Shown: positions 1 through 57,862 of the stretch, in pieces
Layout of the letters: every line of letters begins with the position of its first letter
How positions within the stretch are numbered: the first letter of the stretch is position 1
NCBI GenBank assembly: GCA_944391345.1
Contig: CALXTE010000011.1
Coordinates: forward strand, 1-57,862
Reading direction: 5' to 3'
DNA from: an uncultured Alphaproteobacteria bacterium
GTDB lineage: Bacteria > Pseudomonadota > Alphaproteobacteria > RF32 > CAG-239
DNA length: 57,862 nt
Made by a program: the position numbers and the translations under genes
Notes under the pieces: model-generated
What the model was told of the DNA's origin: nothing
Databases searched by the model: none
What the model saw: only the letters and a program-made list of their open reading frames with translations

Positions 1-19
1 AACCTCTCAGCGCCCACCA
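1..19 (+). tRNA. tRNA 3' end (5' part outside the window)
   Basis: The first 19 bases read as the end of the T-loop (AAC), the 3' strand of the T-stem (CTCTC), the 3' acceptor strand AGCGCCC, discriminator A and an encoded CCA. A terminator follows at once. The anticodon lies outside the window, so the isotype cannot be given. The 5' acceptor strand should read GGGCGCT. Confidence 0.7.
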
Positions 20-26
20 ATCTTAG

Positions 27-50
27 GCCTCCTTTGCGGAGGCTTTTTTT
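27..50 (+). terminator. Rho-independent terminator of the partial tRNA
   Basis: GCCTCC and GGAGGC form a 6-bp stem around a five-base loop and are followed by seven T residues. It lies 8 bases after the CCA end of the tRNA. Confidence 0.75.
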
Positions 51-86
51 GTACTCGGGTTCGAACTTTTGGTCCTGAGCGTATTG

Positions 87-1598
87 TTATTTTGATGATG
101 GTGTTTTTTTACAGTTTGGTCGGAATGATAATTTTGCATTTTTATAGTTTATGGTGTTGCAGATACTTTCTTGAATCCCTGTAGCATATCTAAAATCAGC
201 ACCTTTTACATCAGCACCTTTTAAGATGGCATCTGAAAAGTTACTACATCTAAAGTCTGCATTTTGTAAATTTGCATTACTAAAATTAGAATTGCTAAAA
301 TTAACGTTAGAAGCTTTCAAATTTCTCAAATTACCGCCTATAAATCGTTTGTTAGTATATTTATCTATCGGCTCTTTTTTACAAGTACCATTCCATTCGC
401 TAAAAGAAATGTCCTCAAGAGATATATTACTTAAATGTGAATTTGAAAAATATATTGTTATAATAACAAGATATATGGGTAGAATGGAATTCATTTTTGT
501 TTTTTTAGGTAGAATGTGATATGATAAAATACTTATCATAACAATAGCTAAGCTTAACATCCAAACAGGTTTGTTCAACGATAATAAGTTTTTAATGTCT
601 GAGCCTATATTATTAACATCAATGAAAGTGGCTAGGGCGAATATTAGTAACATTGTGGTTATGGGATTTATATAGTTACCTGAGTGATTTATTTTGAAGA
701 TGAACAATATACCTAATATCATTTGCAATTTATCTTCACTCAAGTTTAAAAATGCAATATCAAAAAAGTATATATGTAATATCCTACTTAAAAATAGATA
801 CAAACAAATAAAGTCTAAAAATCTGAATAGTGCTATAGTGTGGTTAGTTATTTCATTGTAGTCTAATTTCAAAATATTTTCATTCATGTTTTTAGGTTTT
901 ATATTACTAATTGGAAGCAAACCATTAAAATCCAGTTGAAGTTCTGTTATCCATCTTAATAAAAAGTATTTACTTAAAACTGTTGAAATTTTTTCACCAT
1001 CTGGAAATATTACAGGTAAAGTTCGTATCATTGCCAAAATTTCAAGTGTTAAGGGGATTAAAAATTTATCTAAAGCAAATACAACGATGATTCCAAAACA
1101 TAAAAAGGTGGTATAAGACACAGTTCCTGTTAAATCAAAAAAAGGATTAGGTATATTAATTTTTGTTTCTAAGAAAAAATCAGAATATGAAGCACTTAGC
1201 GTAAATAAAATGTAATAAATACAGATAATACAATAAAGGAGGGATATTATTTTATATTTTGAACAATGGTCGTTTATGTATTCTATTTTTTGAGAATATG
1301 AAAAGGGCAGTTTTGTGCCATATAATCTTGAGATGCCAAAGGCGTTGATACTTAAGTATTTTGCATTAATAAAATTACATTTTTGAATAATTGAATTTTC
1401 GAATTTTGTATTAGCAAGGTCACAACCGGTAAAATCACAATTTTCAAATATGCAATTATATAAGTCCATATTTGTTAAACAATCTTTTGTAAAAGAGCAA
1501 TTTGCTAATTTCAGCTGTTTTCCATTATTTTGACCCGAAAGCCAATTTTTATGTATCTTATAGAGTTTTTCAAATTCTTTTTTATTAATTTTTTTCAT
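87..1598 (-). CDS. Membrane protein with N- and C-terminal pentapeptide repeats
   Basis: Pentapeptide-like repeats, of the form A(D/N)(L/F)xx, occupy about residues 35-80 and again 390-475. Between them lie several hydrophobic segments, roughly at 120-140, 160-185, 260-285, 315-330, 345-360 and 375-390. The protein therefore looks like a multi-pass membrane domain with a repeat block at each end. Pentapeptide repeats fold as a right-handed quadrilateral beta-helix; no enzymatic role can be read here. I chose the ATG at 1598; an in-frame TTG at 1613 is possible. The gene is much A/T-richer than the nuo genes and lies beside a tRNA 3' end, so it may be acquired. Function unknown. Confidence 0.8.
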   Translation of the reverse strand: MKKINKKEFEKLYKIHKNWLSGQNNGKQLKLANCSFTKDCLTNMDLYNCIFENCDFTGCDLANTKFENSIIQKCNFINAKYLSINAFGISRLYGTKLPFSYSQKIEYINDHCSKYKIISLLYCIICIYYILFTLSASYSDFFLETKINIPNPFFDLTGTVSYTTFLCFGIIVVFALDKFLIPLTLEILAMIRTLPVIFPDGEKISTVLSKYFLLRWITELQLDFNGLLPISNIKPKNMNENILKLDYNEITNHTIALFRFLDFICLYLFLSRILHIYFFDIAFLNLSEDKLQMILGILFIFKINHSGNYINPITTMLLIFALATFIDVNNIGSDIKNLLSLNKPVWMLSLAIVMISILSYHILPKKTKMNSILPIYLVIITIYFSNSHLSNISLEDISFSEWNGTCKKEPIDKYTNKRFIGGNLRNLKASNVNFSNSNFSNANLQNADFRCSNFSDAILKGADVKGADFRYATGIQESICNTINYKNAKLSFRPNCKKTPSSK

Positions 1599-1731
1599 AT
1601 TGCAATCTTTCAAAGTTTCTTCTGTTTTGGAAAATATTTTATCGGCGGCATAACAAGGTAGTGGACACTGAAATGTTGTATGCCTATTTTAGTGTTTTGT
1701 TCTTTATTTATTTAGTATAATATTTATAAAG

Positions 1732-2310
1732 CTATAAGGCATCATGAGTGATGACAAAGCTGATTAAGGCCAAGCCGAACAAAATCAAAAATCCGCTGAT
1801 GGCTATAACTGCATCTCTGACATAGGGCTTTTTTTGTGGCATGAGGCCTAAGCGTGAACGAGCGTTTTGGACACGAATCGCATTTATCAGCATTGTGGCA
1901 ATGACAAACCACCAGAAAAAGGCTCCGAGAATTTGGTTAATGCCGATTTTGTAAAAAATCCAAGCGGTAAAGGCTTTGTCGGCGCTAAAATATAGCAACA
2001 GCAATATCATGAATGGGCGCCAACCGCGAATACTTAAATAAAGTACCGGAAAAAGAATCGCCAACAGCTCAATAAAGGTATAGGCATCGGGCATTTCTTC
2101 TACGTGAAAAAATAAATTGGCAAACACCCCCAGTACCAGACTAAAGAAAAACAGCAAAACACCAAGGTAGCGATAGCTTTTATACCAAGAAATCGTGTCG
2201 TAGTTTCTGGCTCTGTTTTCAATATCTTCTTTGCCAGCAAAGAAAAAACGGAAAAATTTGTTTTGCCGCAAAGGGTGTTGATTGTTTTTTTCTGCGCTGT
2301 CTTTTGCCAT
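1732..2310 (-). CDS. Hypothetical multi-pass membrane protein
   Basis: The gene encodes about 192 residues. The N-terminal 45 are polar and charged, and about four to five hydrophobic segments follow. I recognise no family. The ATG at 2310 is preceded by an AAGGA ribosome-binding site at good spacing, which favours it over the ATG 15 bases upstream. It is transcribed away from nuoL. In other alphaproteobacteria the position upstream of nuoL is normally taken by nuoK, so this neighbour shows that the nuo cluster is broken here. It could be a small uncharacterised inner-membrane protein; nothing supports a more specific call. Confidence 0.7.
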   Translation of the reverse strand: MAKDSAEKNNQHPLRQNKFFRFFFAGKEDIENRARNYDTISWYKSYRYLGVLLFFFSLVLGVFANLFFHVEEMPDAYTFIELLAILFPVLYLSIRGWRPFMILLLLYFSADKAFTAWIFYKIGINQILGAFFWWFVIATMLINAIRVQNARSRLGLMPQKKPYVRDAVIAISGFLILFGLALISFVITHDAL

Positions 2311-2481
2311 TTCCGTTCCTTTCATTTGAGTGGGTAACCTTGGCTATTTTAGGGCGTTTTATCGGTAAATGGCAAGTGAAAAGTTTTTTTGGCTGTGAAT
2401 CTCGAGGTTAAAATACTTTAAATAACGCTTTTTTTTGATATATTGATGGTGGCAATGCTTTAATGAAATGAGTTTTTTTAT

Positions 2482-4152
2482 ATGTTTGCTCTTACAACGC
2501 TTAAAATTTTAACAGCCGGTTTGGCGGCACTTTTTTTTCAAAAAAACAGGTTGACGCGATCATGGGCTTTGGTTCTGTTTGCAGGTGTTGCAGCTATTTT
2601 GGCTTATGACTTTGGGCAGAATGATCCTTTTGAGGCCTCATTATGGTTTGTTCATTGGGTGAAAACGCCGGTGCTTAATCTTAACCTCGGGTTGAAAACA
2701 GGGGCTGAGTTTGCGCCTTTTATTCTTGGCGGTGTTGCGGTTTTATTGTTTTCTCTTTATTATAATATTTTTTATCCGTTGGAGAGAAACAGGCTTCGTG
2801 CCGGCGGGATGTATGTGCTGATTTTTGTTCTTTTGCTGTTTATGATATCGGCCGGAAACATTATGCAATTGTTTCTTTCTGTTTGTTTATTGGATATTTT
2901 GATCTTTGTGCTGTTGCCGGAGCTCTCTGCCAAGCGGTTGTTTTTGTCTTTTAATCTGGCGGCCGATGTCCTTTTATTTATTTTATTTTCCTTTGTGTGG
3001 GGGCAAGAAAACAGCTTGTATTTCAGTGCGCTGATTAAGTTTGCGCGGCATAGTTCTTATCCGTTATTGGCATTTATTTTATGGGCTGGCGCGGTGACGC
3101 TTAAATGTGGTTTGGTGTTATTTCATAATTCTATTTTGGAATTAAAAAACATTTCTTTTGTGCGGCAAAATTTTGTGGCGGCAATGGCGGTTTTTTTAGT
3201 CGGTCCGCTGTTATTGTTTAAAACTTATTCTTTGATGGGGTTGGTTCCTTACAGTGGTTTGGTCTTTCGAATTTGGGCAGCGGGGTCTTTGCTGTGGGCT
3301 TTGGTCGGAAGTGTTGTTTCAGATTCATTGAAGGCGCGAATCTTATACTATTATATGATGTTATCGGCGTTAATGGTGGTGTTGATAACCTTGGATAAAA
3401 ACGAGTTTTTGCAGATGTTGCTGCCATTAATCGGTGTGGGGTTGTTGATTTCTGCAATGATGATTTTGCCGTTGGTCGCTGCCGGAAATGAACCTTTGGT
3501 TTCTCATACCGGTGGGTTTGCGCGCGAAATGAAGCTGTCTTTGTTTTGTTCGTTGGCGGCATTTGTGGCTGAAGCCGTGTTGTTGCTCTCTTTTATAAAC
3601 GCGCAAAATCAATGGTGGTTGGCCGCTTTTGCTTTATGTCATTTTATTGCTTTTTCTCATTTTTTGGGGCAGGTTTATTTTGGCGATGTTATGGCTGATG
3701 AGCGCGTGTGGGCTATTGTGACAAATCCATCGTTATTTTATTTTATTCCTTTTTTAATCTTTGCGTCGATGTTGTTTACGTCTTATGAGGCGGCGCCGAT
3801 TTGGTTTGTTTTGAGTTTTAGCATGTTGCTCTTTTTTGCATGGCAGTGTCCTGTGAGGCGGCTTTCTCAAAGTGTTTTAACCAGCTCGGTACAAGAGGCT
3901 GAGCCGGTGCTGACTTTTTATAAAAAGATTTTTTTGACCCCGATTCAATTAATTGGTCGCATTTTATGGATTACGGTCGATTTTTTGTTTGTTGAGCGGG
4001 TGATGGTGGCTTTGCTGCGACGTATGATTTTTATTCTGATTCGGATGTCGATGTTTTTGCATCAGAATATGCGTGTGTGCGGTTGGTTCTTTTTGTTATT
4101 CGGGCTAAGCTATGCCGCACTGGTCTTCTTTTGGCAAAAGGGAGCTTTCTAA
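2482..4152 (+). CDS. nuoL: Diverged NuoL-like proton-channel subunit
   Basis: A very hydrophobic protein of 556 residues with about 14 membrane segments and a C-terminal stretch (about 470-555) resembling the end of NuoL with its long lateral helix. NuoL moves protons in the membrane arm of respiratory complex I. Position decides the call: it is first in an L-M-N-birA-rnj order typical of alphaproteobacteria. Family landmarks are eroded. A lysine remains in a segment resembling the TM7 region (LKCGLVLFH), but the glutamate expected in TM5, the EGPTPVSALIHAA-type broken helix and the later conserved histidine are not visible. It is shorter than the usual 610-640 residues. It could be another antiporter-type (Mrp-like) subunit. 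Confidence 0.7.
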   Translation: MFALTTLKILTAGLAALFFQKNRLTRSWALVLFAGVAAILAYDFGQNDPFEASLWFVHWVKTPVLNLNLGLKTGAEFAPFILGGVAVLLFSLYYNIFYPLERNRLRAGGMYVLIFVLLLFMISAGNIMQLFLSVCLLDILIFVLLPELSAKRLFLSFNLAADVLLFILFSFVWGQENSLYFSALIKFARHSSYPLLAFILWAGAVTLKCGLVLFHNSILELKNISFVRQNFVAAMAVFLVGPLLLFKTYSLMGLVPYSGLVFRIWAAGSLLWALVGSVVSDSLKARILYYYMMLSALMVVLITLDKNEFLQMLLPLIGVGLLISAMMILPLVAAGNEPLVSHTGGFAREMKLSLFCSLAAFVAEAVLLLSFINAQNQWWLAAFALCHFIAFSHFLGQVYFGDVMADERVWAIVTNPSLFYFIPFLIFASMLFTSYEAAPIWFVLSFSMLLFFAWQCPVRRLSQSVLTSSVQEAEPVLTFYKKIFLTPIQLIGRILWITVDFLFVERVMVALLRRMIFILIRMSMFLHQNMRVCGWFFLLFGLSYAALVFFWQKGAF

Positions 4153-5580
4153 ATGCCTCATATTCCTTATCTGTTGATTTTGATTTTGCTTCCGCTGTGC
4201 GGTATCTTTTTTGCCATGTGTTCTCAAGACAACGACAAGACAAAAGGGCGTAATGTGTTGAGCGTGGCGTTGCTGTCGGTTTTGGCAAATATTGCTTTTA
4301 TTATCGCGGCTTTTCTTAACGCGTCATCCGAATATGGAAAAATGCAGCTGAAAGAAACTTATTTGTGGTTAGAAAGCCCTAAAATCATGTTATCTTTCGG
4401 GGTTGACAGTTTTTCTTTGTTATTAATGTTGGGGGTTCACTTGGCATTGCTTATCGGCATTTGGGGCGTGCGAAATGATTATGTGCTGCAAAAATCGCGG
4501 ATGATTTTTACGTTGCTTTTTTTGAGTTTGATTAATGGATTTTTGGCAGCGTTGGACATTATTTCCTTCTTTATCTTTTTTGAGGCAATGCTTATTCCGT
4601 TGTTTATGCTTATCGGAATGTTTGGCGAAATTAAGCGGCAGGCGGGGCTGTTTCGCTTTATGTTGTATAATTTATGCGGCGTGCTTTTGTTGTTTGCGGC
4701 CATCATGGTATTGTATCACCATAATAAAGGAGCGTTGATGCTTAATCAAATCAGCGATATCAGAATGAGCCGCACAAAAGAAATCGTGGTTTGGTCATCA
4801 ATCTTTTTGGCATTTTTATCTCGTATTCCGATTTGGCCGTTCCACAGTTGGGTGTCGGCCGTTTCTTCCGGTATTAAAAATCCGTTGGTGTTTATTGTGG
4901 CAAACCTTATGCCTTTATCCGGCATTTACAGCTTTATTCGGTTTTGGCCGCAATCTATGCCGGATACGGTTGTGTTTGTGATGGCCGTGCTTGAGATCAT
5001 CAGTGTTATCAGTATGCTTTTTATTGCACTTATCGGATTGATTAACAAAGATATTCAATATAAGATTTTTTCGTTTATGACGGTTTATTATATCTTTTTC
5101 TTATTAGGGAGTTTTTTGCCAACAGACCAAATTTTGCTTAATGTCGGATTTTCGTTGTTTGCATTTATGATTATTTTTGCGGCGATTGAGGTGTTGGTTT
5201 CGTTTCAAGAAGACGAGCGGGAAGAGAAAAATCTATCGGCAGAAGGTATCTTGTATAAAATGCCGCGTGCTTCGGCTGTCTTTACGTTTATGGTGTTTGC
5301 GGGGTTAGGCTTGCCGTTGTCGGCAATGTTTATTAATAATTTTGTGATTGTTTCCGGTTTGTTGGTTTATAATTTCAGCACGGCGGTGGTGGCTCTATTG
5401 GCGCTTATTTTTGTGGCATCGGCTTTGTTGAAGGAGCTTTTTGTGCGGCGTGCAAAAGTGGAAACGGTTAGTGATAATCTGCCGGAAGATATTTCTAAGC
5501 TGGATGCTTGTTTTATGTGGATGGTTGCGATTGTGTTATTAATGTCTTTGTCTGATCCGCTATGGTTTATGAGAGGGTGA
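4153..5580 (+). CDS. nuoM: Diverged NuoM-like proton-channel subunit
   Basis: This 475-residue polytopic membrane protein starts directly after the nuoL stop. It keeps the TM5 signature FFEAMLIPLFMLIGMFG, including the glutamate essential in NuoM. The TM7 motif, usually KLPLVPFHTWLPDAH, reads SRIPIWPFHSWVSAV, so the key lysine is replaced by arginine, and the following EAPTAGSVILA-type broken helix is lost. NuoM is an antiporter-like subunit of the complex I membrane arm. The conserved glutamate and PFHSW make it the most recognisable of the three. Whether it still pumps protons is open. Confidence 0.85.
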   Translation: MPHIPYLLILILLPLCGIFFAMCSQDNDKTKGRNVLSVALLSVLANIAFIIAAFLNASSEYGKMQLKETYLWLESPKIMLSFGVDSFSLLLMLGVHLALLIGIWGVRNDYVLQKSRMIFTLLFLSLINGFLAALDIISFFIFFEAMLIPLFMLIGMFGEIKRQAGLFRFMLYNLCGVLLLFAAIMVLYHHNKGALMLNQISDIRMSRTKEIVVWSSIFLAFLSRIPIWPFHSWVSAVSSGIKNPLVFIVANLMPLSGIYSFIRFWPQSMPDTVVFVMAVLEIISVISMLFIALIGLINKDIQYKIFSFMTVYYIFFLLGSFLPTDQILLNVGFSLFAFMIIFAAIEVLVSFQEDEREEKNLSAEGILYKMPRASAVFTFMVFAGLGLPLSAMFINNFVIVSGLLVYNFSTAVVALLALIFVASALLKELFVRRAKVETVSDNLPEDISKLDACFMWMVAIVLLMSLSDPLWFMRG

Positions 5581-5581
5581 T

Positions 5582-7000
5582 ATGAATTGGTTTGCACTGC
5601 TTCCTGAGATTTTTATTTTGCTGACTTTGGCGGTGTTGGTTTTGGTGCGGCTTTTTCGTGACAGAGCTACGCCCAAGACTTTTTATACGCTTTCAAAATA
5701 TGGCATTTTAGCGGCTTTTGTGGCAACGCTTGTCTTTTATGACCAAAGTTTTTGGAGCGGTGTGTACGAAAACTCTTTGCATAGCACTTTATTTAAGGTT
5801 TTTATTTATCTATTTGCTGCGGTTACGATGTTCTTGTCGGCCAAATATTTTTTGAGCAAAGATTATTCAAGCTTTAGGTTTTATTCTTTGATATTATGTT
5901 CGATTTTGTTTTTAACGGCGGGGTTATCTGCGCAGGATATCCGATTGTGCGCCGCTGTGTTAGAACTTGGGTTTTTGCTTAATTTTTATTTGATACGTTG
6001 CAGTGGAAATGATGATGAAACTTATCCGGTCAGTATTAATTTTATGATTTATGCATTGATATGGGCAGTTTTTGTGCTATGGGGCGTTTGGAATTTGACT
6101 CAGATTGTCGGAAGCGGTCGTTTTTCAGATATTGCTCTTTATTATAAAAATAATTCGCTTTCGTGGCAGTTGTATTTTTACGGTGCCTTTTTGTTGTTGG
6201 CGCTGCTTTATAAGCTGGGGGTGGCTCCTTTTCATTTTTGGACGGCAGATGTGTTTGGGGCGGCGATTTTGCCGGTTGGCAGTTATTTGATGATTGTTCC
6301 CGTATTTGCTTATTATGCCGTATTTATTCAGTTAGCGGCAGAGGCATTGACGGTTCCGTTTGAACTGTTGAAGCCGGCGCTTTATGCTTTTGCTCTTATT
6401 TCTATTTTTATTGGGGCAATCGGGGCGAACGGTGAAATAAATTTGCGGCGGATTATGGCTTATTCTCGCATATTTGTCTTAGGCATTGTCTTGGTTTTGT
6501 TACTGGTGTTTAATCAGGAGAGTATTTTTAGCAGTTTTATTTATTTGCTGGTCAGCATGTTGGCTTTGGGCGGTGTTTTTGCTGCATTTTATGCTCTTAA
6601 AAGTAAGGGCGATTATTTGCGGCGGCTGAATGAGCTTTCCGGTTTGGCCGAAAGCAAGCCTTTTATTGCCGCAGTTATGCTGATATTTATGGTGTCTTTA
6701 TTAGGGTTTCCGCCGTTGTTGGGCTTTTTGGGCATGATTTCCGTTATGAATCATTTTGTGGCTTATCAAGATTATGTTTTGATTGTTGCAGTGATGATTG
6801 GCATTGTGGTTTTGGCGGCGGCTTATTTGCGTGTGATTAAGACTTTTTATTTTGATATGAAACGTTCTAATTTTGATCGTGCGGATACGGGGATTTATTT
6901 TATTTTGCTATTTATTTTGCTCATTGTGCTTGTTTTGGTGCTGAATCCGAAATATTTTATGAATGACATTGAGCTGGCTTTACGAGGAATTATTGCATGA
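5582..7000 (+). CDS. nuoN: Diverged NuoN-like proton-channel subunit
   Basis: A 472-residue polytopic protein that starts one base after the nuoM stop. The motif YKLGVAPFHFWTADVF (about residues 210-225) matches the NuoN signature FKLxxxPFHFWxPDVY and keeps its lysine. NLRRIMAYS at about 288-296 matches the conserved (N/D)xKRxxAYS segment. The usual EGAPTPV that follows FHFW is replaced by GAAILPV. NuoN is the third antiporter-like subunit of complex I. The last four bases overlap birA, so the genes are probably one transcript. Confidence 0.85.
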   Translation: MNWFALLPEIFILLTLAVLVLVRLFRDRATPKTFYTLSKYGILAAFVATLVFYDQSFWSGVYENSLHSTLFKVFIYLFAAVTMFLSAKYFLSKDYSSFRFYSLILCSILFLTAGLSAQDIRLCAAVLELGFLLNFYLIRCSGNDDETYPVSINFMIYALIWAVFVLWGVWNLTQIVGSGRFSDIALYYKNNSLSWQLYFYGAFLLLALLYKLGVAPFHFWTADVFGAAILPVGSYLMIVPVFAYYAVFIQLAAEALTVPFELLKPALYAFALISIFIGAIGANGEINLRRIMAYSRIFVLGIVLVLLLVFNQESIFSSFIYLLVSMLALGGVFAAFYALKSKGDYLRRLNELSGLAESKPFIAAVMLIFMVSLLGFPPLLGFLGMISVMNHFVAYQDYVLIVAVMIGIVVLAAAYLRVIKTFYFDMKRSNFDRADTGIYFILLFILLIVLVLVLNPKYFMNDIELALRGIIA

Positions 7001-7731
7001 AGATCGTCGAAGATTGGATTTGGCAGGAATTTGATGAATTAGACAGTACCAATAATCAGGCATTGGCGTGGAGCAAAGTCGCGGTCAGCGGCCAGCGTTG
7101 TGTGATTACGGCTAAAAAGCAAACGTCTGGGCGCGGGCGGCGCGGACGCCAGTGGATCGGACTCGAGGGAAATTTGTTTATGTCGCTGGTTTTTGAGGCG
7201 GCGCCTTGTGATTTGAGCAAGTTTGTTTTTATTTCTTCTCTTTCTTTATTAAATACCATAAATCAAGTTAAGAAAGGCAAGGCTATCGAGGTGCAGCTTA
7301 AATGGCCGAATGATGTTTTGCTGAATGGCGCTAAGGTTTCAGGAATCTTGTTGGAAAAAGGCGAAGGAGATTTTTTGATTTCAGGTATCGGTGTCAATAT
7401 TGCTTATGCGCCTGAGGCTAAAGATTTGATTTATCCGGCGACGGCGCTTTCTGCCGTGGGAATAAAAACTGACTGCCATGCGTTTTTGAAAGAATTTTTG
7501 TGCCAATGGAACAAGTTGTTAGATCTATGGCATAATCAGGGATTTCAGGCCGTTCTTGACATTTGGCTCAAAAGTGCTAAATCTTTGGGCGAGGAAATTG
7601 TTGTGAAAAATGAAAATAAAACCATAAAAGGCAAGTTTGTCGGCGTTGACGAGAATGGGGCATTGCTCTTGTTGCAAGGAGAAAATGTCATAAAGATTTT
7701 GGCCGGTGATGTCTTTTTTAATGAGGAATGA
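6997..7731 (+). CDS. birA: Biotin--[acetyl-CoA-carboxylase] ligase
   Basis: BirA activates biotin with ATP and transfers it to the biotin carboxyl carrier protein. The 244-residue protein has the biotinyl-5'-AMP loop GRGRRGR (about 45-51), the motif LKWPNDV and KVSGILLE, and a C-terminal SH3-like part. There is no N-terminal helix-turn-helix, so it is the monofunctional class and not a repressor. The start overlaps the nuoN stop as ATGA. In alphaproteobacteria birA usually follows nuoN and precedes rnj, sometimes with coaX between them; coaX is absent here. Confidence 0.95.
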   Translation: MKIVEDWIWQEFDELDSTNNQALAWSKVAVSGQRCVITAKKQTSGRGRRGRQWIGLEGNLFMSLVFEAAPCDLSKFVFISSLSLLNTINQVKKGKAIEVQLKWPNDVLLNGAKVSGILLEKGEGDFLISGIGVNIAYAPEAKDLIYPATALSAVGIKTDCHAFLKEFLCQWNKLLDLWHNQGFQAVLDIWLKSAKSLGEEIVVKNENKTIKGKFVGVDENGALLLLQGENVIKILAGDVFFNEE

Positions 7732-7732
7732 T

Positions 7733-9457
7733 ATGTCTATTTTAGATAATGACGGATTGTATTTTTTGCCGCTTGGTGGATCTGATTGCATCGGAATGAA
7801 TATGTATGCCTATGCCGTGAACGGAAAAATTATTGTGGTGGATTGCGGCTATGCTTTTTTGAATGATGACTATCCGGGGATGGATTTGTCTTTTGCGGAC
7901 CCGTCTTTTTTGGAGAATTATGCCGATCGGATAGAAGGACTGTTTATTACCCATGCTCATGAAGACCATTTTGGCGCAATTGCTCAAGTTTGGCCAAAGC
8001 TGAAGTGTCCGGTGTATGCCATGCGCTTTACGGCCGGCCTTATTCGCGAAAGACTAAAAGAGTATCATTTGGACAGTGAAGTGACGCTGACAGAGGTTAA
8101 TGATAATCCGTTGATTCATTTTGATGATTTTGATGTGCGTTTTGTTCCGGTAACACACTCCGTCCCCGAAACTTGTGCCTTAGTCATCAAAACCGCAAAA
8201 GGAACGGTTGTTCATGCCACAGACTGGCGTTTTGATGATGATAAAACCGAGATGATTAAGACTGATTATCCTGAGCTGACAAAAGCCGCTGATGAAGGTG
8301 TGGATATTTTGGTGTGCGATTCAACCAATGTTTTGGTGGACAAGCCCCAATACAGTGAGTTTGATGTGCGCCAAAGTTTGCTTAATTTGGTGCCGCTTTA
8401 TAAAAACGGGCTTATCGCCACTTGTTTTGCCTCAAATCTTATGCGTTTGGAGAGTTTGGTTTTGGCAGCGGAAAAAGCCGGAAGAACACCGATTTTGGTT
8501 GGGCGCACTTTGATTAAAAATATGAAAATTGCTAAAGAATGCGGCTTTTTTCAAAACTTGCCGAATGTTTATGATGTTAAAGATGCAAAAGATATTCCGG
8601 CGGATAAAGCGATGTATATTTGTACCGGATCTCAGGGAAATTATCGCAGTGCGCTGAGCTCAATCGTTAAGGGAGAGCATAAAGATGTTAAACTTTCTAA
8701 AGGCGACGCGATTATTTTTTCTTCAAAAATTATTCCGGGGAATGAAGATAAAATTGAGCGTATGCAGGAAAATTTGATGGAGCAGGGGGTTGAGGTTATT
8801 CGCGAAGAAGAATTTTTGGTTCATACCTCCGGTCATGCCAATCGCTCTGATTTGAAAAAAATGTATGAGCTGCTTAAACCAAAAGTTGTTATGCCGGTGC
8901 ATGGTGATAAGCGTTTTGTTCGTGAGCATCAGCGTTTTGCCTATGCTTTGGGGATTAAGCAAGTGGAATTGTCGCGTGACGGCGATTTATTCTGTTACAA
9001 AGACGGAAAGATGACTTGGTTGGAAAATATTCCGGTTGATGTTTTAGCCGTTGACCGCAAGCAAGTTGTTTCTCTTTCTTCGCAAGTGGTGCGGAATCGC
9101 AAGCGGATTGCCTATAATTGCAGCGTTTTTATTTCCGTGGTGTTTGACCGCAAGTGGAATCTTAAAGATTTGCAGATATCGTCGATTGATATTCTTGATG
9201 AGCCGGCTTTTAAGCTTTTGGCTGAAGAGATTAAAAAAGATATGGAAGAGCAAATTCCTAAGGCAGTGGCAGATTATAATTATCGCGAGCAGGCCATTGC
9301 CGATTTTATCCGAAGTCGTATTCGTCGAAAAATTTATAATGCGACGGATATTAAGCCGGTTACGTTCTTTCATATGTATGTTATGGGGCGGCAATCTGTC
9401 GGTGAGGTGGAAAAGTCGGAAGAAGGTGACAGCATCCAAGTCTTGGCCGATAATTAA
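7733..9457 (+). CDS. rnj: Ribonuclease J family metallo-beta-lactamase nuclease
   Basis: RNase J is an RNA-processing nuclease with 5'-3' exonuclease and endonuclease activity. The 574-residue protein starts with the LPLGG...GMNMY segment of the family and has the metal-binding HAHEDHFGA motif (His74, His76, Asp78, His79), then beta-CASP and C-terminal domains. Later landmarks are HATDWRF, CTGSQGN and HTSGHA. The ATG at 7733 has GAGGA five bases upstream and follows the birA stop by one base, which decides the start over longer in-frame options. It is the last gene of the nuoLMN-birA-rnj run. Confidence 0.93.
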   Translation: MSILDNDGLYFLPLGGSDCIGMNMYAYAVNGKIIVVDCGYAFLNDDYPGMDLSFADPSFLENYADRIEGLFITHAHEDHFGAIAQVWPKLKCPVYAMRFTAGLIRERLKEYHLDSEVTLTEVNDNPLIHFDDFDVRFVPVTHSVPETCALVIKTAKGTVVHATDWRFDDDKTEMIKTDYPELTKAADEGVDILVCDSTNVLVDKPQYSEFDVRQSLLNLVPLYKNGLIATCFASNLMRLESLVLAAEKAGRTPILVGRTLIKNMKIAKECGFFQNLPNVYDVKDAKDIPADKAMYICTGSQGNYRSALSSIVKGEHKDVKLSKGDAIIFSSKIIPGNEDKIERMQENLMEQGVEVIREEEFLVHTSGHANRSDLKKMYELLKPKVVMPVHGDKRFVREHQRFAYALGIKQVELSRDGDLFCYKDGKMTWLENIPVDVLAVDRKQVVSLSSQVVRNRKRIAYNCSVFISVVFDRKWNLKDLQISSIDILDEPAFKLLAEEIKKDMEEQIPKAVADYNYREQAIADFIRSRIRRKIYNATDIKPVTFFHMYVMGRQSVGEVEKSEEGDSIQVLADN

Positions 9458-9465
9458 CTTTTTTG

Positions 9466-9493
9466 TTGATTCTGAAAATAATTGAACTATACT
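9466..9493 (+). promoter_or_regulatory. Sigma70-like promoter for the gene at 9519
   Basis: TTGATT and TATACT are separated by 16 bases, just after the rnj stop and about 25 bases upstream of the next start codon. Confidence 0.5.
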
Positions 9494-9518
9494 CCTAAAC
9501 CTATGTGATTATTATTTT

Positions 9519-10256
9519 ATGTATCATTCTAAATATTTTATTTTTATGGGAAATATTATACTTACCGAAAAAATTTATGCCAGTGCGAATTTTAAGACGA
9601 TGGTGACGAATTTTGCAGCTTATATGTTGCATCAATATATTCGGACCAATCGCAAAGAACTGAAAATTCAGCAAATCGGTGAAAGAATTTATTATGACGA
9701 TGGGCAAGTTGTAGAAAAGACGCTTAGTCGAGCCATTACCTTTTCAATTCCTCGTGAAAATTTTGCTTTTCCGGCAGACAGAAAACTGATGGTTTATGAA
9801 GTGGTTGATAAGCTTCCTGACGAGAAACCATTTTTTACAATTCAGATTGTGGGTGTTGGTGCCAGCGGTTTGTTTTTGCCGATTGTTCCTTCTTTGTTGG
9901 CAAATGCGGCAAAACGTCGGCTGCGCTATTGGTCGGCTGATATGCGGATAGACATTTGTTTTCAGCATTTTTATTCTCAAGGGAGTTTTGTTCTTAATCG
10001 TGAGCGTATCTCCTTGTTTGATGCCGAGCAGCATATTTATACAGCTGCTGAGGCTCAGGTATCTGTTCATCCGCGCTTTTGTGACAAAGTCAAAGAAGCT
10101 GCCGCACGTGGTTGTGAGCATTTTTTGATAAGTGAAACTAATCGTCATCCGACACCTTTGGAAGGAAAATTTTATCTTTTGCCTCGTTCAACCTATGAGG
10201 CCTGGGCAAAACATGCCGTAAAAAGAGGAACTTTGTGGGATAGACTTTGGCGGTGA
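9519..10256 (+). CDS. Hypothetical protein
   Basis: A soluble-looking protein of 245 residues (236 if the second ATG at 9546 is used; neither has a clear ribosome-binding site). I recognise no family. It is rich in charged and aromatic residues with one moderately hydrophobic stretch at about 120-135 (VGASGLFLPIVPSLL), and it ends in a basic C-terminus. It is a single transcription unit, with its own promoter-like sequence upstream and a bidirectional terminator shared with the convergent helicase gene downstream. Base composition matches the surrounding chromosome, so it is probably a native gene. Confidence 0.7.
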   Translation: MYHSKYFIFMGNIILTEKIYASANFKTMVTNFAAYMLHQYIRTNRKELKIQQIGERIYYDDGQVVEKTLSRAITFSIPRENFAFPADRKLMVYEVVDKLPDEKPFFTIQIVGVGASGLFLPIVPSLLANAAKRRLRYWSADMRIDICFQHFYSQGSFVLNRERISLFDAEQHIYTAAEAQVSVHPRFCDKVKEAAARGCEHFLISETNRHPTPLEGKFYLLPRSTYEAWAKHAVKRGTLWDRLWR

Positions 10257-10268
10257 GTTATGTGTTAG

Positions 10269-10301
10269 AAAAAACGCGTTCCTTGAGGAACGCGTTTTTT
10301 T
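10269..10301. terminator. Bidirectional terminator
   Basis: AACGCGTTCC and GGAACGCGTT form a perfect stem around TTGA, flanked by A and T runs on the two sides. It serves the convergent genes ending at 10256 and 10303. Confidence 0.85.
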
Positions 10302-10302
10302 G

Positions 10303-12678
10303 TTATACGGCTTTTACGTAATCTTTCATCAGTCTTTTATAACCGGCTTTGTCAAAAATGATTTCAAGCTTGTTGCCTTCGATATTTTTGACGCGCCCGT
10401 AGCCAAAGCTTTCGTGATAAACACGGGCGCCGATGGCTATGCTGGAAGTTTTATTTTTAGCCTCTTGCCGGGCTTTATTCATGTTTGTCCATGAATTATA
10501 GCCTTGATAGCTGTTGTTATATTGGCGGGTATAGCGATAATCGGAACCGCCCGAGTCATACTCATATTCGCCGAATTCATCCGGTGTTGTTTTGCTTTTG
10601 CCCCAATAGCCACCACGGTTGTTATCGTAACGGGTTTCACGCTGGAAATAATTAACGGTTTGGTTGCTTAATTCAATATTAGCCGGCGGAAGCTCATTAA
10701 TAAAGCGCGACGGAATGTTGTTTTGCCATTGGCCATAAACGCGGCGGTTTAAGGCGGTTGTAATATATAATTCCTTTCTGGCGCGGGTGATGGCGACATA
10801 GGCCAAGCGACGCTCTTCCTCCAGAGAATCGGCTCCGCCTTCATCCAGACTGCGCTGGTGTGGAAACAGCCCTTCTTCCCAACCGGGGAGAAAGACTAAG
10901 TCAAACTCCAGACCTTTGGCCGAGTGCAAAGTCATTAAGGTGACTTTGTCTTTATCTGTTTCATCATCATTATCCATGACAAGGCTGACGTGTTCCATAA
11001 AGTCTGACAGTGTGGGGAACTTGTCATGATCGCTCATGACGTTGATTAATTCTTTTAAGTTTTCCAATCTTCCTGGGGCCTCTGCAGATTTGTCGTTTTT
11101 AAGGCTCTCAATATAGCCCGAATCTTCAAGAATTAATCCGGCCAACTCGTCGGGGGTGATGCTTTGATTGGCAGTGCGCCAGTCCTTGAACAAGCTCATT
11201 AAGTTTGATAAGGCGGTTTTGGCTTTGCCGGTTACCAGTCCTTCCGCAAGTTGTTTTTCGACGGCCATATACAGCGAAATATGCTCTGCTTGGGCGGTTT
11301 GATAAAATTTTTCAATGCTTTTGGCGCCAATGCCTCTTGCCGGTTTATTAATGATGCGTTCAAAAGCCAAATCATCGTGCGGTTGCAATACAACTCTGAA
11401 ATAAGCAATTGCGTCGCGAATTTCGGCTCTTTCATAAAACTTGGGTCCTCCGATAACCTGATAAGGTATAGATTCTGATATAAATTTTTCTTCAAACTCG
11501 CGGGTTTGAAAGGCGGTGCGGACCAAAACCGCAATCTGGGCGTATTGATAGCCGTTGCGGACATGGTTATCAATTTCTTCGGCAATGTAATTGGCTTCTT
11601 CTTCACCGCTGTATAAACTCGTGATTTTTATTTTATGATTTTCGGCGCTCAGAGCCGGACTATTCTCTGCAACTTTTAAGGTTTTGCCCAGACGACCTTG
11701 GTTGTGGCTGATTAATGCCGAGGCTGCGGCCAAAATATTTGCGGTTGAGCGGTAGTTGCGCTCCAAGCGGACAATTTTGGCGTCCGGAAAGTCTTTGTTA
11801 AACCGCAGAATGTTTTCAATTTCAGCTCCGCGCCATGAGTAAATTGATTGGTCGTCATCGCCCACGCAGCATAAGTTGCGATGTTTTTGTGACAATAGTC
11901 GCAAGAGCAGATATTGGCTGACGTTGGTGTCTTGGTACTCGTCAACCATGATATATTTGAATTTTTCTTGATAAGAGGCCAAAACATCGTTATGTGAGAG
12001 CAAAATGGTCAGCGTGTGCAAAATGATGTCGCCAAAGTCAACACAATCAAGCTCAATCAGTCGGGCTTGGTATTTTTCATAAATATCAGTCAGAATGTTT
12101 GCTTTGTAGTCTTGTTTGATTTTATCTATGGTCAGGCCTTTATCTTTCCAGCGCTGGATGCTGTCGACAATGCTTTGCGGCGGATATTTTTTGTCATCTA
12201 TGCCTTCGGCTTCACAAATTTTTTTGACCAAGCGTTTTTGGTCGTCTTCATTCAAAATTGTAAAATTGCTGTTTAAGCCGACAAGTTCGGCGTGGCGGCG
12301 TAAAATTTTGACGCAAATGGAGTGAAAAGTGCCAAGCCAGACCGAATCGGCGGCTTCGCCAATCAAACCGTAAACACGTTCTTTCATCTCTTTGGCAGCG
12401 CGGTTGGTAAAAGTGACAACCAAGCATTCCCATGGTTGGGCTTTTCGGCAGCCTAAGAGATAAGCCAAGCGAGAGGTCAGAACCTTTGTCTTTCCCGTGC
12501 CGGCACCGGATAAAACCAAGACAGGGCCTTGAGTTGTGGTTACGGCTTCTCTTTGTTCCGGATTAAGCTCGTCAAGCCACGGAAAGTGAGGCTCGGTTAA
12601 GGCCGAGATGTTGTTATAAGTTGTCGGTGCGTTCTCTAATTCAGCTTCTGTCGCGCTTAAGTCAAATATATCTTCCAT
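10303..12678 (-). CDS. uvrD: UvrD/PcrA-type SF1 DNA helicase
   Basis: This 3'-5' helicase acts in nucleotide excision and mismatch repair and in removing RecA filaments and stalled polymerases. The 791 residues show Walker A GAGTGKT (about 58-64), VTFTNRAAKEM, the DEYQDTN box, GDDDQSIYSWRGA, NYRS, TLHSAKGLEFD and VAITRARKELYI in the canonical order. The last 45 residues (GARVYHESFGYGRV...) form the Tudor-like C-terminal domain found in PcrA/UvrD. Length and motifs are normal, and it is probably the housekeeping copy. A second, compact helicase of the same superfamily lies in the mobile element at 26587. Confidence 0.95.
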   Translation of the reverse strand: MEDIFDLSATEAELENAPTTYNNISALTEPHFPWLDELNPEQREAVTTTQGPVLVLSGAGTGKTKVLTSRLAYLLGCRKAQPWECLVVTFTNRAAKEMKERVYGLIGEAADSVWLGTFHSICVKILRRHAELVGLNSNFTILNEDDQKRLVKKICEAEGIDDKKYPPQSIVDSIQRWKDKGLTIDKIKQDYKANILTDIYEKYQARLIELDCVDFGDIILHTLTILLSHNDVLASYQEKFKYIMVDEYQDTNVSQYLLLRLLSQKHRNLCCVGDDDQSIYSWRGAEIENILRFNKDFPDAKIVRLERNYRSTANILAAASALISHNQGRLGKTLKVAENSPALSAENHKIKITSLYSGEEEANYIAEEIDNHVRNGYQYAQIAVLVRTAFQTREFEEKFISESIPYQVIGGPKFYERAEIRDAIAYFRVVLQPHDDLAFERIINKPARGIGAKSIEKFYQTAQAEHISLYMAVEKQLAEGLVTGKAKTALSNLMSLFKDWRTANQSITPDELAGLILEDSGYIESLKNDKSAEAPGRLENLKELINVMSDHDKFPTLSDFMEHVSLVMDNDDETDKDKVTLMTLHSAKGLEFDLVFLPGWEEGLFPHQRSLDEGGADSLEEERRLAYVAITRARKELYITTALNRRVYGQWQNNIPSRFINELPPANIELSNQTVNYFQRETRYDNNRGGYWGKSKTTPDEFGEYEYDSGGSDYRYTRQYNNSYQGYNSWTNMNKARQEAKNKTSSIAIGARVYHESFGYGRVKNIEGNKLEIIFDKAGYKRLMKDYVKAV

Positions 12679-12704
12679 TTATTACCCGCTGTTTGTAATA
12701 CTTC

Positions 12705-12733
12705 TTGTCTTTTTTGCTTGGCGATAATATATA
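12705..12733 (+). promoter_or_regulatory. Candidate promoter for the TPR-MoxR-DUF58 group
   Basis: TTGTCT and TATATA lie 17 bases apart, about 33 bases upstream of the TPR gene start, in the gap between divergent genes. Confidence 0.4.
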
Positions 12734-12766
12734 TTATATTAAAGTTGTTTGCAAAGGAGTTTTTAG

Positions 12767-13705
12767 ATGGCTGTTACAAATCAGGAAAAATATGTCGATA
12801 TACCGGCTCAAGTGGCTCAATTGGGCGATAATGCTTGGAAAAAAGGTGATTATGACGAAGCTCGCCGTCAGTATGTCGAAGCCGCCAAAATCTATGATGT
12901 TAATGAGGATTTTGTCGGCGAATCGCAAGTGATGTGTCGTTTGGGCGAACTGGAGCTCAGTTTGGAAAATTTTGAGGCGGCCGAAAAAGATTTTTCTTCT
13001 GCCAGCGCTTTGGTAAAGTCGTTGCCTGATTCCGAGACAGTGCTCGGTGATGTTTATATCAAACAAGCCAAACTCTATGTGGCTCAATATCAATTTGAAA
13101 AGGCTTTGGCCGCCGTGCGTCAAGCTCAAGATGTTTTGCAAGAGGGAAGTCCTTTGTTGCTCGGTGATGCTTATGACCAGGAAGCCTATATCTATTTGGT
13201 GATGGGAGAAGAAGCCAAAGCTTTGGAATCTTATCGCAAAGCCGCAAATTTGTTTCAGCAGGAAGGTGTTTCTTTGAAAGAAGCTTCTGTTTTGCGGGCG
13301 ATGGCTCGGATTATGATGAAAGCAAAAAGTTATGATAAGGCTCATGATTTGCTGGAAAAATGTCGTGCGCTCTATCGTGAAAACGGCGATATTCTCGGCG
13401 AAGCCAGCACTTTGTCGGCTATCGGTACTTTGCGCTTTGTTATCGGGGATATTGCCAATGCGCGTAAAGCTTTGATGAAGTCGGTCTTCTTATATGGAAA
13501 AGTGGAGCATCATTTTGCCGAGGCTGAGGCCCTTCTTTATTTGGCTCGGGTTGAAGCGGCTGATAAAGAGCAAGGCGATTTTGCGCGGGCTAAAGTTCAT
13601 TATAAAAAATCTATCGAGCTTTATGACTTTTTGCAAAATGCAACCATGAAAAATGCCGTGCTTGATGAATATAATGCTTTTTTGAAACGTGAAATGCTTG
13701 GTTAG
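12767..13705 (+). CDS. Tetratricopeptide-repeat protein
   Basis: Most of the 312 residues fall into TPR-like helix pairs, such as GDNAWKKGDYDEARRQY (about 22-38), LAEYQ-type units near 105-140 and YDKAHDLLEK near 190. TPRs are protein-binding scaffolds. There is no signal peptide or membrane segment, so it is probably cytoplasmic. The start has a strong AAAGGAG site. The stop is directly followed by the MoxR ATPase gene, so the two are probably co-transcribed. Its location suggests an adaptor for the MoxR-DUF58 pair; the binding partner is inferred from position only. Confidence 0.85.
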   Translation: MAVTNQEKYVDIPAQVAQLGDNAWKKGDYDEARRQYVEAAKIYDVNEDFVGESQVMCRLGELELSLENFEAAEKDFSSASALVKSLPDSETVLGDVYIKQAKLYVAQYQFEKALAAVRQAQDVLQEGSPLLLGDAYDQEAYIYLVMGEEAKALESYRKAANLFQQEGVSLKEASVLRAMARIMMKAKSYDKAHDLLEKCRALYRENGDILGEASTLSAIGTLRFVIGDIANARKALMKSVFLYGKVEHHFAEAEALLYLARVEAADKEQGDFARAKVHYKKSIELYDFLQNATMKNAVLDEYNAFLKREMLG

Positions 13706-13716
13706 TGAGGTTGATG

Positions 13717-14679
13717 ATGTCTGATGTTCGGAAAAATATTCTTGCGCTGAAAAATTATATGGAAACCCAGATTATCGGGCAGGAGTCCTTGGTAAAAAAA
13801 CTAATCATTACGCTTTTGGCCGATGGACATGCTTTGGTGGAAGGGGCGCCGGGGTTGGCTAAAACAAAGGCCATTAAAACTTTAGCGCAGTCGATTAATG
13901 CAAAATATAACCGTATTCAATTTACACCGGATTTGCTGCCGTCAGATATTACCGGAAGTGACATATATTTGGCTGCCAAAGGCGAATTTGAATTTCGTCC
14001 GGGGCCGATTTTTGCAAATTTGGTCTTGGCTGATGAAATTAACCGTGCTCCGGCAAAGGTGCAGTCTGCTTTGCTGGAGGCTATGGCCGAGCGTCAGGTT
14101 TCTATCGGCGGCAAAAAATATGTTCTTCCGCCTTTGTTTATGGTTATGGCGACACAAAACCCAATCGAACAAGAAGGAACTTATAATTTGCCGGAAGCGC
14201 AGCTGGACCGCTTTTTGATGTATATTAAAATCGGGCAACCGGATGCCGCCGCAGAGCGCAAAATCCTGTCTTTGGTTCGTGGTGAGGTTAAAAATCCTGA
14301 TATTACCTCTCCGGTTAAGCTTGCGGTTGAAGATATTTTGTCGGCGCGGCGTGAGGTGCTTAATGTTCACATGAGTGAAGCGATTGAGGAGTATCTTATT
14401 CAGCTTATCGCAGCGACTCGCCATCCCGAAAATTATGATAAAAAATTAGCGGGGCAGGTTCTGTACGGCGCAAGTCCGCGTGCGACCATTGCTCTTGACC
14501 GAGCCGCTAAAATCAATGCATGGCTCGAAGGCAGAGATTTTGTTTCGCCGGAAGATATTCATGCCGTGGTTTATGAAATTTTGCGTCATCGCTTAATCTT
14601 GACCTTTGAAGCTCAGGCTGAAGGCGTGACAACCGATGATGTTATCAGTGCATTATTGCGATTGGTTCCTCTGCCTTAA
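13717..14679 (+). CDS. MoxR-family AAA+ ATPase
   Basis: MoxR ATPases act as chaperone-like factors, usually together with DUF58 and von Willebrand A proteins, in maturation of metal or envelope complexes. The 320-residue protein has Walker A GAPGLAKT (residues 43-50), Walker B LVLADEIN, the sensor-1 region MATQNPIEQEGTY and the C-terminal lid. ATG 13717 is chosen because GAGG lies six bases upstream; ATG 13714 and a GTG at 13705 are alternatives. It sits between a TPR gene and a DUF58 gene with short gaps, which supports one operon. Confidence 0.93.
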   Translation: MSDVRKNILALKNYMETQIIGQESLVKKLIITLLADGHALVEGAPGLAKTKAIKTLAQSINAKYNRIQFTPDLLPSDITGSDIYLAAKGEFEFRPGPIFANLVLADEINRAPAKVQSALLEAMAERQVSIGGKKYVLPPLFMVMATQNPIEQEGTYNLPEAQLDRFLMYIKIGQPDAAAERKILSLVRGEVKNPDITSPVKLAVEDILSARREVLNVHMSEAIEEYLIQLIAATRHPENYDKKLAGQVLYGASPRATIALDRAAKINAWLEGRDFVSPEDIHAVVYEILRHRLILTFEAQAEGVTTDDVISALLRLVPLP

Positions 14680-14700
14680 TCTTAAACCGGAGCGGTAAGT

Positions 14701-15654
14701 ATGGTACTTAAGTCTCTGAAAAACAAAATTCTTGGTCATGCGCCGAAAGATAAAAGCGGCGAGGGGCTGTATGCAACTTTGGACGAGCTGATTGCCCAGC
14801 GTCAATATATTGCTTATTTGAAAAATTTTCATCAGCGGCTTAAAGTGTCTAATCAAGCCGGAGACGTGAAGTCAGCCTTTAAGGGACGCGGAATAGAGCT
14901 GGAAGAGCTGCGCAGCTATTCTTACGGCGATGATGTGCGCGATATTGATTGGCGCGTGACTGCACGCAAGCAAACGCCTTTTACTCGGGTTTATGCTGAA
15001 GAAAAAGACCGCGAAGTTTATGTCTTGCTTGATTTATCGCCCTATATGGCTTTTGGAACCAGAAAAGAGCTGAAATCTGTGGCGGCGGCAAAGCTGGCAG
15101 CTCTTGTCGGGTGGTTGTGTATGGAAAATCGCGATCGTTTCGGGGCTTTGATTTTTGACGGGACTCACTTAAGCTTTTTTAAGCCAAGCAGTAATCGGGC
15201 GCTTATGCCGGTTGTGCTCAAAAAAATATCTCAGGTTTCTCAAGCGATTTTGACAGCTGCACAAAAGCCGCAATATCTTCTTGATAAGGCTTTGAAAATG
15301 ATGCAAAGTTCTTTGAAAAATCCGGCGTCAATATTTGTTATCAGTGATTTTAGTTATTTTAACGAGTCGGTGCAGCTTAGTTTGTCGCAACTGGCTAGAA
15401 AGTCACGAGTCTGTTGTTTGGAGGTTTCTGATGTGTTGGAATTTTCTCCGCCGCCGGCCGGAGAATATATGATTGCTGATGCAAGTGGTAAAAACTTAAT
15501 CTTTAATACTGCAAATAAACCCTTTCGTGCTGAATATCAAGAATATTTTTATTCAAAGCGGAGCGTCGTCAAGGACTTTTGTCGGCGGTTTCGAGCCTTT
15601 TATATGTCGGTTCGCACGGATGTCGATCTCTATAAACAGTTGAAATTTTATTGA
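14701..15654 (+). CDS. DUF58 domain protein
   Basis: The 317-residue protein has the DUF58 core GRGIELEELRSYSYGDD followed by DIDWRVTAR (about 58-85), then a VWA-like fold beginning YVLLDLSPYMAFGT with a MIDAS-like DLS. The family is found beside MoxR genes and is thought to form part of a MoxR-dependent assembly system. There are no membrane segments. It lies 21 bases after moxR, preceded by a GGAGCGG-like site. The usual further partners (a membrane VWA protein of the BatA/B type and BatD) are not found downstream. Confidence 0.93.
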   Translation: MVLKSLKNKILGHAPKDKSGEGLYATLDELIAQRQYIAYLKNFHQRLKVSNQAGDVKSAFKGRGIELEELRSYSYGDDVRDIDWRVTARKQTPFTRVYAEEKDREVYVLLDLSPYMAFGTRKELKSVAAAKLAALVGWLCMENRDRFGALIFDGTHLSFFKPSSNRALMPVVLKKISQVSQAILTAAQKPQYLLDKALKMMQSSLKNPASIFVISDFSYFNESVQLSLSQLARKSRVCCLEVSDVLEFSPPPAGEYMIADASGKNLIFNTANKPFRAEYQEYFYSKRSVVKDFCRRFRAFYMSVRTDVDLYKQLKFY

Positions 15655-15670
15655 TTTTTTTAACGATTTA

Positions 15671-15699
15671 TTGACTTTTGCTTTTTAAAATGCTACATT
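15671..15699 (+). promoter_or_regulatory. Sigma70-like promoter for the TPR gene at 15742
   Basis: TTGACT and TACATT are separated by exactly 17 bases, about 43 bases upstream of the start codon. It suggests that the second TPR gene is transcribed separately from moxR-DUF58. Confidence 0.6.
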
Positions 15700-15741
15700 C
15701 TAATAGAATTATTCTGTAACTATAATTGAAAAGAGAATATC

Positions 15742-16701
15742 ATGGTAAAATCAAATGACAATAGTGCTTATAAAAGAGGGCAGGAATTACTTGATCAAGG
15801 ATTGTATCAGGAAGCGGTAGCGCAGTTTGATGAGGCGTTGGCCGAACAGCCCGATTCGTGGAAGACCCTTAACAGCAAAGGTTTTGCTTATCAAAAAATG
15901 AGCAAATATACGGAGGCTGTTGAGTGTTTTGACAAAGCTCTTGCGATTAATCCTCAGTCGGTTGAGGTATTAAACAACAAAGGAGTTACGCTGAGTATGC
16001 GCGGCCTTTATAAAGATGCTATCGCTTGCTTTGATCAGGCGGTGGCTGTTGATCCGACTTCTTTGGAGGCTTTGAACGGTAAGGCGATTGCTTTGCAACA
16101 TATGTTCTCTTATAAAGAAGCGCTCGATGTTTTGGAACAGGCTATGAAGATTGATCCGAAACATACGCAAACGCTTTTGAGTATTGCTGTTACGTTACAG
16201 AAACTTAAACAATATGAGCGAGCGATTTCTTTCTTTAAGAAAGTTTTATCCGTTGATCGTTCTAATATCAAAGCTTGGAACGGTGTGGGCGTTACCTATC
16301 AGTTAATGGGGGATAATAACTCTGCGCTCAAATGCTTTACAAAAATTCTTAATATTAACAGTCAGGAAATTCAGGCTTGGATTAGTATCGGTTTTGTTTA
16401 TCAGAAAATCGGTAAGTTTAATGATGCGCTGAAATGCTATAAAAAAGCGCAGATGGTTATTCATAACCGTTATCATCATAAATTGTATGATGGTTTGGCA
16501 AGCTGCTTAACCAAGCTTTCGGAATTTGACCAAGCTATTGAAATTTACAAACAAATCTTTCAGCGCGAAGAGGGCAAGAAAAAATGGGATGCCCAGCGTT
16601 CGATTAAGTTTGTTAATAAACTTAAGCGCAAAAAAGCAGTCGGCACACTTCAGCCGCCGACGGTTTCCGGTGGTGATACTCCGGCCACAGCTGCTAACTA
16701 G
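15742..16701 (+). CDS. Tetratricopeptide-repeat protein
   Basis: About seven canonical TPR units cover residues 8-270, with typical turns such as LYQEAVAQFDEAL, YTEAVECFDKALAINP and YKDAIACFDQAVAVDP. The C-terminal 35 residues are basic and then low-complexity. No signal peptide or membrane span is seen, so it should be a cytoplasmic scaffold. The start is preceded by AAAAGAG. It has its own promoter and terminator and is probably monocistronic. The partner cannot be read from sequence; the nearby MoxR-DUF58 pair is one possibility. Confidence 0.9.
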   Translation: MVKSNDNSAYKRGQELLDQGLYQEAVAQFDEALAEQPDSWKTLNSKGFAYQKMSKYTEAVECFDKALAINPQSVEVLNNKGVTLSMRGLYKDAIACFDQAVAVDPTSLEALNGKAIALQHMFSYKEALDVLEQAMKIDPKHTQTLLSIAVTLQKLKQYERAISFFKKVLSVDRSNIKAWNGVGVTYQLMGDNNSALKCFTKILNINSQEIQAWISIGFVYQKIGKFNDALKCYKKAQMVIHNRYHHKLYDGLASCLTKLSEFDQAIEIYKQIFQREEGKKKWDAQRSIKFVNKLKRKKAVGTLQPPTVSGGDTPATAAN

Positions 16702-16705
16702 TAAC

Positions 16706-16743
16706 AAAAAAAACACACCTTTTCTTAAAGGTGTGTTTTTTTT
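16706..16743. terminator. Bidirectional terminator
   Basis: ACACACCTT and AAGGTGTGT form the stem, with an A run on the left and a T run on the right. It separates the convergent TPR gene and the gene ending at 16750. Confidence 0.85.
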
Positions 16744-16749
16744 GTTAGT

Positions 16750-17325
16750 TTAGGCTGTAATTTGCTCTCTTGCAATGGTTTGTAAATAGCTTATGTCGCT
16801 GTTTGCCATTAATTTTAATGATGTCATTGTAAAATTATATCTTAATCTTATCATTAATTTTAAGGCTTGCAGGGGAAGTTCTCCATTAACTGTGGCTTGT
16901 GTAAGGCGAATTTCATTTTCGACATAGAACGGATATAAATTATCAATCATGTCAAAAAGTAAATTTGTTGGCAGTGTGCCTTCTATAATGGCATTTATAG
17001 CCATTTTTTCTCCTTTTGCTGAAAAAACACTATCGTTAAGGATTATCATGTTGAGAAATATGGGCGGAATTTCTCCTTTGACTGCGCTTCTGATGATAAG
17101 GTCTTGGCAGGGGAATGTAAGAAATTCGCCTTTTTTCCTTAATATTGATTTTAGAAGTTTTAATGGTAGGATTCCACTTATAATCGCTTTGACGATTAAG
17201 TACATTTGCGCATCTGTTAAGGAATAGAACTTTTTTGCCAAAGCCATTGCTTTTGTTTGAGCCGTCGGCGATTGAATATCAAACCCAAAAGCCTTAAGCC
17301 ATTTTTCTTTAAATAATTTTTCCAT
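16750..17325 (-). CDS. Hypothetical protein with a four-fold ~32-residue repeat
   Basis: No known family is recognised in the 191 residues. Four helical units recur with a core of G-x-(L/I)-P: GILP at 51, GEIP at 84, GTLP at 116 and GELP at 148, spaced 33, 32 and 32 residues. Each is preceded by an alanine-rich helix end and followed by a leucine/isoleucine helix (LKLLKSIL, IFLNMII, NLLFDMI, LQALKLMI). This suggests an alpha-solenoid binding protein. There is no signal peptide. It lies between two bidirectional terminators and is its own unit. Confidence 0.75.
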   Translation of the reverse strand: MEKLFKEKWLKAFGFDIQSPTAQTKAMALAKKFYSLTDAQMYLIVKAIISGILPLKLLKSILRKKGEFLTFPCQDLIIRSAVKGEIPPIFLNMIILNDSVFSAKGEKMAINAIIEGTLPTNLLFDMIDNLYPFYVENEIRLTQATVNGELPLQALKLMIRLRYNFTMTSLKLMANSDISYLQTIAREQITA

Positions 17326-17407
17326 AATTTTATTTTTTTGAGTTCATAATAATAGATTGTCTTTTTAATAATTGCTGAAAATTTGTTTTTGTCAAGTTGT
17401 TTCTAAG

Positions 17408-17446
17408 AAAAAAAGCTTATATTCTTGGTGAATATAAGCTTTTTTA
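17408..17446. terminator. Bidirectional terminator
   Basis: AAGCTTATATTC and GAATATAAGCTT form a long perfect stem with flanking A and T runs. It lies upstream of the gene at 16750-17325 and just after the minus-strand gene at 17463, whose transcript it should end. Confidence 0.8.
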
Positions 17447-17462
17447 CTGTTTGGAAAAAATC

Positions 17463-17822
17463 TTAAGCTGTGCGGACAGTGTAGATTGTGTTTTCACGGG
17501 TTAGGGGGTAGGTTATATACATACCGGCCTGTCGTGCTTGGCTCATTGCGGCATCAAGCAATCTTTGTTCCGGAGATTTCTGCCATTTATGGGTGTTGGC
17601 GTCTTTGAGTGTTTCTTCCGCAAAGGAAATTTTTTGGCGGATAGATTCTGTGGGGGCCAACCGGCGCAGGTCATTCAGGTTGTCGCGAAGCATTGGCACA
17701 AAATTTTCTTTATGTTTGGTTTTGAAGGCGATGATGTCTACCTGATCGGAGGTGCCTAACAAAATGAAGTTGTTTTGACTGTGCAGGTTTTCAACCGGAA
17801 TAAGTAATGTTTTCTTTTCCAT
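17463..17822 (-). CDS. Hypothetical protein
   Basis: A 119-residue protein with no recognised family. It begins with a short beta-like part (TLLIPVENLHSQNNFILLG), continues with a charged helical region (about 40-95) and ends with a short hydrophobic and polar tail. It lacks a signal peptide. A terminator directly follows it, and the next upstream gene is ctrA on the same strand, 165 bases away, so it could be transcribed alone or by read-through from ctrA. The start codon has only a weak upstream purine stretch. Confidence 0.65.
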   Translation of the reverse strand: MEKKTLLIPVENLHSQNNFILLGTSDQVDIIAFKTKHKENFVPMLRDNLNDLRRLAPTESIRQKISFAEETLKDANTHKWQKSPEQRLLDAAMSQARQAGMYITYPLTRENTIYTVRTA

Positions 17823-17987
17823 TTTTTTGGTGTTTTTAGGTTAATAATATTTAAAAAATTTGTTATCGGAGTGATTCTATATACTATATGGAAAATTTTG
17901 TCAAGAATTATTTTGTAGTGTTTTTAAATAATTAATCCGGCTTGCCTTTTGAGCAAACCGGATTGTGAGGCGTTCTTGGAAAAAAAA

Positions 17988-18674
17988 TTATTTCTTTTCG
18001 TCCGGATCACGCAGAACATAGCCGCGGCCCCAAACGGTTTCGATATAATTCTTGCCGCCCGAAGCTTTTTCAAGCTTCTTTCTTAACTTGCAGATGAAAA
18101 CGTCAATAATCTTTAATTCCGGTTCATCAATGCCGCCATAAAGGTGGTTCAAAAACTGGTCTTTGTTTAAGGTTGAGCCTTTGCGCAAAGAGAGGAGTTC
18201 CATAATTCCGTATTCTTTGCCGGTTAAGTGCAAGGTCTTATTTCCGACAGTGACGGTCTGGGTGTCAAGATTGACTTCAACATCGCCGGTGCGGATAATT
18301 GAATTGGAATGCCCTTTGGAGCGGCGAACAACTGCTTGAATACGAGCCAAAAGCTCTGATTTATCAAATGGTTTGGTCAGGTAGTCATCGGCACCATAGC
18401 CTAAGCCTTTGACCTTTTTATCCGGTCCGGTCAAGCCTGATAAAATCAGAACCGGTGTGTTTATCTTAGCGGCTCTCAAGTTCTTTAAAACTTCATAACC
18501 GTTCATGTCCGGCAACATCAAATCAAGAATAATGATGTCATAATCATAAAGTTTCCCGATTTCGAGACCGTCTTCGCCCAAGTCTGTCGTATCAACAATC
18601 ATGCCTTCTTTTTTCAGCATGGTTTCAATACTTTGTGATACTGCATAATCGTCATCAACCAGTAATACCCGCAT
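17988..18674 (-). CDS. ctrA: CtrA, cell-cycle response regulator
   Basis: CtrA is the essential OmpR-type master regulator of division, replication and often motility in alphaproteobacteria. The 228 residues have the receiver acidic pair Asp8-Asp9, phosphoacceptor Asp51 in [12 protein letters not shown], Ser79 and Lys101 in LTKPF. A winged-helix DNA-binding domain follows (about 125-222) containing [12 protein letters not shown] and the CtrA-typical [20 protein letters not shown]. This last segment distinguishes CtrA from other OmpR regulators. It is divergent from fliI, a pairing seen in several alphaproteobacteria. A palindrome at 18765 lies in the shared promoter region. Confidence 0.96.
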
Positions 18675-18764
18675 TCGTCTTCCTCCGCCTAAAAATGATG
18701 TTCTTTTTCTATGGACTCATCTTATTCTTATTTTATTTAATTGTTAATAGTCTCAATCGCTCCT

Positions 18765-18780
18765 GTTAATAATTATTAAC
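18765..18780. promoter_or_regulatory. Perfect 16-bp palindrome between ctrA and fliI
   Basis: GTTAATAATTATTAAC is its own reverse complement. It contains two TTAA half-sites separated by six bases, one base short of the TTAA-N7-TTAA known for CtrA. Two more TTAA copies lie at 18737 and 18744. It is about 90 bases upstream of ctrA and just upstream of the fliI promoter-like sequence, so it could be an operator for either gene. CtrA binding is inferred. Confidence 0.45.
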
Positions 18781-18805
18781 GGCTGGGGAAAAATGGCTTT
18801 ATTCT

Positions 18806-18834
18806 TTGCGGTTTTTGCTGATTTGTGCTATACA
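18806..18834 (+). promoter_or_regulatory. Candidate promoter of fliI
   Basis: TTGCGG and TATACA lie 17 bases apart, with an extended -10 TGC, about 28 bases upstream of the fliI start. Confidence 0.5.
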
Positions 18835-18861
18835 TGAGGAAAATTGTCGGGAGGATTTATT

Positions 18862-20199
18862 TTGGTTCTTAATTTTGAGGCTATTGCTCAACATGTAAAA
18901 TCTATTGATGCAGTGACTTATTACGGAAAAGTGACGGCGGTGCAGGGCTTGTTTGTCGAAGCAACAGGTATTCGTTCGCCGCTTACTATCGGTGACCGCT
19001 GCTTTGTGACGACGAATCATGGCAAAAGAGTTCCTTGCGAGCTGGTCAGCTTTAAAGGGGATTCTTTGCTGCTTATGCCTTATGCCTCACTGGAAGGAAT
19101 CGGACCGGGGTGTCGTGTGGATGTTGAAAATTCGTCTCCGGTTATTTATCCTCATCCATCATGGCTCGGACGTATTGTTAATGCCTTTGGTGAGCCGATT
19201 GATGGAAAAGGCGAGCTTTTGAACGGTGATAAGCCTTATTTTATTAAAAATTCTCCGCCGCCGGCACAATTCCGCGGGCGTGTGCGCGGAAAAGTTGACC
19301 TTGGGGTGCGGGCGGTTAATACCTTTTTGACAATCTGCAAAGGGCAGCGTATGGGCATATTTGCCGGCTCAGGTGTGGGAAAATCTACGCTGATGTCGAT
19401 GATGGCTAAAAATACCGACTCTGACATTGCCGTTATCGGGCTTATCGGTGAGCGTGGACGTGAGGCCAAGGAATTTGTGGAAGACGTGTTGGGCGAAGAG
19501 GGATTAAAAAAGTCTATTCTTGTTCTGGCAACTTCTGATGAAAGCCCGCTCATGCGCCGTCAGGCGGCTTATACCGCAATGGCTATTTCTGAATTTTTTC
19601 GCGACCAAAATAAAAATGTGTTATGTATGATGGATTCCATCACGCGGTTTGCGATGGCACAACGTGAGATTTCTTTGAGTATCGGCGAACCTCCTGCGTC
19701 AAAAGGTTATACGCCGAGTGTGTTTGCCGAGTTGCCCAAGCTTTTGGAACGTGCTGGCCCCGGTGTTGAGGGAAGCGGGAGTATTACCGGATTGTTTACG
19801 GTTTTGGTTGATGGTGATGATCATAACGAGCCGGTGGCTGATGCCGTGCGCGGTATCTTGGACGGGCATATCGTGCTTGACCGCGCGATTGCCGAACGCA
19901 ACCGTTATCCGGCAATTAATATTTTGCGGTCTATTTCTCGTACCATGCCGGACTGCGATACGCCAGAAGAATATGCTCTGGTGGCAAAAGCTCGAAAATA
20001 TATTGCCTCTTACGAAGATATGGCCGAACTTATTCGCCTCGGAGCCTATAAAAAAGGTTCTAATGTCGAAGTCGATGAAGCTATTTTTTATTATCCGAAG
20101 CTGGAGGAATTTTTGAGCCAAAAGAAAAATGAAAAAGTGACGCTTGAGGAAGGCTATCAACAGCTTGCAGCCATTTTAGCAACCCCTTTCAAAGCCTGA
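18862..20199 (+). CDS. fliI: Flagellar export ATPase FliI
   Basis: FliI energises unfolding and export of flagellar substrates at the export gate. The 445-residue protein has Walker A GSGVGKST (about 169-176), Walker B VLCMMDSITRFAMAQ, GEPPASKGYTPSVFAELP and the F1-beta-like C-terminal part. I place the start at TTG 18862, because GGGAGGA lies six bases upstream; the in-frame TTG at 18844 precedes that site. It is followed by a FliJ-like gene after 13 bases. A YscN-type secretion ATPase is a close alternative, but ctrA adjacency favours the flagellar assignment. No other flagellar gene is in the window. Confidence 0.92.
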   Translation: MVLNFEAIAQHVKSIDAVTYYGKVTAVQGLFVEATGIRSPLTIGDRCFVTTNHGKRVPCELVSFKGDSLLLMPYASLEGIGPGCRVDVENSSPVIYPHPSWLGRIVNAFGEPIDGKGELLNGDKPYFIKNSPPPAQFRGRVRGKVDLGVRAVNTFLTICKGQRMGIFAGSGVGKSTLMSMMAKNTDSDIAVIGLIGERGREAKEFVEDVLGEEGLKKSILVLATSDESPLMRRQAAYTAMAISEFFRDQNKNVLCMMDSITRFAMAQREISLSIGEPPASKGYTPSVFAELPKLLERAGPGVEGSGSITGLFTVLVDGDDHNEPVADAVRGILDGHIVLDRAIAERNRYPAINILRSISRTMPDCDTPEEYALVAKARKYIASYEDMAELIRLGAYKKGSNVEVDEAIFYYPKLEEFLSQKKNEKVTLEEGYQQLAAILATPFKA

Positions 20200-20212
20200 G
20201 GAATAAGTCATA

Positions 20213-20632
20213 ATGAAGTCTTCTCTTAAAACTTTGGCTCGGATTCAAAAATTTAGTATTGATGAGCAACGCAAGCTTCTTAATGAGCAGTTAGATGTTG
20301 AAAAAAAAATTCTAACTGCATTGGCGGCTCTTGAAGACGAACTTGTTCGGGAAAAAAAATTTGCCGAAGAAAACCCAAGAATTGGAGATTTTGGGGCTTA
20401 TTACAAACGCTATCAGGCAAAACGCGAAGAGCTTGAAAGGGCATTGGCCAAAGTGCGGCAAAAAATTGAGCAAATTCGCGATGTTATTTCAGATATGTTT
20501 AAAGAACAAAAAACTTATGAAATCGTCGATAAAAATCGAGCGGCAGCTCAACAAAAAGATGAAGAGCAAAAAATGCAGAAAACCCTTGATGAAATCGGGA
20601 CGAATGCTTATATAAAAAATCATAAACACTAA
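20213..20632 (+). CDS. fliJ: FliJ-like export chaperone
   Basis: The 139 residues are almost wholly alpha-helical and charged, with coiled-coil heptads from about 10 to 130 and no membrane segment. Length, the coiled coil and position directly after fliI match FliJ, the stalk-like partner that couples FliI to the export gate. Sequence conservation in FliJ is low, so position carries most of the evidence. The gap to fliI is 13 bases, with a purine-rich site before the ATG. Confidence 0.75.
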   Translation: MKSSLKTLARIQKFSIDEQRKLLNEQLDVEKKILTALAALEDELVREKKFAEENPRIGDFGAYYKRYQAKREELERALAKVRQKIEQIRDVISDMFKEQKTYEIVDKNRAAAQQKDEEQKMQKTLDEIGTNAYIKNHKH

Positions 20633-20652
20633 CTTTATTTGGGAGAAAAAAC

Positions 20653-21228
20653 ATGGCTTTTGTTTTAGAGGCTTTGCCTTATGCCGAAAATGCGCTTGAA
20701 CCTTATATTTCATCTAATACGTTGAGTTTTCATTATGGAAAGCATCATCGTACTTATGTTGATAATCTTAACAAGCTTACTGCCGGCACTAAGTTTGAAA
20801 ATATGCCTTTGGAAGAGGTTATTAAAGAAACTTATGGCAAAGCCGAATATACCGGAATTTTTAATAATGCGGCACAGGCTTGGAATCATGCGTTTTTTTG
20901 GAAGTCAATGTCTGCCGGTGATAAAACCGTGTCGGCTGAATTGAAAGCAAAAATTGAACGCGATTTTGGTTCTTATGATAAATTCTGCGAAGCGTTTCTT
21001 GAGGTGGCGGTTTCTCAGTTTGGCAGTGGTTGGGCTTGGTTGGTCGAAGATAAAGACGGCAAACTTTCCGTGCTTAAAACCTCAAATGCGGATACGCCGA
21101 TTGCTCATGGTTTGAAGCCTTTAACCACGGTTGATGTTTGGGAGCATGCTTATTATCTTGACTATCAAAATCGTCGGGCAGATTTTGTGAAAACTTTTAT
21201 CATAAATTTGATGAAGTTTAACGCCTAA
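20653..21228 (+). CDS. sodB: Superoxide dismutase, iron type
   Basis: SOD converts superoxide to oxygen and hydrogen peroxide in the cytoplasm. Metal ligands are seen at His27, His79, Asp161 and His165 (DVWEHAYYLDY). Gln75 in NNAAQAWNH is the N-terminal-domain glutamine typical of the iron form. The length of 191 residues is normal. GGGAGA precedes the ATG. It follows the fliJ-like gene by 20 bases and may be co-transcribed with it; a clear terminator follows. Its presence implies exposure to oxygen even though the host may be largely fermentative. Confidence 0.96.
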   Translation: MAFVLEALPYAENALEPYISSNTLSFHYGKHHRTYVDNLNKLTAGTKFENMPLEEVIKETYGKAEYTGIFNNAAQAWNHAFFWKSMSAGDKTVSAELKAKIERDFGSYDKFCEAFLEVAVSQFGSGWAWLVEDKDGKLSVLKTSNADTPIAHGLKPLTTVDVWEHAYYLDYQNRRADFVKTFIINLMKFNA

Positions 21229-21241
21229 GCAACTGGATTTA

Positions 21242-21271
21242 AAGGGAACTTGTTAATAAGTTCCCTTTTTT
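21242..21271 (+). terminator. Rho-independent terminator after sodB
   Basis: AAGGGAACTT and AAGTTCCCTT form a 10-bp stem followed by a T run. Confidence 0.85.
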
Positions 21272-21327
21272 CTGTTAAATAAACTTTAACCGGTCTATGC
21301 TATCTCTATATAAATTTCAAGAATTGT

Positions 21328-21358
21328 ATTTGACTAATTTTGTCAAATGTGATATGAT
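21328..21358 (+). promoter_or_regulatory. Strong promoter with overlapping inverted repeat
   Basis: TTGACT (21330) and TATGAT (21353) lie 17 bases apart. ATTTGAC (21328-21334) and GTCAAAT (21342-21348) form an inverted repeat over the -35 and spacer, which could be an operator. It precedes the gene pair at 21394. Confidence 0.55.
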
Positions 21359-21393
21359 TAGTCTAATCAGTTCAGCCAAAATGGAGAAAGAAT

Positions 21394-21741
21394 ATGAATC
21401 TTGAGAAGTTAAAAGAAAAGGCAGAATCGCTTAAAAAGCATTTGAAAGGCAATGCCGTTGCTTATGCTTGCGGCTTGGGCGCTGTTACTTTGATTGGATC
21501 CGGTGATTATGAAGTTAAAAATGTTATTGGTCCTGATGGGCACAGCGGTATTGAGATTGTGAAAGGTAAAGGTAATCTTGCCGGAGGTATTGCTCTTGGG
21601 ACTTTGGCTGCGGCTCCGCTGTTTTTGGGAGCTATGAAGAAGATGAACCAAGAAGCTCGCCAAAAAGATGATGCGACAAAGTCTAAAAATGAAGCTTTAG
21701 ATGCGGCTTTGATGTCTAAATTGGGGCGCAGTAATGGCTAG
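21394..21741 (+). CDS. Hypothetical protein with two hydrophobic segments
   Basis: The 115-residue protein has a basic N-terminal helix (about 1-20), a hydrophobic glycine-rich stretch (about 22-36), a polar middle and a second hydrophobic stretch (about 62-82), then a charged tail. No family is recognised. It could be a small membrane-associated protein. GGAGAAAG precedes the start, and a strong promoter lies at 21330. Its last eight bases overlap the next gene, so the two are probably translated together. Confidence 0.7.
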   Translation: MNLEKLKEKAESLKKHLKGNAVAYACGLGAVTLIGSGDYEVKNVIGPDGHSGIEIVKGKGNLAGGIALGTLAAAPLFLGAMKKMNQEARQKDDATKSKNEALDAALMSKLGRSNG

Positions 21742-22090
21742 TCGTGTTCGTAAAGCCAACAATTTTGTTGTGGCAGAAGGGTCCGAAGGAGAGCTTTATA
21801 TTTATATTGAGGCTTCGAGCTCTCATCCGGAAAAACCCAGAATCATTTATGATGGGCGTGATCATGCTATCTTTTTGCGGTCTCCCGAAGATAGAATAAT
21901 TTTGGATTATATTCATCCTGAGGTGCGCGATAAATTGCGTCATGCCGATGGGGTGATTATGGTTGAAACAATCTTGGAAAATATTAAAGACAGTTATGTG
22001 GCTGAAATGCAAATTGTTGATTCTATTCCGATAGACTGGGCCAAGGTTGGCTTAAAGTCTTGGGAAAAGGCTATGCTCGAGGCTAAGTGA
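21734..22090 (+). CDS. Hypothetical protein
   Basis: A 118-residue soluble protein of mixed alpha/beta character with no signal peptide. I do not recognise the family. It overlaps the preceding gene by eight bases, which suggests translational coupling and a joint role. A rho-independent terminator closes the unit. The sequence includes IIYDGRDHAIFLRSPED near residues 35-52 and a helical C-terminus ending KSWEKAMLEAK. Confidence 0.7.
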   Translation: MASRVRKANNFVVAEGSEGELYIYIEASSSHPEKPRIIYDGRDHAIFLRSPEDRIILDYIHPEVRDKLRHADGVIMVETILENIKDSYVAEMQIVDSIPIDWAKVGLKSWEKAMLEAK

Positions 22091-22109
22091 AATTTTTTAA
22101 CTATCAGAA

Positions 22110-22140
22110 AAGGCGCTTTCTTTGCGGAAAGCGCCTTTTT
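22110..22140 (+). terminator. Rho-independent terminator
   Basis: AAGGCGCTTTC and GAAAGCGCCTT form the stem, followed by T residues. It ends the two-gene unit from 21394. Confidence 0.85.
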
Positions 22141-22160
22141 GTTGCCTGATTTAGAACTGA

Positions 22161-22640
22161 TTATTTATGTGTAATTGTAATTTTTTTCTTTTTGCATTGT
22201 TCTTCGGTCGACTTTGGAATAATAATGCTCAAAACACCGTCTGCATAGTCTGCTTTGGCTTCATTATATTGCAAATCCCAAGGCAGAGGAATTGTGCGGC
22301 TGAAAGATCCGTAAGAAATTTCAGAGAAGTAATTTCCCTTCTTTTCTTCTTTGGATTCATGTTTCTTTTCTCCGGAGATTGTTAAATATCCGTCGGAAGA
22401 AATTTCCATGTCGATATCTTTTTCATTAATACCAGGCATTTCAGCCAAGACGGTAACGTTTTTATCGTTTTCAGATATCTCGATCTTGGGTTCCAATGAT
22501 TTTAGGGCAGTATTTTCCAGAGGAAAATCATTCCAGCCATTTAGAAAATTGGTTACCAAGTCGTTGAAATCTTTTTGATAATTATAACGGCGAGCCATAT
22601 TGTGATTGTGGTCTTTGCGTGTGATTAATGAATCTGACAT
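22161..22640 (-). CDS. Hsp20/alpha-crystallin small heat-shock protein
   Basis: Small heat-shock proteins bind unfolding proteins without ATP and hold them for refolding. The 159-residue protein has an alpha-crystallin domain (about 50-145) with VTVLAEMPGINEKDIDM, GYLTISGEKK and ADGVLSIIIPK. A short basic N-terminus precedes it. The start at 22640 is fixed by an AAGGAGG site seven bases upstream; longer in-frame starts lack one. In the 60 bases before the start, ACCTC could pair with GAGGT of the ribosome-binding site, a weak hint of an RNA thermometer. Confidence 0.92.
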   Translation of the reverse strand: MSDSLITRKDHNHNMARRYNYQKDFNDLVTNFLNGWNDFPLENTALKSLEPKIEISENDKNVTVLAEMPGINEKDIDMEISSDGYLTISGEKKHESKEEKKGNYFSEISYGSFSRTIPLPWDLQYNEAKADYADGVLSIIIPKSTEEQCKKKKITITHK

Positions 22641-22798
22641 TTTAACCTCCTTAAAAATTGTGGTAAAAACTCTTTCTAATAATTGAGGTAGTGAGTTCAT
22701 TTGGCAGAATCAAGAGGGTATGAAAAAATTTTTTATGATAAATCGGAAAAGTTTTGATTTTTGAAAAAAAAGCTTGCAAGATTTGTTTTTTTGTTTTA

Positions 22799-24403
22799 TT
22801 AAACTTTTATCGCTGAGGTCCCATCGTCTAGTGGCCTAGGACGCGGCCCTCTCAAGGCTGCAACACGAGTTCGAATCTCGTTGGGATCACCAATCGCAAC
22901 ACCCTCGATTTTCGGGGGTGTTTTTTTGTTTAAAGAACTTATGTAATCGAACGGTTTTCTAAGGTTATACGAGATTCTACGGTCTTGTAATTTCAAGTTC
23001 GAAAGTAAAAGGTGTAAAATCTCTCTTTTGGTTTCTACTTTCGAACTCTGAAAAATTTGATATGCGTTATTGCCTAAGGAAAGTATTGTAGATATTGCAA
23101 TTGAAAATTTTTCATCCGCTTTTGTTAACAGTTCTGATTTCCCTTCAAGTTCATATTGTTCTTTTTTTAGGTCTTCATTCATATCTCGGTATTCTTCCGG
23201 TGTAATATGTCCTTCAAGAAGCAAAGAGCGTAGACGTTTAATTTTATCCTGACAGTCATCATATTGTTTACGTACAGCCTTTACTTCACGATTATGGGCT
23301 TCATTTTGTTTGTTAATGATTCTTTCCATATCAGTTTTAAGATATCCCATAATTTCTTGGGGTAAGGACAAGTTTTTTAATTCATCTTCAATTTGTTGCA
23401 AAATTATATTCTCGTTGACCTGTGGATTTTTGCAATTTCCTTTGAAATGAGAACATTTTAAGTAAACATATTCTCGTCCACTGGGTTTTATTTTACGGTC
23501 ACTGCTAATCATACAACCACACTCTCCACAAGTTATTAATCCGCGAAAAATAAACGGTTTGTCGGTTGTTTTAAAATGTTTTGGTGTTTCAGGTTTGCGT
23601 CCGTGCATAATATCTTGACACGCGTTAAACAATGCAGGAGCTATTAAGGTTTCATAATTATGTTTATACCATTGGTCTTTATAGAACATTTCACCAATAT
23701 AAAATTTATTATTTAATATACGGTGTATAGTTGCAGTATCAAAAGGCTTTCCTGAAAAACGACTCACCAAACCCCATTCTTTGCACATTTTAGCCATATC
23801 TTTAACAGAATAAAGTCCCGTTGCATATCGTTCAAAGAGCTTTTGAATCAATGGAGCTCGTTCAGAGTCAATTATAACAGCCGCTTTTCCATCAGGATTT
23901 CTTATATTTAAATAACCTGCTGGAGCTTTTGTCATACATCGTCCTTGGTTAACAGAATAATCCATTCCATAAACAACATTATCTCGAAGACTTAAAGCAT
24001 AGTTTTGAGCCATAACAACATTTAATCCTAATATGGTTAAATCTCCGGCTTTAGAATCTTTATTAAGGACTAAATTTTCTTGAACCAAATGAAGTTCAAG
24101 TTGCCCAGATTTTCTCATTTCATCAATTAAGGTGTAATTTTTAAAGTTACGGAACAAACGGTCTGTCTTTAAGCAAACCAAGGCTATACCACCTCGCTGT
24201 TGTTTACAAAATTTTATCACTTCCATAAACTTTTTCCGCTCACCTTTTGTTGAACTTTCAACTAATTCAGCATCTTTAATAATAGTCAAATCTTTTCGTG
24301 AGCAATACTGTGTTAACATTTCCTGTTGATTTTGGAGAGAGTTTCCATCTTTTTCTTGCATTACCGTGGACACACGTCTTAATAAAACAGCATTTTTAAT
24401 CAT
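22799..24403 (-). CDS. Large serine recombinase (integrase)
   Basis: It catalyses site-specific integration and excision through a serine-DNA link. The 534 residues contain a resolvase-type catalytic domain (about 1-150; Ser12 in LRRVSTV), a recombinase domain (about 170-270), a zinc-ribbon with CGECGC and a later Cys pair (about 290-330), and a coiled coil (about 345-425). The final 40 codons are unusual: from about residue 494 they read through the tRNA-Glu terminator and the whole tRNA in antisense. That tail comes from the target site and the natural C-terminus in the free element is probably different. Start ATG 24403 follows a weak site. Confidence 0.93.
   Translation of the reverse strand: MIKNAVLLRRVSTVMQEKDGNSLQNQQEMLTQYCSRKDLTIIKDAELVESSTKGERKKFMEVIKFCKQQRGGIALVCLKTDRLFRNFKNYTLIDEMRKSGQLELHLVQENLVLNKDSKAGDLTILGLNVVMAQNYALSLRDNVVYGMDYSVNQGRCMTKAPAGYLNIRNPDGKAAVIIDSERAPLIQKLFERYATGLYSVKDMAKMCKEWGLVSRFSGKPFDTATIHRILNNKFYIGEMFYKDQWYKHNYETLIAPALFNACQDIMHGRKPETPKHFKTTDKPFIFRGLITCGECGCMISSDRKIKPSGREYVYLKCSHFKGNCKNPQVNENIILQQIEDELKNLSLPQEIMGYLKTDMERIINKQNEAHNREVKAVRKQYDDCQDKIKRLRSLLLEGHITPEEYRDMNEDLKKEQYELEGKSELLTKADEKFSIAISTILSLGNNAYQIFQSSKVETKREILHLLLSNLKLQDRRISYNLRKPFDYISSLNKKTPPKIEGVAIGDPNEIRTRVAALRGPRPRPLDDGTSAIKV
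22817..22892 (+). tRNA. tRNA-Glu (anticodon CTC)
   Basis: A 76-base cloverleaf with acceptor strands GGTCCCA and TGGGATC (one G-U pair), anticodon loop CTCTCAA giving CTC, T-arm ACGAG-TTCGAAT-CTCGT and encoded CCA. It is the probable integration site of the element to its right: the recombinase reading frame on the other strand runs right through it. Confidence 0.95.
22899..22927 (+). terminator. Terminator of tRNA-Glu
   Basis: ACACCCTCGA and TCGGGGGTGT form a stem with one G-U pair and are followed by seven T residues. The same bases are codons of the serine recombinase on the other strand. Confidence 0.8.
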
Positions 24404-24665
24404 TTCTAAATCCCCAAGTACATAAAACCATAATATTATATGATTTTAGACAAAACAAGCAAATTGTATATTTATAATTATGATTATTAGCTTTTTACAA
24501 TAATCGTTTAGACATCATTGTATTATTTTCAATATAAAGGTCAAATCGTTGCAAATAAGCAACTTCTCAAACAATAATCCATTTGTTAAGAGTTCAAAGG
24601 TAAGGCAAATAACTTGTCTTTCCAGTCACTTTGACTGCAAATTAATTTTGTCTAAATATGAAGGA

Positions 24666-24803
24666 ATGAGAAAAGAAGATATAATTAAATCATGGTATCC
24701 AAATGAAACTTTGTCTGATGATGAAGTTAAGGCTATCTATGACAATTTATTAAATTTGTTTCTCCTTCTGTATCAAGAAAGTCAAATTCATGATGTTTCT
24801 TGA
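24666..24803 (+). CDS. Small hypothetical protein
   Basis: About 45 residues, with KEDIIKSWYPNETLSDDEV near the start and a leucine-rich helix after it. It could be a small DNA-binding or regulatory protein, but no family is recognised. GAAGGA directly abuts the ATG, which is too close for a good site; an in-frame TTG at 24549 would give 84 residues. The 260 bases between the recombinase start and this gene show only A/T-rich promoter-like sequence. Confidence 0.35.
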   Translation: MRKEDIIKSWYPNETLSDDEVKAIYDNLLNLFLLLYQESQIHDVS

Positions 24804-24874
24804 TACAAAAAAATTCTTAATTTTTAGAACGTTAGTTTAAAATTTATGGTTTAATAAATATGGAGACAGATCTT

Positions 24875-25723
24875 ATGATTGATAAATATGATACTTCAAA
24901 TTTTTTGGATTTAATTGAAAAAGCAAAATATGGTTTTAATGTGTGTTTAAGTCTAGAAAGTCAAGGACATAAACATTTAAAAGATGCTTTACTTTCTTGC
25001 TATCAAATAACTAAATATATTAAAGAACAAGACCTCAAGGAATTACTTGTAGATGAAAAATTTATAAAAGAAGAAAGCTTTGATATAAAAAATAAAGCTA
25101 AATATGTTTTATGGCTTACAATGGGAAAACCTGACAAAAGTAAAAAAACAGATGATGAAATTAGCTATAAAAGGGATACAGCCCGTCTTAGAATGTATAA
25201 ACGTGTCTTAGAAAAATTTATTTTAAAAGACTTAAGCGAAGATGAGGCTTATCAATTTTTAGAGATATATGGTGTTTATGCTATTGGAAATTTGAAGGCA
25301 ATAGACGATGATACTAAAAATACTTTTCAAAAAGATAGAGATACTCGCAAGGATAATACAAGTTATACCGAAAATGACGATGAAGAAGATGATGACGATG
25401 ACTACGACTACGAAGATGAAAGCGTAACGTCATTATGCAATAGCGTATATGATACCAACGATGATGAGCCCAATTATGTAACATCCAAAGAAAAACAAAA
25501 AAGGCTTGATAAAAAAGAAAGTTTTGAAGAGTTAAAAAGCATTTTATCTAGTAAAAAGCTACACTACAAGCGTCTCGTTATAATTAAAGATGCTAACGGT
25601 AAAATACAAGTATGCAAAAAGAAAAAAGAGATAAATCGAATGCTAAATTTGTTATCTCTTAAAAAGAATCCGGTGGAGACTACAGAAATTGATGAGTTAA
25701 TAGAGGAGCTCACGGATGAGTAA
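24875..25723 (+). CDS. Hypothetical element protein with an acidic linker
   Basis: About 282 residues, helical and charged. The N-terminal 150 residues look like a compact domain. A run rich in Asp and Glu (about 165-185) follows, and then a basic C-terminal part. No family is recognised. The ATG at 24875 has GGAG nine bases upstream and is preferred to the ATG at 24860. It stands directly upstream of the replication initiator, with a strong hairpin between the two, so a role in replication or its control is plausible but inferred. Confidence 0.65.
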   Translation: MIDKYDTSNFLDLIEKAKYGFNVCLSLESQGHKHLKDALLSCYQITKYIKEQDLKELLVDEKFIKEESFDIKNKAKYVLWLTMGKPDKSKKTDDEISYKRDTARLRMYKRVLEKFILKDLSEDEAYQFLEIYGVYAIGNLKAIDDDTKNTFQKDRDTRKDNTSYTENDDEEDDDDDYDYEDESVTSLCNSVYDTNDDEPNYVTSKEKQKRLDKKESFEELKSILSSKKLHYKRLVIIKDANGKIQVCKKKKEINRMLNLLSLKKNPVETTEIDELIEELTDE

Positions 25724-25743
25724 CAAGATTATTAAAAAGCGTT

Positions 25744-25772
25744 CACAAAACGTTATTTAATAACGTTTTGTG
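25744..25772 (+). repeat. Hairpin upstream of rep; candidate rolling-circle origin
   Basis: CACAAAACGTTAT and ATAACGTTTTGTG form a perfect 13-bp inverted repeat around the loop TTA. It is not followed by a T run on either strand, so it is not a normal terminator. HUH initiators usually nick in or next to such hairpins near their own gene. The origin role is inferred. Confidence 0.5.
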
Positions 25773-25844
25773 TCACCGATATGGGACTGCATTGATGTAT
25801 ACACAACAAATTCGATGAAAAAACAGTTAAATAAGAGGAAAAGT

Positions 25845-26600
25845 ATGAGAAAGTATTTTGCAAGTAATTATGATGAAGATGCAAAAAAACAAATGAGTTT
25901 ACTTAATAAGGCTAATATTAGGTATTGTGATGATATTGACGAACTAAGTGAGAATCAAAAGTATATAGGAAAGAATAATCTTAAGTTAATGCAACCATTA
26001 TCCTTAAGACCATTTGCAAATATAATATACAAAAATCTGAAAAAAGAAATTAAGCCTAATAATGAAGGTAAATATCTTATGTTTACTTTAGTTACAGGGT
26101 TTAACTTTGGTAAGGATAACTGGAACAATGACTATAAAAAATTGCAAGATGAAACTAAAAGGCTACTTAAAGGTTATGATTATGTGGCTACTGTAGCTTT
26201 AGATGAATTTCCAAAGGAGCAATATATTAACGATGGAACTTTAATGTCTTGGCACGTTCACGGGATTATTTTTGATAAGCCTAGTCGTTGGAGCATAAAG
26301 AGAATTAATGATAAAGTCAAAAGAAAAGGTCATAAAATAACTCCTTTTAAGACGGCTTCATATAAAAGGCTAATTGATGCGATTTACTATGCTTTTAAAA
26401 GTCCATTTGGGGGTAAGGTAAAAATTACAGATAAAAACGGTCATACAAGCTTTAGGAGAGTTAAACTTAGTCTTTTTTCGTATTATCAAAATTTTGTAAA
26501 ACTAAAGAATTATCCAATTTACTACGGAATGTTTGCTGGAGGTAAAGGTAAGAAAGTTTTAAACCATATTTTGAAGGAAATCAATAATGGTAAAGCTTAA
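25845..26600 (+). CDS. rep: HUH-type rolling-circle replication initiator
   Basis: HUH endonucleases nick one strand at an origin and stay linked through a tyrosine. The 251-residue protein shows the three Rep motifs in order: YLMFTLVTGFNF (about 77-88), the metal-binding WHVHGIIF (His137 and His139) and a tyrosine-rich IDAIYYAFKSP (about 177-187), where Tyr181 or Tyr182 is the likely nucleophile. ATG 25845 is chosen for the AGAGGA five bases upstream. Its 3' end overlaps the helicase gene by 14 bases, which fits a replication pair. A relaxase-like role in transfer cannot be excluded. Confidence 0.82.
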   Translation: MRKYFASNYDEDAKKQMSLLNKANIRYCDDIDELSENQKYIGKNNLKLMQPLSLRPFANIIYKNLKKEIKPNNEGKYLMFTLVTGFNFGKDNWNNDYKKLQDETKRLLKGYDYVATVALDEFPKEQYINDGTLMSWHVHGIIFDKPSRWSIKRINDKVKRKGHKITPFKTASYKRLIDAIYYAFKSPFGGKVKITDKNGHTSFRRVKLSLFSYYQNFVKLKNYPIYYGMFAGGKGKKVLNHILKEINNGKA

Positions 26601-27879
26601 TGTGGAGCAGTTCAAAGCTATTCAAACTCAAACACGCATTACTTATGTTGATGCAGGGGCTGGAACTGGTAAAACGACTACTCTTATAGAGAGAGTTGTC
26701 AAATGTATTGAATTAGGGGTGAAACCATGGAATATCATTGTGTTAGCTTTTAATAACAAAATTGTTGAAGAACTGAAAAAAAAGTTTACTGAAAAAGTTG
26801 GAATTAAAAGAGCAGAAAAGATTAATATTTACACAATCCACGGTTATGCTCGTAAAGTGCTAGCGAATAATGTTGTTATAAAAACAGAATTGTTTAATGA
26901 AGATGTTTTTGAAAAGTTTGTTAGAAATAGTTGGAGTAACTTTAAGAAGGTAAATAAAATAAAAAGTAAAAACCCTAAGAATGCAAAGGATGAAATCTCT
27001 TTGGTCATTAATATGGTTTCTAAATGTCGAGAAAACAATAGCGGCATAAAAAATTATGACGAAAGGTATAAATCATTTTATGATGCATTTAAAAATGAGC
27101 TCAAAAAAAGTGGGGCTTATGATTTTGCAAGGATTGTAAAAGTGGCTACAAAATATATTCCACAAAGTAATATACCTCAATATATATTTGTTGATGAGTT
27201 TCAAGATACTTCCGAAACAAGATTTAATTTTATTAAAGCTTTAGTTGGAAACAATAATTACCTTTTTGCTGTAGGTGATGAATATCAACAGATTTTGGAA
27301 TGGTCTGGAGTTAAAAATGTTAATGTGTCGAGACTGAAACGTCATTATAAGCAAGAACTTTCAATTTATAAGCTTACATATAGTTACCGGTTAACTCCTC
27401 AACTGGCAGACATATCAAATAGGTTATTGTCTTTCATATCTGACAGAAAAACAACTAGGAAGCTACGAGGGTGTAACAATTCCAAATTTACTTTTGATAT
27501 AAAAAAGTTTAATTCTCAAAAGAACAAAACAGAGTGGTGTGTCGGCTACATTAATGAGTTAGTAAAAAAAGGTGTTAATCCTAAAAATATTGGGGTGTTA
27601 TACAGAAATTCAAATGTTATTGACCAAGAAGTTATTAATACTAAAGCACATTGTTCAACAATCCATAAAGCCAAAGGTCTTGAATTTGATTATGTTATAC
27701 TGTTAGGCTTAGAAGATGGTGTATTTCCTAGTAAAAATAGCAATATTGAAGAAGAACGTAGAGTCCTTTATGTAGCTATAACTAGAGCGAAAAAATATTT
27801 AGCTATAACTTCCTTAAATGACTGCTATCGGAATGGTATCTATGTTAAAGGCTCCAGTTTTTTGAAATATCTTATCTGA
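26587..27879 (+). CDS. Compact UvrD/Rep-like SF1 helicase
   Basis: A 430-residue 3'-5' helicase, much smaller than UvrD (about 720-790), so its 1B/2B insertions are reduced. Motifs: Walker A AGAGTGKTTT (about 18-27), LAFNNKIVEEL, IFVDEFQDTSE, GDEYQQILEWSG, TYSYR, TIHKAKGLEFDYV and VAITRAKKYLAI. Rolling-circle replicons need such a helicase and usually borrow the host enzyme. Encoding one overlapping rep suggests that the element drives its own unwinding. It is closed by a terminator at 27899. Confidence 0.92.
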   Translation: MVKLNVEQFKAIQTQTRITYVDAGAGTGKTTTLIERVVKCIELGVKPWNIIVLAFNNKIVEELKKKFTEKVGIKRAEKINIYTIHGYARKVLANNVVIKTELFNEDVFEKFVRNSWSNFKKVNKIKSKNPKNAKDEISLVINMVSKCRENNSGIKNYDERYKSFYDAFKNELKKSGAYDFARIVKVATKYIPQSNIPQYIFVDEFQDTSETRFNFIKALVGNNNYLFAVGDEYQQILEWSGVKNVNVSRLKRHYKQELSIYKLTYSYRLTPQLADISNRLLSFISDRKTTRKLRGCNNSKFTFDIKKFNSQKNKTEWCVGYINELVKKGVNPKNIGVLYRNSNVIDQEVINTKAHCSTIHKAKGLEFDYVILLGLEDGVFPSKNSNIEEERRVLYVAITRAKKYLAITSLNDCYRNGIYVKGSSFLKYLI

Positions 27880-27898
27880 CAGTGTATAAAGACCTTCT

Positions 27899-27937
27899 AT
27901 CGGTATGTGGTTTATTTATCACATACCGATTTTTTTT
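27899..27937 (+). terminator. Terminator of the rep-helicase unit
   Basis: ATCGGTATGTG and CACATACCGAT form an 11-bp stem with a 10-base loop, followed by seven T residues. Confidence 0.88.
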
Positions 27938-28490
27938 ATGACTTTAAGACTTGATACAACAAACATCGGCTGATTTTGTATTCTTGGGCGAGAGCTGTTG
28001 CATTCGTATTCCTATCAGCCATTTTAATTTTGATTTCATTTATTTGTTCTTTCGATAATTTCTTCTTTCTTTCCTTTGAATAAGCTCCGCGTTGTTTTGC
28101 ACATCGAATTCCTTCTCTTTGGATTTCTAACAAGTTTTCTCTATAAAATTGATTTATAGCTCCGAGCATTGATAACATTAAGTTTTGAAAAGGATCATTC
28201 CTATCGGGAGTGAATGTTAAATGTTCTTTTTCAAAACTAATTGTAGCTCCTTTTGACGTAATCTCTTTAACCAGATTAATCAAATCAGTTAATGAACGAC
28301 TTAACCGATCCATTGATAAACAAGAAATTTTATCTCCTTCACGTAAATTTGATAACATAGCTTGCAGTTGTTCTCTGTTAACATTTTTACCAGATTGTTT
28401 ATCACAGTATAATCTGTCGCATTCGACTTCTTGTATTTGTCGGTCAAGGTTTTGGTCTGTTGTAGAAACTCTTGCATAATGAAATAACAT
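27936..28490 (-). CDS. Resolvase/invertase-family serine recombinase
   Basis: The 184-residue protein has a catalytic domain with YARVSTTDQNLDRQ (Ser9), the conserved LSMDRLSR and a long dimerisation helix near 100-130. A C-terminal helix-turn-helix (about 150-184) includes LAQEYKISRCLLYQ. Small recombinases of this type resolve multimers or invert segments. In a replicating element it probably resolves dimers. AAGGAG precedes the start. Its res or inversion site is not evident, though the 125 bases upstream are free of genes. Confidence 0.92.
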   Translation of the reverse strand: MLFHYARVSTTDQNLDRQIQEVECDRLYCDKQSGKNVNREQLQAMLSNLREGDKISCLSMDRLSRSLTDLINLVKEITSKGATISFEKEHLTFTPDRNDPFQNLMLSMLGAINQFYRENLLEIQREGIRCAKQRGAYSKERKKKLSKEQINEIKIKMADRNTNATALAQEYKISRCLLYQVLKS

Positions 28491-28614
28491 TTTATCTCCT
28501 TAATTGTTTATTTAACATTTAGTTGTCGCTATACATTTGTAAAATTGCTGCAAAAGATATTTTAATTACACACTTTGGGAGCCAATTTTACTGTTTAGAT
28601 AAGTTATACTTTAA

Positions 28615-29142
28615 TTATACAGCCTCCAGAGAGAGGAAATATACCTGTCTAAGACATATTTGATACTTCCTGCAGTTGGTTGTATCTATGTTCTTGAGTA
28701 GGATATCCTCTAAGTCGGAGCTGTCATAAAATTTTATTTTGTCTTTGGTTATTCGTTTAACAATCGTGTAATGGTCGATAAACTCACTCTTAACACGTAT
28801 TAAAGCCACTTTACCATTTATGGCTTGTTGCTTTATGTTTTCGGTCAACTCAGCTAAATTGAGTTTCATATTCCAATATGGTCGTGCATAAATCAATTTT
28901 TGATACAAATATTGCTCCAGCCATTCATTTGCATAATGAAAAATCATCTCAAGTCGTTTATGACTGGCTCCGCAACTGTTTAATTCATACAAAGCCTCAA
29001 AATAGCTGACACCGTAAATTATATGGTCATAAAGCTCCTGCCATTCGTTATATTTGAGCTTTAAGCCAAGAGCCTGTAGCGCATTAAGTGTTGAGTAAAC
29101 CGAACAATACCTCGAAAAATATCCTTGGTTAAAAGCTTTCAT
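28615..29142 (-). CDS. Predicted papain-like cysteine protein
   Basis: The 175-residue protein has features of a papain-like fold: a Gln6 and Cys13 in a helix start (NQGYFSRYCSVYSTLNAL), His124 in DHYTIV and Asp140 in KFYDSSD, spaced like a Gln-Cys-His-Asp catalytic set. This resembles C39-type peptidase domains. The assignment comes from pattern reading only. It could be a protease, a transglutaminase-like enzyme or a toxin. Its start overlaps the DUF3768 stop as TGATG, so the two are translationally coupled. Confidence 0.6.
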   Translation of the reverse strand: MKAFNQGYFSRYCSVYSTLNALQALGLKLKYNEWQELYDHIIYGVSYFEALYELNSCGASHKRLEMIFHYANEWLEQYLYQKLIYARPYWNMKLNLAELTENIKQQAINGKVALIRVKSEFIDHYTIVKRITKDKIKFYDSSDLEDILLKNIDTTNCRKYQICLRQVYFLSLEAV

Positions 29143-29477
29143 CAGTACTCCTCAGCAAACATAATGGTTAAGACACGGTTGGTTTGTGTCTCATCATCGG
29201 GCTGTGGAGAATAAAACTCATAATTCAAATCATACATATCAATTTTCCAGAAGATTTGTTGTCCACGATATTCAAAACAGCCAAAGTCGTGTTCACCATA
29301 CGGATCGTTATCTTCCGTAAAATTATTAAAGGTTCTTACTTTTTGCATAATCTCTTGTTGTTGCATCAGTGGTAAAGCTGATACACCGCAAGTCAACAGC
29401 ACCTTACCACCTTCAAAAGTCTTACGAAACTTGTCGTTTTGAGCTGCAATTTTTTTCACATCAATCTTATTTTCCAT
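29142..29477 (-). CDS. DUF3768 family protein
   Basis: The 111 residues carry the family pattern: an N-terminal NDKFRKTF segment, then FTEDNDPYGEHDFGCF and QIFWKIDMYDL, and a short tail ending TIMFAEEY. The family is common in plasmids and integrated elements of alphaproteobacteria; its biochemical function is unknown. AAGGAGG precedes the start. It is the middle gene of a three-gene operon (29492, 29142, 28615) read from the structured leader at 29708-29941. Confidence 0.8.
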   Translation of the reverse strand: MENKIDVKKIAAQNDKFRKTFEGGKVLLTCGVSALPLMQQQEIMQKVRTFNNFTEDNDPYGEHDFGCFEYRGQQIFWKIDMYDLNYEFYSPQPDDETQTNRVLTIMFAEEY

Positions 29478-29491
29478 ATTGCACCTCCTTT

Positions 29492-29695
29492 TTACTCAAC
29501 ATCAAACCAAGCTATAGTTGTCGCTAATAAATGATTGTAGTCACCGGACATAGCTTCTTTCATGAATTGGTCGATTTCTTCTTGTGGGAGGTGTGCTCTT
29601 TCCATAGCTCTCTTACATAAGCCTAAAATCATAAATGCATTACCGTCTTGTCCCGAAAGTTGAACGGTAATTTCCGGATGTTTGATTTTTGTCAT
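29492..29695 (-). CDS. Small element protein
   Basis: A 67-residue protein with the pattern HPEITVQLSGQDGNAFMILG, then a helix with EEIDQFMKEA and a tail TTIAWFDVE. Related small proteins occur in phages and plasmids, with no known function that I can name. AAAGGAG lies just upstream and overlaps the stop codon of the leader ORF at 29708. It is the first gene of the DUF3768 operon. Confidence 0.7.
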   Translation of the reverse strand: MTKIKHPEITVQLSGQDGNAFMILGLCKRAMERAHLPQEEIDQFMKEAMSGDYNHLLATTIAWFDVE

Positions 29696-29707
29696 TGTTT
29701 TACTCCT

Positions 29708-29821
29708 TTAAAATAAAAAAAAGAGCCTCAACACAAGGTTGAAGCTCAAAACGTTACAATTTAGGTGGACGATATGCCCGATAACAAACTTATTTCTGAA
29801 TTTGTAGGTTATTGGTGACAT
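29708..29821 (-). CDS. Possible leader peptide, 37 codons
   Basis: An ATG at 29821 has AGGAGG five bases upstream, stronger than most sites here. The ORF runs through the leader terminator, and its TAA touches the AAGGAG of the next gene. The peptide starts MSPITYKFRNKF and ends in a hydrophobic LFFLF. Translation would melt the terminator and could couple to the next gene. It may instead be a by-product of a structured RNA. Confidence 0.4.
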   Translation of the reverse strand: MSPITYKFRNKFVIGHIVHLNCNVLSFNLVLRLFFLF

Positions 29822-29941
29822 ATCGTCCTCCTTTCACACCAAAACAAAACCTTATCCGCTCTGATGAAAAAGCGAACTATAGAGGTCTAAATTTTGGTGA
29901 TTTATATTTGAAGTTAAAACGAATCGACTCAACTTCAAATA
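29708..29941 (-). ncRNA. Structured leader RNA with terminator hairpin
   Basis: A TTGCAA-N17-TATAAT promoter places the transcript start near 29941. Four hairpins follow: a 13-bp stem (29903-29915 with 29931-29943), CACCAAAA/TTTTGGTG (29837-29844 with 29892-29899) enclosing a CGCT/AGCG hairpin, GGACGATATG/CATATCGTCC (29767-29776 with 29819-29828), and an intrinsic terminator (29723-29747) with an eight-U tail. The third stem buries the ribosome-binding site and ATG of a 37-codon ORF. The arrangement looks like an attenuator for the DUF3768 operon. It is inferred from base pairing seen by eye. Confidence 0.6.
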
Positions 29942-29947
29942 TAATAT

Positions 29948-29976
29948 ATTATAACATATTCTAACATAAATTGCAA
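29948..29976 (-). promoter_or_regulatory. Strong promoter of the leader RNA and DUF3768 operon
   Basis: On the minus strand TTGCAA and a perfect TATAAT are separated by 17 bases. Confidence 0.65.
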
Positions 29977-30062
29977 GTTTAAAATCAATAAAAATCAAGG
30001 AAAATCAATAAATTAAATAATAATTTTGACATATGAAACAAGTTTATTTTAGGAGCAAAAAA

Positions 30063-30233
30063 ATGAATGAATTAACGACAATTCGAAAAATATTGGAGCG
30101 TCTTACAAAATACATCACAAAAAAGAAGGGATACATCTGCCAATACTGTGGTCATAAGACTTTACAGCCATATGGGGGTAAATGCGCACAATCTAAATCC
30201 GGCCACCACCACTACATCGCTGCAGAACATTAG
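30063..30233 (+). CDS. Small zinc-finger-like protein
   Basis: The 56-residue product has a basic helix at its N-terminus (about 1-28), then CQYCG and, after 13 residues, a C and H-rich end (GKCAQSKSGHHHYI). The Cys-x2-Cys and later Cys/His set suggest one bound zinc. No family name can be given. The start at 30063 is chosen because AGGAG lies seven bases upstream; an earlier in-frame ATG at 30033 lacks a site. It is divergent from the leader RNA. Confidence 0.55.
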   Translation: MNELTTIRKILERLTKYITKKKGYICQYCGHKTLQPYGGKCAQSKSGHHHYIAAEH

Positions 30234-30292
30234 AGAGATGGCTTTAGGATTAAAATCTTATGGCTATTGACTTTTATAAAATATTATGCAAT

Positions 30293-30376
30293 TAAAAAAT
30301 AAAGCTCCGAATAAAAACATCGGAGCGATATTTTAAGCGTGTAAGGCATTAGGAACTAGCTAGTGCCTTATTTTTC
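30293..30376. terminator. Back-to-back terminators of convergent genes
   Basis: GCTCCGA/TCGGAGC (30304-30310 with 30320-30326) is followed on the minus strand by a T run and ends the gene at 30368. AAGGCATTA/TAGTGCCTT (30343-30351 with 30361-30369, one wobble) is followed on the plus strand by TTTTT and ends the zinc-finger-like gene. Confidence 0.6.
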
Positions 30377-30541
30377 TTTACGGACACCTTTAAATGGTCC
30401 TTTATCCGACTTTTGGTTGATAAATCTGCCAGTATTGGTATCGCGCTTAACCCAACGGTCGTTTTGTGGATTGTGAACTTGAGAACGGTCTCTCACAGCT
30501 CCATTTCTATGTCCATCACCTGAGGGTGGATTGGTCGCCAT
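30368..30541 (-). CDS. Small conserved element protein
   Basis: A 57-residue, very polar and basic protein starting MATNPPSGDGHRNGAV, with NDRWVKRDTNTGRF and ending PFKGVRKEK. Similar short proteins are common in bacterial mobile elements, and I know of no assigned function. The ATG at 30541 has GGAGGTG upstream, which rules out the longer in-frame start at 30592. It lies downstream of the gene at 30582 and is probably in the same transcript. Confidence 0.7.
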   Translation of the reverse strand: MATNPPSGDGHRNGAVRDRSQVHNPQNDRWVKRDTNTGRFINQKSDKGPFKGVRKEK

Positions 30542-30581
30542 CTGTATCACCTCCTTCCTGCTTTTTGATTGTCCCAATATT

Positions 30582-30887
30582 TTAATCTTCAATATATGCT
30601 AATTGTCCACTAACTTCCGTGATAAGCAGCCTATTTATCACGCAAGATGAATACGCCGGCTTCGCTTTATTAAATGCAGCTATAAAAGCCGATTTTGCTT
30701 GCTCTCTTGAACCAGCATACCACAAAGTGGTGTTGGGAAGAGAATATCTGTGGCTATCATTGTTTATATAAACATAAATATGCAGAACCCCATTACTAGC
30801 ATCTGCGATATCTGCGGCTGATACTTGATTGTTAGACAGGTCATAAGTTATTAGAGTTTTTGGGCTTCCCCAAGAAAAATTTGCCAT
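30582..30887 (-). CDS. Hypothetical protein
   Basis: The 101-residue protein is mostly beta-like in its first half (LITYDLSNNQVS, LHIYVYINND), with a helix near 65-80 (REQAKSAFIAAFNKA) and a short C-terminal strand. It has no signal peptide, and I do not recognise the family. AGGAG precedes the ATG. It is the first gene of a two-gene minus-strand unit whose 5' leader would be antisense to the candidate small RNA at 31005. Confidence 0.6.
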   Translation of the reverse strand: MANFSWGSPKTLITYDLSNNQVSAADIADASNGVLHIYVYINNDSHRYSLPNTTLWYAGSREQAKSAFIAAFNKAKPAYSSCVINRLLITEVSGQLAYIED

Positions 30888-30970
30888 TTTCTTTTCTCCT
30901 ATAAATGGCGGTTAAACCGTACCAAGTTTCTGTTGAAAGAATATTTAAATACACCGTTCAACAAAAAAAC

Positions 30971-30998
30971 TTGACATTTTAAGAGGAAAATGTACAAT
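30971..30998 (+). promoter_or_regulatory. Near-consensus promoter of a candidate small RNA
   Basis: A perfect TTGACA and TACAAT lie 16 bases apart. The -10 sits in the left arm of a 12-bp inverted repeat (AAATGTACAATG at 30988-30999, CATTGTACATTT at 31020-31031), so a repressor site may overlap it. Confidence 0.65.
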
Positions 30999-31004
30999 GA
31001 CATT

Positions 31005-31075
31005 AGTAAGAGGAAATTACATTGTACATTTCCTTTCATTAAGCGAAGGTTGCTCCAACAGCCTTCGCTTTTTTT
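31005..31075 (+). ncRNA. Candidate small RNA, about 70 nt
   Basis: It lies between a near-consensus promoter and a clear terminator, with no convincing ORF. The RNA would fold as a GGAAAT/ATTTCC hairpin (31011-31032) and a terminator hairpin GCGAAGG/CCTTCGC (31043-31068) followed by seven U. It could be antisense to the leader of the minus-strand gene pair at 30887. Role unknown; copy-number or expression control of the element is a guess. Confidence 0.5.
31043..31075 (+). terminator. Terminator of the candidate small RNA
   Basis: GCGAAGG and CCTTCGC with inner TTG/CAA pairs and a CTC loop, followed by seven T residues. Confidence 0.8.
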
Positions 31076-31175
31076 GTTTAGCATAGGATTACAAAAAGGT
31101 CAAGCGTTATTTTACGTCATTTTATATTTTTTTTGTTCTGTTTAACAAAAATGTAAAACTCTTCTTTATAATTAT

Positions 31176-31538
31176 TTAAAGTCTTTCGCTTTCATATTGA
31201 GTCCTAGAAACATCTGATGAGGATTTCTCTTTTAAAGATGATATCTTGTACACGGCTTTGCGGCCTTTTACACTTTCAACAACTTTTTTTCTAATGAGTC
31301 TGTAAATAGCTTCTGTAACCTCTTGCCTTGTTTTGTCAGCTACTTTAAATCTTTGATACAAGGCTATTATAATTTCAGATAAATTAGCTATTCCTTCTAA
31401 ATCGTCCTTTAAAACGATGTAGACTTGCTCATCTAGTCCTCCAAGTGCAAATTCAGGTATTTGTTTTTTTACAGTATCAGGTAAATCATCTATATTTCCA
31501 AGACGAGTTCCCACTTTATTTAGTAAATCAGAAGTCAT
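31176..31538 (-). CDS. Hypothetical protein with a possible winged-helix C-terminus
   Basis: About 120 residues. The first half is acidic (NIDDLPDTVKKQIPEF), and the second (about 50-105) has helix patterns like a winged helix: LYQRFKVADKTRQEVTEAIYRLIRKKV with a basic wing-like KGRKAVYKI. It may be a DNA-binding regulator. ATG 31538 has GGAG six bases upstream and is preferred to the ATG at 31550. It is divergent from the restriction-modification locus across 260 bases of A/T-rich DNA, so it could regulate that locus; this is inferred from position. Confidence 0.55.
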   Translation of the reverse strand: MTSDLLNKVGTRLGNIDDLPDTVKKQIPEFALGGLDEQVYIVLKDDLEGIANLSEIIIALYQRFKVADKTRQEVTEAIYRLIRKKVVESVKGRKAVYKISSLKEKSSSDVSRTQYESERL

Positions 31539-31802
31539 AGCAATCTCCATATTTGAATGAATTTAAGATAATATATTTTTTTGTTTGCGTCAAGTTGTTT
31601 TTATGTTTTGTAGTTTTAATTGTAATTAATTTTGTAATACTTTTTGTAATTGTTTAATATATTTTTATTCTCGATTTATTTATGTTCGACAACAAAAAGT
31701 GGAAAAATCATTATTTCAAATTAATAAACTAATAAACTTTTTTATATAATCTCTAAGTGTAATAGTCATTCGAATTAATATAATCTATTATATAATAAAA
31801 AA

Positions 31803-32180
31803 ATGAACAAAGTAATACTGTCAATAAAACCTAAATTTGTAAAAAAGATATTCAAAAAAGAAAAAATTTTTGAATATAGGAAAGCTATATTTAAATCTTC
31901 TCAAATAGATACTGTTTTAATCTACGCTTCTAAACCAATAAAAAAGATAGTAGGAGAGTTTAAAATCGGTAATATTCTTTGTGATACCCCTCAAAACATA
32001 TGGAAACAGACCTTTCATTTAGGAGGAGTATCTCAAGAATTTTATAATGAATATTTCAAAAATAAAGATATAGCGTATGCGATAGAAATCACTGAACTTC
32101 AAATATATGATGAATTTATTGATCCTTACTTAATAAATCCTAATTTTGTAGCTCCACAGTCCTTTTGTTATGTAACATAA
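31803..32180 (+). CDS. ASCH (PUA-like) domain protein
   Basis: The 125-residue protein begins ILSIKPKFVKKIFKKEK and FEYRKAIFK, typical of the ASCH domain, with the later IVGEFKIGNIL and IAYAIEI strands. ASCH belongs to the PUA superfamily, whose members bind RNA or modified nucleic acid. Its stop codon touches the stop of the convergent methyltransferase gene, so it sits tightly inside the restriction-modification locus. It could read modified DNA, by analogy with EVE/YTH domains. No good ribosome-binding site is seen before the ATG. Confidence 0.75.
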   Translation: MNKVILSIKPKFVKKIFKKEKIFEYRKAIFKSSQIDTVLIYASKPIKKIVGEFKIGNILCDTPQNIWKQTFHLGGVSQEFYNEYFKNKDIAYAIEITELQIYDEFIDPYLINPNFVAPQSFCYVT

Positions 32181-33323
32181 TTATTTTTTTAACAGAAGTC
32201 TTATTAATTGCTGAGCTACGGCACGGACAACCGGAACAGCTACCGAATTTCCAAACTGTTTGTATGCTTGAGTGTCAGAAACAGGTATAATAAAATCTTC
32301 GGGAAAGCCTTGCAACCGTGCGCACTCCCTTGGGGTGAGCTTGCGAGGATTTTTATTGTCTTGTTCTATTAATATTTCACTACCATCTTTGTAGTATCTT
32401 GCGCTTATCGTATTTGTATATGGAGAATTTTCATTAAATAAAGAAAAGCCAAACCCATTACCTTTTGCTATATGTTCTTGTTTTCTTCGTAGATGACCTT
32501 GATATAGTTTATCGCTAATTGTATATTTTTCATCGACATCTTTTTCTAATATATCGCCTAATTTAGTTTTTTTATGAGTTGGTTTAGGATAGTTAAAAGA
32601 AAAAGGTAACTGAAAATGAAATATATCATTATTAAAACCAACGATATAAATTCGCTCTCTATTTTGTGGAACTCCAAAATCCGCAGCTCTTAAAACTTTG
32701 TAATCTACTGCATAATTCAAATCTTTCAGATGCTCTAATATCACTTTAAGTGTATTACCTTTATCGTGATTTTGAAGTTGTTTAACATTTTCTAGTAGAA
32801 AAGCCTTTGCTCTTTTAGTAGCTAGTATACGTTCTATATCAAAAAATAATGTCCCTCGCGTGTCTGCAAATCCTTTTTTTAATCCAGCTTGTGAAAAAGG
32901 TTGACATGGAAAACCAGCTAATAACACATCAAAATTAGGAATATTATGAGCATCTATTTTTGTAATATCACCAGAAGGAACTTCTCCAAAATTTACTCTA
33001 TAGGTTTTTTGTGCAAAATTATCCCATTCTGACGAAAACACACATTTTCCTCCTAATTCTTGAAAAGGAATTCTTATTCCTCCTATTCCTGCAAACAAAT
33101 CAATAAAGGTAAATGATGTTTTTTGATTATGATTTACAAATGGTGTCTTACTTGCAAATGTCATTATTGCATTATATTCAAGCTGAGAAGGAGTTGTTTC
33201 ATTTGCTTCCCATCTTCTGAGGGTTCTATCTCCATATTTTCCTAGACCAAGGGCATCTGCAAAATCTTTTTGAGTTAAGCCTAATGACAATCTTTTTTGT
33301 TTGATATCAGACGCGTATGACAT
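32181..33323 (-). CDS. DNA (cytosine-5) methyltransferase with N-terminal HTH
   Basis: The enzyme methylates cytosine C5 in its recognition site. The 380-residue protein starts with an XRE-type helix-turn-helix (about 5-55, GLTQKDFADALGLG), followed by FxGxG DLFAGIGG, catalytic GFPCQPFS, ENV (LLENVKQL), QNRERIY and the closing YKQFGNSVAVP. Methyltransferases with an N-terminal HTH, such as the M.SsoII and ScrFI A types, repress their own promoter and modify CCNGG or CCWGG sites. ATG 33323 has AAGGA 10 bases upstream; ATG 33332 is possible. It is divergent from the second methyltransferase, with 121 bases between them. Confidence 0.93.
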   Translation of the reverse strand: MSYASDIKQKRLSLGLTQKDFADALGLGKYGDRTLRRWEANETTPSQLEYNAIMTFASKTPFVNHNQKTSFTFIDLFAGIGGIRIPFQELGGKCVFSSEWDNFAQKTYRVNFGEVPSGDITKIDAHNIPNFDVLLAGFPCQPFSQAGLKKGFADTRGTLFFDIERILATKRAKAFLLENVKQLQNHDKGNTLKVILEHLKDLNYAVDYKVLRAADFGVPQNRERIYIVGFNNDIFHFQLPFSFNYPKPTHKKTKLGDILEKDVDEKYTISDKLYQGHLRRKQEHIAKGNGFGFSLFNENSPYTNTISARYYKDGSEILIEQDNKNPRKLTPRECARLQGFPEDFIIPVSDTQAYKQFGNSVAVPVVRAVAQQLIRLLLKK

Positions 33324-33444
33324 TTGTGACATTTCCTTACAAAATTGTCCTCTAATTAACACATTCTATTGTATAAGTCAAATAATGAATTTGATATTTC
33401 CACTCAGTAATGTTATCATACGTTGTTTTTTTAATGAGGGAAAA

Positions 33445-34587
33445 ATGTTAAAAGTTTTTGAGGCTTTTGCTGGATATGGTAGCCAAAGAATGGCTTTAAG
33501 AAATTTAGGTATTCCTTTTGAAGTTGTCGGAATATCCGAGATTGTAGAAGATGCTCTTTTGTCGTACGCTGCTATACACACTAACTTTTTGCAAATAAGA
33601 AATGAATATAATTTAATACCCAATCAAGACAAAGAAATGATGGTTAATTATCTTGAAAGTATTAATGTACCTCTCGACTATAAAACATTTAAGAATAGAG
33701 CAAGAAATCTTAAACCTGAAAAATTAAAAGATTTATATCTAGCCAATAAACTAATTAAAAATTACGGAGATATTACCAAAATAGATCCGTCAAAATTACC
33801 AGATTTTGACTTATTAACTTATTCTTTTCCTTGTCAAGATATTTCAGTTGCTGGCTACCAACACGGATTAAATAGCAACTCAGGAACTCGTTCATCTTTA
33901 CTATGGGAATGTTGCAAGATAATTGAGACTAAAAAACCAAAATTTTTAATGATGGAAAATGTTAAAAATTTAGTCGGATCTAATCATCGTCATAATTTTA
34001 CAAAATTTTTAACATATCTAGAAAAAGTTGGCTATAAAAATAGTTGGGCGGTTTTAAATGCTCGAGATTACGGAACCCCACAAAATAGAGAACGCGTATT
34101 TTGTATTAGTTCTCTTGATAAAAATTTTAATTATAAATTTCCTATTCCTGTTAAATTAAAATGTTCAATGAACGACTTTTTAGAAAAAGATGTATCTTCT
34201 TCTTATTATTTAAAGGATGAATTTACATTAGATAGCCCCATAACACAACAAGTCAGCTATTGTATTGATTCAAATTATTGGAAAGGTTCTAGTCTTGATA
34301 ATTTTTTGACCAAACATCGTCGTCAACTTGTAACTGGAAAAATAACTACTGATGGAAAATATAGAGTAAGAAGACTCACCCCGAATGAAACATGGCGCCT
34401 AATGGGGTGTTCTGATAGTGATTTTAAAAAAGCATCACAAGTTGTTAGTAATACAAGTTTGTATAAACAAGCTGGAAATAGTATTGTTGTGTCTGTTCTT
34501 GAAGCAATATTCAAAAACATGTTTATAACACAAGAAACGCCCAAACTTGATGAAACCAAAGAAGACTACCAATTCTCTTTATTTTAA
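33445..34587 (+). CDS. DNA (cytosine-5) methyltransferase
   Basis: The second cytosine-5 methyltransferase of the locus, 380 residues, without an HTH. It shows FEAFAGYGSQ (motif I), SFPCQDIS with the catalytic cysteine (motif IV), MMENVKNL (VI), PQNRERVF (VIII) and YKQAGNSIVV (X). The target recognition region lies at about 240-330. The ATG at 33445 follows GAGGG by four bases; longer in-frame starts have no site. The gene ends four bases inside the convergent endonuclease gene. Two methyltransferases with one endonuclease is the ScrFI arrangement. Confidence 0.93.
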   Translation: MLKVFEAFAGYGSQRMALRNLGIPFEVVGISEIVEDALLSYAAIHTNFLQIRNEYNLIPNQDKEMMVNYLESINVPLDYKTFKNRARNLKPEKLKDLYLANKLIKNYGDITKIDPSKLPDFDLLTYSFPCQDISVAGYQHGLNSNSGTRSSLLWECCKIIETKKPKFLMMENVKNLVGSNHRHNFTKFLTYLEKVGYKNSWAVLNARDYGTPQNRERVFCISSLDKNFNYKFPIPVKLKCSMNDFLEKDVSSSYYLKDEFTLDSPITQQVSYCIDSNYWKGSSLDNFLTKHRRQLVTGKITTDGKYRVRRLTPNETWRLMGCSDSDFKKASQVVSNTSLYKQAGNSIVVSVLEAIFKNMFITQETPKLDETKEDYQFSLF

Positions 34588-35390
34588 CTGAATGTCTCTT
34601 CAATTAAACTGTCCCAGAAAGAATTATTGGCCCTCCATTCTGAGTATGGACGTTTGTTTCCAACATACATGCCACTATCAAAAAAGACTATCCCTTGTTT
34701 TACTAAGGAAATCCATCTATCAAATGTTATTGGAGCTCCAAAACATATTTTACAATATTGACCATTTTCATCTGTTTTACAAGTAAACCAACCGTTTGAA
34801 TTGAATTTATCTTCTAATTTTTGTTTTAAAGATTTTCCTTTTAATCCCGATGGTAAAGACAAACCATACCATATTGCTAATGGTATGGTTTCTTTTTGCA
34901 ATAATTCCGGAATGATATCAGCTTTATTTTCTCTTAAATCGTTGCTATAGGAATACTCTGCAATTATATTGTTATCATCAGTAACAACTAAACGCTGACC
35001 AAAACGATTATATCCAGAAATTTTTGGACAAGGTTCTCCTGACCAAGAGTATCTACCTCCTTTAGCTTCATTTGGTTTTCCAAATATTTGAATAAATAAA
35101 TCTCTATTTTCTATTTTTGTTCTTTTATTAAAAACAGACCTATATTGAGGCATCGTATAGACATATTCATTTGCAGACCAATCACCAAAAGTCGTTTTTG
35201 AGGTCGTTTCGTTTTTCAATTCATATCCTAGTATATCTGCGGAATTATCTGCATTATGGTGAATATTAAATTGTGTTTCTAGCCAATGTCCTTTTCGACC
35301 ATCATGTCTAACATTCATTCCTTCTGTATTAGGGCTTTTACCTTTAACATTTTCTCTAAAAATTCGAATCAATTTATCTTTGTTAGACAT
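34584..35390 (-). CDS. Type II restriction endonuclease, LlaMI/MutH-like
   Basis: A 268-residue protein with the MutH/LlaMI-like segment GHWLETQFNIHHNADN followed by ADILGYELKN, which supplies the Asp and Glu-x-Lys of a PD-(D/E)xK active site (about 45-60). Related enzymes (LlaMI, ScrFI) cut CCNGG, so that is the expected target; this is inferred. The gene overlaps the convergent methyltransferase by four bases. AGGAG lies eight bases before the start. The enclosing locus has two methyltransferases and an ASCH gene. Confidence 0.8.
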   Translation of the reverse strand: MSNKDKLIRIFRENVKGKSPNTEGMNVRHDGRKGHWLETQFNIHHNADNSADILGYELKNETTSKTTFGDWSANEYVYTMPQYRSVFNKRTKIENRDLFIQIFGKPNEAKGGRYSWSGEPCPKISGYNRFGQRLVVTDDNNIIAEYSYSNDLRENKADIIPELLQKETIPLAIWYGLSLPSGLKGKSLKQKLEDKFNSNGWFTCKTDENGQYCKICFGAPITFDRWISLVKQGIVFFDSGMYVGNKRPYSEWRANNSFWDSLIEETFS

Positions 35391-35666
35391 TTTGATGCTC
35401 CTAAAAATTTTGATACACTAGAAGTTTACACCTAAATGTCTATTAAAAGCAAGTATTTGATAGATTTATACTATCTTATTTTCCTTCATTATCAATGTCA
35501 TCGCATTTATTTTGCGACGCGTTGTATGTAAATTGCGATTTGTGCGTTTTCCTTGTCAGCCAACGCGTATACGGTTGTTTTATGATAAATTTATCGTCAA
35601 AACTCAATTCATACACTTAAAACACAGGAAAACGAAGGGAAACAACAATTTTTTTTCAGAAGTATC
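35391..35666. other. Gene-free stretch upstream of the attenuator RNA
   Basis: No convincing gene lies in these 276 bases. Short inverted repeats are present: TCGCA/TGCGA near 35501-35517 and CGCGTTG (35518-35524) with CAACGCG (35561-35567). A 41-codon cysteine-rich ORF starting at about 35496 has no ribosome-binding site and is not accepted. Confidence 0.4.
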
Positions 35667-35694
35667 TTGACTCAGAGGCCAAATATGCTAGACT
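35667..35694 (+). promoter_or_regulatory. Promoter of the attenuator-like RNA
   Basis: TTGACT and TAGACT with a 16-base spacer and an extended -10 TGC. Confidence 0.6.
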
Positions 35695-35700
35695 TATAGA

Positions 35701-35813
35701 GCTTCAAGTCTTCTAATGAACTTACCCATGAAAATTGCAAGAGTTCAATTAGACTGAGTTCGTTGTATACCGAACTTAATCGTCCCAACAGGGAGATGGT
35801 TCGGTGTTTTTTT
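35701..35813 (+). ncRNA. Structured leader/attenuator-like RNA
   Basis: The first stem pairs 35708-35721 with 35743-35754, with a small bulge. AGTTCG (35757-35762) can pair with CGAACT (35771-35776). The second arm of that hairpin overlaps ACCGAAC (35769-35775), which pairs with GTTCGGT (35799-35805) as a terminator followed by seven T. An inner TCCC-AACA-GGGA hairpin lies between. The two folds exclude each other, as in an attenuator or riboswitch. It could also be a separate small RNA of about 113 nt. The gene at 35892 lies directly downstream. Confidence 0.55.
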
Positions 35814-35821
35814 ATTCCCAC

Positions 35822-35887
35822 TATTTCCTTTGAAGAGTCGATTGTTCGATATGAAAACAATGGTTTAACAATTGAGCAAAGGAAATA
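35822..35887 (+). promoter_or_regulatory. Hairpin hiding the ribosome-binding site of the gene at 35892
   Basis: TATTTCCTTTG (35822-35832) pairs perfectly over 11 bases with CAAAGGAAATA (35877-35887), which contains the AAAGGA site. Translation would be blocked when this stem forms. Confidence 0.55.
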
Positions 35888-35891
35888 TTAA

Positions 35892-36599
35892 ATGAATAAT
35901 TTACCAAAATATATTTCTACACATTTTTCCAATAATTGCTGTCAGAATGTTCCTATAACAACAAAACGAATAAAAGAGCTTTATCCTGATTTGAATAATT
36001 CCAAAATTTTTGATGAACTTTTAATATTGGAAAATTCAGGAATTATAGCCATAAAACAAGCAGCTAGAAGAAATAAGTGTTATAAGGAACGAGAAGATTG
36101 GCTAAGTAGAAAACATAAAATCACCCGATACCTAATTGATATATTACAACCCGAATTCTTTTGGCAACCTACTGTTTCAGAAACGGACTGGGCTATTAAG
36201 GCTAGTGTGGATATAGAAAAATGGGATTTTGTAATTCAACTTAATGGAATTGAAGAAAAGATCTGTGTCGACTTAAAACCAGCGAAAGGACATCAAAAAA
36301 CATTATTGATGAAATTTTGGGAGCAAGCCCAAAATAATGTAAATGAATGGTGCACATGTCAATTTGGCAATTCTTGCAGTTCTATTAATGCGTTTTTTAA
36401 TCGCTTTTGTAAAATGTTAAAACCTTTTTTTATAGAGGTTACAAAAAGAGGTGTGCGATTTACACCTGTTGTTTATCCTCAAGTCCTAAAAGCTAAGAAC
36501 ATTCAAGAATTGGTGTTTTTTGCAGACAAAGAGAATAGACTCCACTATAAATGTACATTTGATGAGAACGGTCAATTTATAAGGTGGATTAAGCTTTGA
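35892..36599 (+). CDS. Unknown protein, possible PD-(D/E)xK nuclease
   Basis: The 235-residue protein is not recognised. Its N-terminal 75 residues look like a winged helix (TTKRIKELYPDL, FDELLILENSGIIAIK). A following part has DFVIQLNGIEEKICVDLKPAKG (two runs: DFVIQLNG and KICVDLK), which gives an Asp-x13-Asp-x-Lys spacing as in the PD-(D/E)xK nuclease fold, and then a helix with EQAQNN. The nuclease idea is inferred from this pattern. The gene sits beside a restriction-modification locus, behind an attenuator-like RNA and an RBS-hiding hairpin, so its expression appears tightly held. Confidence 0.6.
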   Translation: MNNLPKYISTHFSNNCCQNVPITTKRIKELYPDLNNSKIFDELLILENSGIIAIKQAARRNKCYKEREDWLSRKHKITRYLIDILQPEFFWQPTVSETDWAIKASVDIEKWDFVIQLNGIEEKICVDLKPAKGHQKTLLMKFWEQAQNNVNEWCTCQFGNSCSSINAFFNRFCKMLKPFFIEVTKRGVRFTPVVYPQVLKAKNIQELVFFADKENRLHYKCTFDENGQFIRWIKL

Positions 36600-36622
36600 T
36601 AATCTCTATTATTTTCTAAAAA

Positions 36623-36684
36623 AACTTTGGCTAATTGGTAAGTTTCCATTGTGGCTTGATAATACTCTTTAGTTAGCCAAAGTT
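36623..36684 (+). repeat. 12-bp inverted repeat after the gene at 35892
   Basis: AACTTTGGCTAA (36623-36634) and TTAGCCAAAGTT (36673-36684) are perfectly complementary, with 38 bases between. No T run follows. Confidence 0.6.
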
Positions 36685-36712
36685 CGAAATTCATCGCGTT
36701 AGTATCACCATT
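36681..36712 (+). other. tRNA-Glu 3'-end-like sequence; candidate right attachment site
   Basis: AGTTCGAA is identical to 22868-22875 of tRNA-Glu. After five extra bases (ATTCA), 15 of 19 bases match the tRNA continuation and CCA end, including GTT-G-ATCACCA. It may be the right attachment half-site or a decayed tRNA fragment. Confidence 0.4.
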
Positions 36713-36750
36713 AAAAAAAGCGCCAAAACGGCGCTTTTTTTAATGGTGAT
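36704..36750. terminator. Perfect 21-bp palindrome with bidirectional terminator
   Basis: The 21 bases from 36704 and the 21 bases from 36730 are perfectly complementary around AAAAC. The inner part, A7-GCGCC and GGCGC-T7, forms a bidirectional terminator. The outer ATCACCATT/AATGGTGAT extends it. Confidence 0.7.
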
Positions 36751-36890
36751 GCGCCGACTTGTTAAACGTCAAGGCTTGCTACAGCAAGCCGAAAGCGGTG
36801 TTACAAGTCAAGTGCCCGAAGCGAAGTTGGCTTGCCTTATAAGGCAAGCCTTACGGAGCAAGACACCAATTCAGACGGCAGTCTTGACAA
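36751..36890. repeat. GC-richer, multiply hairpinned segment
   Basis: GACTTGT (36756-36762) pairs with ACAAGTC (36803-36809) and encloses GGCTTGC/GCAAGCC (36773-36779 with 36784-36790). GGCTTGCCTT/AAGGCAAGCC (36829-36838 with 36841-36850) and CAAGAC/GTCTTG (36859-36864 with 36881-36886) follow. Composition is clearly unlike the A/T-rich flanks. It could be a genome-wide intergenic repeat, an origin or a minus-strand RNA ending at the terminator at 36704. A 73-codon ORF across it is not accepted. Confidence 0.5.
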
Positions 36891-36964
36891 TGGTTGCTTT
36901 TTCTTTTATGAGTTGTACATTATTCAATTTTAAAATAGTTGTTATTAGTTTTAGTACAAAATAA

Positions 36965-37513
36965 ATGAATCGAAATCCAAAGTTAAAAAAATGCAATATG
37001 AAAATATGTCAGGGCTTTTGTTGTTATGATGGGGTTTATCTAAAACAAGGAGAGGAGGAAAAATTAAAAAATGTTATAAAAACTCATCCTCAAGATTTTC
37101 CTTTACCTGCAGAAGATTATTTTGATGACGGTAATTGGCACAATAAGGTTAAAGGACGAAAAACAGCTGTCAGGCCATTTCAATATTCTAATAATTTTCC
37201 AAAGCATTTTAATCAAACAAAGTGTATGTTTGCTGATGATAATGGTTTTTGTATTTTACAAAAAATTGCTTTGCGAGAGAAAATTCATCCTTGGAGCTAT
37301 AAGCCTTTTGCTTGCTGTTTATTTCCTCTCATTGAAAGAGATGGACAACTTATTCCTCCTCCTAATAAAGGTGAAAAAGATGACTATTTTATTGATGAAA
37401 CATATCCGGGGTTTGTTAATTGTCTTTATTGCGGTATAGACTGTAATGATGGTGAAAATTGGACTGATGTGTTGAAAGATGAAATTAATTTTTTTAAACA
37501 ATCAATGAAATGA
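36965..37513 (+). CDS. Cysteine-cluster protein (YkgJ/DUF3109-like)
   Basis: The 182-residue protein carries a dispersed cysteine set: CNMKICQGFCCYDGVYL (about 11-27), KCMF, FCILQK, FACCLFP and CLYCGIDC. This matches the zinc- or iron-binding YkgJ/DUF3109 families of unknown function. No signal peptide is present. It is A/T-rich like the element but lies beyond its probable right end. A terminator-like hairpin follows at 37621. The ribosome-binding site is weak. Confidence 0.7.
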   Translation: MNRNPKLKKCNMKICQGFCCYDGVYLKQGEEEKLKNVIKTHPQDFPLPAEDYFDDGNWHNKVKGRKTAVRPFQYSNNFPKHFNQTKCMFADDNGFCILQKIALREKIHPWSYKPFACCLFPLIERDGQLIPPPNKGEKDDYFIDETYPGFVNCLYCGIDCNDGENWTDVLKDEINFFKQSMK

Positions 37514-37620
37514 TTTTTTTTTATAAATAAAATACTCGTAAACCATAAGTAAATCATCACTAATTTAAGCAGCAGTCATGAAAAGGAGTGCCTTTTTTAT
37601 TGTGTGGAAATGATGGTTAT

Positions 37621-37654
37621 AAAAGCCTTACTGCAAAAATGCGGTAAGGCTTTT
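37621..37654. terminator. Bidirectional terminator
   Basis: AAAAGCCTTACTGCA and TGCGGTAAGGCTTTT form a 15-bp stem with one wobble around AAAA. It separates the convergent genes ending at 37513 and 37662. Confidence 0.75.
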
Positions 37655-37661
37655 ATATTGT

Positions 37662-37898
37662 TTAATCACCATGAAAATGTTTTCTAACGACATCAGAGAG
37701 CGAAATCGACAGATCCTTTTCTCTTTGTAAATCCCATTCTGCTTTTAGCTTAGCAAATTCTTTGACATAATCTTCTGTTTTGAGTCCGGAGGGAGATACT
37801 TGGGAACGTTGCAGTTCTAATTCTTCATCGAAGTATCCATGCCTTTCGGCCTCAAGTAAGGCATGTAAATTTAAATAATTTGTTCTTTTGGGTTTCAT
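37662..37898 (-). CDS. Hypothetical protein
   Basis: A 78-residue charged, mostly helical protein beginning KPKRTNYLNLHALLEAERHGYF and ending DVVRKHFHGD. It has no hydrophobic segment, and I recognise no family. It is followed by a terminator. The next gene upstream, a small membrane protein, lies 18 bases away on the same strand and may be co-transcribed. Confidence 0.55.
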   Translation of the reverse strand: MKPKRTNYLNLHALLEAERHGYFDEELELQRSQVSPSGLKTEDYVKEFAKLKAEWDLQREKDLSISLSDVVRKHFHGD

Positions 37899-37915
37899 AA
37901 TAATTATATTTTAGT

Positions 37916-38218
37916 TCATTTTGATGGGTGCTTGTTTGGTAGGGCGGCGCAAATTGTCGTGATTAGTATTATTCCAATAGCGACTAATGGAGGCCAAACC
38001 AAAGATACCGAACCCGTTAGATAACCAAGATGTATAATAAAAACTGCTAAAATTATGAAAAATATTGTTAAAAAGCGAAAGAATAATCCTTTTAATGGGG
38101 AAAAATCTTGGCTTTTTTTACATAGTTTTTGCAATTTATTATACTTAAAAAGTGTGTAAATGGATAGAAGTATTTCTATGCCAAAATAGATGCATAATAA
38201 TTCTTGTAACTGTTCCAT
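37916..38218 (-). CDS. Small membrane protein
   Basis: A 100-residue protein with three hydrophobic segments, at about 5-24, 45-65 and 72-92, joined by a basic loop (KYNKLQKLCKK) after the first. No family is recognised. By the positive-inside pattern the loop between segments one and two should be cytoplasmic. It is probably in one unit with the gene at 37662. Confidence 0.6.
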   Translation of the reverse strand: MEQLQELLCIYFGIEILLSIYTLFKYNKLQKLCKKSQDFSPLKGLFFRFLTIFFIILAVFIIHLGYLTGSVSLVWPPLVAIGIILITTICAALPNKHPSK

Positions 38219-38305
38219 AATAATTAAATTTATTTGTTAGACATAATTGTTATTTTTTAGGGCTTTATTATACAAAGATTTGTTAAAGAAGCAAGTTAAA
38301 TTATT

Positions 38306-38722
38306 TTATGGTTTGATTTGCAAAGCACGAAGGATGGCAATCATTCCTTCTGCCGCTGTATCACTCATAATTTTATATTGATTATTGAATGTGTAAAAAT
38401 TCATGAAACTTGCAGAAAAACTTTTTCCGGTTGCGGGCATCCCCATAAAATTTCTATCATGCGTTCCCGAACAGGTCCAATGGACAGCGACTTTGTTGCC
38501 TTCTGCAACCATTTCTTCCAGTTTCCATTGAACATTGGAAAAACTTTTTCTTAACCAAAAAACTAAAGATAAATATCCTTTGCCGCCATATACAGGTTCT
38601 GGAAAAGCCGGCGTATAAAAGGGGGCTTTGGAGTCAACAAGTTCATTAGCCATATTGACATCGGCCGTATTAATCATTGTTTCAAATTTTTTTATTTGTT
38701 TTTTTAAAATTTCTAAGTCCAT
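38306..38722 (-). CDS. SnoaL-like / ester-cyclase family protein
   Basis: The 138-residue protein matches the SnoaL-like (NTF2-fold) pattern: a helical N-terminus, GGKGYLSLVFWLRKSF, VAVHWTCSGTH, FMGMPATGKSFS and a closing FYTFNN..KI segment. Such proteins are small alpha+beta barrels with diverse or unknown activity. The ATG at 38722 is chosen because GGGGAT lies just upstream and homologous starts are close; longer in-frame starts run into A/T-rich noise. It follows the broken EamA gene on the same strand, 141 bases away. Confidence 0.75.
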   Translation of the reverse strand: MDLEILKKQIKKFETMINTADVNMANELVDSKAPFYTPAFPEPVYGGKGYLSLVFWLRKSFSNVQWKLEEMVAEGNKVAVHWTCSGTHDRNFMGMPATGKSFSASFMNFYTFNNQYKIMSDTAAEGMIAILRALQIKP

Positions 38723-38863
38723 ATTATCCCCAATTAATGAAAATATGCAATTTGAAAATAGTTTTGTTTTTATAAGGTTATCTTGTTTTTTTATATTATA
38801 GGCAATATTATTCAACAAGATATTTTTAATATTTATTGACATAGCGGGTTTTGAGCGGCGTGT

Positions 38864-39748
38864 TTATGATGTCGTTTGTCGATGTCCAAAAGAAACCATC
38901 ATTATTCCGCTTATTACAAATAGGCCACCCAAAATTTGGGAAGGATAAAATCGTTCGCCTAAAAAAAGAAAAGCTTCAATTCCACTGAAAAATGGCAATA
39001 AATAATAAATAATTCCGGTTTTTAAATTTCCGATTTTTGCCAAAGCATTGTTCCACATTAAATAAGCGCCAACGGAATTAAATATTCCGAGATAGGCTAA
39101 AATCAGCCAATCTTGCGTATTAAGCTTTGAAAATATATTTTCTCCTACTTCAATAAAGGCAATAGGGTATAAAAGAATGACGCCTACAAAAGCTGTTGCG
39201 GCCAGCATGGTTTGTTGATTGATTTCCGATGGGCGCTTTTTTTGTAATAATGAATAAATTGCAAAACAAAATGAATTAAAAAGCACAAATAAATCTCCGG
39301 GGGCAAAGTTAAAGTTAAGCAGTTTTGATATATTTCCTTGCGTTATAATAAAAATAACGCCACCTAAAGCGATTATAAAACCTATGATTTGCATTAAAGA
39401 AATATGTTCATGAAGAAAAATTAACGATAAGACTAATAAAAAAATGGGTCCGTTTAGGGCTAACAAACTCATATTAAAAGGATCTGCTGTGCGGGCCGCA
39501 AAATATATCATGGAATTTTGCAAAACGATGCCGGTTATGGCTAAGCCAAGCACTAATTTCCAATTTTTTAATAAAAGAAACCAATTTTTATGCAATCCAT
39601 GCCAGGCCAGTGGTATTAACACTAAAGAAGCAATAAACTAGCTGCCAAATGTTATTTCAAAAGGTTGTAATGTTTGTGAAAACTTGACTGCGATGACATA
39701 GTTGATGCTCCAAAGAAAAATAGAACCTAATGCAAAAATATATCCCAT
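38864..39748 (-). pseudogene. EamA/DMT-family transporter broken by an in-frame TAG
   Basis: The reading frame from ATG 39748, preceded by AAGGA, gives 36 residues typical of an EamA first helix (ALGSIFLWSINYVIA), then TAG at 39638-39640, and continues in frame without other damage to 38864. The downstream 252 residues hold about nine membrane segments and two EamA repeats; the second ends with a GERFYPSQILGG segment, then a final helix. The family exports metabolites or drugs. A single substitution would restore it. A TAG suppressor is unlikely, because TAG is used as an ordinary stop elsewhere (13703, 56743). Confidence 0.8.
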
Positions 39749-40000
39749 TGATATCTTTCCTTAAATTTTTTGAAAATATATTTTTTATATAATTATTTTG
39801 TTACAATTTTCATCTTAAACTAAGCGATAGTATGAAAACTTTTATATATGGACACATAACAATGTTGATAAATGTTATTTGCTGTATTATAAGGAAAATA
39901 TTCTTTGCTAAAGCAGCATGATCGGACAGATTTGTAGAAGGGCGACATTGCCCCGAAATTATCAACCAATTTGTTATCGTCTTGAGAAGGAGTGAATATT

Positions 40001-40768
40001 ATGCTTATACATCAAATTAGAAATGCGACACTTATTATAACATACAATAATAAAAAGTTTTTAATTGATCCTTGGCTTATGCCCAAAGACTATATGTCGG
40101 GGTTTGATTCTGCTGTTAATGCTGATGTTCGTCAGCCAAGAGTGGATTTACTTCTGCCGATTGCTGATATTGTTAAGGTTGATGCCGTCATCTTGACTCA
40201 TTTCCATCCAGATCACTGGGATGAGTTTGCGGCAAAGGAGATTGATAAAAGCCTTCCTTTTTTTGTTCAGAATGAAAAAGATTTGAATATCATTAAATCA
40301 TTTGGTTTTACTGATGTGCGCGTTATTTCCGTAAACGGAACGGAATTTGATGGTGTAACGCTTTTCAAAACATTTGGACAGCATGGTAAAAGAGAAATTA
40401 TTAAACCCTTATGCGAGCAAATCAATATGCCTTATGATGCAATGGGCGTAATTTTTAAGGCCAATCAAGAAAAAACATTATATCTTGCAGGAGATACGAT
40501 ATGGTGTGATGAGGTGATTGTTGCAATCGATAAGTTTTCTCCTGATGTGATTGTGGTTAATGCCTGCGGTGCAACCTTGCTCAATGGTGAAAGAATCATT
40601 ATGAATGATGAAGATGTAAAAATTGTGGCAAATTATGCACCTTCTGCCACCATCGTTGCCAGCCATATGGATACGGTCAGTCATTTGACCGTGTCAAGAG
40701 ATGATATTAAAAAATTGAAGCTCCGTAATGTGATTGTGCCGGAAGATAATGAAATTATGAAATTTTAG
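40001..40768 (+). CDS. Metallo-beta-lactamase-fold hydrolase (UlaG-like)
   Basis: The 255-residue protein has the metal-binding motif HFHPDHWD (about 63-70), an upstream FLIDPW, a distal AGDTIW and NAC segment, and a late ASHMD histidine. These place it in the L-ascorbate-lactonase-like group of metal-dependent hydrolases; substrate unknown. AAGGAG lies eight bases before ATG 40001, which overrules the GTG at 39992. The 250 bases upstream hold no gene. Confidence 0.88.
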   Translation: MLIHQIRNATLIITYNNKKFLIDPWLMPKDYMSGFDSAVNADVRQPRVDLLLPIADIVKVDAVILTHFHPDHWDEFAAKEIDKSLPFFVQNEKDLNIIKSFGFTDVRVISVNGTEFDGVTLFKTFGQHGKREIIKPLCEQINMPYDAMGVIFKANQEKTLYLAGDTIWCDEVIVAIDKFSPDVIVVNACGATLLNGERIIMNDEDVKIVANYAPSATIVASHMDTVSHLTVSRDDIKKLKLRNVIVPEDNEIMKF

Positions 40769-40849
40769 TTATGTAAGCGCAAAATATCTTGAAAATTTTG
40801 TTATCGGCTATACATAAAGTTTGTTTGTAACATTTTTAGGAGAGATAAT

Positions 40850-41035
40850 ATGTTAAGCAAAATTGCACTTATTTTAACAATAATCGGTGGCATTAACTGG
40901 GGATTGGTCGGTATTGCTAATTTTAATTTGGTTAATTTCCTTTTGGGCTTTGCGCCGGTATTGGAGCGGATTATTTATATCGTTGTCGGTTTGTCGGCAA
41001 TTTATGCCGCTTATGATATGGCGAAAAATAAATAA
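40850..41035 (+). CDS. DUF378 membrane protein
   Basis: The 61-residue protein has two membrane helices and the family signature GGINWGLVGIANFNLV, followed by LLG and VYIVVGL-like helix two. Function is unknown. AGGAG precedes the ATG, and a terminator follows directly, so it forms a short single-gene unit. Confidence 0.9.
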   Translation: MLSKIALILTIIGGINWGLVGIANFNLVNFLLGFAPVLERIIYIVVGLSAIYAAYDMAKNK

Positions 41036-41049
41036 TCTAAATCGTCTTA

Positions 41050-41082
41050 GCCTCATGCAAATAATTGTATGAGGCTTTTTTT
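41050..41082 (+). terminator. Terminator after the DUF378 gene
   Basis: GCCTCATGC-like and G-TATGAGGC arms form the stem around an A/T-rich loop, followed by seven T residues. Confidence 0.8.
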
Positions 41083-41176
41083 GTTTTTTATAGAAGCATA
41101 ACTAAGAAAATTTAACGTTGTTTTTAGATTTTGATCTTAACATAGACTCATATATTCCTAACAGGAGGAGAGTGTT

Positions 41177-41725
41177 ATGCTTATTAGTAAAGACAATTCC
41201 GTTCTTTTGATTATTGATGTGCAAGAGAATCTGACGCCGGTGCAGGAGAGCCCGCGCGGCGTGATTAATGGCTGCATGACTTTGTTGGAAGTGGCCGGTG
41301 AGCTTGATATCCCTTATATTATTGCTGAGCAGGATCATAAGGTCTTTGGATCAACCATGATTGATTTGCGTAATGTGATGAAGAAAGATACTTGCTATTA
41401 TGAAAAAGACACATTCTCTTGCTGCAAAAACAAAAAAATTAAAGATGCCGTTAAAAAGTCAGGTAAGAAGCAAATCGTGATTGCCGGTCTTGAAACGCAT
41501 TTGTGTGTGTTGCAGACGGCCATTGATTTTCATGATGCCGGATATGAGGTTTTTGTGGTGGCGGATAGTTGTTCTTCTCGCAGCAGTTTTCAAAACTCAA
41601 TGGGTATTCAGCGCTTAATCCAGCATGGAATTGATGTTGTATCCCGCGAGATGGTGCTGTTTGAATGGATGGACAAGTCAGGAAGCAAGTTGTTTGATGA
41701 ACTGTGGGAGCACCGTTTAAGATAA
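41177..41725 (+). CDS. Isochorismatase-family cysteine hydrolase
   Basis: The 182-residue protein starts with LLIIDVQENL (catalytic Asp14), has a mid-chain Lys region and the catalytic-cysteine motif GLETHLCVLQTAID (about residues 97-110, Cys103). This is the cysteine-hydrolase group that includes YcaC and nicotinamidases; substrate not predictable. AGGAGG lies upstream. It is monocistronic with its own terminator. Confidence 0.9.
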   Translation: MLISKDNSVLLIIDVQENLTPVQESPRGVINGCMTLLEVAGELDIPYIIAEQDHKVFGSTMIDLRNVMKKDTCYYEKDTFSCCKNKKIKDAVKKSGKKQIVIAGLETHLCVLQTAIDFHDAGYEVFVVADSCSSRSSFQNSMGIQRLIQHGIDVVSREMVLFEWMDKSGSKLFDELWEHRLR

Positions 41726-41731
41726 AGTATA

Positions 41732-41759
41732 AAGGAGGCTGTTGTGGCCTCCTTTTTTA
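41732..41759 (+). terminator. Terminator after the isochorismatase-like gene
   Basis: AGGAGGC and GCCTCCT arms with a T run. It also separates the convergent fhs gene. Confidence 0.75.
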
Positions 41760-41762
41760 TGT

Positions 41763-43433
41763 TTAAAATAATCCGATGATTTCCCCATTATCATTGACAT
41801 CAATTTTTTCGGCGGCGGGGTGGGGTGGTAGCCCCGGCATGGTATTAATCGTGCCGCTGATGGCGATGATAAAGCCGGCACCGGCAGCCAATCTGATTTC
41901 TTTAATCGTCAAAACATGGTTTTTAGGCGCGCCCAAGAGCTTAGCGTCACCGGAGATGGAATTTTGGGTTTTGGCGATACACACCGGAAGGTTGGCGTAA
42001 CCTTTGTCTTTTATTTCGTTAAGTTTTTGCTTTGCATTGTCACTATAATCAACAGATTTTGCTCGATAAATTTCTTTGGCAATGTGCTCTATTTTTTCTT
42101 CCGGTGATAAGCTGTTATCATAAAGCGGGTGATAAGTATGGTCATTTTGAGTTTGTGCAATGACTTCTTGCGCCAAAGTTTCGGCGCCTTTACCGCCGTC
42201 GGCCCAAACAGTGGTGGTTATGGCTTTAATTCCTTCTTGAGAGCATAGTTTTTGCAAAAGTTTTACTTCTTCATTTGTGTCGCTGTTGAATTTGTTAATG
42301 GCGACAAGCGGGGTTAAATTAAACTTTTTGATGTTTTCAATATGTGTTTTGAGATTGCAAAAACCGTCTTTAAGTGCAGGCAGATTTTCTTTTCCAAGCG
42401 CTTCTTTGGAGACGCCGCCGTGCATTTTTAAGGCTCTAATGGTGGCGACAATGACAATGGCTTGCGGGTTTAAGCTTCCGAGCGGACACTTGATGTCTAA
42501 AAATTTTTCGGCCCCTAAATCGGCGCCAAAGCCGGCTTCCGTTACGACATAATCAGCCAGTCGCAGAGCTGTCTTGGTGGCAATCAGGCTGTTGCAGCCG
42601 TGGGCAATATTGGCGAAAGGGCCGCCGTGAACCAAAGCCGGTGTTTGTTCAAGAGTTTGAACCAGATTGGGTTTTATGGCATCTTTCAAGAGGGCAGCCA
42701 TGGCGCCGACGGCTTTAATGTCTTTGGCGGTTATATATTTGCCTTTGATATCTTTACCAATAACGATGTTGGATAGTCTTTCTTTCAGTTCTTTGATGTT
42801 TTGTGACAAGCACAGAATAGCCATAATTTCACTGGCGACGCTGATGTCAAAGCTGTCTTTTCTTTCAATACCATTAATTTTACCCCCTTGGGCAATGGTG
42901 ATTTCTCTTAAACTGCGGTCGTTGAGGTCCAGACAGCGGTGCCAATAAATGTTTTGCGGATCTAAGTTTAGTTCATTGCCTTGTTTGAGGTGGTTATCAA
43001 TCATCGCGGCCAGCAGATTGTTGGCGGCGGTAATGGCATGGATGTCGCCGGTGAAGTGGAGGTTGATTTCTTCCATCGGCGTTATCTGTGCGTATCCGCC
43101 GCCGGTGGCGCCGCCTTTGATGCCAAAGCATGGTCCGAGTGAGGGTTCTCTCAAAGCAAGAATGGCGTTTTGGCCTAATCTGTTTAAGGCATCGGCCAGA
43201 CCGATTGATACGGTTGATTTTCCTTCTCCGGCCGGTGTCGGAGTAATGGCCGTTACCAGTATCAATTTTCCTTTTAGCTCTTTATTTTCTAATTCTTGAA
43301 GTTTTTTATAAGAGATTTTGGCTTTGTAATTACCGTATAATTCAAGGTCATCGGGCGTCAGGTTTAGTCTTTTTCCGATTTCGGTAATGGGTTGTTTGGG
43401 CGCTTGTTGTGAGATTTCGATATCTGAAAGCAT
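41763..43433 (-). CDS. fhs: Formate--tetrahydrofolate ligase
   Basis: Fhs joins formate and tetrahydrofolate with ATP to give 10-formyl-THF, supplying one-carbon units. The 556-residue length is normal. Landmarks: the ATP site TPTPAGEGKST (about 64-74), REPSLGPCFGIKGGATGGG, NLHFTGDIHAI, VTEAGFGADLG and the C-terminal GTINTMPGLPP. The enzyme is common in acetogens, anaerobes and some alphaproteobacteria, where formate feeds purine and thymidylate synthesis. The next upstream gene on the same strand (GNAT) is 62 bases away. Confidence 0.97.
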   Translation of the reverse strand: MLSDIEISQQAPKQPITEIGKRLNLTPDDLELYGNYKAKISYKKLQELENKELKGKLILVTAITPTPAGEGKSTVSIGLADALNRLGQNAILALREPSLGPCFGIKGGATGGGYAQITPMEEINLHFTGDIHAITAANNLLAAMIDNHLKQGNELNLDPQNIYWHRCLDLNDRSLREITIAQGGKINGIERKDSFDISVASEIMAILCLSQNIKELKERLSNIVIGKDIKGKYITAKDIKAVGAMAALLKDAIKPNLVQTLEQTPALVHGGPFANIAHGCNSLIATKTALRLADYVVTEAGFGADLGAEKFLDIKCPLGSLNPQAIVIVATIRALKMHGGVSKEALGKENLPALKDGFCNLKTHIENIKKFNLTPLVAINKFNSDTNEEVKLLQKLCSQEGIKAITTTVWADGGKGAETLAQEVIAQTQNDHTYHPLYDNSLSPEEKIEHIAKEIYRAKSVDYSDNAKQKLNEIKDKGYANLPVCIAKTQNSISGDAKLLGAPKNHVLTIKEIRLAAGAGFIIAISGTINTMPGLPPHPAAEKIDVNDNGEIIGLF

Positions 43434-43495
43434 TTTATTTTTCCTTATTTTTTTTCTTTGATTTTAGCTCAGATATCGAAAAAGTCACGGGTTCT

Positions 43496-44017
43496 TTATT
43501 CTTTTACCCAAGTTCCTTCTTGATGAAGAAGAATTGCGGGGAGAGTGTTTTTTTCTTTTTCAGAAAGTTCTTCGTGTTTATTTGATATTTTTTTCATTAC
43601 CGGCACGAGTTTTAAGCCGCGATAGAGCAAAATTTTTTCTCCGCCGATGCGCTCAAATCCTTTTTGAAGCCAATAATGCACCAGCGGCGGTTCGCAGAAT
43701 AAATATGCCTTTTTGACCCCTTGCTCCTGACAAAAATCTAAACCGGCTTTGATTATCTCTTTAGAAATTCCTTTGCCGCGATATTCGTGGATAACGGCCA
43801 GACGTTCAAATTTTGCTTCTTTGCCGTCTTTTAAAATGCGCATGATGCCTATGGGTTCGCCGTTATCTTCACAAGCCAAAAGGTGCGTGCGGCTGCTTAA
43901 CTCATAATCATCAAATTCCATGTTATATTTGTGTCCGTATTCTGCCATAAAAATAATACTGCGAATAATCATGACTTTCATAAAATCATCTAAGCTATGT
44001 GCTATTTTTACTTCCAT
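43496..44017 (-). CDS. GNAT-family N-acetyltransferase
   Basis: The 173-residue protein has the acetyl-CoA-binding segment EYRGKGISKEII (about 79-90; R/Q-x-x-G-x-G/A), preceded by KFERLAVIHE and followed by GLDFCQEQGVKKAYLFCEP. It acetylates an amine of an unknown substrate. The C-terminal 35 residues are charged. It is divergent from the LysR gene at 44125, which may regulate it. Confidence 0.85.
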   Translation of the reverse strand: MEVKIAHSLDDFMKVMIIRSIIFMAEYGHKYNMEFDDYELSSRTHLLACEDNGEPIGIMRILKDGKEAKFERLAVIHEYRGKGISKEIIKAGLDFCQEQGVKKAYLFCEPPLVHYWLQKGFERIGGEKILLYRGLKLVPVMKKISNKHEELSEKEKNTLPAILLHQEGTWVKE

Positions 44018-44124
44018 TTCTTTTTTCTTTCTTTTAATCCTTGCATTTTTTCTTGCATGAAGGTAGTATTTATCCGATTTTTCTAATTTAGAAGGGGCTA
44101 ATTATATATAGCTGGTATACTCTA

Positions 44125-45003
44125 ATGGATATAGATGACAGAAAAACTTTGGTGAAGTCTTTGGCGTTGTTGAAAGCAACGGTTGAGGCCGGAAGTTATA
44201 CGCGTGCGGCGGAAATGTTGGGAATGACGCAGCCTTATCTTTCAAAGCAAATTCGCCAACTTGAAGAGCTGTTTCGGGTTAAGCTGCTTTCTCCGACATC
44301 TCGCGGAATGGTGCCGACTCATGAAGGGCAGGAGATTTATAAATATGCGCAGAAGTTTGAGGCGCTGTTTTATGAGCTGGAAAACTATTCTCTTGATCGT
44401 CATGCCACTTCGGGAAAAATCACGCTCTCGATTACCGACGGAATAGGGATTTATCTTATGCCGCATTTGGTTGAGTTTCATAAGTTATATCCTCAGGTTA
44501 AGCTCGATATTATCTCTAGCTATAACGAGGTTAATCTTAAGGAAAGAAAATCAGATATTGCCATTGTTTATCATTATCCGGTAAGAGATGATTCTCTTGT
44601 GGTTAATGAATATCATCGTGATTTTGGGCTGTTTGCATCTAAAGACTTTATTGCCAAGCATGGAATGCCGCGCGATGTTGATGATTTGTTGGAGAATTTT
44701 GATATTTGTTCCAGACAAGAATATACGGATAACTGGGAAGAATGGCAAATTATGATGGCAAAGGCCAAGCGCCCCGTAGCAAAGTTTGATTCTTCAAACT
44801 TGTTGATTCAGTCATTGAACTGTGGGCTTGGTGTTTCTCTGCAGCCGATTACCTATGGTATGGCACAAGATAATTGGGTGTTTTTGGATTTGGGCGTTAA
44901 GTTAGTTCATTCTTGTTGGGTGGTTTCTCATCATGCTGATCGGCATACGCCGAAAATTATGAAGTTGATGGAATTTATTCGGCAAGTTATGTTGAAAATT
45001 TAG
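44125..45003 (+). CDS. LysR-family transcriptional regulator
   Basis: The 292-residue protein has an N-terminal winged HTH (about 8-66, with EAGSYTRAAEMLGMTQPYLSKQI and then LEELF..KLLSP) and a periplasmic-binding-like effector domain (about 95-290). LysR proteins usually control the adjacent divergent gene, here a GNAT enzyme. No ribosome-binding site is seen before the ATG, and a TATACT box lies only three bases upstream of it, so the mRNA start or the translation start is uncertain. Effector unknown. Confidence 0.92.
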   Translation: MDIDDRKTLVKSLALLKATVEAGSYTRAAEMLGMTQPYLSKQIRQLEELFRVKLLSPTSRGMVPTHEGQEIYKYAQKFEALFYELENYSLDRHATSGKITLSITDGIGIYLMPHLVEFHKLYPQVKLDIISSYNEVNLKERKSDIAIVYHYPVRDDSLVVNEYHRDFGLFASKDFIAKHGMPRDVDDLLENFDICSRQEYTDNWEEWQIMMAKAKRPVAKFDSSNLLIQSLNCGLGVSLQPITYGMAQDNWVFLDLGVKLVHSCWVVSHHADRHTPKIMKLMEFIRQVMLKI

Positions 45004-45025
45004 TTTGTTTTCTTATAATATCTCG

Positions 45026-45054
45026 TTGACAAAACAGGCTTTTTGTGCTACTCC
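45026..45054 (+). promoter_or_regulatory. Promoter of cysS
   Basis: A perfect TTGACA and TACTCC lie 17 bases apart, about 36 bases before the start codon. Confidence 0.55.
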
Positions 45055-45089
45055 TACACAGTTATTTTTTTATTGATAGGAGAAAATTA

Positions 45090-46517
45090 ATGACCTTAAA
45101 ACTGCACAATACATATTCTCATAAGATTGAGGAGTTGGTTCCGTCTAACCCTGATGGTATGGTCAGAATGTATTGTTGTGGTCCGACGGTCTATAACTAT
45201 GCGCATATCGGTAATCTCAGAACCTATATCTTTGAAGATGTGTTAAGACGCACAATTCTCCGCAATGGTTTTAAGTTGACGCATGTTATGAATGTGACTG
45301 ATGTCGGTCATTTGACCAGTGATGCCGATGAAGGTGATGATAAAATGCTTTTGGCGGCTGAGCGCGAGAAAAAAAGTGTGCTCGATATTGCGCGTAAATA
45401 TGAGGATACATTCTTTAAGCATACAACCGCGTTGAATATTATACGTCCGGATATTGTTTGTCGTGCTACAGACCATGTTCAGGATATGATTAAATTCGTC
45501 GAGAAGCTGGAAGAAAAAGGTTATGCTTATTTTTCTAACGGAAATGTTTATTTTGATACGGCAAAATTTCCGGCTTATGGAATGCTCTCGGGGCAGAATC
45601 GTAAAGATTTGCGCCATGGTGCTCGGGTTGAAGAAGATACTAACAAACGTAATCCTTCTGACTTTGTTTTGTGGTTTACATCTTCTAAATTTAAAGACCA
45701 AATTCTTCAATGGGATTCTAAATGGGGCAGAGGATATCCGGGGTGGCATATCGAATGCTCAACCATGTCGATGAAATATTTGGGAGAACATTTGGATATT
45801 CACTGCGGCGGCGTTGATCACATTGCCGTCCACCATGAAAACGAAATTGCTCAAAGTGAGGCTTATCTTGGGCATAAGTGGTGCAAAATGTGGCTGCATG
45901 GCGAATTTTTGCAGATGAAAAATGATGTTAAAATGTCAAAGTCTAAGGGAAACTTTATTACTTTGGATACGCTGATTGAGAAAGGTTATTCGCCTTTGCA
46001 TTATCGTTATTTGACTTTGACTTCACATTATCGTTCTCCGCTTATTTTTTCTTATGAAAATCTCGATGCGGCGGCAACGGCCTGCAATAATCTGAAAGCA
46101 AAATATGCCGAATTTAAGCAGGCGGGAGAATCGTCTGTTTCTGATGATGATTTGAAACTTTATCAGGCTTATCTTGATGAATTTAATGCTCATCTGAATA
46201 TGGATTTGCACACGCCGCAGGCAATGGCCCTGTTGTGGAAGGTGGTTAAAGATAAAAATCTGCCGGCTTCGCTTAAAGTTAAATTTATGGATGAAGCAGA
46301 TACGGTTTTTGCGCTCGATTTGGCCAAGATTGAAGAAAACAAAGCAACGAATGCGCCAGTTATTGATGATGCCGTAAAAGCCCTTGTGGAAGAGCGTAAG
46401 GCTGCTCGTGCGGCAAAAGATTGGAAAAAATCTGATGAAATTCGGGATAAGCTTTTGGCTCAGGGAATTGTTCTTAAAGATTTGCCCAATAATGAGGTTG
46501 AAATTTCTATAAAATAA
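45090..46517 (+). CDS. cysS: Cysteine--tRNA ligase
   Basis: CysRS charges tRNA-Cys. The 475 residues show MYCCGPTVYNYAHIGNLR, which carries a zinc-binding Cys30 and HIGN (39-42), a zinc-binding WHIECSTMS, GGVDHIAVHHENEIAQ and KMSKSKGNF (about 277-285). A helical anticodon-binding end follows. The ATG at 45090 has TAGGAG upstream; a longer in-frame start at 45045 lies inside the promoter. Confidence 0.98.
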   Translation: MTLKLHNTYSHKIEELVPSNPDGMVRMYCCGPTVYNYAHIGNLRTYIFEDVLRRTILRNGFKLTHVMNVTDVGHLTSDADEGDDKMLLAAEREKKSVLDIARKYEDTFFKHTTALNIIRPDIVCRATDHVQDMIKFVEKLEEKGYAYFSNGNVYFDTAKFPAYGMLSGQNRKDLRHGARVEEDTNKRNPSDFVLWFTSSKFKDQILQWDSKWGRGYPGWHIECSTMSMKYLGEHLDIHCGGVDHIAVHHENEIAQSEAYLGHKWCKMWLHGEFLQMKNDVKMSKSKGNFITLDTLIEKGYSPLHYRYLTLTSHYRSPLIFSYENLDAAATACNNLKAKYAEFKQAGESSVSDDDLKLYQAYLDEFNAHLNMDLHTPQAMALLWKVVKDKNLPASLKVKFMDEADTVFALDLAKIEENKATNAPVIDDAVKALVEERKAARAAKDWKKSDEIRDKLLAQGIVLKDLPNNEVEISIK

Positions 46518-46610
46518 ATGTTATAGACAGCGTCAAAAAACAAAAGTTGAAAATTTTTATTTTTATATTATCTTAAGTATTGGGTTTTTGTTATTGTAAG
46601 GAGAAAAAAT

Positions 46611-46766
46611 ATGAAAGCCATTCTTTGGATTATTGTTCTTGTTATTCTTGGTTATTTGGGATGGTATGCTTATGAAGCTTATATGGCTCCGGAAGCAACC
46701 GTTGTTGTTGAAGAAGTTGAAGCTGTTGCCGTTCCGGCTGAGCAGGCTGCTCCGGCTGCAGAATAA
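46611..46766 (+). CDS. Small single-span membrane protein
   Basis: A 51-residue protein preceded by AAGGAG. It has one N-terminal membrane helix (about 3-20; WIIVLVILGYLGWYAYEAY) and a short acidic, alanine/valine/proline-rich tail. No family is recognised. It is too short for many gene finders, but the ribosome-binding site, the terminator directly after it and coding-like composition support it. Confidence 0.65.
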   Translation: MKAILWIIVLVILGYLGWYAYEAYMAPEATVVVEEVEAVAVPAEQAAPAAE

Positions 46767-46784
46767 TCTTGTTTTTTACAGATA

Positions 46785-46819
46785 AATAAAGCCGCGGATT
46801 TCCGCGGCTTTATTTTTTT
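46785..46819. terminator. Bidirectional terminator
   Basis: ATAAAGCCGCGGA and TCCGCGGCTTTAT form a 13-bp stem, with T residues downstream. It lies between the small membrane protein and the convergent YqgE gene. Confidence 0.85.
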
Positions 46820-47387
46820 AAGCACGTCCGGAGAAATTTGATAAGTTACCGGCATCTATTCCGATCGAATTAAGGGCTTTTTCCCATTTTTCTTCATCTT
46901 TGGTGCGGAACAGAAGTTCGGGCGCAGACTCGCTGATTAACCAATCATTATTCATAATCTCTTGTTCTAATTGCTGCGGTTTCCAGCTGGAATAGCCAAG
47001 GGCTATGATATTATCTTTGGGGCCGGTACCGTAAGCAATATCATTTATTATATCTATGGATGATGATACGGCTATGTCGTTATCAATAACTACCGTATCC
47101 GGTTTTACATAATCGGTTGAGTGCAGGACAAAACCGCGAATCCGCTCAAGCGGGCCGCCTTGATGCAGGTCTATCCTTAATGGCGGAAGGCCGTTTGACA
47201 ATGGAATATGTCCGGCTAAATCCGCAAATGAAAATTCTTCTATTTTTTTATTGACGATAAAACCCATTGCGCCTTCGTGGCTATGGGAACATATATATAC
47301 AACTGAACGGGCAAAGTGCTCGTCTTCCAAATATGGAGAGGATATCAGGCATTTGCCGGTCAAATTTCCGTTATCAATTTTGAACAT
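46818..47387 (-). CDS. YqgE/AlgH family protein
   Basis: The 189-residue protein starts with GKCLISSPYLEDEHFARSVVYIC and has HSHEGAMGFIVNK, the glycine-rich HQGGPLER and a closing IIALGYSSWKPQQLEQEI region, all characteristic of YqgE/AlgH. The family is widespread in proteobacteria and its molecular role is unsettled. ATG 47387 has GAGG upstream; an in-frame start 42 bases earlier is possible. It is divergent from the DsbD-like gene. Confidence 0.92.
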   Translation of the reverse strand: MFKIDNGNLTGKCLISSPYLEDEHFARSVVYICSHSHEGAMGFIVNKKIEEFSFADLAGHIPLSNGLPPLRIDLHQGGPLERIRGFVLHSTDYVKPDTVVIDNDIAVSSSIDIINDIAYGTGPKDNIIALGYSSWKPQQLEQEIMNNDWLISESAPELLFRTKDEEKWEKALNSIGIDAGNLSNFSGRA

Positions 47388-47479
47388 TTTCTGCCTCGTT
47401 TTTAAAAATTCTTTTTGATTCTCCAACATTTGTAGTATATCATATTTTTATAAGATTAAAAACAAATTTTTTTAATATC

Positions 47480-50155
47480 ATGTTTAAAAACGTTAGAAAT
47501 TTATTTTTTTTGTTGTTTTTAATGCTGTTGCCTTGGAGGGCGGCGGCTGAAGGCGTTTCTGAAACCGGAGGGAAAGTTATTCTTGACCTTGATGAAACGA
47601 ATCCTGACGGTAATGTTAAAGAAATTTCTTTTCCCCAAGGAATTGCCAATATGGTGGCCATTGGCGCTTATTTTGATAAGGAATATCCCGGTAATATGAT
47701 TTATTGGGACTTTACTGATGAAATGCGGCAGTTTTTTCCGAATCTTGACGGCAATGAGTTGGATAATCGAGTTATGTTGGTTCGAGATGCCGTGCGGCTT
47801 TATCGCTATGGGCGAGATTTGTATTATAAAATTAAGCAAAAGCTTTTGGTGCCCGAAGATCCGCCACTTGTTTATGATGATAACGAATATGAAATGCCCG
47901 AAAAGCATGCTTATATCGAATCTGATGATTTGGTGGTTATTAACGATTTTAAAAAAGTTGTTTCATACAGCGCTCAAGCCAAAGATATTAAGGCTTATAA
48001 GGCTAAAGCCATTCGTGACCAGCTGGCAGATAAAGGCGATACATCTTCTCCGATTAAAAAACTTAATGACATGTTTGCCAGAGTTAGTTGGAAAGATATT
48101 TTCTTTCCGACTTCGTTTGATAAAGACCCGCTGACGGATGGAAAAGGTTTGGGGTCATGGGAGATAAAAGATAATATTTATGTGCGGCTGGAAACAGAAT
48201 ATTCTACCGTTAACCAACGGCCCTTCCAAAAGGCGTTAGTCCATTTTTATCTGCCGGAAAATTTGGTGTTGCGTCTTGATAATCCGTTTGCTCCGGCTAT
48301 TAATTTGAGTGGAGATAATCTTAAATCTTGGAGTGCCTCTTTACCGGTTTTTGACAGAGTGACCATCGGTGATAAATCTTATATCGGGCGAGGAGGGCAT
48401 GTGCCGGTTGCTCTTGAGCTTAATTTTAAGGACCCTGAACAAGCTTTGACTTTAACTGCTCAGGTTGATGCCTTTATCTGTTCTGCCGAGGCTTGCAAAA
48501 AATATTCTTTTTCTCCGAAGCTTTTTCTTGAAAGCGGATTTGGGTATTCGTCTTTGGCTTATAATTATATTTATCAGTCTTTTTTGGCTTTGCCGAAGCC
48601 TGAAAACGACGATATTGTTTTGCAGTCGCTTTCACTCGGAGATAATCCGTCAGAGCTGATGCTGCGAATTGAAACAGATGAGAATCCATCGCAGCTTGAT
48701 GTTTTTATCGAAGGTGATGATAATCTGGTTTTTCGGGCTCCGCGGCTTAGTGTTTCCGGCGATGTGGTTGATGCCTTTTTGCAGGCGGACAAACCGATTG
48801 AAAATCCTTTGGGAAAAAAGTTTGAAGTAACGGTTAAAACCAAATCTTCTTCCGTTAAAAAAATTATGGAAGTCGGCAAAGTTCCGCCTTTGGAAATTTT
48901 AGGCTCAAAAATGTCGATGGGACTTTTATTAGCCGCAGTATTTGGCGGATTTTTGCTGAATCTTATGCCTTGTGTTTTTCCGGTTTTGGCACTGAAGCTG
49001 ATGTCGGTATTGCAATTTGGCGGCGGGCAGGAAAAAAAGGTAAGGCGCAATTTTTTATATACTTTAATCGGAATTTGGGTCGGCTTTTCTCTGCTGATTG
49101 TTTTTCTTATCGGGTTAAAATATTTGGGCGTTGCTTTGGGCTGGGGAATTCAGTTTCAAAAACCTTGGTTCTTAGTTTTGATGATGTTTGCCGTTATGAT
49201 GTTTTTGCTTTATGTCTTTGGGCAGTTTCAGTTTCGTCTTAATCCTAAAAACTTTTTTCTGCTTAAAAATGAAAAATTGAAGTTTTCTTTGGTCGGGGGG
49301 CTGGTCGTTTTGATGTCGACGCCTTGTACCGCACCTTATCTGGGAACGGTTGTCGGATTTGCACTCGGGAGCTCTTATGGCGACATTGCTCTTATTCTTT
49401 ATGCCGTGGCCTTAGGTTTGTCTTTGCCTTATTTGGTGGTATATCTGGTGCCAGAGGCGGTTTTATTGTTGCCAAAACCCGGTGCATGGATGGTTAAGGT
49501 CGAGCGGTTGATGCAGTTAATGCTGTTTTTGACCTTAGTCTGGCTCTTGTCTATTCTTTATGCGCAAGTTTCTTTGGATGTTGTGGTGAGGATGTGTCTT
49601 TATTTGCTGCTGTTTGTCGTCGTGTTGCTCGGAAGGCACAAGCTGCTTTCTTTGCTGAACAAGTCACCGATGACACAAACGCAACGTCACAAAAAACATC
49701 GAATCTTTTCAATTGTTTCTACTGTTTTGGCGTTGTTGCTATGGGGCGGAGCAACGCTTGATGTGTCTTCTCATTTTAATAGTTCTGCACAAGAAAAATT
49801 GTCTCCTTCTGACCAAAAATTGTTTGACTATCAACAGATACACGACTTGCTTGCTCAGGGGAAAACGGTTTTGGTAAAAGTAGATGCGCGTTGGTGCTTG
49901 ACTTGTCAGTTTAATGATTTTACGGTTTTGAACACAGATTATATTCAAGATAAAATGAAGCGACACAATATTGTTATGATAACGCTTGATTGGACGTCTT
50001 ATGATTCTGAGATTTTGGTGTTTATGAAAAAATATGGGCGAAGCGGTGTGCCGTTCTATGTTTTGTTTAGCCCAAAACTTTCAAACGGAATGGTCTTGCC
50101 GGAGATATTGACCGAAAAAGATTTTTCTGCCTTTTTAGAAAGCTATAGTTCTTAG
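47480..50155 (+). CDS. DsbD/ScsB-like thiol:disulfide interchange protein
   Basis: It transfers reducing power from cytoplasmic thioredoxin across the inner membrane to periplasmic proteins. The 891 residues comprise a signal peptide (about 1-23), a long N-terminal periplasmic part with a CSAEAC pair (about 335-340), eight membrane helices (about 475-735) with Cys in LMPCVFPV and STPCTAP, and a C-terminal thioredoxin domain with ARWCLTC (about 801-807). The N-terminal 24-210 region matches no part of DsbD that I know and makes the protein larger than usual. No ribosome-binding site is visible. The end overlaps rnhA by four bases. Confidence 0.88.
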
Positions 50156-50601
50156 TCTTTATCAGAGAGAAAGTTTAAGGCTTGGGTGCGCGCTAATTTA
50201 TCGACACGCTCGTTTTCTTCGTGTCCGGCGTGGCCTTTGACCCATATCCACTGAATTTGGTGTTTGGCAACTAATGCGTCAAGCTCTTGCCATAAATCAA
50301 TGTTTTTGACGGCACCTTTTTTGTTGGCAGTTTTCCAGCCGTTTTTTTTCCAGTTTGGAAGCCATAGATTGATGCCGTCCATGACATAGCGGCTGTCGGT
50401 GTATAATGTTATGTCACAGGAGAATTTCAGGGCTTTGAGGGCTTCGATAACTGCCGTTAATTCCATGCGATTATTGGTGGTTTCGGCGGCACCGCCGCTG
50501 AGCTCTTTTTCTTTATCCTTATGGCGCAAAATAACACCCCAGCCGCCGGCTCCCGGATTGCCTGAGCATGCGCCGTCGGTATAGATTTCAACACGATGCA
50601 T
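50152..50601 (-). CDS. rnhA: Ribonuclease HI
   Basis: RNase HI cuts the RNA of RNA-DNA hybrids. The 149-residue protein has all catalytic acids: Asp9 in [11 protein letters not shown], Glu in [12 protein letters not shown], Asp in LYTDSRYV and the late acidic residue near NERVDKLA. The KDK.. basic handle and WVKGHAGH are also present. It is the last gene of a run with the AlbA-like gene, ispH and the M16 peptidase, all on the minus strand and closely spaced. Confidence 0.97.
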
Positions 50602-50602
50602 T

Positions 50603-51679
50603 TTAGAAATCGCTCCTGAAAAAGTCGTTGAAAAATTCGGTCATCCAAAGCATTTCATCATCTTCACCACGAAGTATTTTGGCAACATAAGAACGCAAGG
50701 TGTTTTTGTTGATGAAAATTCGGAAATCACGCGGGGCGGCGTCGGCTGCTCCGATAATGCCATCAAACAAAAAGTCTTCACTGGTATGTTGGCTTAAAAT
50801 GATTTCGACATTTGCAAATTTAAAGGTGCTGCGCGGCGGTAATCTGAGTTCCGGACGCGTGATTAAATTGAGCTGATTGTTCATGCCGTGAATCGAATCA
50901 ACGAGGTTATAGTTGGAAAATCTTACGCGATTGTGTTCACTGCCATAGCTGCCGGTGGTGCAAGACAAATAGAGCTCGCGGGCTATAACGCTGCTTTCGT
51001 TGCGTGCATGAATTGAAAAGCTGATGCGGACATATTTTTCCGGTTCATTATCTTTTTCATTAGGCAGAATATAAATTTTGTTTTCGTTGACGTTTTCTAG
51101 TACCTCAATTTTTTTATCACTGATAATCAGTTCGATATTGGGTTGCGGGCGGCGTCCAAACATACCGGCAATAACGGCATATGGGGCAGGGACATTATTG
51201 GAGCCGGAGCGAATATATATGCTGTTGCCGACAGTGGACATTAACGGTGCAACCTCGGCCTTAGGAATATAAGTTGCGATATAGCCGTCGCCGTTTTCGT
51301 CAATGCTGATAATGTGGTTTCTGACCTTGTTGTGGCTCGGAATAGTGCAACCTGATATGGCGTTTTCTAGCCAGCTTAAAAAGCGGTGGACGTTTTTGAC
51401 TTTTATTTTGGCTTTGGCAACATCTCCAATATCAAAATCTCGGGAGCATTCAACGCCCCAGATAATTACGCCGCCTTCAGAATTGCCAAATCCGGATATG
51501 CATTTGGCTAGATTTTTGCGGTCATCACGCGGAAGAGATGTCACGTTTTTGCCTATTCCGGGGGTGGCTTGTTTGAAGTCTAAAAACAGCTCTTCTGCCT
51601 GACGGTTGATGATGTAGTCATCAAGAGCGTCTTCTCCGAAGTATATAAGCTTTTGAAAAATATCTTCTGCGCGTGACAT
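50603..51679 (-). CDS. AlbA_2/Schlafen-type putative DNA- or nucleotide-binding protein
   Basis: The 358-residue protein has an N-terminal domain (about 25-155) with [25 protein letters not shown] and [11 protein letters not shown]-like segments typical of the AlbA_2/AAA_4 (Schlafen-like) fold. In several families this fold binds nucleic acid, nucleotides or protein partners. The C-terminal 180 residues are beta-rich and not recognised. The start is preceded by GAGGAAAT. It lies one base before rnhA and nine bases after ispH, in an apparent operon. Confidence 0.75.
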
Positions 51680-51688
51680 TTATTTCCT

Positions 51689-52627
51689 CTATATTTTAAA
51701 ATTTATATTTTCTTTTGTGATTATAATGCTACGGATGTTAATTTTATTATAACGCTGTTTAAATTTTTCAATCAAATCCGTTACCAGATGTTCAGGCGCA
51801 GAAGCTCCAGCACTGATGCCGATATTTTGGTGTTGTGTGACTTCCTGCCAGTCGACTTCAGAGGCGTCATCTATCAAATAAGCTTGCTTGGCACCGTTTT
51901 TTAAGGCAACTTCTTTGAGCTGTTTGGAATTAGAGGAGTTTGGTGAGCCTAATACCAAGATGCAACTGCAGAGCTTGGTCAGTGCCTTAATTGCTTTTTG
52001 ACGGTTGGTTGTGGCGTAGCAGATGTCTTTTTGCTCCAGACCTTTTATGTTGGGATATTTTTCCTTGAGTGTTTTTATGATTTCTGCCGTATCATCAACC
52101 GATAAAGTTGTTTGTGAGACAAAGCCGATATTTTGGTCGGGAGAAATGGAAAGTTTTTCGGCATCTTCTTGGGTGCGGATAATATGAATTTTTTTATAAT
52201 TCGGAATTTGTCCCAGTGTACCGATTATCTCCGGATGAGAGGCTTTGCCAATGACGATAATTTCCATTTCTTGATTGGCATATTTTTTGATTTGGCGGTG
52301 AACTTTGTCAACCAAGGGGCAAGTCGCGTCTATGGTGTTTAGTTCTTTTTCTTTGGCTTCTTTGATAACAGTTTGGCTGACGCCGTGAGCTGAGAAAATG
52401 GCGGTTGCGCCGTGCGGAATGTCGGAAATTTCTTCAACAAATATGGCGCCTTTTGCTTTAAGGTTTTCAATAACGTGGCGATTGTGCACAATTTCGTGGC
52501 GGACGTATATCGGGGCACCGTATTTTTTTAGGGCTTCTTCCACCAAAGAGATGGCACGTCTGACACCGGCGCAAAAGCCACGAGGTTCTGCCAAAAATAA
52601 ATTTATTTCGCTTTGTTTATTTTCCAT
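51689..52627 (-). CDS. ispH: 4-hydroxy-3-methylbut-2-enyl diphosphate reductase
   Basis: IspH makes isopentenyl and dimethylallyl diphosphate, the last step of the MEP pathway, with a 4Fe-4S cluster. The cluster cysteines are seen in PRGFCAGVRRAI (Cys19), DATCPLVDKVH and KDICYATTNRQ. HEIVHN, the catalytic glutamate region FVEEISD and the SSNSKQL segment are conserved. Length 312 is normal. It overlaps or touches the neighbouring genes closely (2-9 bases), so it belongs to one operon with M16 peptidase, AlbA-like protein and rnhA. Confidence 0.97.
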   Translation of the reverse strand: MENKQSEINLFLAEPRGFCAGVRRAISLVEEALKKYGAPIYVRHEIVHNRHVIENLKAKGAIFVEEISDIPHGATAIFSAHGVSQTVIKEAKEKELNTIDATCPLVDKVHRQIKKYANQEMEIIVIGKASHPEIIGTLGQIPNYKKIHIIRTQEDAEKLSISPDQNIGFVSQTTLSVDDTAEIIKTLKEKYPNIKGLEQKDICYATTNRQKAIKALTKLCSCILVLGSPNSSNSKQLKEVALKNGAKQAYLIDDASEVDWQEVTQHQNIGISAGASAPEHLVTDLIEKFKQRYNKINIRSIIITKENINFKI

Positions 52628-52629
52628 TA

Positions 52630-53889
52630 TTATTTCAGCATCTCCTGAAACTTGTCGTAAGCATAATGTCCTTTGATGTCGCCGACAAGGGCATAAGTCG
52701 GTGTTGAAGAAAAGATGGTTTGCGCCGTTTGCAAAACATCATCAAGGGTGACACTTTCTATTCTTTCGACCATTTCTTCTATCGGAAGAACGCGGTTGAA
52801 AATCAGCATTTGGCGAGCAATGACCTCTGTATACGAAGAGCTGCTTTCCAGTCCCATAAGCATATGGGCTTTGAGAAGAATTTTGGCTCTTTGGAGTTCT
52901 TTTTCGGAGACTTTTTCTTCTCTTATCTTTTTGATTTCATCACAAATGACGGGGAGAAGCTCTTTGAGTTCTTCCTGGCCGGTGCCGGCATAAATTCCGA
53001 ACAAGCCACTGGCTGAATGCGCATTGCTGAAGCTGTAAGTGCTATATACCAGACCTCTTTTTTCTCTTATTTCTTGAAATAATCTTGAGGTTGAGCCACC
53101 GCCGAAGATGGAAGAAAATATTGTAGCGGCGTAATAGCGTTTGTCATAATAGTCAAAGCCTTTGAAACCCAGCAAAACATGGGCTTGTTCGATGTCTCTT
53201 TCTTCCGTAACATATCCGCCGATGTAGTTTTGTTGCGGCTTGGTAAAATTGGTTTGTTTACGGAAAGTATCAAAGCGTTTTTTGACCATGTCAACAAAAG
53301 CTTGGTGTTCGATGTTGCCAACAGCGGCAATGACCATGTTTTCTCCGCCGTAATGTTGCTCGCGATAGCGGTTGAGGGCGGCGGCGTCATAACTCAAGAC
53401 TTTTTCTTCCGGTCCTAAAATTGTGCGGCCGATGGCTTGGTTGGGAAAAGCTTTTTCTTGAAAATAATCAAATATGATGTCGTCCGGTGTATCAATGGTT
53501 TGTTTGATTTCTTGTACCACGACATCTCTTTCTTTTATCAGTTCCTGCTCGGGAAAATTAGCATTCAGAACGATGTCGGATAAAACATCTAGGGCCAGTT
53601 CGGTGTCGTCTTTGAGCATTTTGGCGTAAAAGGCTGTGAATTCGCGCGAGGTGTAGGCATTGGTTTGACCGCCGGCGTCTTCAATCTCGGCATCAATCTG
53701 AAATGAGGTGCGGCTTGGCGTGCCTTTAAACACCATGTGTTCCAATAAATGAGATATGCCGTTTTCTTCTTTTTTTTCATAAGCGGCGCCGGTGTTTATC
53801 CAGATGCCGAGTGAGGTTGTTTGAATTTCGGGGCGCGTGCTGGTGACTATTCTGAGGCCATTACCCAGCGTACTGATTTTTGCTTGCAT
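52630..53889 (-). CDS. M16-family zinc peptidase
   Basis: The 419-residue protein has the inverted zinc motif HLLEHMVFKGT (His47, His51 region, HxxEH) and the distal glutamate about 75 residues later in EIEDAGGQTNAYTSREFTA and ELIKERDVVVQEI. It is a soluble processing peptidase of the mitochondrial-processing-peptidase-like bacterial group. No signal peptide is seen. It is the first gene of the operon running to rnhA; ispH follows after two bases. Confidence 0.95.
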   Translation of the reverse strand: MQAKISTLGNGLRIVTSTRPEIQTTSLGIWINTGAAYEKKEENGISHLLEHMVFKGTPSRTSFQIDAEIEDAGGQTNAYTSREFTAFYAKMLKDDTELALDVLSDIVLNANFPEQELIKERDVVVQEIKQTIDTPDDIIFDYFQEKAFPNQAIGRTILGPEEKVLSYDAAALNRYREQHYGGENMVIAAVGNIEHQAFVDMVKKRFDTFRKQTNFTKPQQNYIGGYVTEERDIEQAHVLLGFKGFDYYDKRYYAATIFSSIFGGGSTSRLFQEIREKRGLVYSTYSFSNAHSASGLFGIYAGTGQEELKELLPVICDEIKKIREEKVSEKELQRAKILLKAHMLMGLESSSSYTEVIARQMLIFNRVLPIEEMVERIESVTLDDVLQTAQTIFSSTPTYALVGDIKGHYAYDKFQEMLK

Positions 53890-53996
53890 TTATATTAGTC
53901 CTGTAATTTTTTATTTTTTTATTTGAATTTCTTTTCTATCCAACTATATTGGGATTGTAATATAACAAAACAATTAGGTCAATCAGGATTTGAAAA

Positions 53997-54680
53997 ATGA
54001 TTAATGAAACCCCAAAATTTGCCGTTGTTCTTTCGGGATGCGGTGTTTATGACGGATCAGAAATTCATGAAGCCGTTTCTTTGTTGCTGGCTATAGATGA
54101 GGCTGGTTGCGACTATCAATGCTTTGCGCCAAATACATGGCAAGCTCGCACCATTGACCATTTTACGGGAGAATCGACCGCAGTTGCCGGTGATGCCGAT
54201 AATCGTAATGTGTTGGCCGAATCGGCTAGAATCGCGCGCGGCAATATTCAGGATCTTTCTGAATTTAACCCTCATGATTTTGATGCCATTATTCTTCCCG
54301 GTGGTTTTGGTGCTGCCATGAATTTTTGTGATTTTGGTGTTAAAGGTCCGGAATGCGATGTTAATGTTGAAGTAGAACACGCCTTAAAAGAAAGTTTTAA
54401 TGCTAAAATCGTTATCGGGGCAATGTGTATTGCGCCGGTTGTGCTGGCTCGTGTATTGGGCAAAAAAGGAATCACGGTAACGGTCGGAAGTGATAAAAAT
54501 ATTGCAGCCGGTATTGCTAAAATGGGTGCCAAACATAAAAATTGTGCCGTTGATGAGGTTTGTGTCGACCAGAAAAATCTTATTGTGACGGTTCCGGCTT
54601 ATATGCTGGCAAAATCTATTAAGGAAGTTGGTCGCGGTGCACGGAATTTGGTTGATGAAATTTTAGAGCTTGTTGCTTAG
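53997..54680 (+). CDS. elbB: ElbB/GATase1-like isoprenoid-associated protein
   Basis: The 227-residue protein has the DJ-1/GATase1 fold pattern: VVLSGCGVYDGSEIHEA at the start, LILPGGFGAAMN and the nucleophile elbow IGAMCIAPVVL (Cys at about 143). This is the ElbB family, linked genetically to isoprenoid synthesis and reported to have weak glyoxalase III activity in Escherichia coli. It lies beside the ispH operon but on the other strand. A terminator follows. Confidence 0.95.
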   Translation: MINETPKFAVVLSGCGVYDGSEIHEAVSLLLAIDEAGCDYQCFAPNTWQARTIDHFTGESTAVAGDADNRNVLAESARIARGNIQDLSEFNPHDFDAIILPGGFGAAMNFCDFGVKGPECDVNVEVEHALKESFNAKIVIGAMCIAPVVLARVLGKKGITVTVGSDKNIAAGIAKMGAKHKNCAVDEVCVDQKNLIVTVPAYMLAKSIKEVGRGARNLVDEILELVA

Positions 54681-54690
54681 TTCCTGACAT

Positions 54691-54720
54691 AAAAAAACCT
54701 CTCCGAAGAGAGGTTTTTTT
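54691..54720. terminator. Bidirectional terminator
   Basis: AAAAAACCTCT and AGAGGTTTTTT form the stem around CCGA. It sits between the convergent elbB and the gene ending at 54733. Confidence 0.85.
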
Positions 54721-54732
54721 ATGGTAAAAATC

Positions 54733-54984
54733 TTATTTAGATTTTTTAGATTTTGCTTTGGCAGCTGTTTTGGTTGTCTTGGCAGAGCTCTTTTTCAAAG
54801 CAACAGTCTTTAACGAAGAAGTTTTTACAGTTGCTTTTTTGCTGTTATTAGCATAAGCAGCAGAAAGCTGATTGATAGCTGCATTCCAATCTTGAAGACT
54901 GGTGTTTGCTGGGCAGCCAGCATTTTTCCAAATGTAATAAGCAGCTTCTTTAATTGCATCTTCGCTAAAGTTGAAATTTTTCAT
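54733..54984 (-). CDS. DUF2934-like protein with a histone-H1-like basic tail
   Basis: The first 45 of 83 residues resemble DUF2934 (IKEAAYYIWKNAGCP and LQDWNAAINQL). The rest is an alanine/lysine/serine/threonine-rich basic tail ending KAKSKKSK, like eukaryotic H1 or bacterial H1-type tails. Such tails bind DNA without sequence specificity. A nucleoid-associated role is inferred. The gene is monocistronic with a terminator downstream and a GGAGAT site upstream. Confidence 0.7.
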   Translation of the reverse strand: MKNFNFSEDAIKEAAYYIWKNAGCPANTSLQDWNAAINQLSAAYANNSKKATVKTSSLKTVALKKSSAKTTKTAAKAKSKKSK

Positions 54985-55072
54985 AATTCTATCTCCAAGT
55001 TAGGTTTGTATCAAAATCATGATTACAATAACTTAAATGTATTAAAAAAATGTTACTCAAATTAATTTTTTT

Positions 55073-56347
55073 TTACATTCTTTGGAGATTTTTTATGTGC
55101 TGCATTTGCAAAACCTTAGATGCATTGTCAAAATTGCTGGTGGTTATTGTGTTATCGTCCGGTTTTACGCCTTGTCCTCTTTCTCCGGCGCTTACTACCA
55201 GCTGATTGATTTTTTCAGCATTTTCAGTGCCGCCGCTTAAAAGATTTTTGATTTGTTTATATTCTGCAGAGTTGGGGCGAATCAGTTGATACATTGTAAA
55301 GGCATGCGCGTATCTTTTGGTATTTGTCCCTTGGGCAAATTTGATTTTTCCGGCCTGAGCCAGAGCATCAATTTTATCATACAAATTTTGAACCGCCTTT
55401 TTGCTCTTGAGGTGAATTTCAAGGGCTGTATCATAATAGTCACCTTGTATTTGGGTTTTGTTTTCTGATTGTTTTATTTTTTGAGCCTCTTTGGTAAAGT
55501 CTGCCGTTGGCGTCTTTTGTTCAGGTGATGCCTTGTATTGATAGTTAGTGAAAGTTTTAGGGGTATAAGGTGACGATGATTGTTCGGTAGCCGTTTCTAC
55601 TAATTTGCCTCCGACTATAGCTGTTGCGGCGACAGAACCAATTGCAATCATGGCAAAATGGTCATAATAAAATTTTTTGATTTTATATTTTATTTGTTTG
55701 GCGGCAGATTTTATTTTTTCTATCCCCGTAGCCAAAAATGCAGCAAATTTATTCGGTGTTTTTTCCGGTTTTTGAGTCGGTTGTGTTTTTTTGATTTCTA
55801 TAGGTTTTGTTTTTTGAGGTGTTTTGTGTTTTAAGTTAAATTCAGCCTCAAATATTTTGTTTTTTTCTTGCATGGTATCATATTTTAATTGAGCATAGCT
55901 TTTTAAGCGTTGCTCCATGTTTTGACGCAGTTTGCTTTGAGGAGAAAGTGTTTTTATGGTTTCAAGTGCTACAACAAATTCTTGAGAAGTGAGATTCCTC
56001 ATTTCTTTTTTATTATTTAAAATGCTGTTTAAGCCGCCAATGTTTTGCAATCGTTTCATTCTTTCTTTGGTCATGGCTATTTTTTTGTTTATGGCGTGAT
56101 GCAATTTTTCGGCCTCAAGGCGTTGTTTGGCATCTGATGAATGGTGATAAGCGCTTATTAAGTCGTTTATCAAAGTTTCTTCTTCGAGGTTTATTTCTTT
56201 TTCGCCTGTTGCATATTGGGTCAGCAGTTCTGATGTTTGTTCATTTATTGCGTCAAAAATTTTGTTTTTTTTCTTTTTGTAGTTGTAAGGAACGTTTTGT
56301 TGTGAGCCGATATACATTTTCAGCATTGTTTTATTTGGTGTTGACAC
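55073..56347 (-). CDS. Hypothetical protein with one membrane span
   Basis: The 424-residue protein is basic and helical over the first 200 residues. A single membrane segment lies at about 231-248 (HFAMIAIGSVAATAIVGG), and a polar, probably periplasmic, domain fills the remainder. Coiled-coil-like heptads occur at about 60-110. No family is recognised. The start is GTG at 56347, supported by TAGGAG nine bases upstream. Its composition resembles the chromosome, and it is a single-gene unit. It could be a lineage-specific envelope protein. Confidence 0.7.
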   Translation of the reverse strand: MSTPNKTMLKMYIGSQQNVPYNYKKKKNKIFDAINEQTSELLTQYATGEKEINLEEETLINDLISAYHHSSDAKQRLEAEKLHHAINKKIAMTKERMKRLQNIGGLNSILNNKKEMRNLTSQEFVVALETIKTLSPQSKLRQNMEQRLKSYAQLKYDTMQEKNKIFEAEFNLKHKTPQKTKPIEIKKTQPTQKPEKTPNKFAAFLATGIEKIKSAAKQIKYKIKKFYYDHFAMIAIGSVAATAIVGGKLVETATEQSSSPYTPKTFTNYQYKASPEQKTPTADFTKEAQKIKQSENKTQIQGDYYDTALEIHLKSKKAVQNLYDKIDALAQAGKIKFAQGTNTKRYAHAFTMYQLIRPNSAEYKQIKNLLSGGTENAEKINQLVVSAGERGQGVKPDDNTITTSNFDNASKVLQMQHIKNLQRM

Positions 56348-56490
56348 TTTATTATTCTCCTAAATTACAATTTTGGGAAAATATATCATTTTTGGTTAAA
56401 TTTGTCAATATTTATTTTGAAGTTTTTTTTAATTAAAAATGAACTTTTGATTTGATAATATCGTTTTAGCTAGTGTGAAAGGAGAGAAAT

Positions 56491-56745
56491 ATGGATGATA
56501 TTTCACAACTGATAAAAGAGGCAAAGCCTTTATATTTTGCCAGAAAGCGGCGCAATAATTGCATTAAAGCCACTTTGGCAATGCTGGTCTGTACGGCTAT
56601 GATCGGGTTGTTTGTTCCTAAAACTTATGCGCCGTTTGAATATCAGGATTATTGGTATTCTATTATTAGCACGACAGAGCAGGGGTCTGTTATTGCAGAC
56701 ATGGGCTTGCCAACAGATGAGTTCGGTTTATTGGATGTGGCTTAG
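56491..56745 (+). CDS. Small membrane protein, putative anti-sigma factor
   Basis: The 84 residues have a cytoplasmic basic N-terminus (about 1-22), one membrane helix (about 25-43, TLAMLVCTAMIGLFV) and a periplasmic tail. The stop directly abuts the ATG of the ECF sigma gene. Size, topology and position match small single-span anti-sigma factors such as CnrY. Anti-sigma activity is inferred; sequence similarity is not evident. GGAGAG precedes the start. Confidence 0.6.
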   Translation: MDDISQLIKEAKPLYFARKRRNNCIKATLAMLVCTAMIGLFVPKTYAPFEYQDYWYSIISTTEQGSVIADMGLPTDEFGLLDVA

Positions 56746-57249
56746 ATGAAACAAATTATCAGCGAGAACAAAAGTTATATTCGAGCCATTATTAAAAAAA
56801 TTACCGGCTCTTATAATGAAGATTTGGAACAAGATGTTTATATTAAAACATGGCGGAACTTGGATAAATATAATCCGGAAGGCGGAAAGTTTAAGCAATG
56901 GATTTGTGCCGTGACCGTTAATGTTTGTAAGGATTATTTCAAATCGCGCCTTTATAAACAGCAGGCGTCTCAAATTTCGGACGAAGAAGTTGTTGATGCT
57001 GAAATTTCTGCGCCAAAACAGGAGGAGGTTTTGTCCTCAAAAGAAAGGCAGAAAATTATTTTGAAAGCAGTTGACGCGCTTCCGCGAAAACTGCGGCAAG
57101 TTGTTATCTTGTTTGAGTTTGAAGAGCTCAGCTATGAGCAAATTGCCAAGAAACTCGGGCTTCCGGTTGGAACCGTGCGCTCCAGACTGTTTAATGCCCG
57201 AAAAGAACTGTCAGAAAAACTAAAATTCTTAAAAGGAGATACAATATGA
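56746..57249 (+). CDS. ECF-family RNA polymerase sigma factor
   Basis: The 167-residue protein has region 2 (about 12-80, with EDLEQDVYIKTWRNLDKYNPEGGKFKQWI split by usual gaps) and region 4 (about 105-160, LPRKLRQVVILFEFEELSYEQIAKKLGLP). Both are typical of ECF sigma-70 factors that redirect RNA polymerase in envelope or metal stress. It overlaps the next gene as ATGA. It is flanked by a small membrane protein and a Spy/CpxP-like protein, the layout of a CnrYHX-type sensing system. Confidence 0.92.
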   Translation: MKQIISENKSYIRAIIKKITGSYNEDLEQDVYIKTWRNLDKYNPEGGKFKQWICAVTVNVCKDYFKSRLYKQQASQISDEEVVDAEISAPKQEEVLSSKERQKIILKAVDALPRKLRQVVILFEFEELSYEQIAKKLGLPVGTVRSRLFNARKELSEKLKFLKGDTI

Positions 57250-57743
57250 AAAAAACTTTATTAGCTTTGCTTTGTGCAACGTCTATGTTAGGTGGAATAT
57301 CAATGAGCTATGCTGCAGAAGATGGTGATATGTTGCCTCCGCCGCCACCGCCGGCCGAAGATGTTTTACCGCCTCATGATGCTCCGTTGCCTCCGAAAGA
57401 TGCTCCGCGTTCTCATAAGTTTGATAAAAAAGATATGAAAAAATTTGAGGAAAAAATGGCTAAAAAGCTTAATCTGACAGAAGAGCAAAAAGCTCAGGCT
57501 GAAAAGATTAATGAAGAAGGTCGTGAGAAAATGAAGCCATTGATGGAGCAGATGAAAGAAATTCGTAAGCAAATGGATGAAATTCGTCAGGCTAATATGG
57601 AACAGTTTGAGGCTATTTTAACACCGGAACAAAAAGAGGCGTTTGATAATATGAAAAAGCCTCATCATGATAAGGATTGGAAGGATCGCAAAGATAAAAA
57701 GAAAAAACATCACAAGAAAGATAAAAAGGACAATAAAGATTAA
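57246..57743 (+). CDS. Spy/CpxP-like periplasmic protein
   Basis: The 165-residue protein has a signal peptide (about 1-23, ending SYAAED), a proline-rich linker (PPPPPPAED) and a helical domain with two LTxxQ motifs: LTEEQ at about 77-81 and LTPEQ at about 126-130. A very basic Lys/His/Asp tail follows. Spy, CpxP, ZraP and CnrX share this motif and act as periplasmic chaperones or metal sensors; the histidine-rich end fits metal binding. It overlaps the sigma gene by four bases, so it is probably its sensor or target. Confidence 0.85.
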   Translation: MKKTLLALLCATSMLGGISMSYAAEDGDMLPPPPPPAEDVLPPHDAPLPPKDAPRSHKFDKKDMKKFEEKMAKKLNLTEEQKAQAEKINEEGREKMKPLMEQMKEIRKQMDEIRQANMEQFEAILTPEQKEAFDNMKKPHHDKDWKDRKDKKKKHHKKDKKDNKD

Positions 57744-57761
57744 TTATTGTTTTATTCTTTT

Positions 57762-57794
57762 AAAAGCGTCGAGTTTAATTCGACGCTTTTTTTT
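57762..57794 (+). terminator. Terminator of the sigma-factor operon
   Basis: AAAAGCGTCGA and TCGACGCTTTT form a perfect 11-bp stem followed by more T residues. Confidence 0.85.
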
Positions 57795-57804
57795 GTAACA
57801 AGAA

Positions 57805-57827
57805 AACTACCGGCTAGGCCGGTAGTT
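57805..57827. repeat. Perfect 10-bp inverted repeat near the window end
   Basis: AACTACCGGC and GCCGGTAGTT surround TAG. No clear T run follows on either strand. It may be a terminator or operator of a gene that starts beyond the window. Confidence 0.5.
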
Positions 57828-57862
57828 CCAAAGAGCTTACAGCTTTACAGATAAAAAACTCC

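Follow-up and report, generated by a model that had tools for sequence, protein, structure and literature searches.

The cassette in the window and its neighbours

The window (the whole stretch of 57,862 nucleotides analysed here) comes from a genome of 1.63 Mb in 44 contigs. Between 35667 and 36599 it carries a promoter-like site, a structured RNA (∼115 nt, with a terminator at its end) and a gene of 235 codons, which confirms the succession of promoter, RNA, terminator and 235-residue ORF given in the original prediction. The promoter-like site (TTGACT-N16-TAGACT with TG before the −10; 35667–35694, forward strand, as are all parts of the cassette) agrees with the consensus at nine out of 12 positions. 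By scan, such sites numbered 10 where 7.0 were expected, which makes the promoter evidence weak on its own; in relatives, promoter-like sites were read by eye at the same place (e.g. TTGACA..TATACTATAAT in L002). The RNA, recognized by its fold z-score and by RNA model matches, is placed at 35700–35813, its start being inferred from the promoter and its end being the T run. Folding predicts a first hairpin (35699–35761), an intrinsic terminator (35767–35813, with the stem at 35767–35807 and the T run to 35813) and, in the RNA cut before the 3′ arm of the terminator, an alternative hairpin (TGAGTTCG-loop-CGAACTTA, 35755–35778) that competes with the terminator. A further hairpin (35822–35887, arms TATTTCCTTTG and CAAAGGAAATA) is predicted to mask the Shine-Dalgarno sequence of the gene that follows (35892–36599), which we call effector 1 and whose product is predicted to have two winged-helix-like domains and C-terminal strands.

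The cassette was said to lie beside a restriction system, and it does: a LlaMI-type restriction endonuclease gene, found by domain/PADLOC search and outside the cassette (34584–35390, reverse strand), and two genes for C5 cytosine methyltransferases (32181–34587; 32181–33362 on the minus strand and 33301–34587 on the plus strand) are its neighbours. The low-GC stretch with the cassette is probably an integrated island; no att pair was found, as a scan for 13-base repeats around tRNA-Glu gave only AT-rich matches, and the right end of the island was not located. A large serine recombinase ORF (22799–24403) overlaps this tRNA-Glu gene (22817–22892) at the edge of the low-GC stretch with the restriction system and the cassette. 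Downstream of the cassette, 36700–36910 is a dispersed repeat, and nine out of 12 genomes of the genus, the window's own included, match some part of 36600–39700.

At E up to 1 the effector-1 protein of the window is without a match in Pfam, PADLOC and NCBIfam, and a PHROG was hit only at chance level; four other cassette proteins (L006, L008, L064 and L072) have no PADLOC match at E 0.01. The five other full-length relatives are 40–59% identical to it. Its AlphaFold2 model (pLDDT 81.8) shows two winged-helix-like domains: fold matches of residues 1–94 include CodY, RepA WH1 and RctB, and those of residues 102–195 are OmpR/PhoB-type domains, with no Foldseek match at E 0.001 or better. The likeness to CodY, RepA WH1 and OmpR/PhoB-type proteins lies in the predicted order of two winged-helix-like domains. 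Nor does the protein bear out an earlier reading as a possible PD-(D/E)xK nuclease, based on an Asp-x13-Asp-x-Lys pattern. The nearest pair, Asp112 and Asp127, has 14 residues between its members, not 13, and both are kept only in L006 among five relatives; in the other four the first is replaced by Asn, Asn, Lys and Ile, and the second by Pro, Asn, Asn and Lys. Lys129 and Asp107 are invariant among the six aligned sequences, but the Asp-x-Lys part is kept in only one relative out of five (the residue two before Lys129 is Asp in the window and L006 only), and we rejected this nuclease candidate. The predicted fold has winged-helix-like domains; the absence of nucleases from the match list does not exclude the family. 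No histidine, as a HEPN motif needs, is invariant among the six sequences.

These fold matches bear on one alternative, in which the gene would encode a mobile-element protein, either DNA-binding or replication-initiator-like, that regulates itself, with the RNA controlling dosage as in plasmid copy control and the neighbours being cargo of the same islands. The two winged-helix-like domains with their CodY, RepA WH1, RctB and OmpR/PhoB-type matches fit it, as does the occurrence of a cassette in two genera (see below). So does a palindrome upstream of the promoter, a possible operator, which was found in two out of seven loci scanned: imperfect in the window (TTTTATGATAAATTTATCGTCAAA, 35578–35601, 24 bp with two mismatched pairs) and a perfect 24 bp in L065 (TTTTATGATAAATTTATCATAAAA, reverse strand). 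No signature of a Rep family was seen, as Pfam searches of the window protein up to E 1 were empty, and we regard this alternative as distinctly unlikely.

Relatives of effector 1 and their RNAs

The bacterial family, sampled in 153 genomes, has effector 1 in seven of them (the window included), representing four out of 16 genera. Six of the copies are full length and one (G133) is cut by a contig end; a remnant with stops (G154) was left out of the counts. Outside the family there were no relatives among 385 genomes of the class and 234 of the phylum (both samples hold the window, and the class sample also holds family members). Viral contigs, phages and plasmids contained no relatives of effector 1 or of the RNA core, and viral contigs none of the second effector described below. 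A separate scan of genome contigs for effector 1 gave two loci, identified by length and match as the G031 copy and the truncated G133 copy.

The expectation that an RNA precedes the homologues was borne out in six out of seven effector-1 copies, window included, which have both an RNA and a terminator upstream. In the remaining locus (L007, in G177) the gene is present, but no terminator was found by scan and no RNA by eye. The effector-1 RNAs fall into three sequence types: A (window and L006), B (L002 and L010) and C (L008 and L009). When the second gene family is included, the order promoter, RNA, terminator is seen in nine out of 10 loci (six out of seven for effector 1 and three out of three for effector 2). 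A search for stand-alone type-B and type-C RNAs (137 genomes each; G133 and G151 were outside the type-B draw or without a match) gave, beyond the cassettes, only stretches of 19–40 bases, which were judged unrelated from the 13 that were read.

The window transcript (35692–35818) folds far better than its shuffled versions (z −4.55; none out of 200 shuffles did as well), and similar values were obtained for L006 (−4.75) and L002 (−5.06); the type-C RNAs of L008 and L009 fold only moderately better than shuffles (−1.76 and −1.98). To set the terminator against a background we used strands between divergent genes and counted single hairpins of −12 kcal/mol or lower directly before a T run: such hairpins occur in three out of 45 control strands (four out of 46 before a cassette copy in L069 was removed), and the one in the window has −20.8. 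An energy-based scan found the terminator in seven out of nine RNA-bearing cassettes and missed those of L008 and L009, where the T run is interrupted; a control requiring perfect stems missed the target cassettes and is therefore uninformative. None of the RNAs matches an Rfam family (window at the gathering threshold, five loci at E up to 1), and the weak rows for RNAI, microRNAs, snoRNAs and sRNAs at the five loci fall outside the RNAs.

In L008 and L009 the RNA is much better conserved (140 out of 147 columns identical) than the gene (560/777), the protein (155/248) and the upstream and downstream flanks (191/279 and 143/222). Between the window and L006, 51 out of 63 columns are identical in the 3′ part of the RNA, 21 out of 59 in its 5′ part and 514 out of 777 in the gene. 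For L002 and L010, RNA (149/155) and gene fragment (139/145) are conserved to the same degree, and conservation of the RNA above the gene is therefore strong only in type C. (Global identity figures were set aside, as free gapping inflates them; shuffled sequences reached 0.73–0.74.) The original prediction asked for covariation, and the answer is divided. The substitutions in three close RNA pairs (seven, five and five) break no predicted pair, with two, one and no compensatory pairs and with none, none and two one-sided changes that keep a pair. When the changes were placed at random, the outcome was as good with P 0.009, 0.033 and 0.033, values with a favourable bias since the structures were computed on the compared pairs themselves, though the stems concerned recur in single-sequence folds. 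Pair counts on the type-A alignment A11 (four distinct rows, one of them a weak reverse-strand match), however, are not above those of shuffles.

A second effector behind the same type of RNA

We built an RNA covariance model (R1, 62 positions) from the window and L006 only. At E 0.01 or better it matches six out of 153 genomes: the two builders (84 and 82 bits), G016 and G104 (69 bits), and G134 and G185 (29–30 bits), the last two being taken as chance matches, of which only that in G134 was read. All four matches above 60 bits precede effector genes. Among the 385 genomes of the class, R1 was found only in G000 and G016.

G016 and G104 have no protein of the window type. Their promoter-like site, RNA, terminator and start hairpin lead instead to another ORF, of 230 codons (effector 2). 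Over 1036 bp these cassettes have 98.3% identity, in different genera and between different flanks; further upstream they have in common a 137-bp piece (92% identity), which in G104 is ∼3.8 kb away. The window shares DNA with a second-effector cassette of another genus too, upstream of the promoter (35445–35666, forward strand) and beyond: by blastn, 35445–35836 aligns with 6854–7195 of L068 (73.6% identity over 397 columns, E 5e-59), and this similarity ends at 35836, before the gene. A distant relative of effector 2 (30%) in G146 likewise follows a terminator and a start hairpin, and its RNA is of another sequence type (D). Downstream of effector 2, a common stretch (2301–2368 of L064 and 901–992 of L072) ends in CGTACCGCCA, near the point where the identity between G016 and G104 ends.

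Effectors 1 and 2 share no significant similarity (hhalign E 0.078 and 0.051; HMM scores reached by 36 out of 3000 shuffles, in the best of 10 pairings). The structure model of effector 2 is unusable (pLDDT 39.7), and the order of its strands and helices resembles that of the second domain of effector 1. In the alignment, the L006 RNA, which precedes effector 1, looks closer to the L064 RNA, which precedes effector 2, than to that of the window, and this points to an exchange of parts. RNA unit and gene occur in different combinations, with a near-identical cassette in two genera. What seems to be new is that one RNA type stands before two different genes and that the effector-1 family stands behind three dissimilar RNA types: neither protein nor RNA matches families in the libraries searched, yet the units recur in different pairings.

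Could the upstream RNA be incidental, that is, an ordinary gene with an RNA or terminator brought there by rearrangement? L007 without an RNA would agree with this, and only 10 loci are known. But nine out of these 10 keep the order despite four dissimilar RNA sequence types, the substitutions preserve pairs and every R1 match above 60 bits stands before a gene of this kind, so we consider an incidental RNA very improbable. That the device is the same before two dissimilar genes speaks for control in cis, and the three dissimilar RNAs used with one gene family suggest a changing sensor part.

Predicted control of the effector and relation to known systems

Transcription attenuators use competing hairpins, and ribosome-binding sites can be masked. 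The window RNA has a likeness to both, in its overlapping hairpins and in the predicted masking of the start downstream. Two mutually exclusive hairpins had been predicted, the second a terminator. The terminator stood, but the minimum-energy fold contains it together with the first hairpin, and the two can therefore coexist; it is the alternative hairpin at 35755–35778 that overlaps both. First hairpin, alternative hairpin and terminator of the window thus have the geometry of a classical attenuator. In the window and in L006 the alternative hairpin forms before the 3′ arm of the terminator is made, and the four type-A RNAs (window, L006, L064 and L065) have the core GTTCGTTGTATACCGAACT without a difference. 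The first hairpin, however, has only 6 bp left in L006 and L064 (which show one compensatory change in it) and stops just short of the alternative hairpin, so that this part of the switch is not conserved. By fold, no comparable alternative hairpin was seen in the type-B (L002 and L010) and type-C (L008 and L009) RNAs, nor any antiterminator common to the types. The cassette differs from attenuators in this loss of overlap in L006 and L064, in having no leader peptide under visible selection and in having no known ligand.

Short ORFs do overlap the RNA in the window (13 codons, 35716–35757), in L006 (31 codons, from 1380) and in L064 (22 codons, from 1494), and those of L006 and L064 have GGAG upstream and read into the terminator. 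A leader-peptide attenuator, in which translation of a short ORF within the RNA opens or closes the terminator, would use such ORFs. But all three changes between L006 and L064 inside the ORF alter an amino acid and all three lie in compensated base pairs; the window ORF is shorter, lacks a Shine-Dalgarno sequence and agrees in sequence only over the first codons, and L002 has no ORF of at least eight codons starting in the RNA. We give this alternative next to no credence.

A second lock may lie between the end of the terminator and the start codon. When this region is folded, the Shine-Dalgarno sequence is predicted to be at most 0.13 unpaired in the window, L006, L064, L065 and L072, and in L008 and L009 the start codon lies in a predicted stem; in the type-B loci L002 and L010 neither is masked by prediction. 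The ribosome-binding site or start codon is thus masked in seven out of nine RNA-bearing loci, compared with four out of 92 control genes from the fetched regions, with the thresholds set after the targets had been seen and the control leaders fixed at 55 bases. Several of the nine loci are near copies: the distinct cases are the window, L006, L064/L065, L072 and L008/L009, all masked, and L002/L010, not masked. An earlier control with a fixed leader of 75 bases, which ran through the terminator in several targets, was significant for folding energy (P 0.0002) and not for access to the Shine-Dalgarno sequence (P 0.079). The Shine-Dalgarno sequence of L064 is predicted to be more open (0.61 unpaired) when the full read-through RNA is folded. 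A separate observation concerns 1422–1495 of L008, where a segment after the terminator (1453–1466) has two alternative pairing partners, the 3′ arm of the terminator (14 nt, 86%) and the start region (11 nt, 100%).

Our reading from sequence, to which we give an even chance, is of a compact mobile cassette whose short RNA unit controls the effector gene, kept under two locks until triggered. Most transcripts would end at the terminator, giving the short RNA alone, and the few that read through would be poorly translated, their start being masked; with both locks in place the protein would be nearly absent until some event lifts them, e.g. the takeover of transcription by a phage, the loss of the RNA or the binding of a factor to it. 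If the RNA is the sensor of the trigger, the shared RNA type is a direct handle, as it should respond to one and the same event in front of any gene. The two predicted winged-helix-like domains suggest that the protein acts on nucleic acid and the neighbourhood that the cassette serves defence or the maintenance of an element, and of both we are less sure.

The closest known arrangements are those of ToxIN and AbiF. According to PMC12373285, ToxIN consists of a non-coding RNA, an intrinsic terminator and then a protein gene, all co-transcribed, and in AbiF the RNA RCd22 (Rfam RF03085; 132 nt with its terminator) lies upstream of the effector on the same transcript. The order promoter, RNA, terminator and gene is the same here, and the succession of RNA gene, intrinsic terminator and protein gene is, through ToxIN, a likeness to the type III toxin–antitoxin systems, which also include CptIN, TenpIN and AvcID. 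One alternative is accordingly a type III-like or AbiF-like system, in which a trans-acting RNA binds the protein, the terminator keeps the RNA in excess and shutdown by a phage frees the toxin. The RNA is more conserved than the protein in L008 and L009, types A and B are strongly structured, the presence is scattered (seven out of 153 genomes) and there are defence neighbours, all of which would suit such a system. Against it, the RNA has no tandem repeats: there is no direct repeat of at least 9 nt in the window or L006 RNA, and L002 and L008 each have one widely spaced repeat pair of 10–15 nt. The window protein has no Pfam or PADLOC match to the toxin families ToxN/AbiQ, CptN and TenpN, and no Rfam family matches the RNA. 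A masked start after the terminator, which sets the cassette apart from type III systems, would be superfluous; and one RNA type common to two dissimilar proteins, the other difference, would be odd if the RNA must bind the protein. We think this alternative rather unlikely. AbiF differs further in that RF03085 has no match here (window; five loci at E up to 1) and that neither an Abi_2 domain nor an invariant histidine is present. By the features tested, the cassette is not ToxIN, AbiF or PD-(D/E)xK. No description of it was found among the titles and abstracts listed, from a collection with few subscription papers.

Returning to the RNA unit as a cis-acting control of the effector, the cassette would work like an RNA-controlled effector cassette, and the resemblance named in the original prediction holds up in that respect. 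A wider reading sees in these loci a new class of modular cassettes for immunity or maintenance, with at least four interchangeable RNA types, most of them with a masked start, recombined with at least two effectors and with the RNA as the sensor; we offer it tentatively, as possible but rather doubtful. The shared RNA type also gives a search rule free of protein homology, namely a short terminated RNA and a masked start before an orphan gene.

The neighbours of the cassettes are often defence genes, in support of the defence setting named in the original prediction: six out of eight loci run have a PADLOC match beside or near the cassette, a raw count that leaves out G104 and G146 and has no background rate set alongside, and methyltransferases, which are among the matches, are common. 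For G177 and G133 a single neighbour each was run and gave no PADLOC match. Besides the LlaMI-type restriction enzyme of the window, the matches are a type III methyltransferase in G016; a type III methyltransferase, a type I restriction enzyme and SoFic in G031; PD-Lambda-5 A and B in G151; PDC-M38A and PD-Lambda-5_A in G117; and PDC-S01 in G116.
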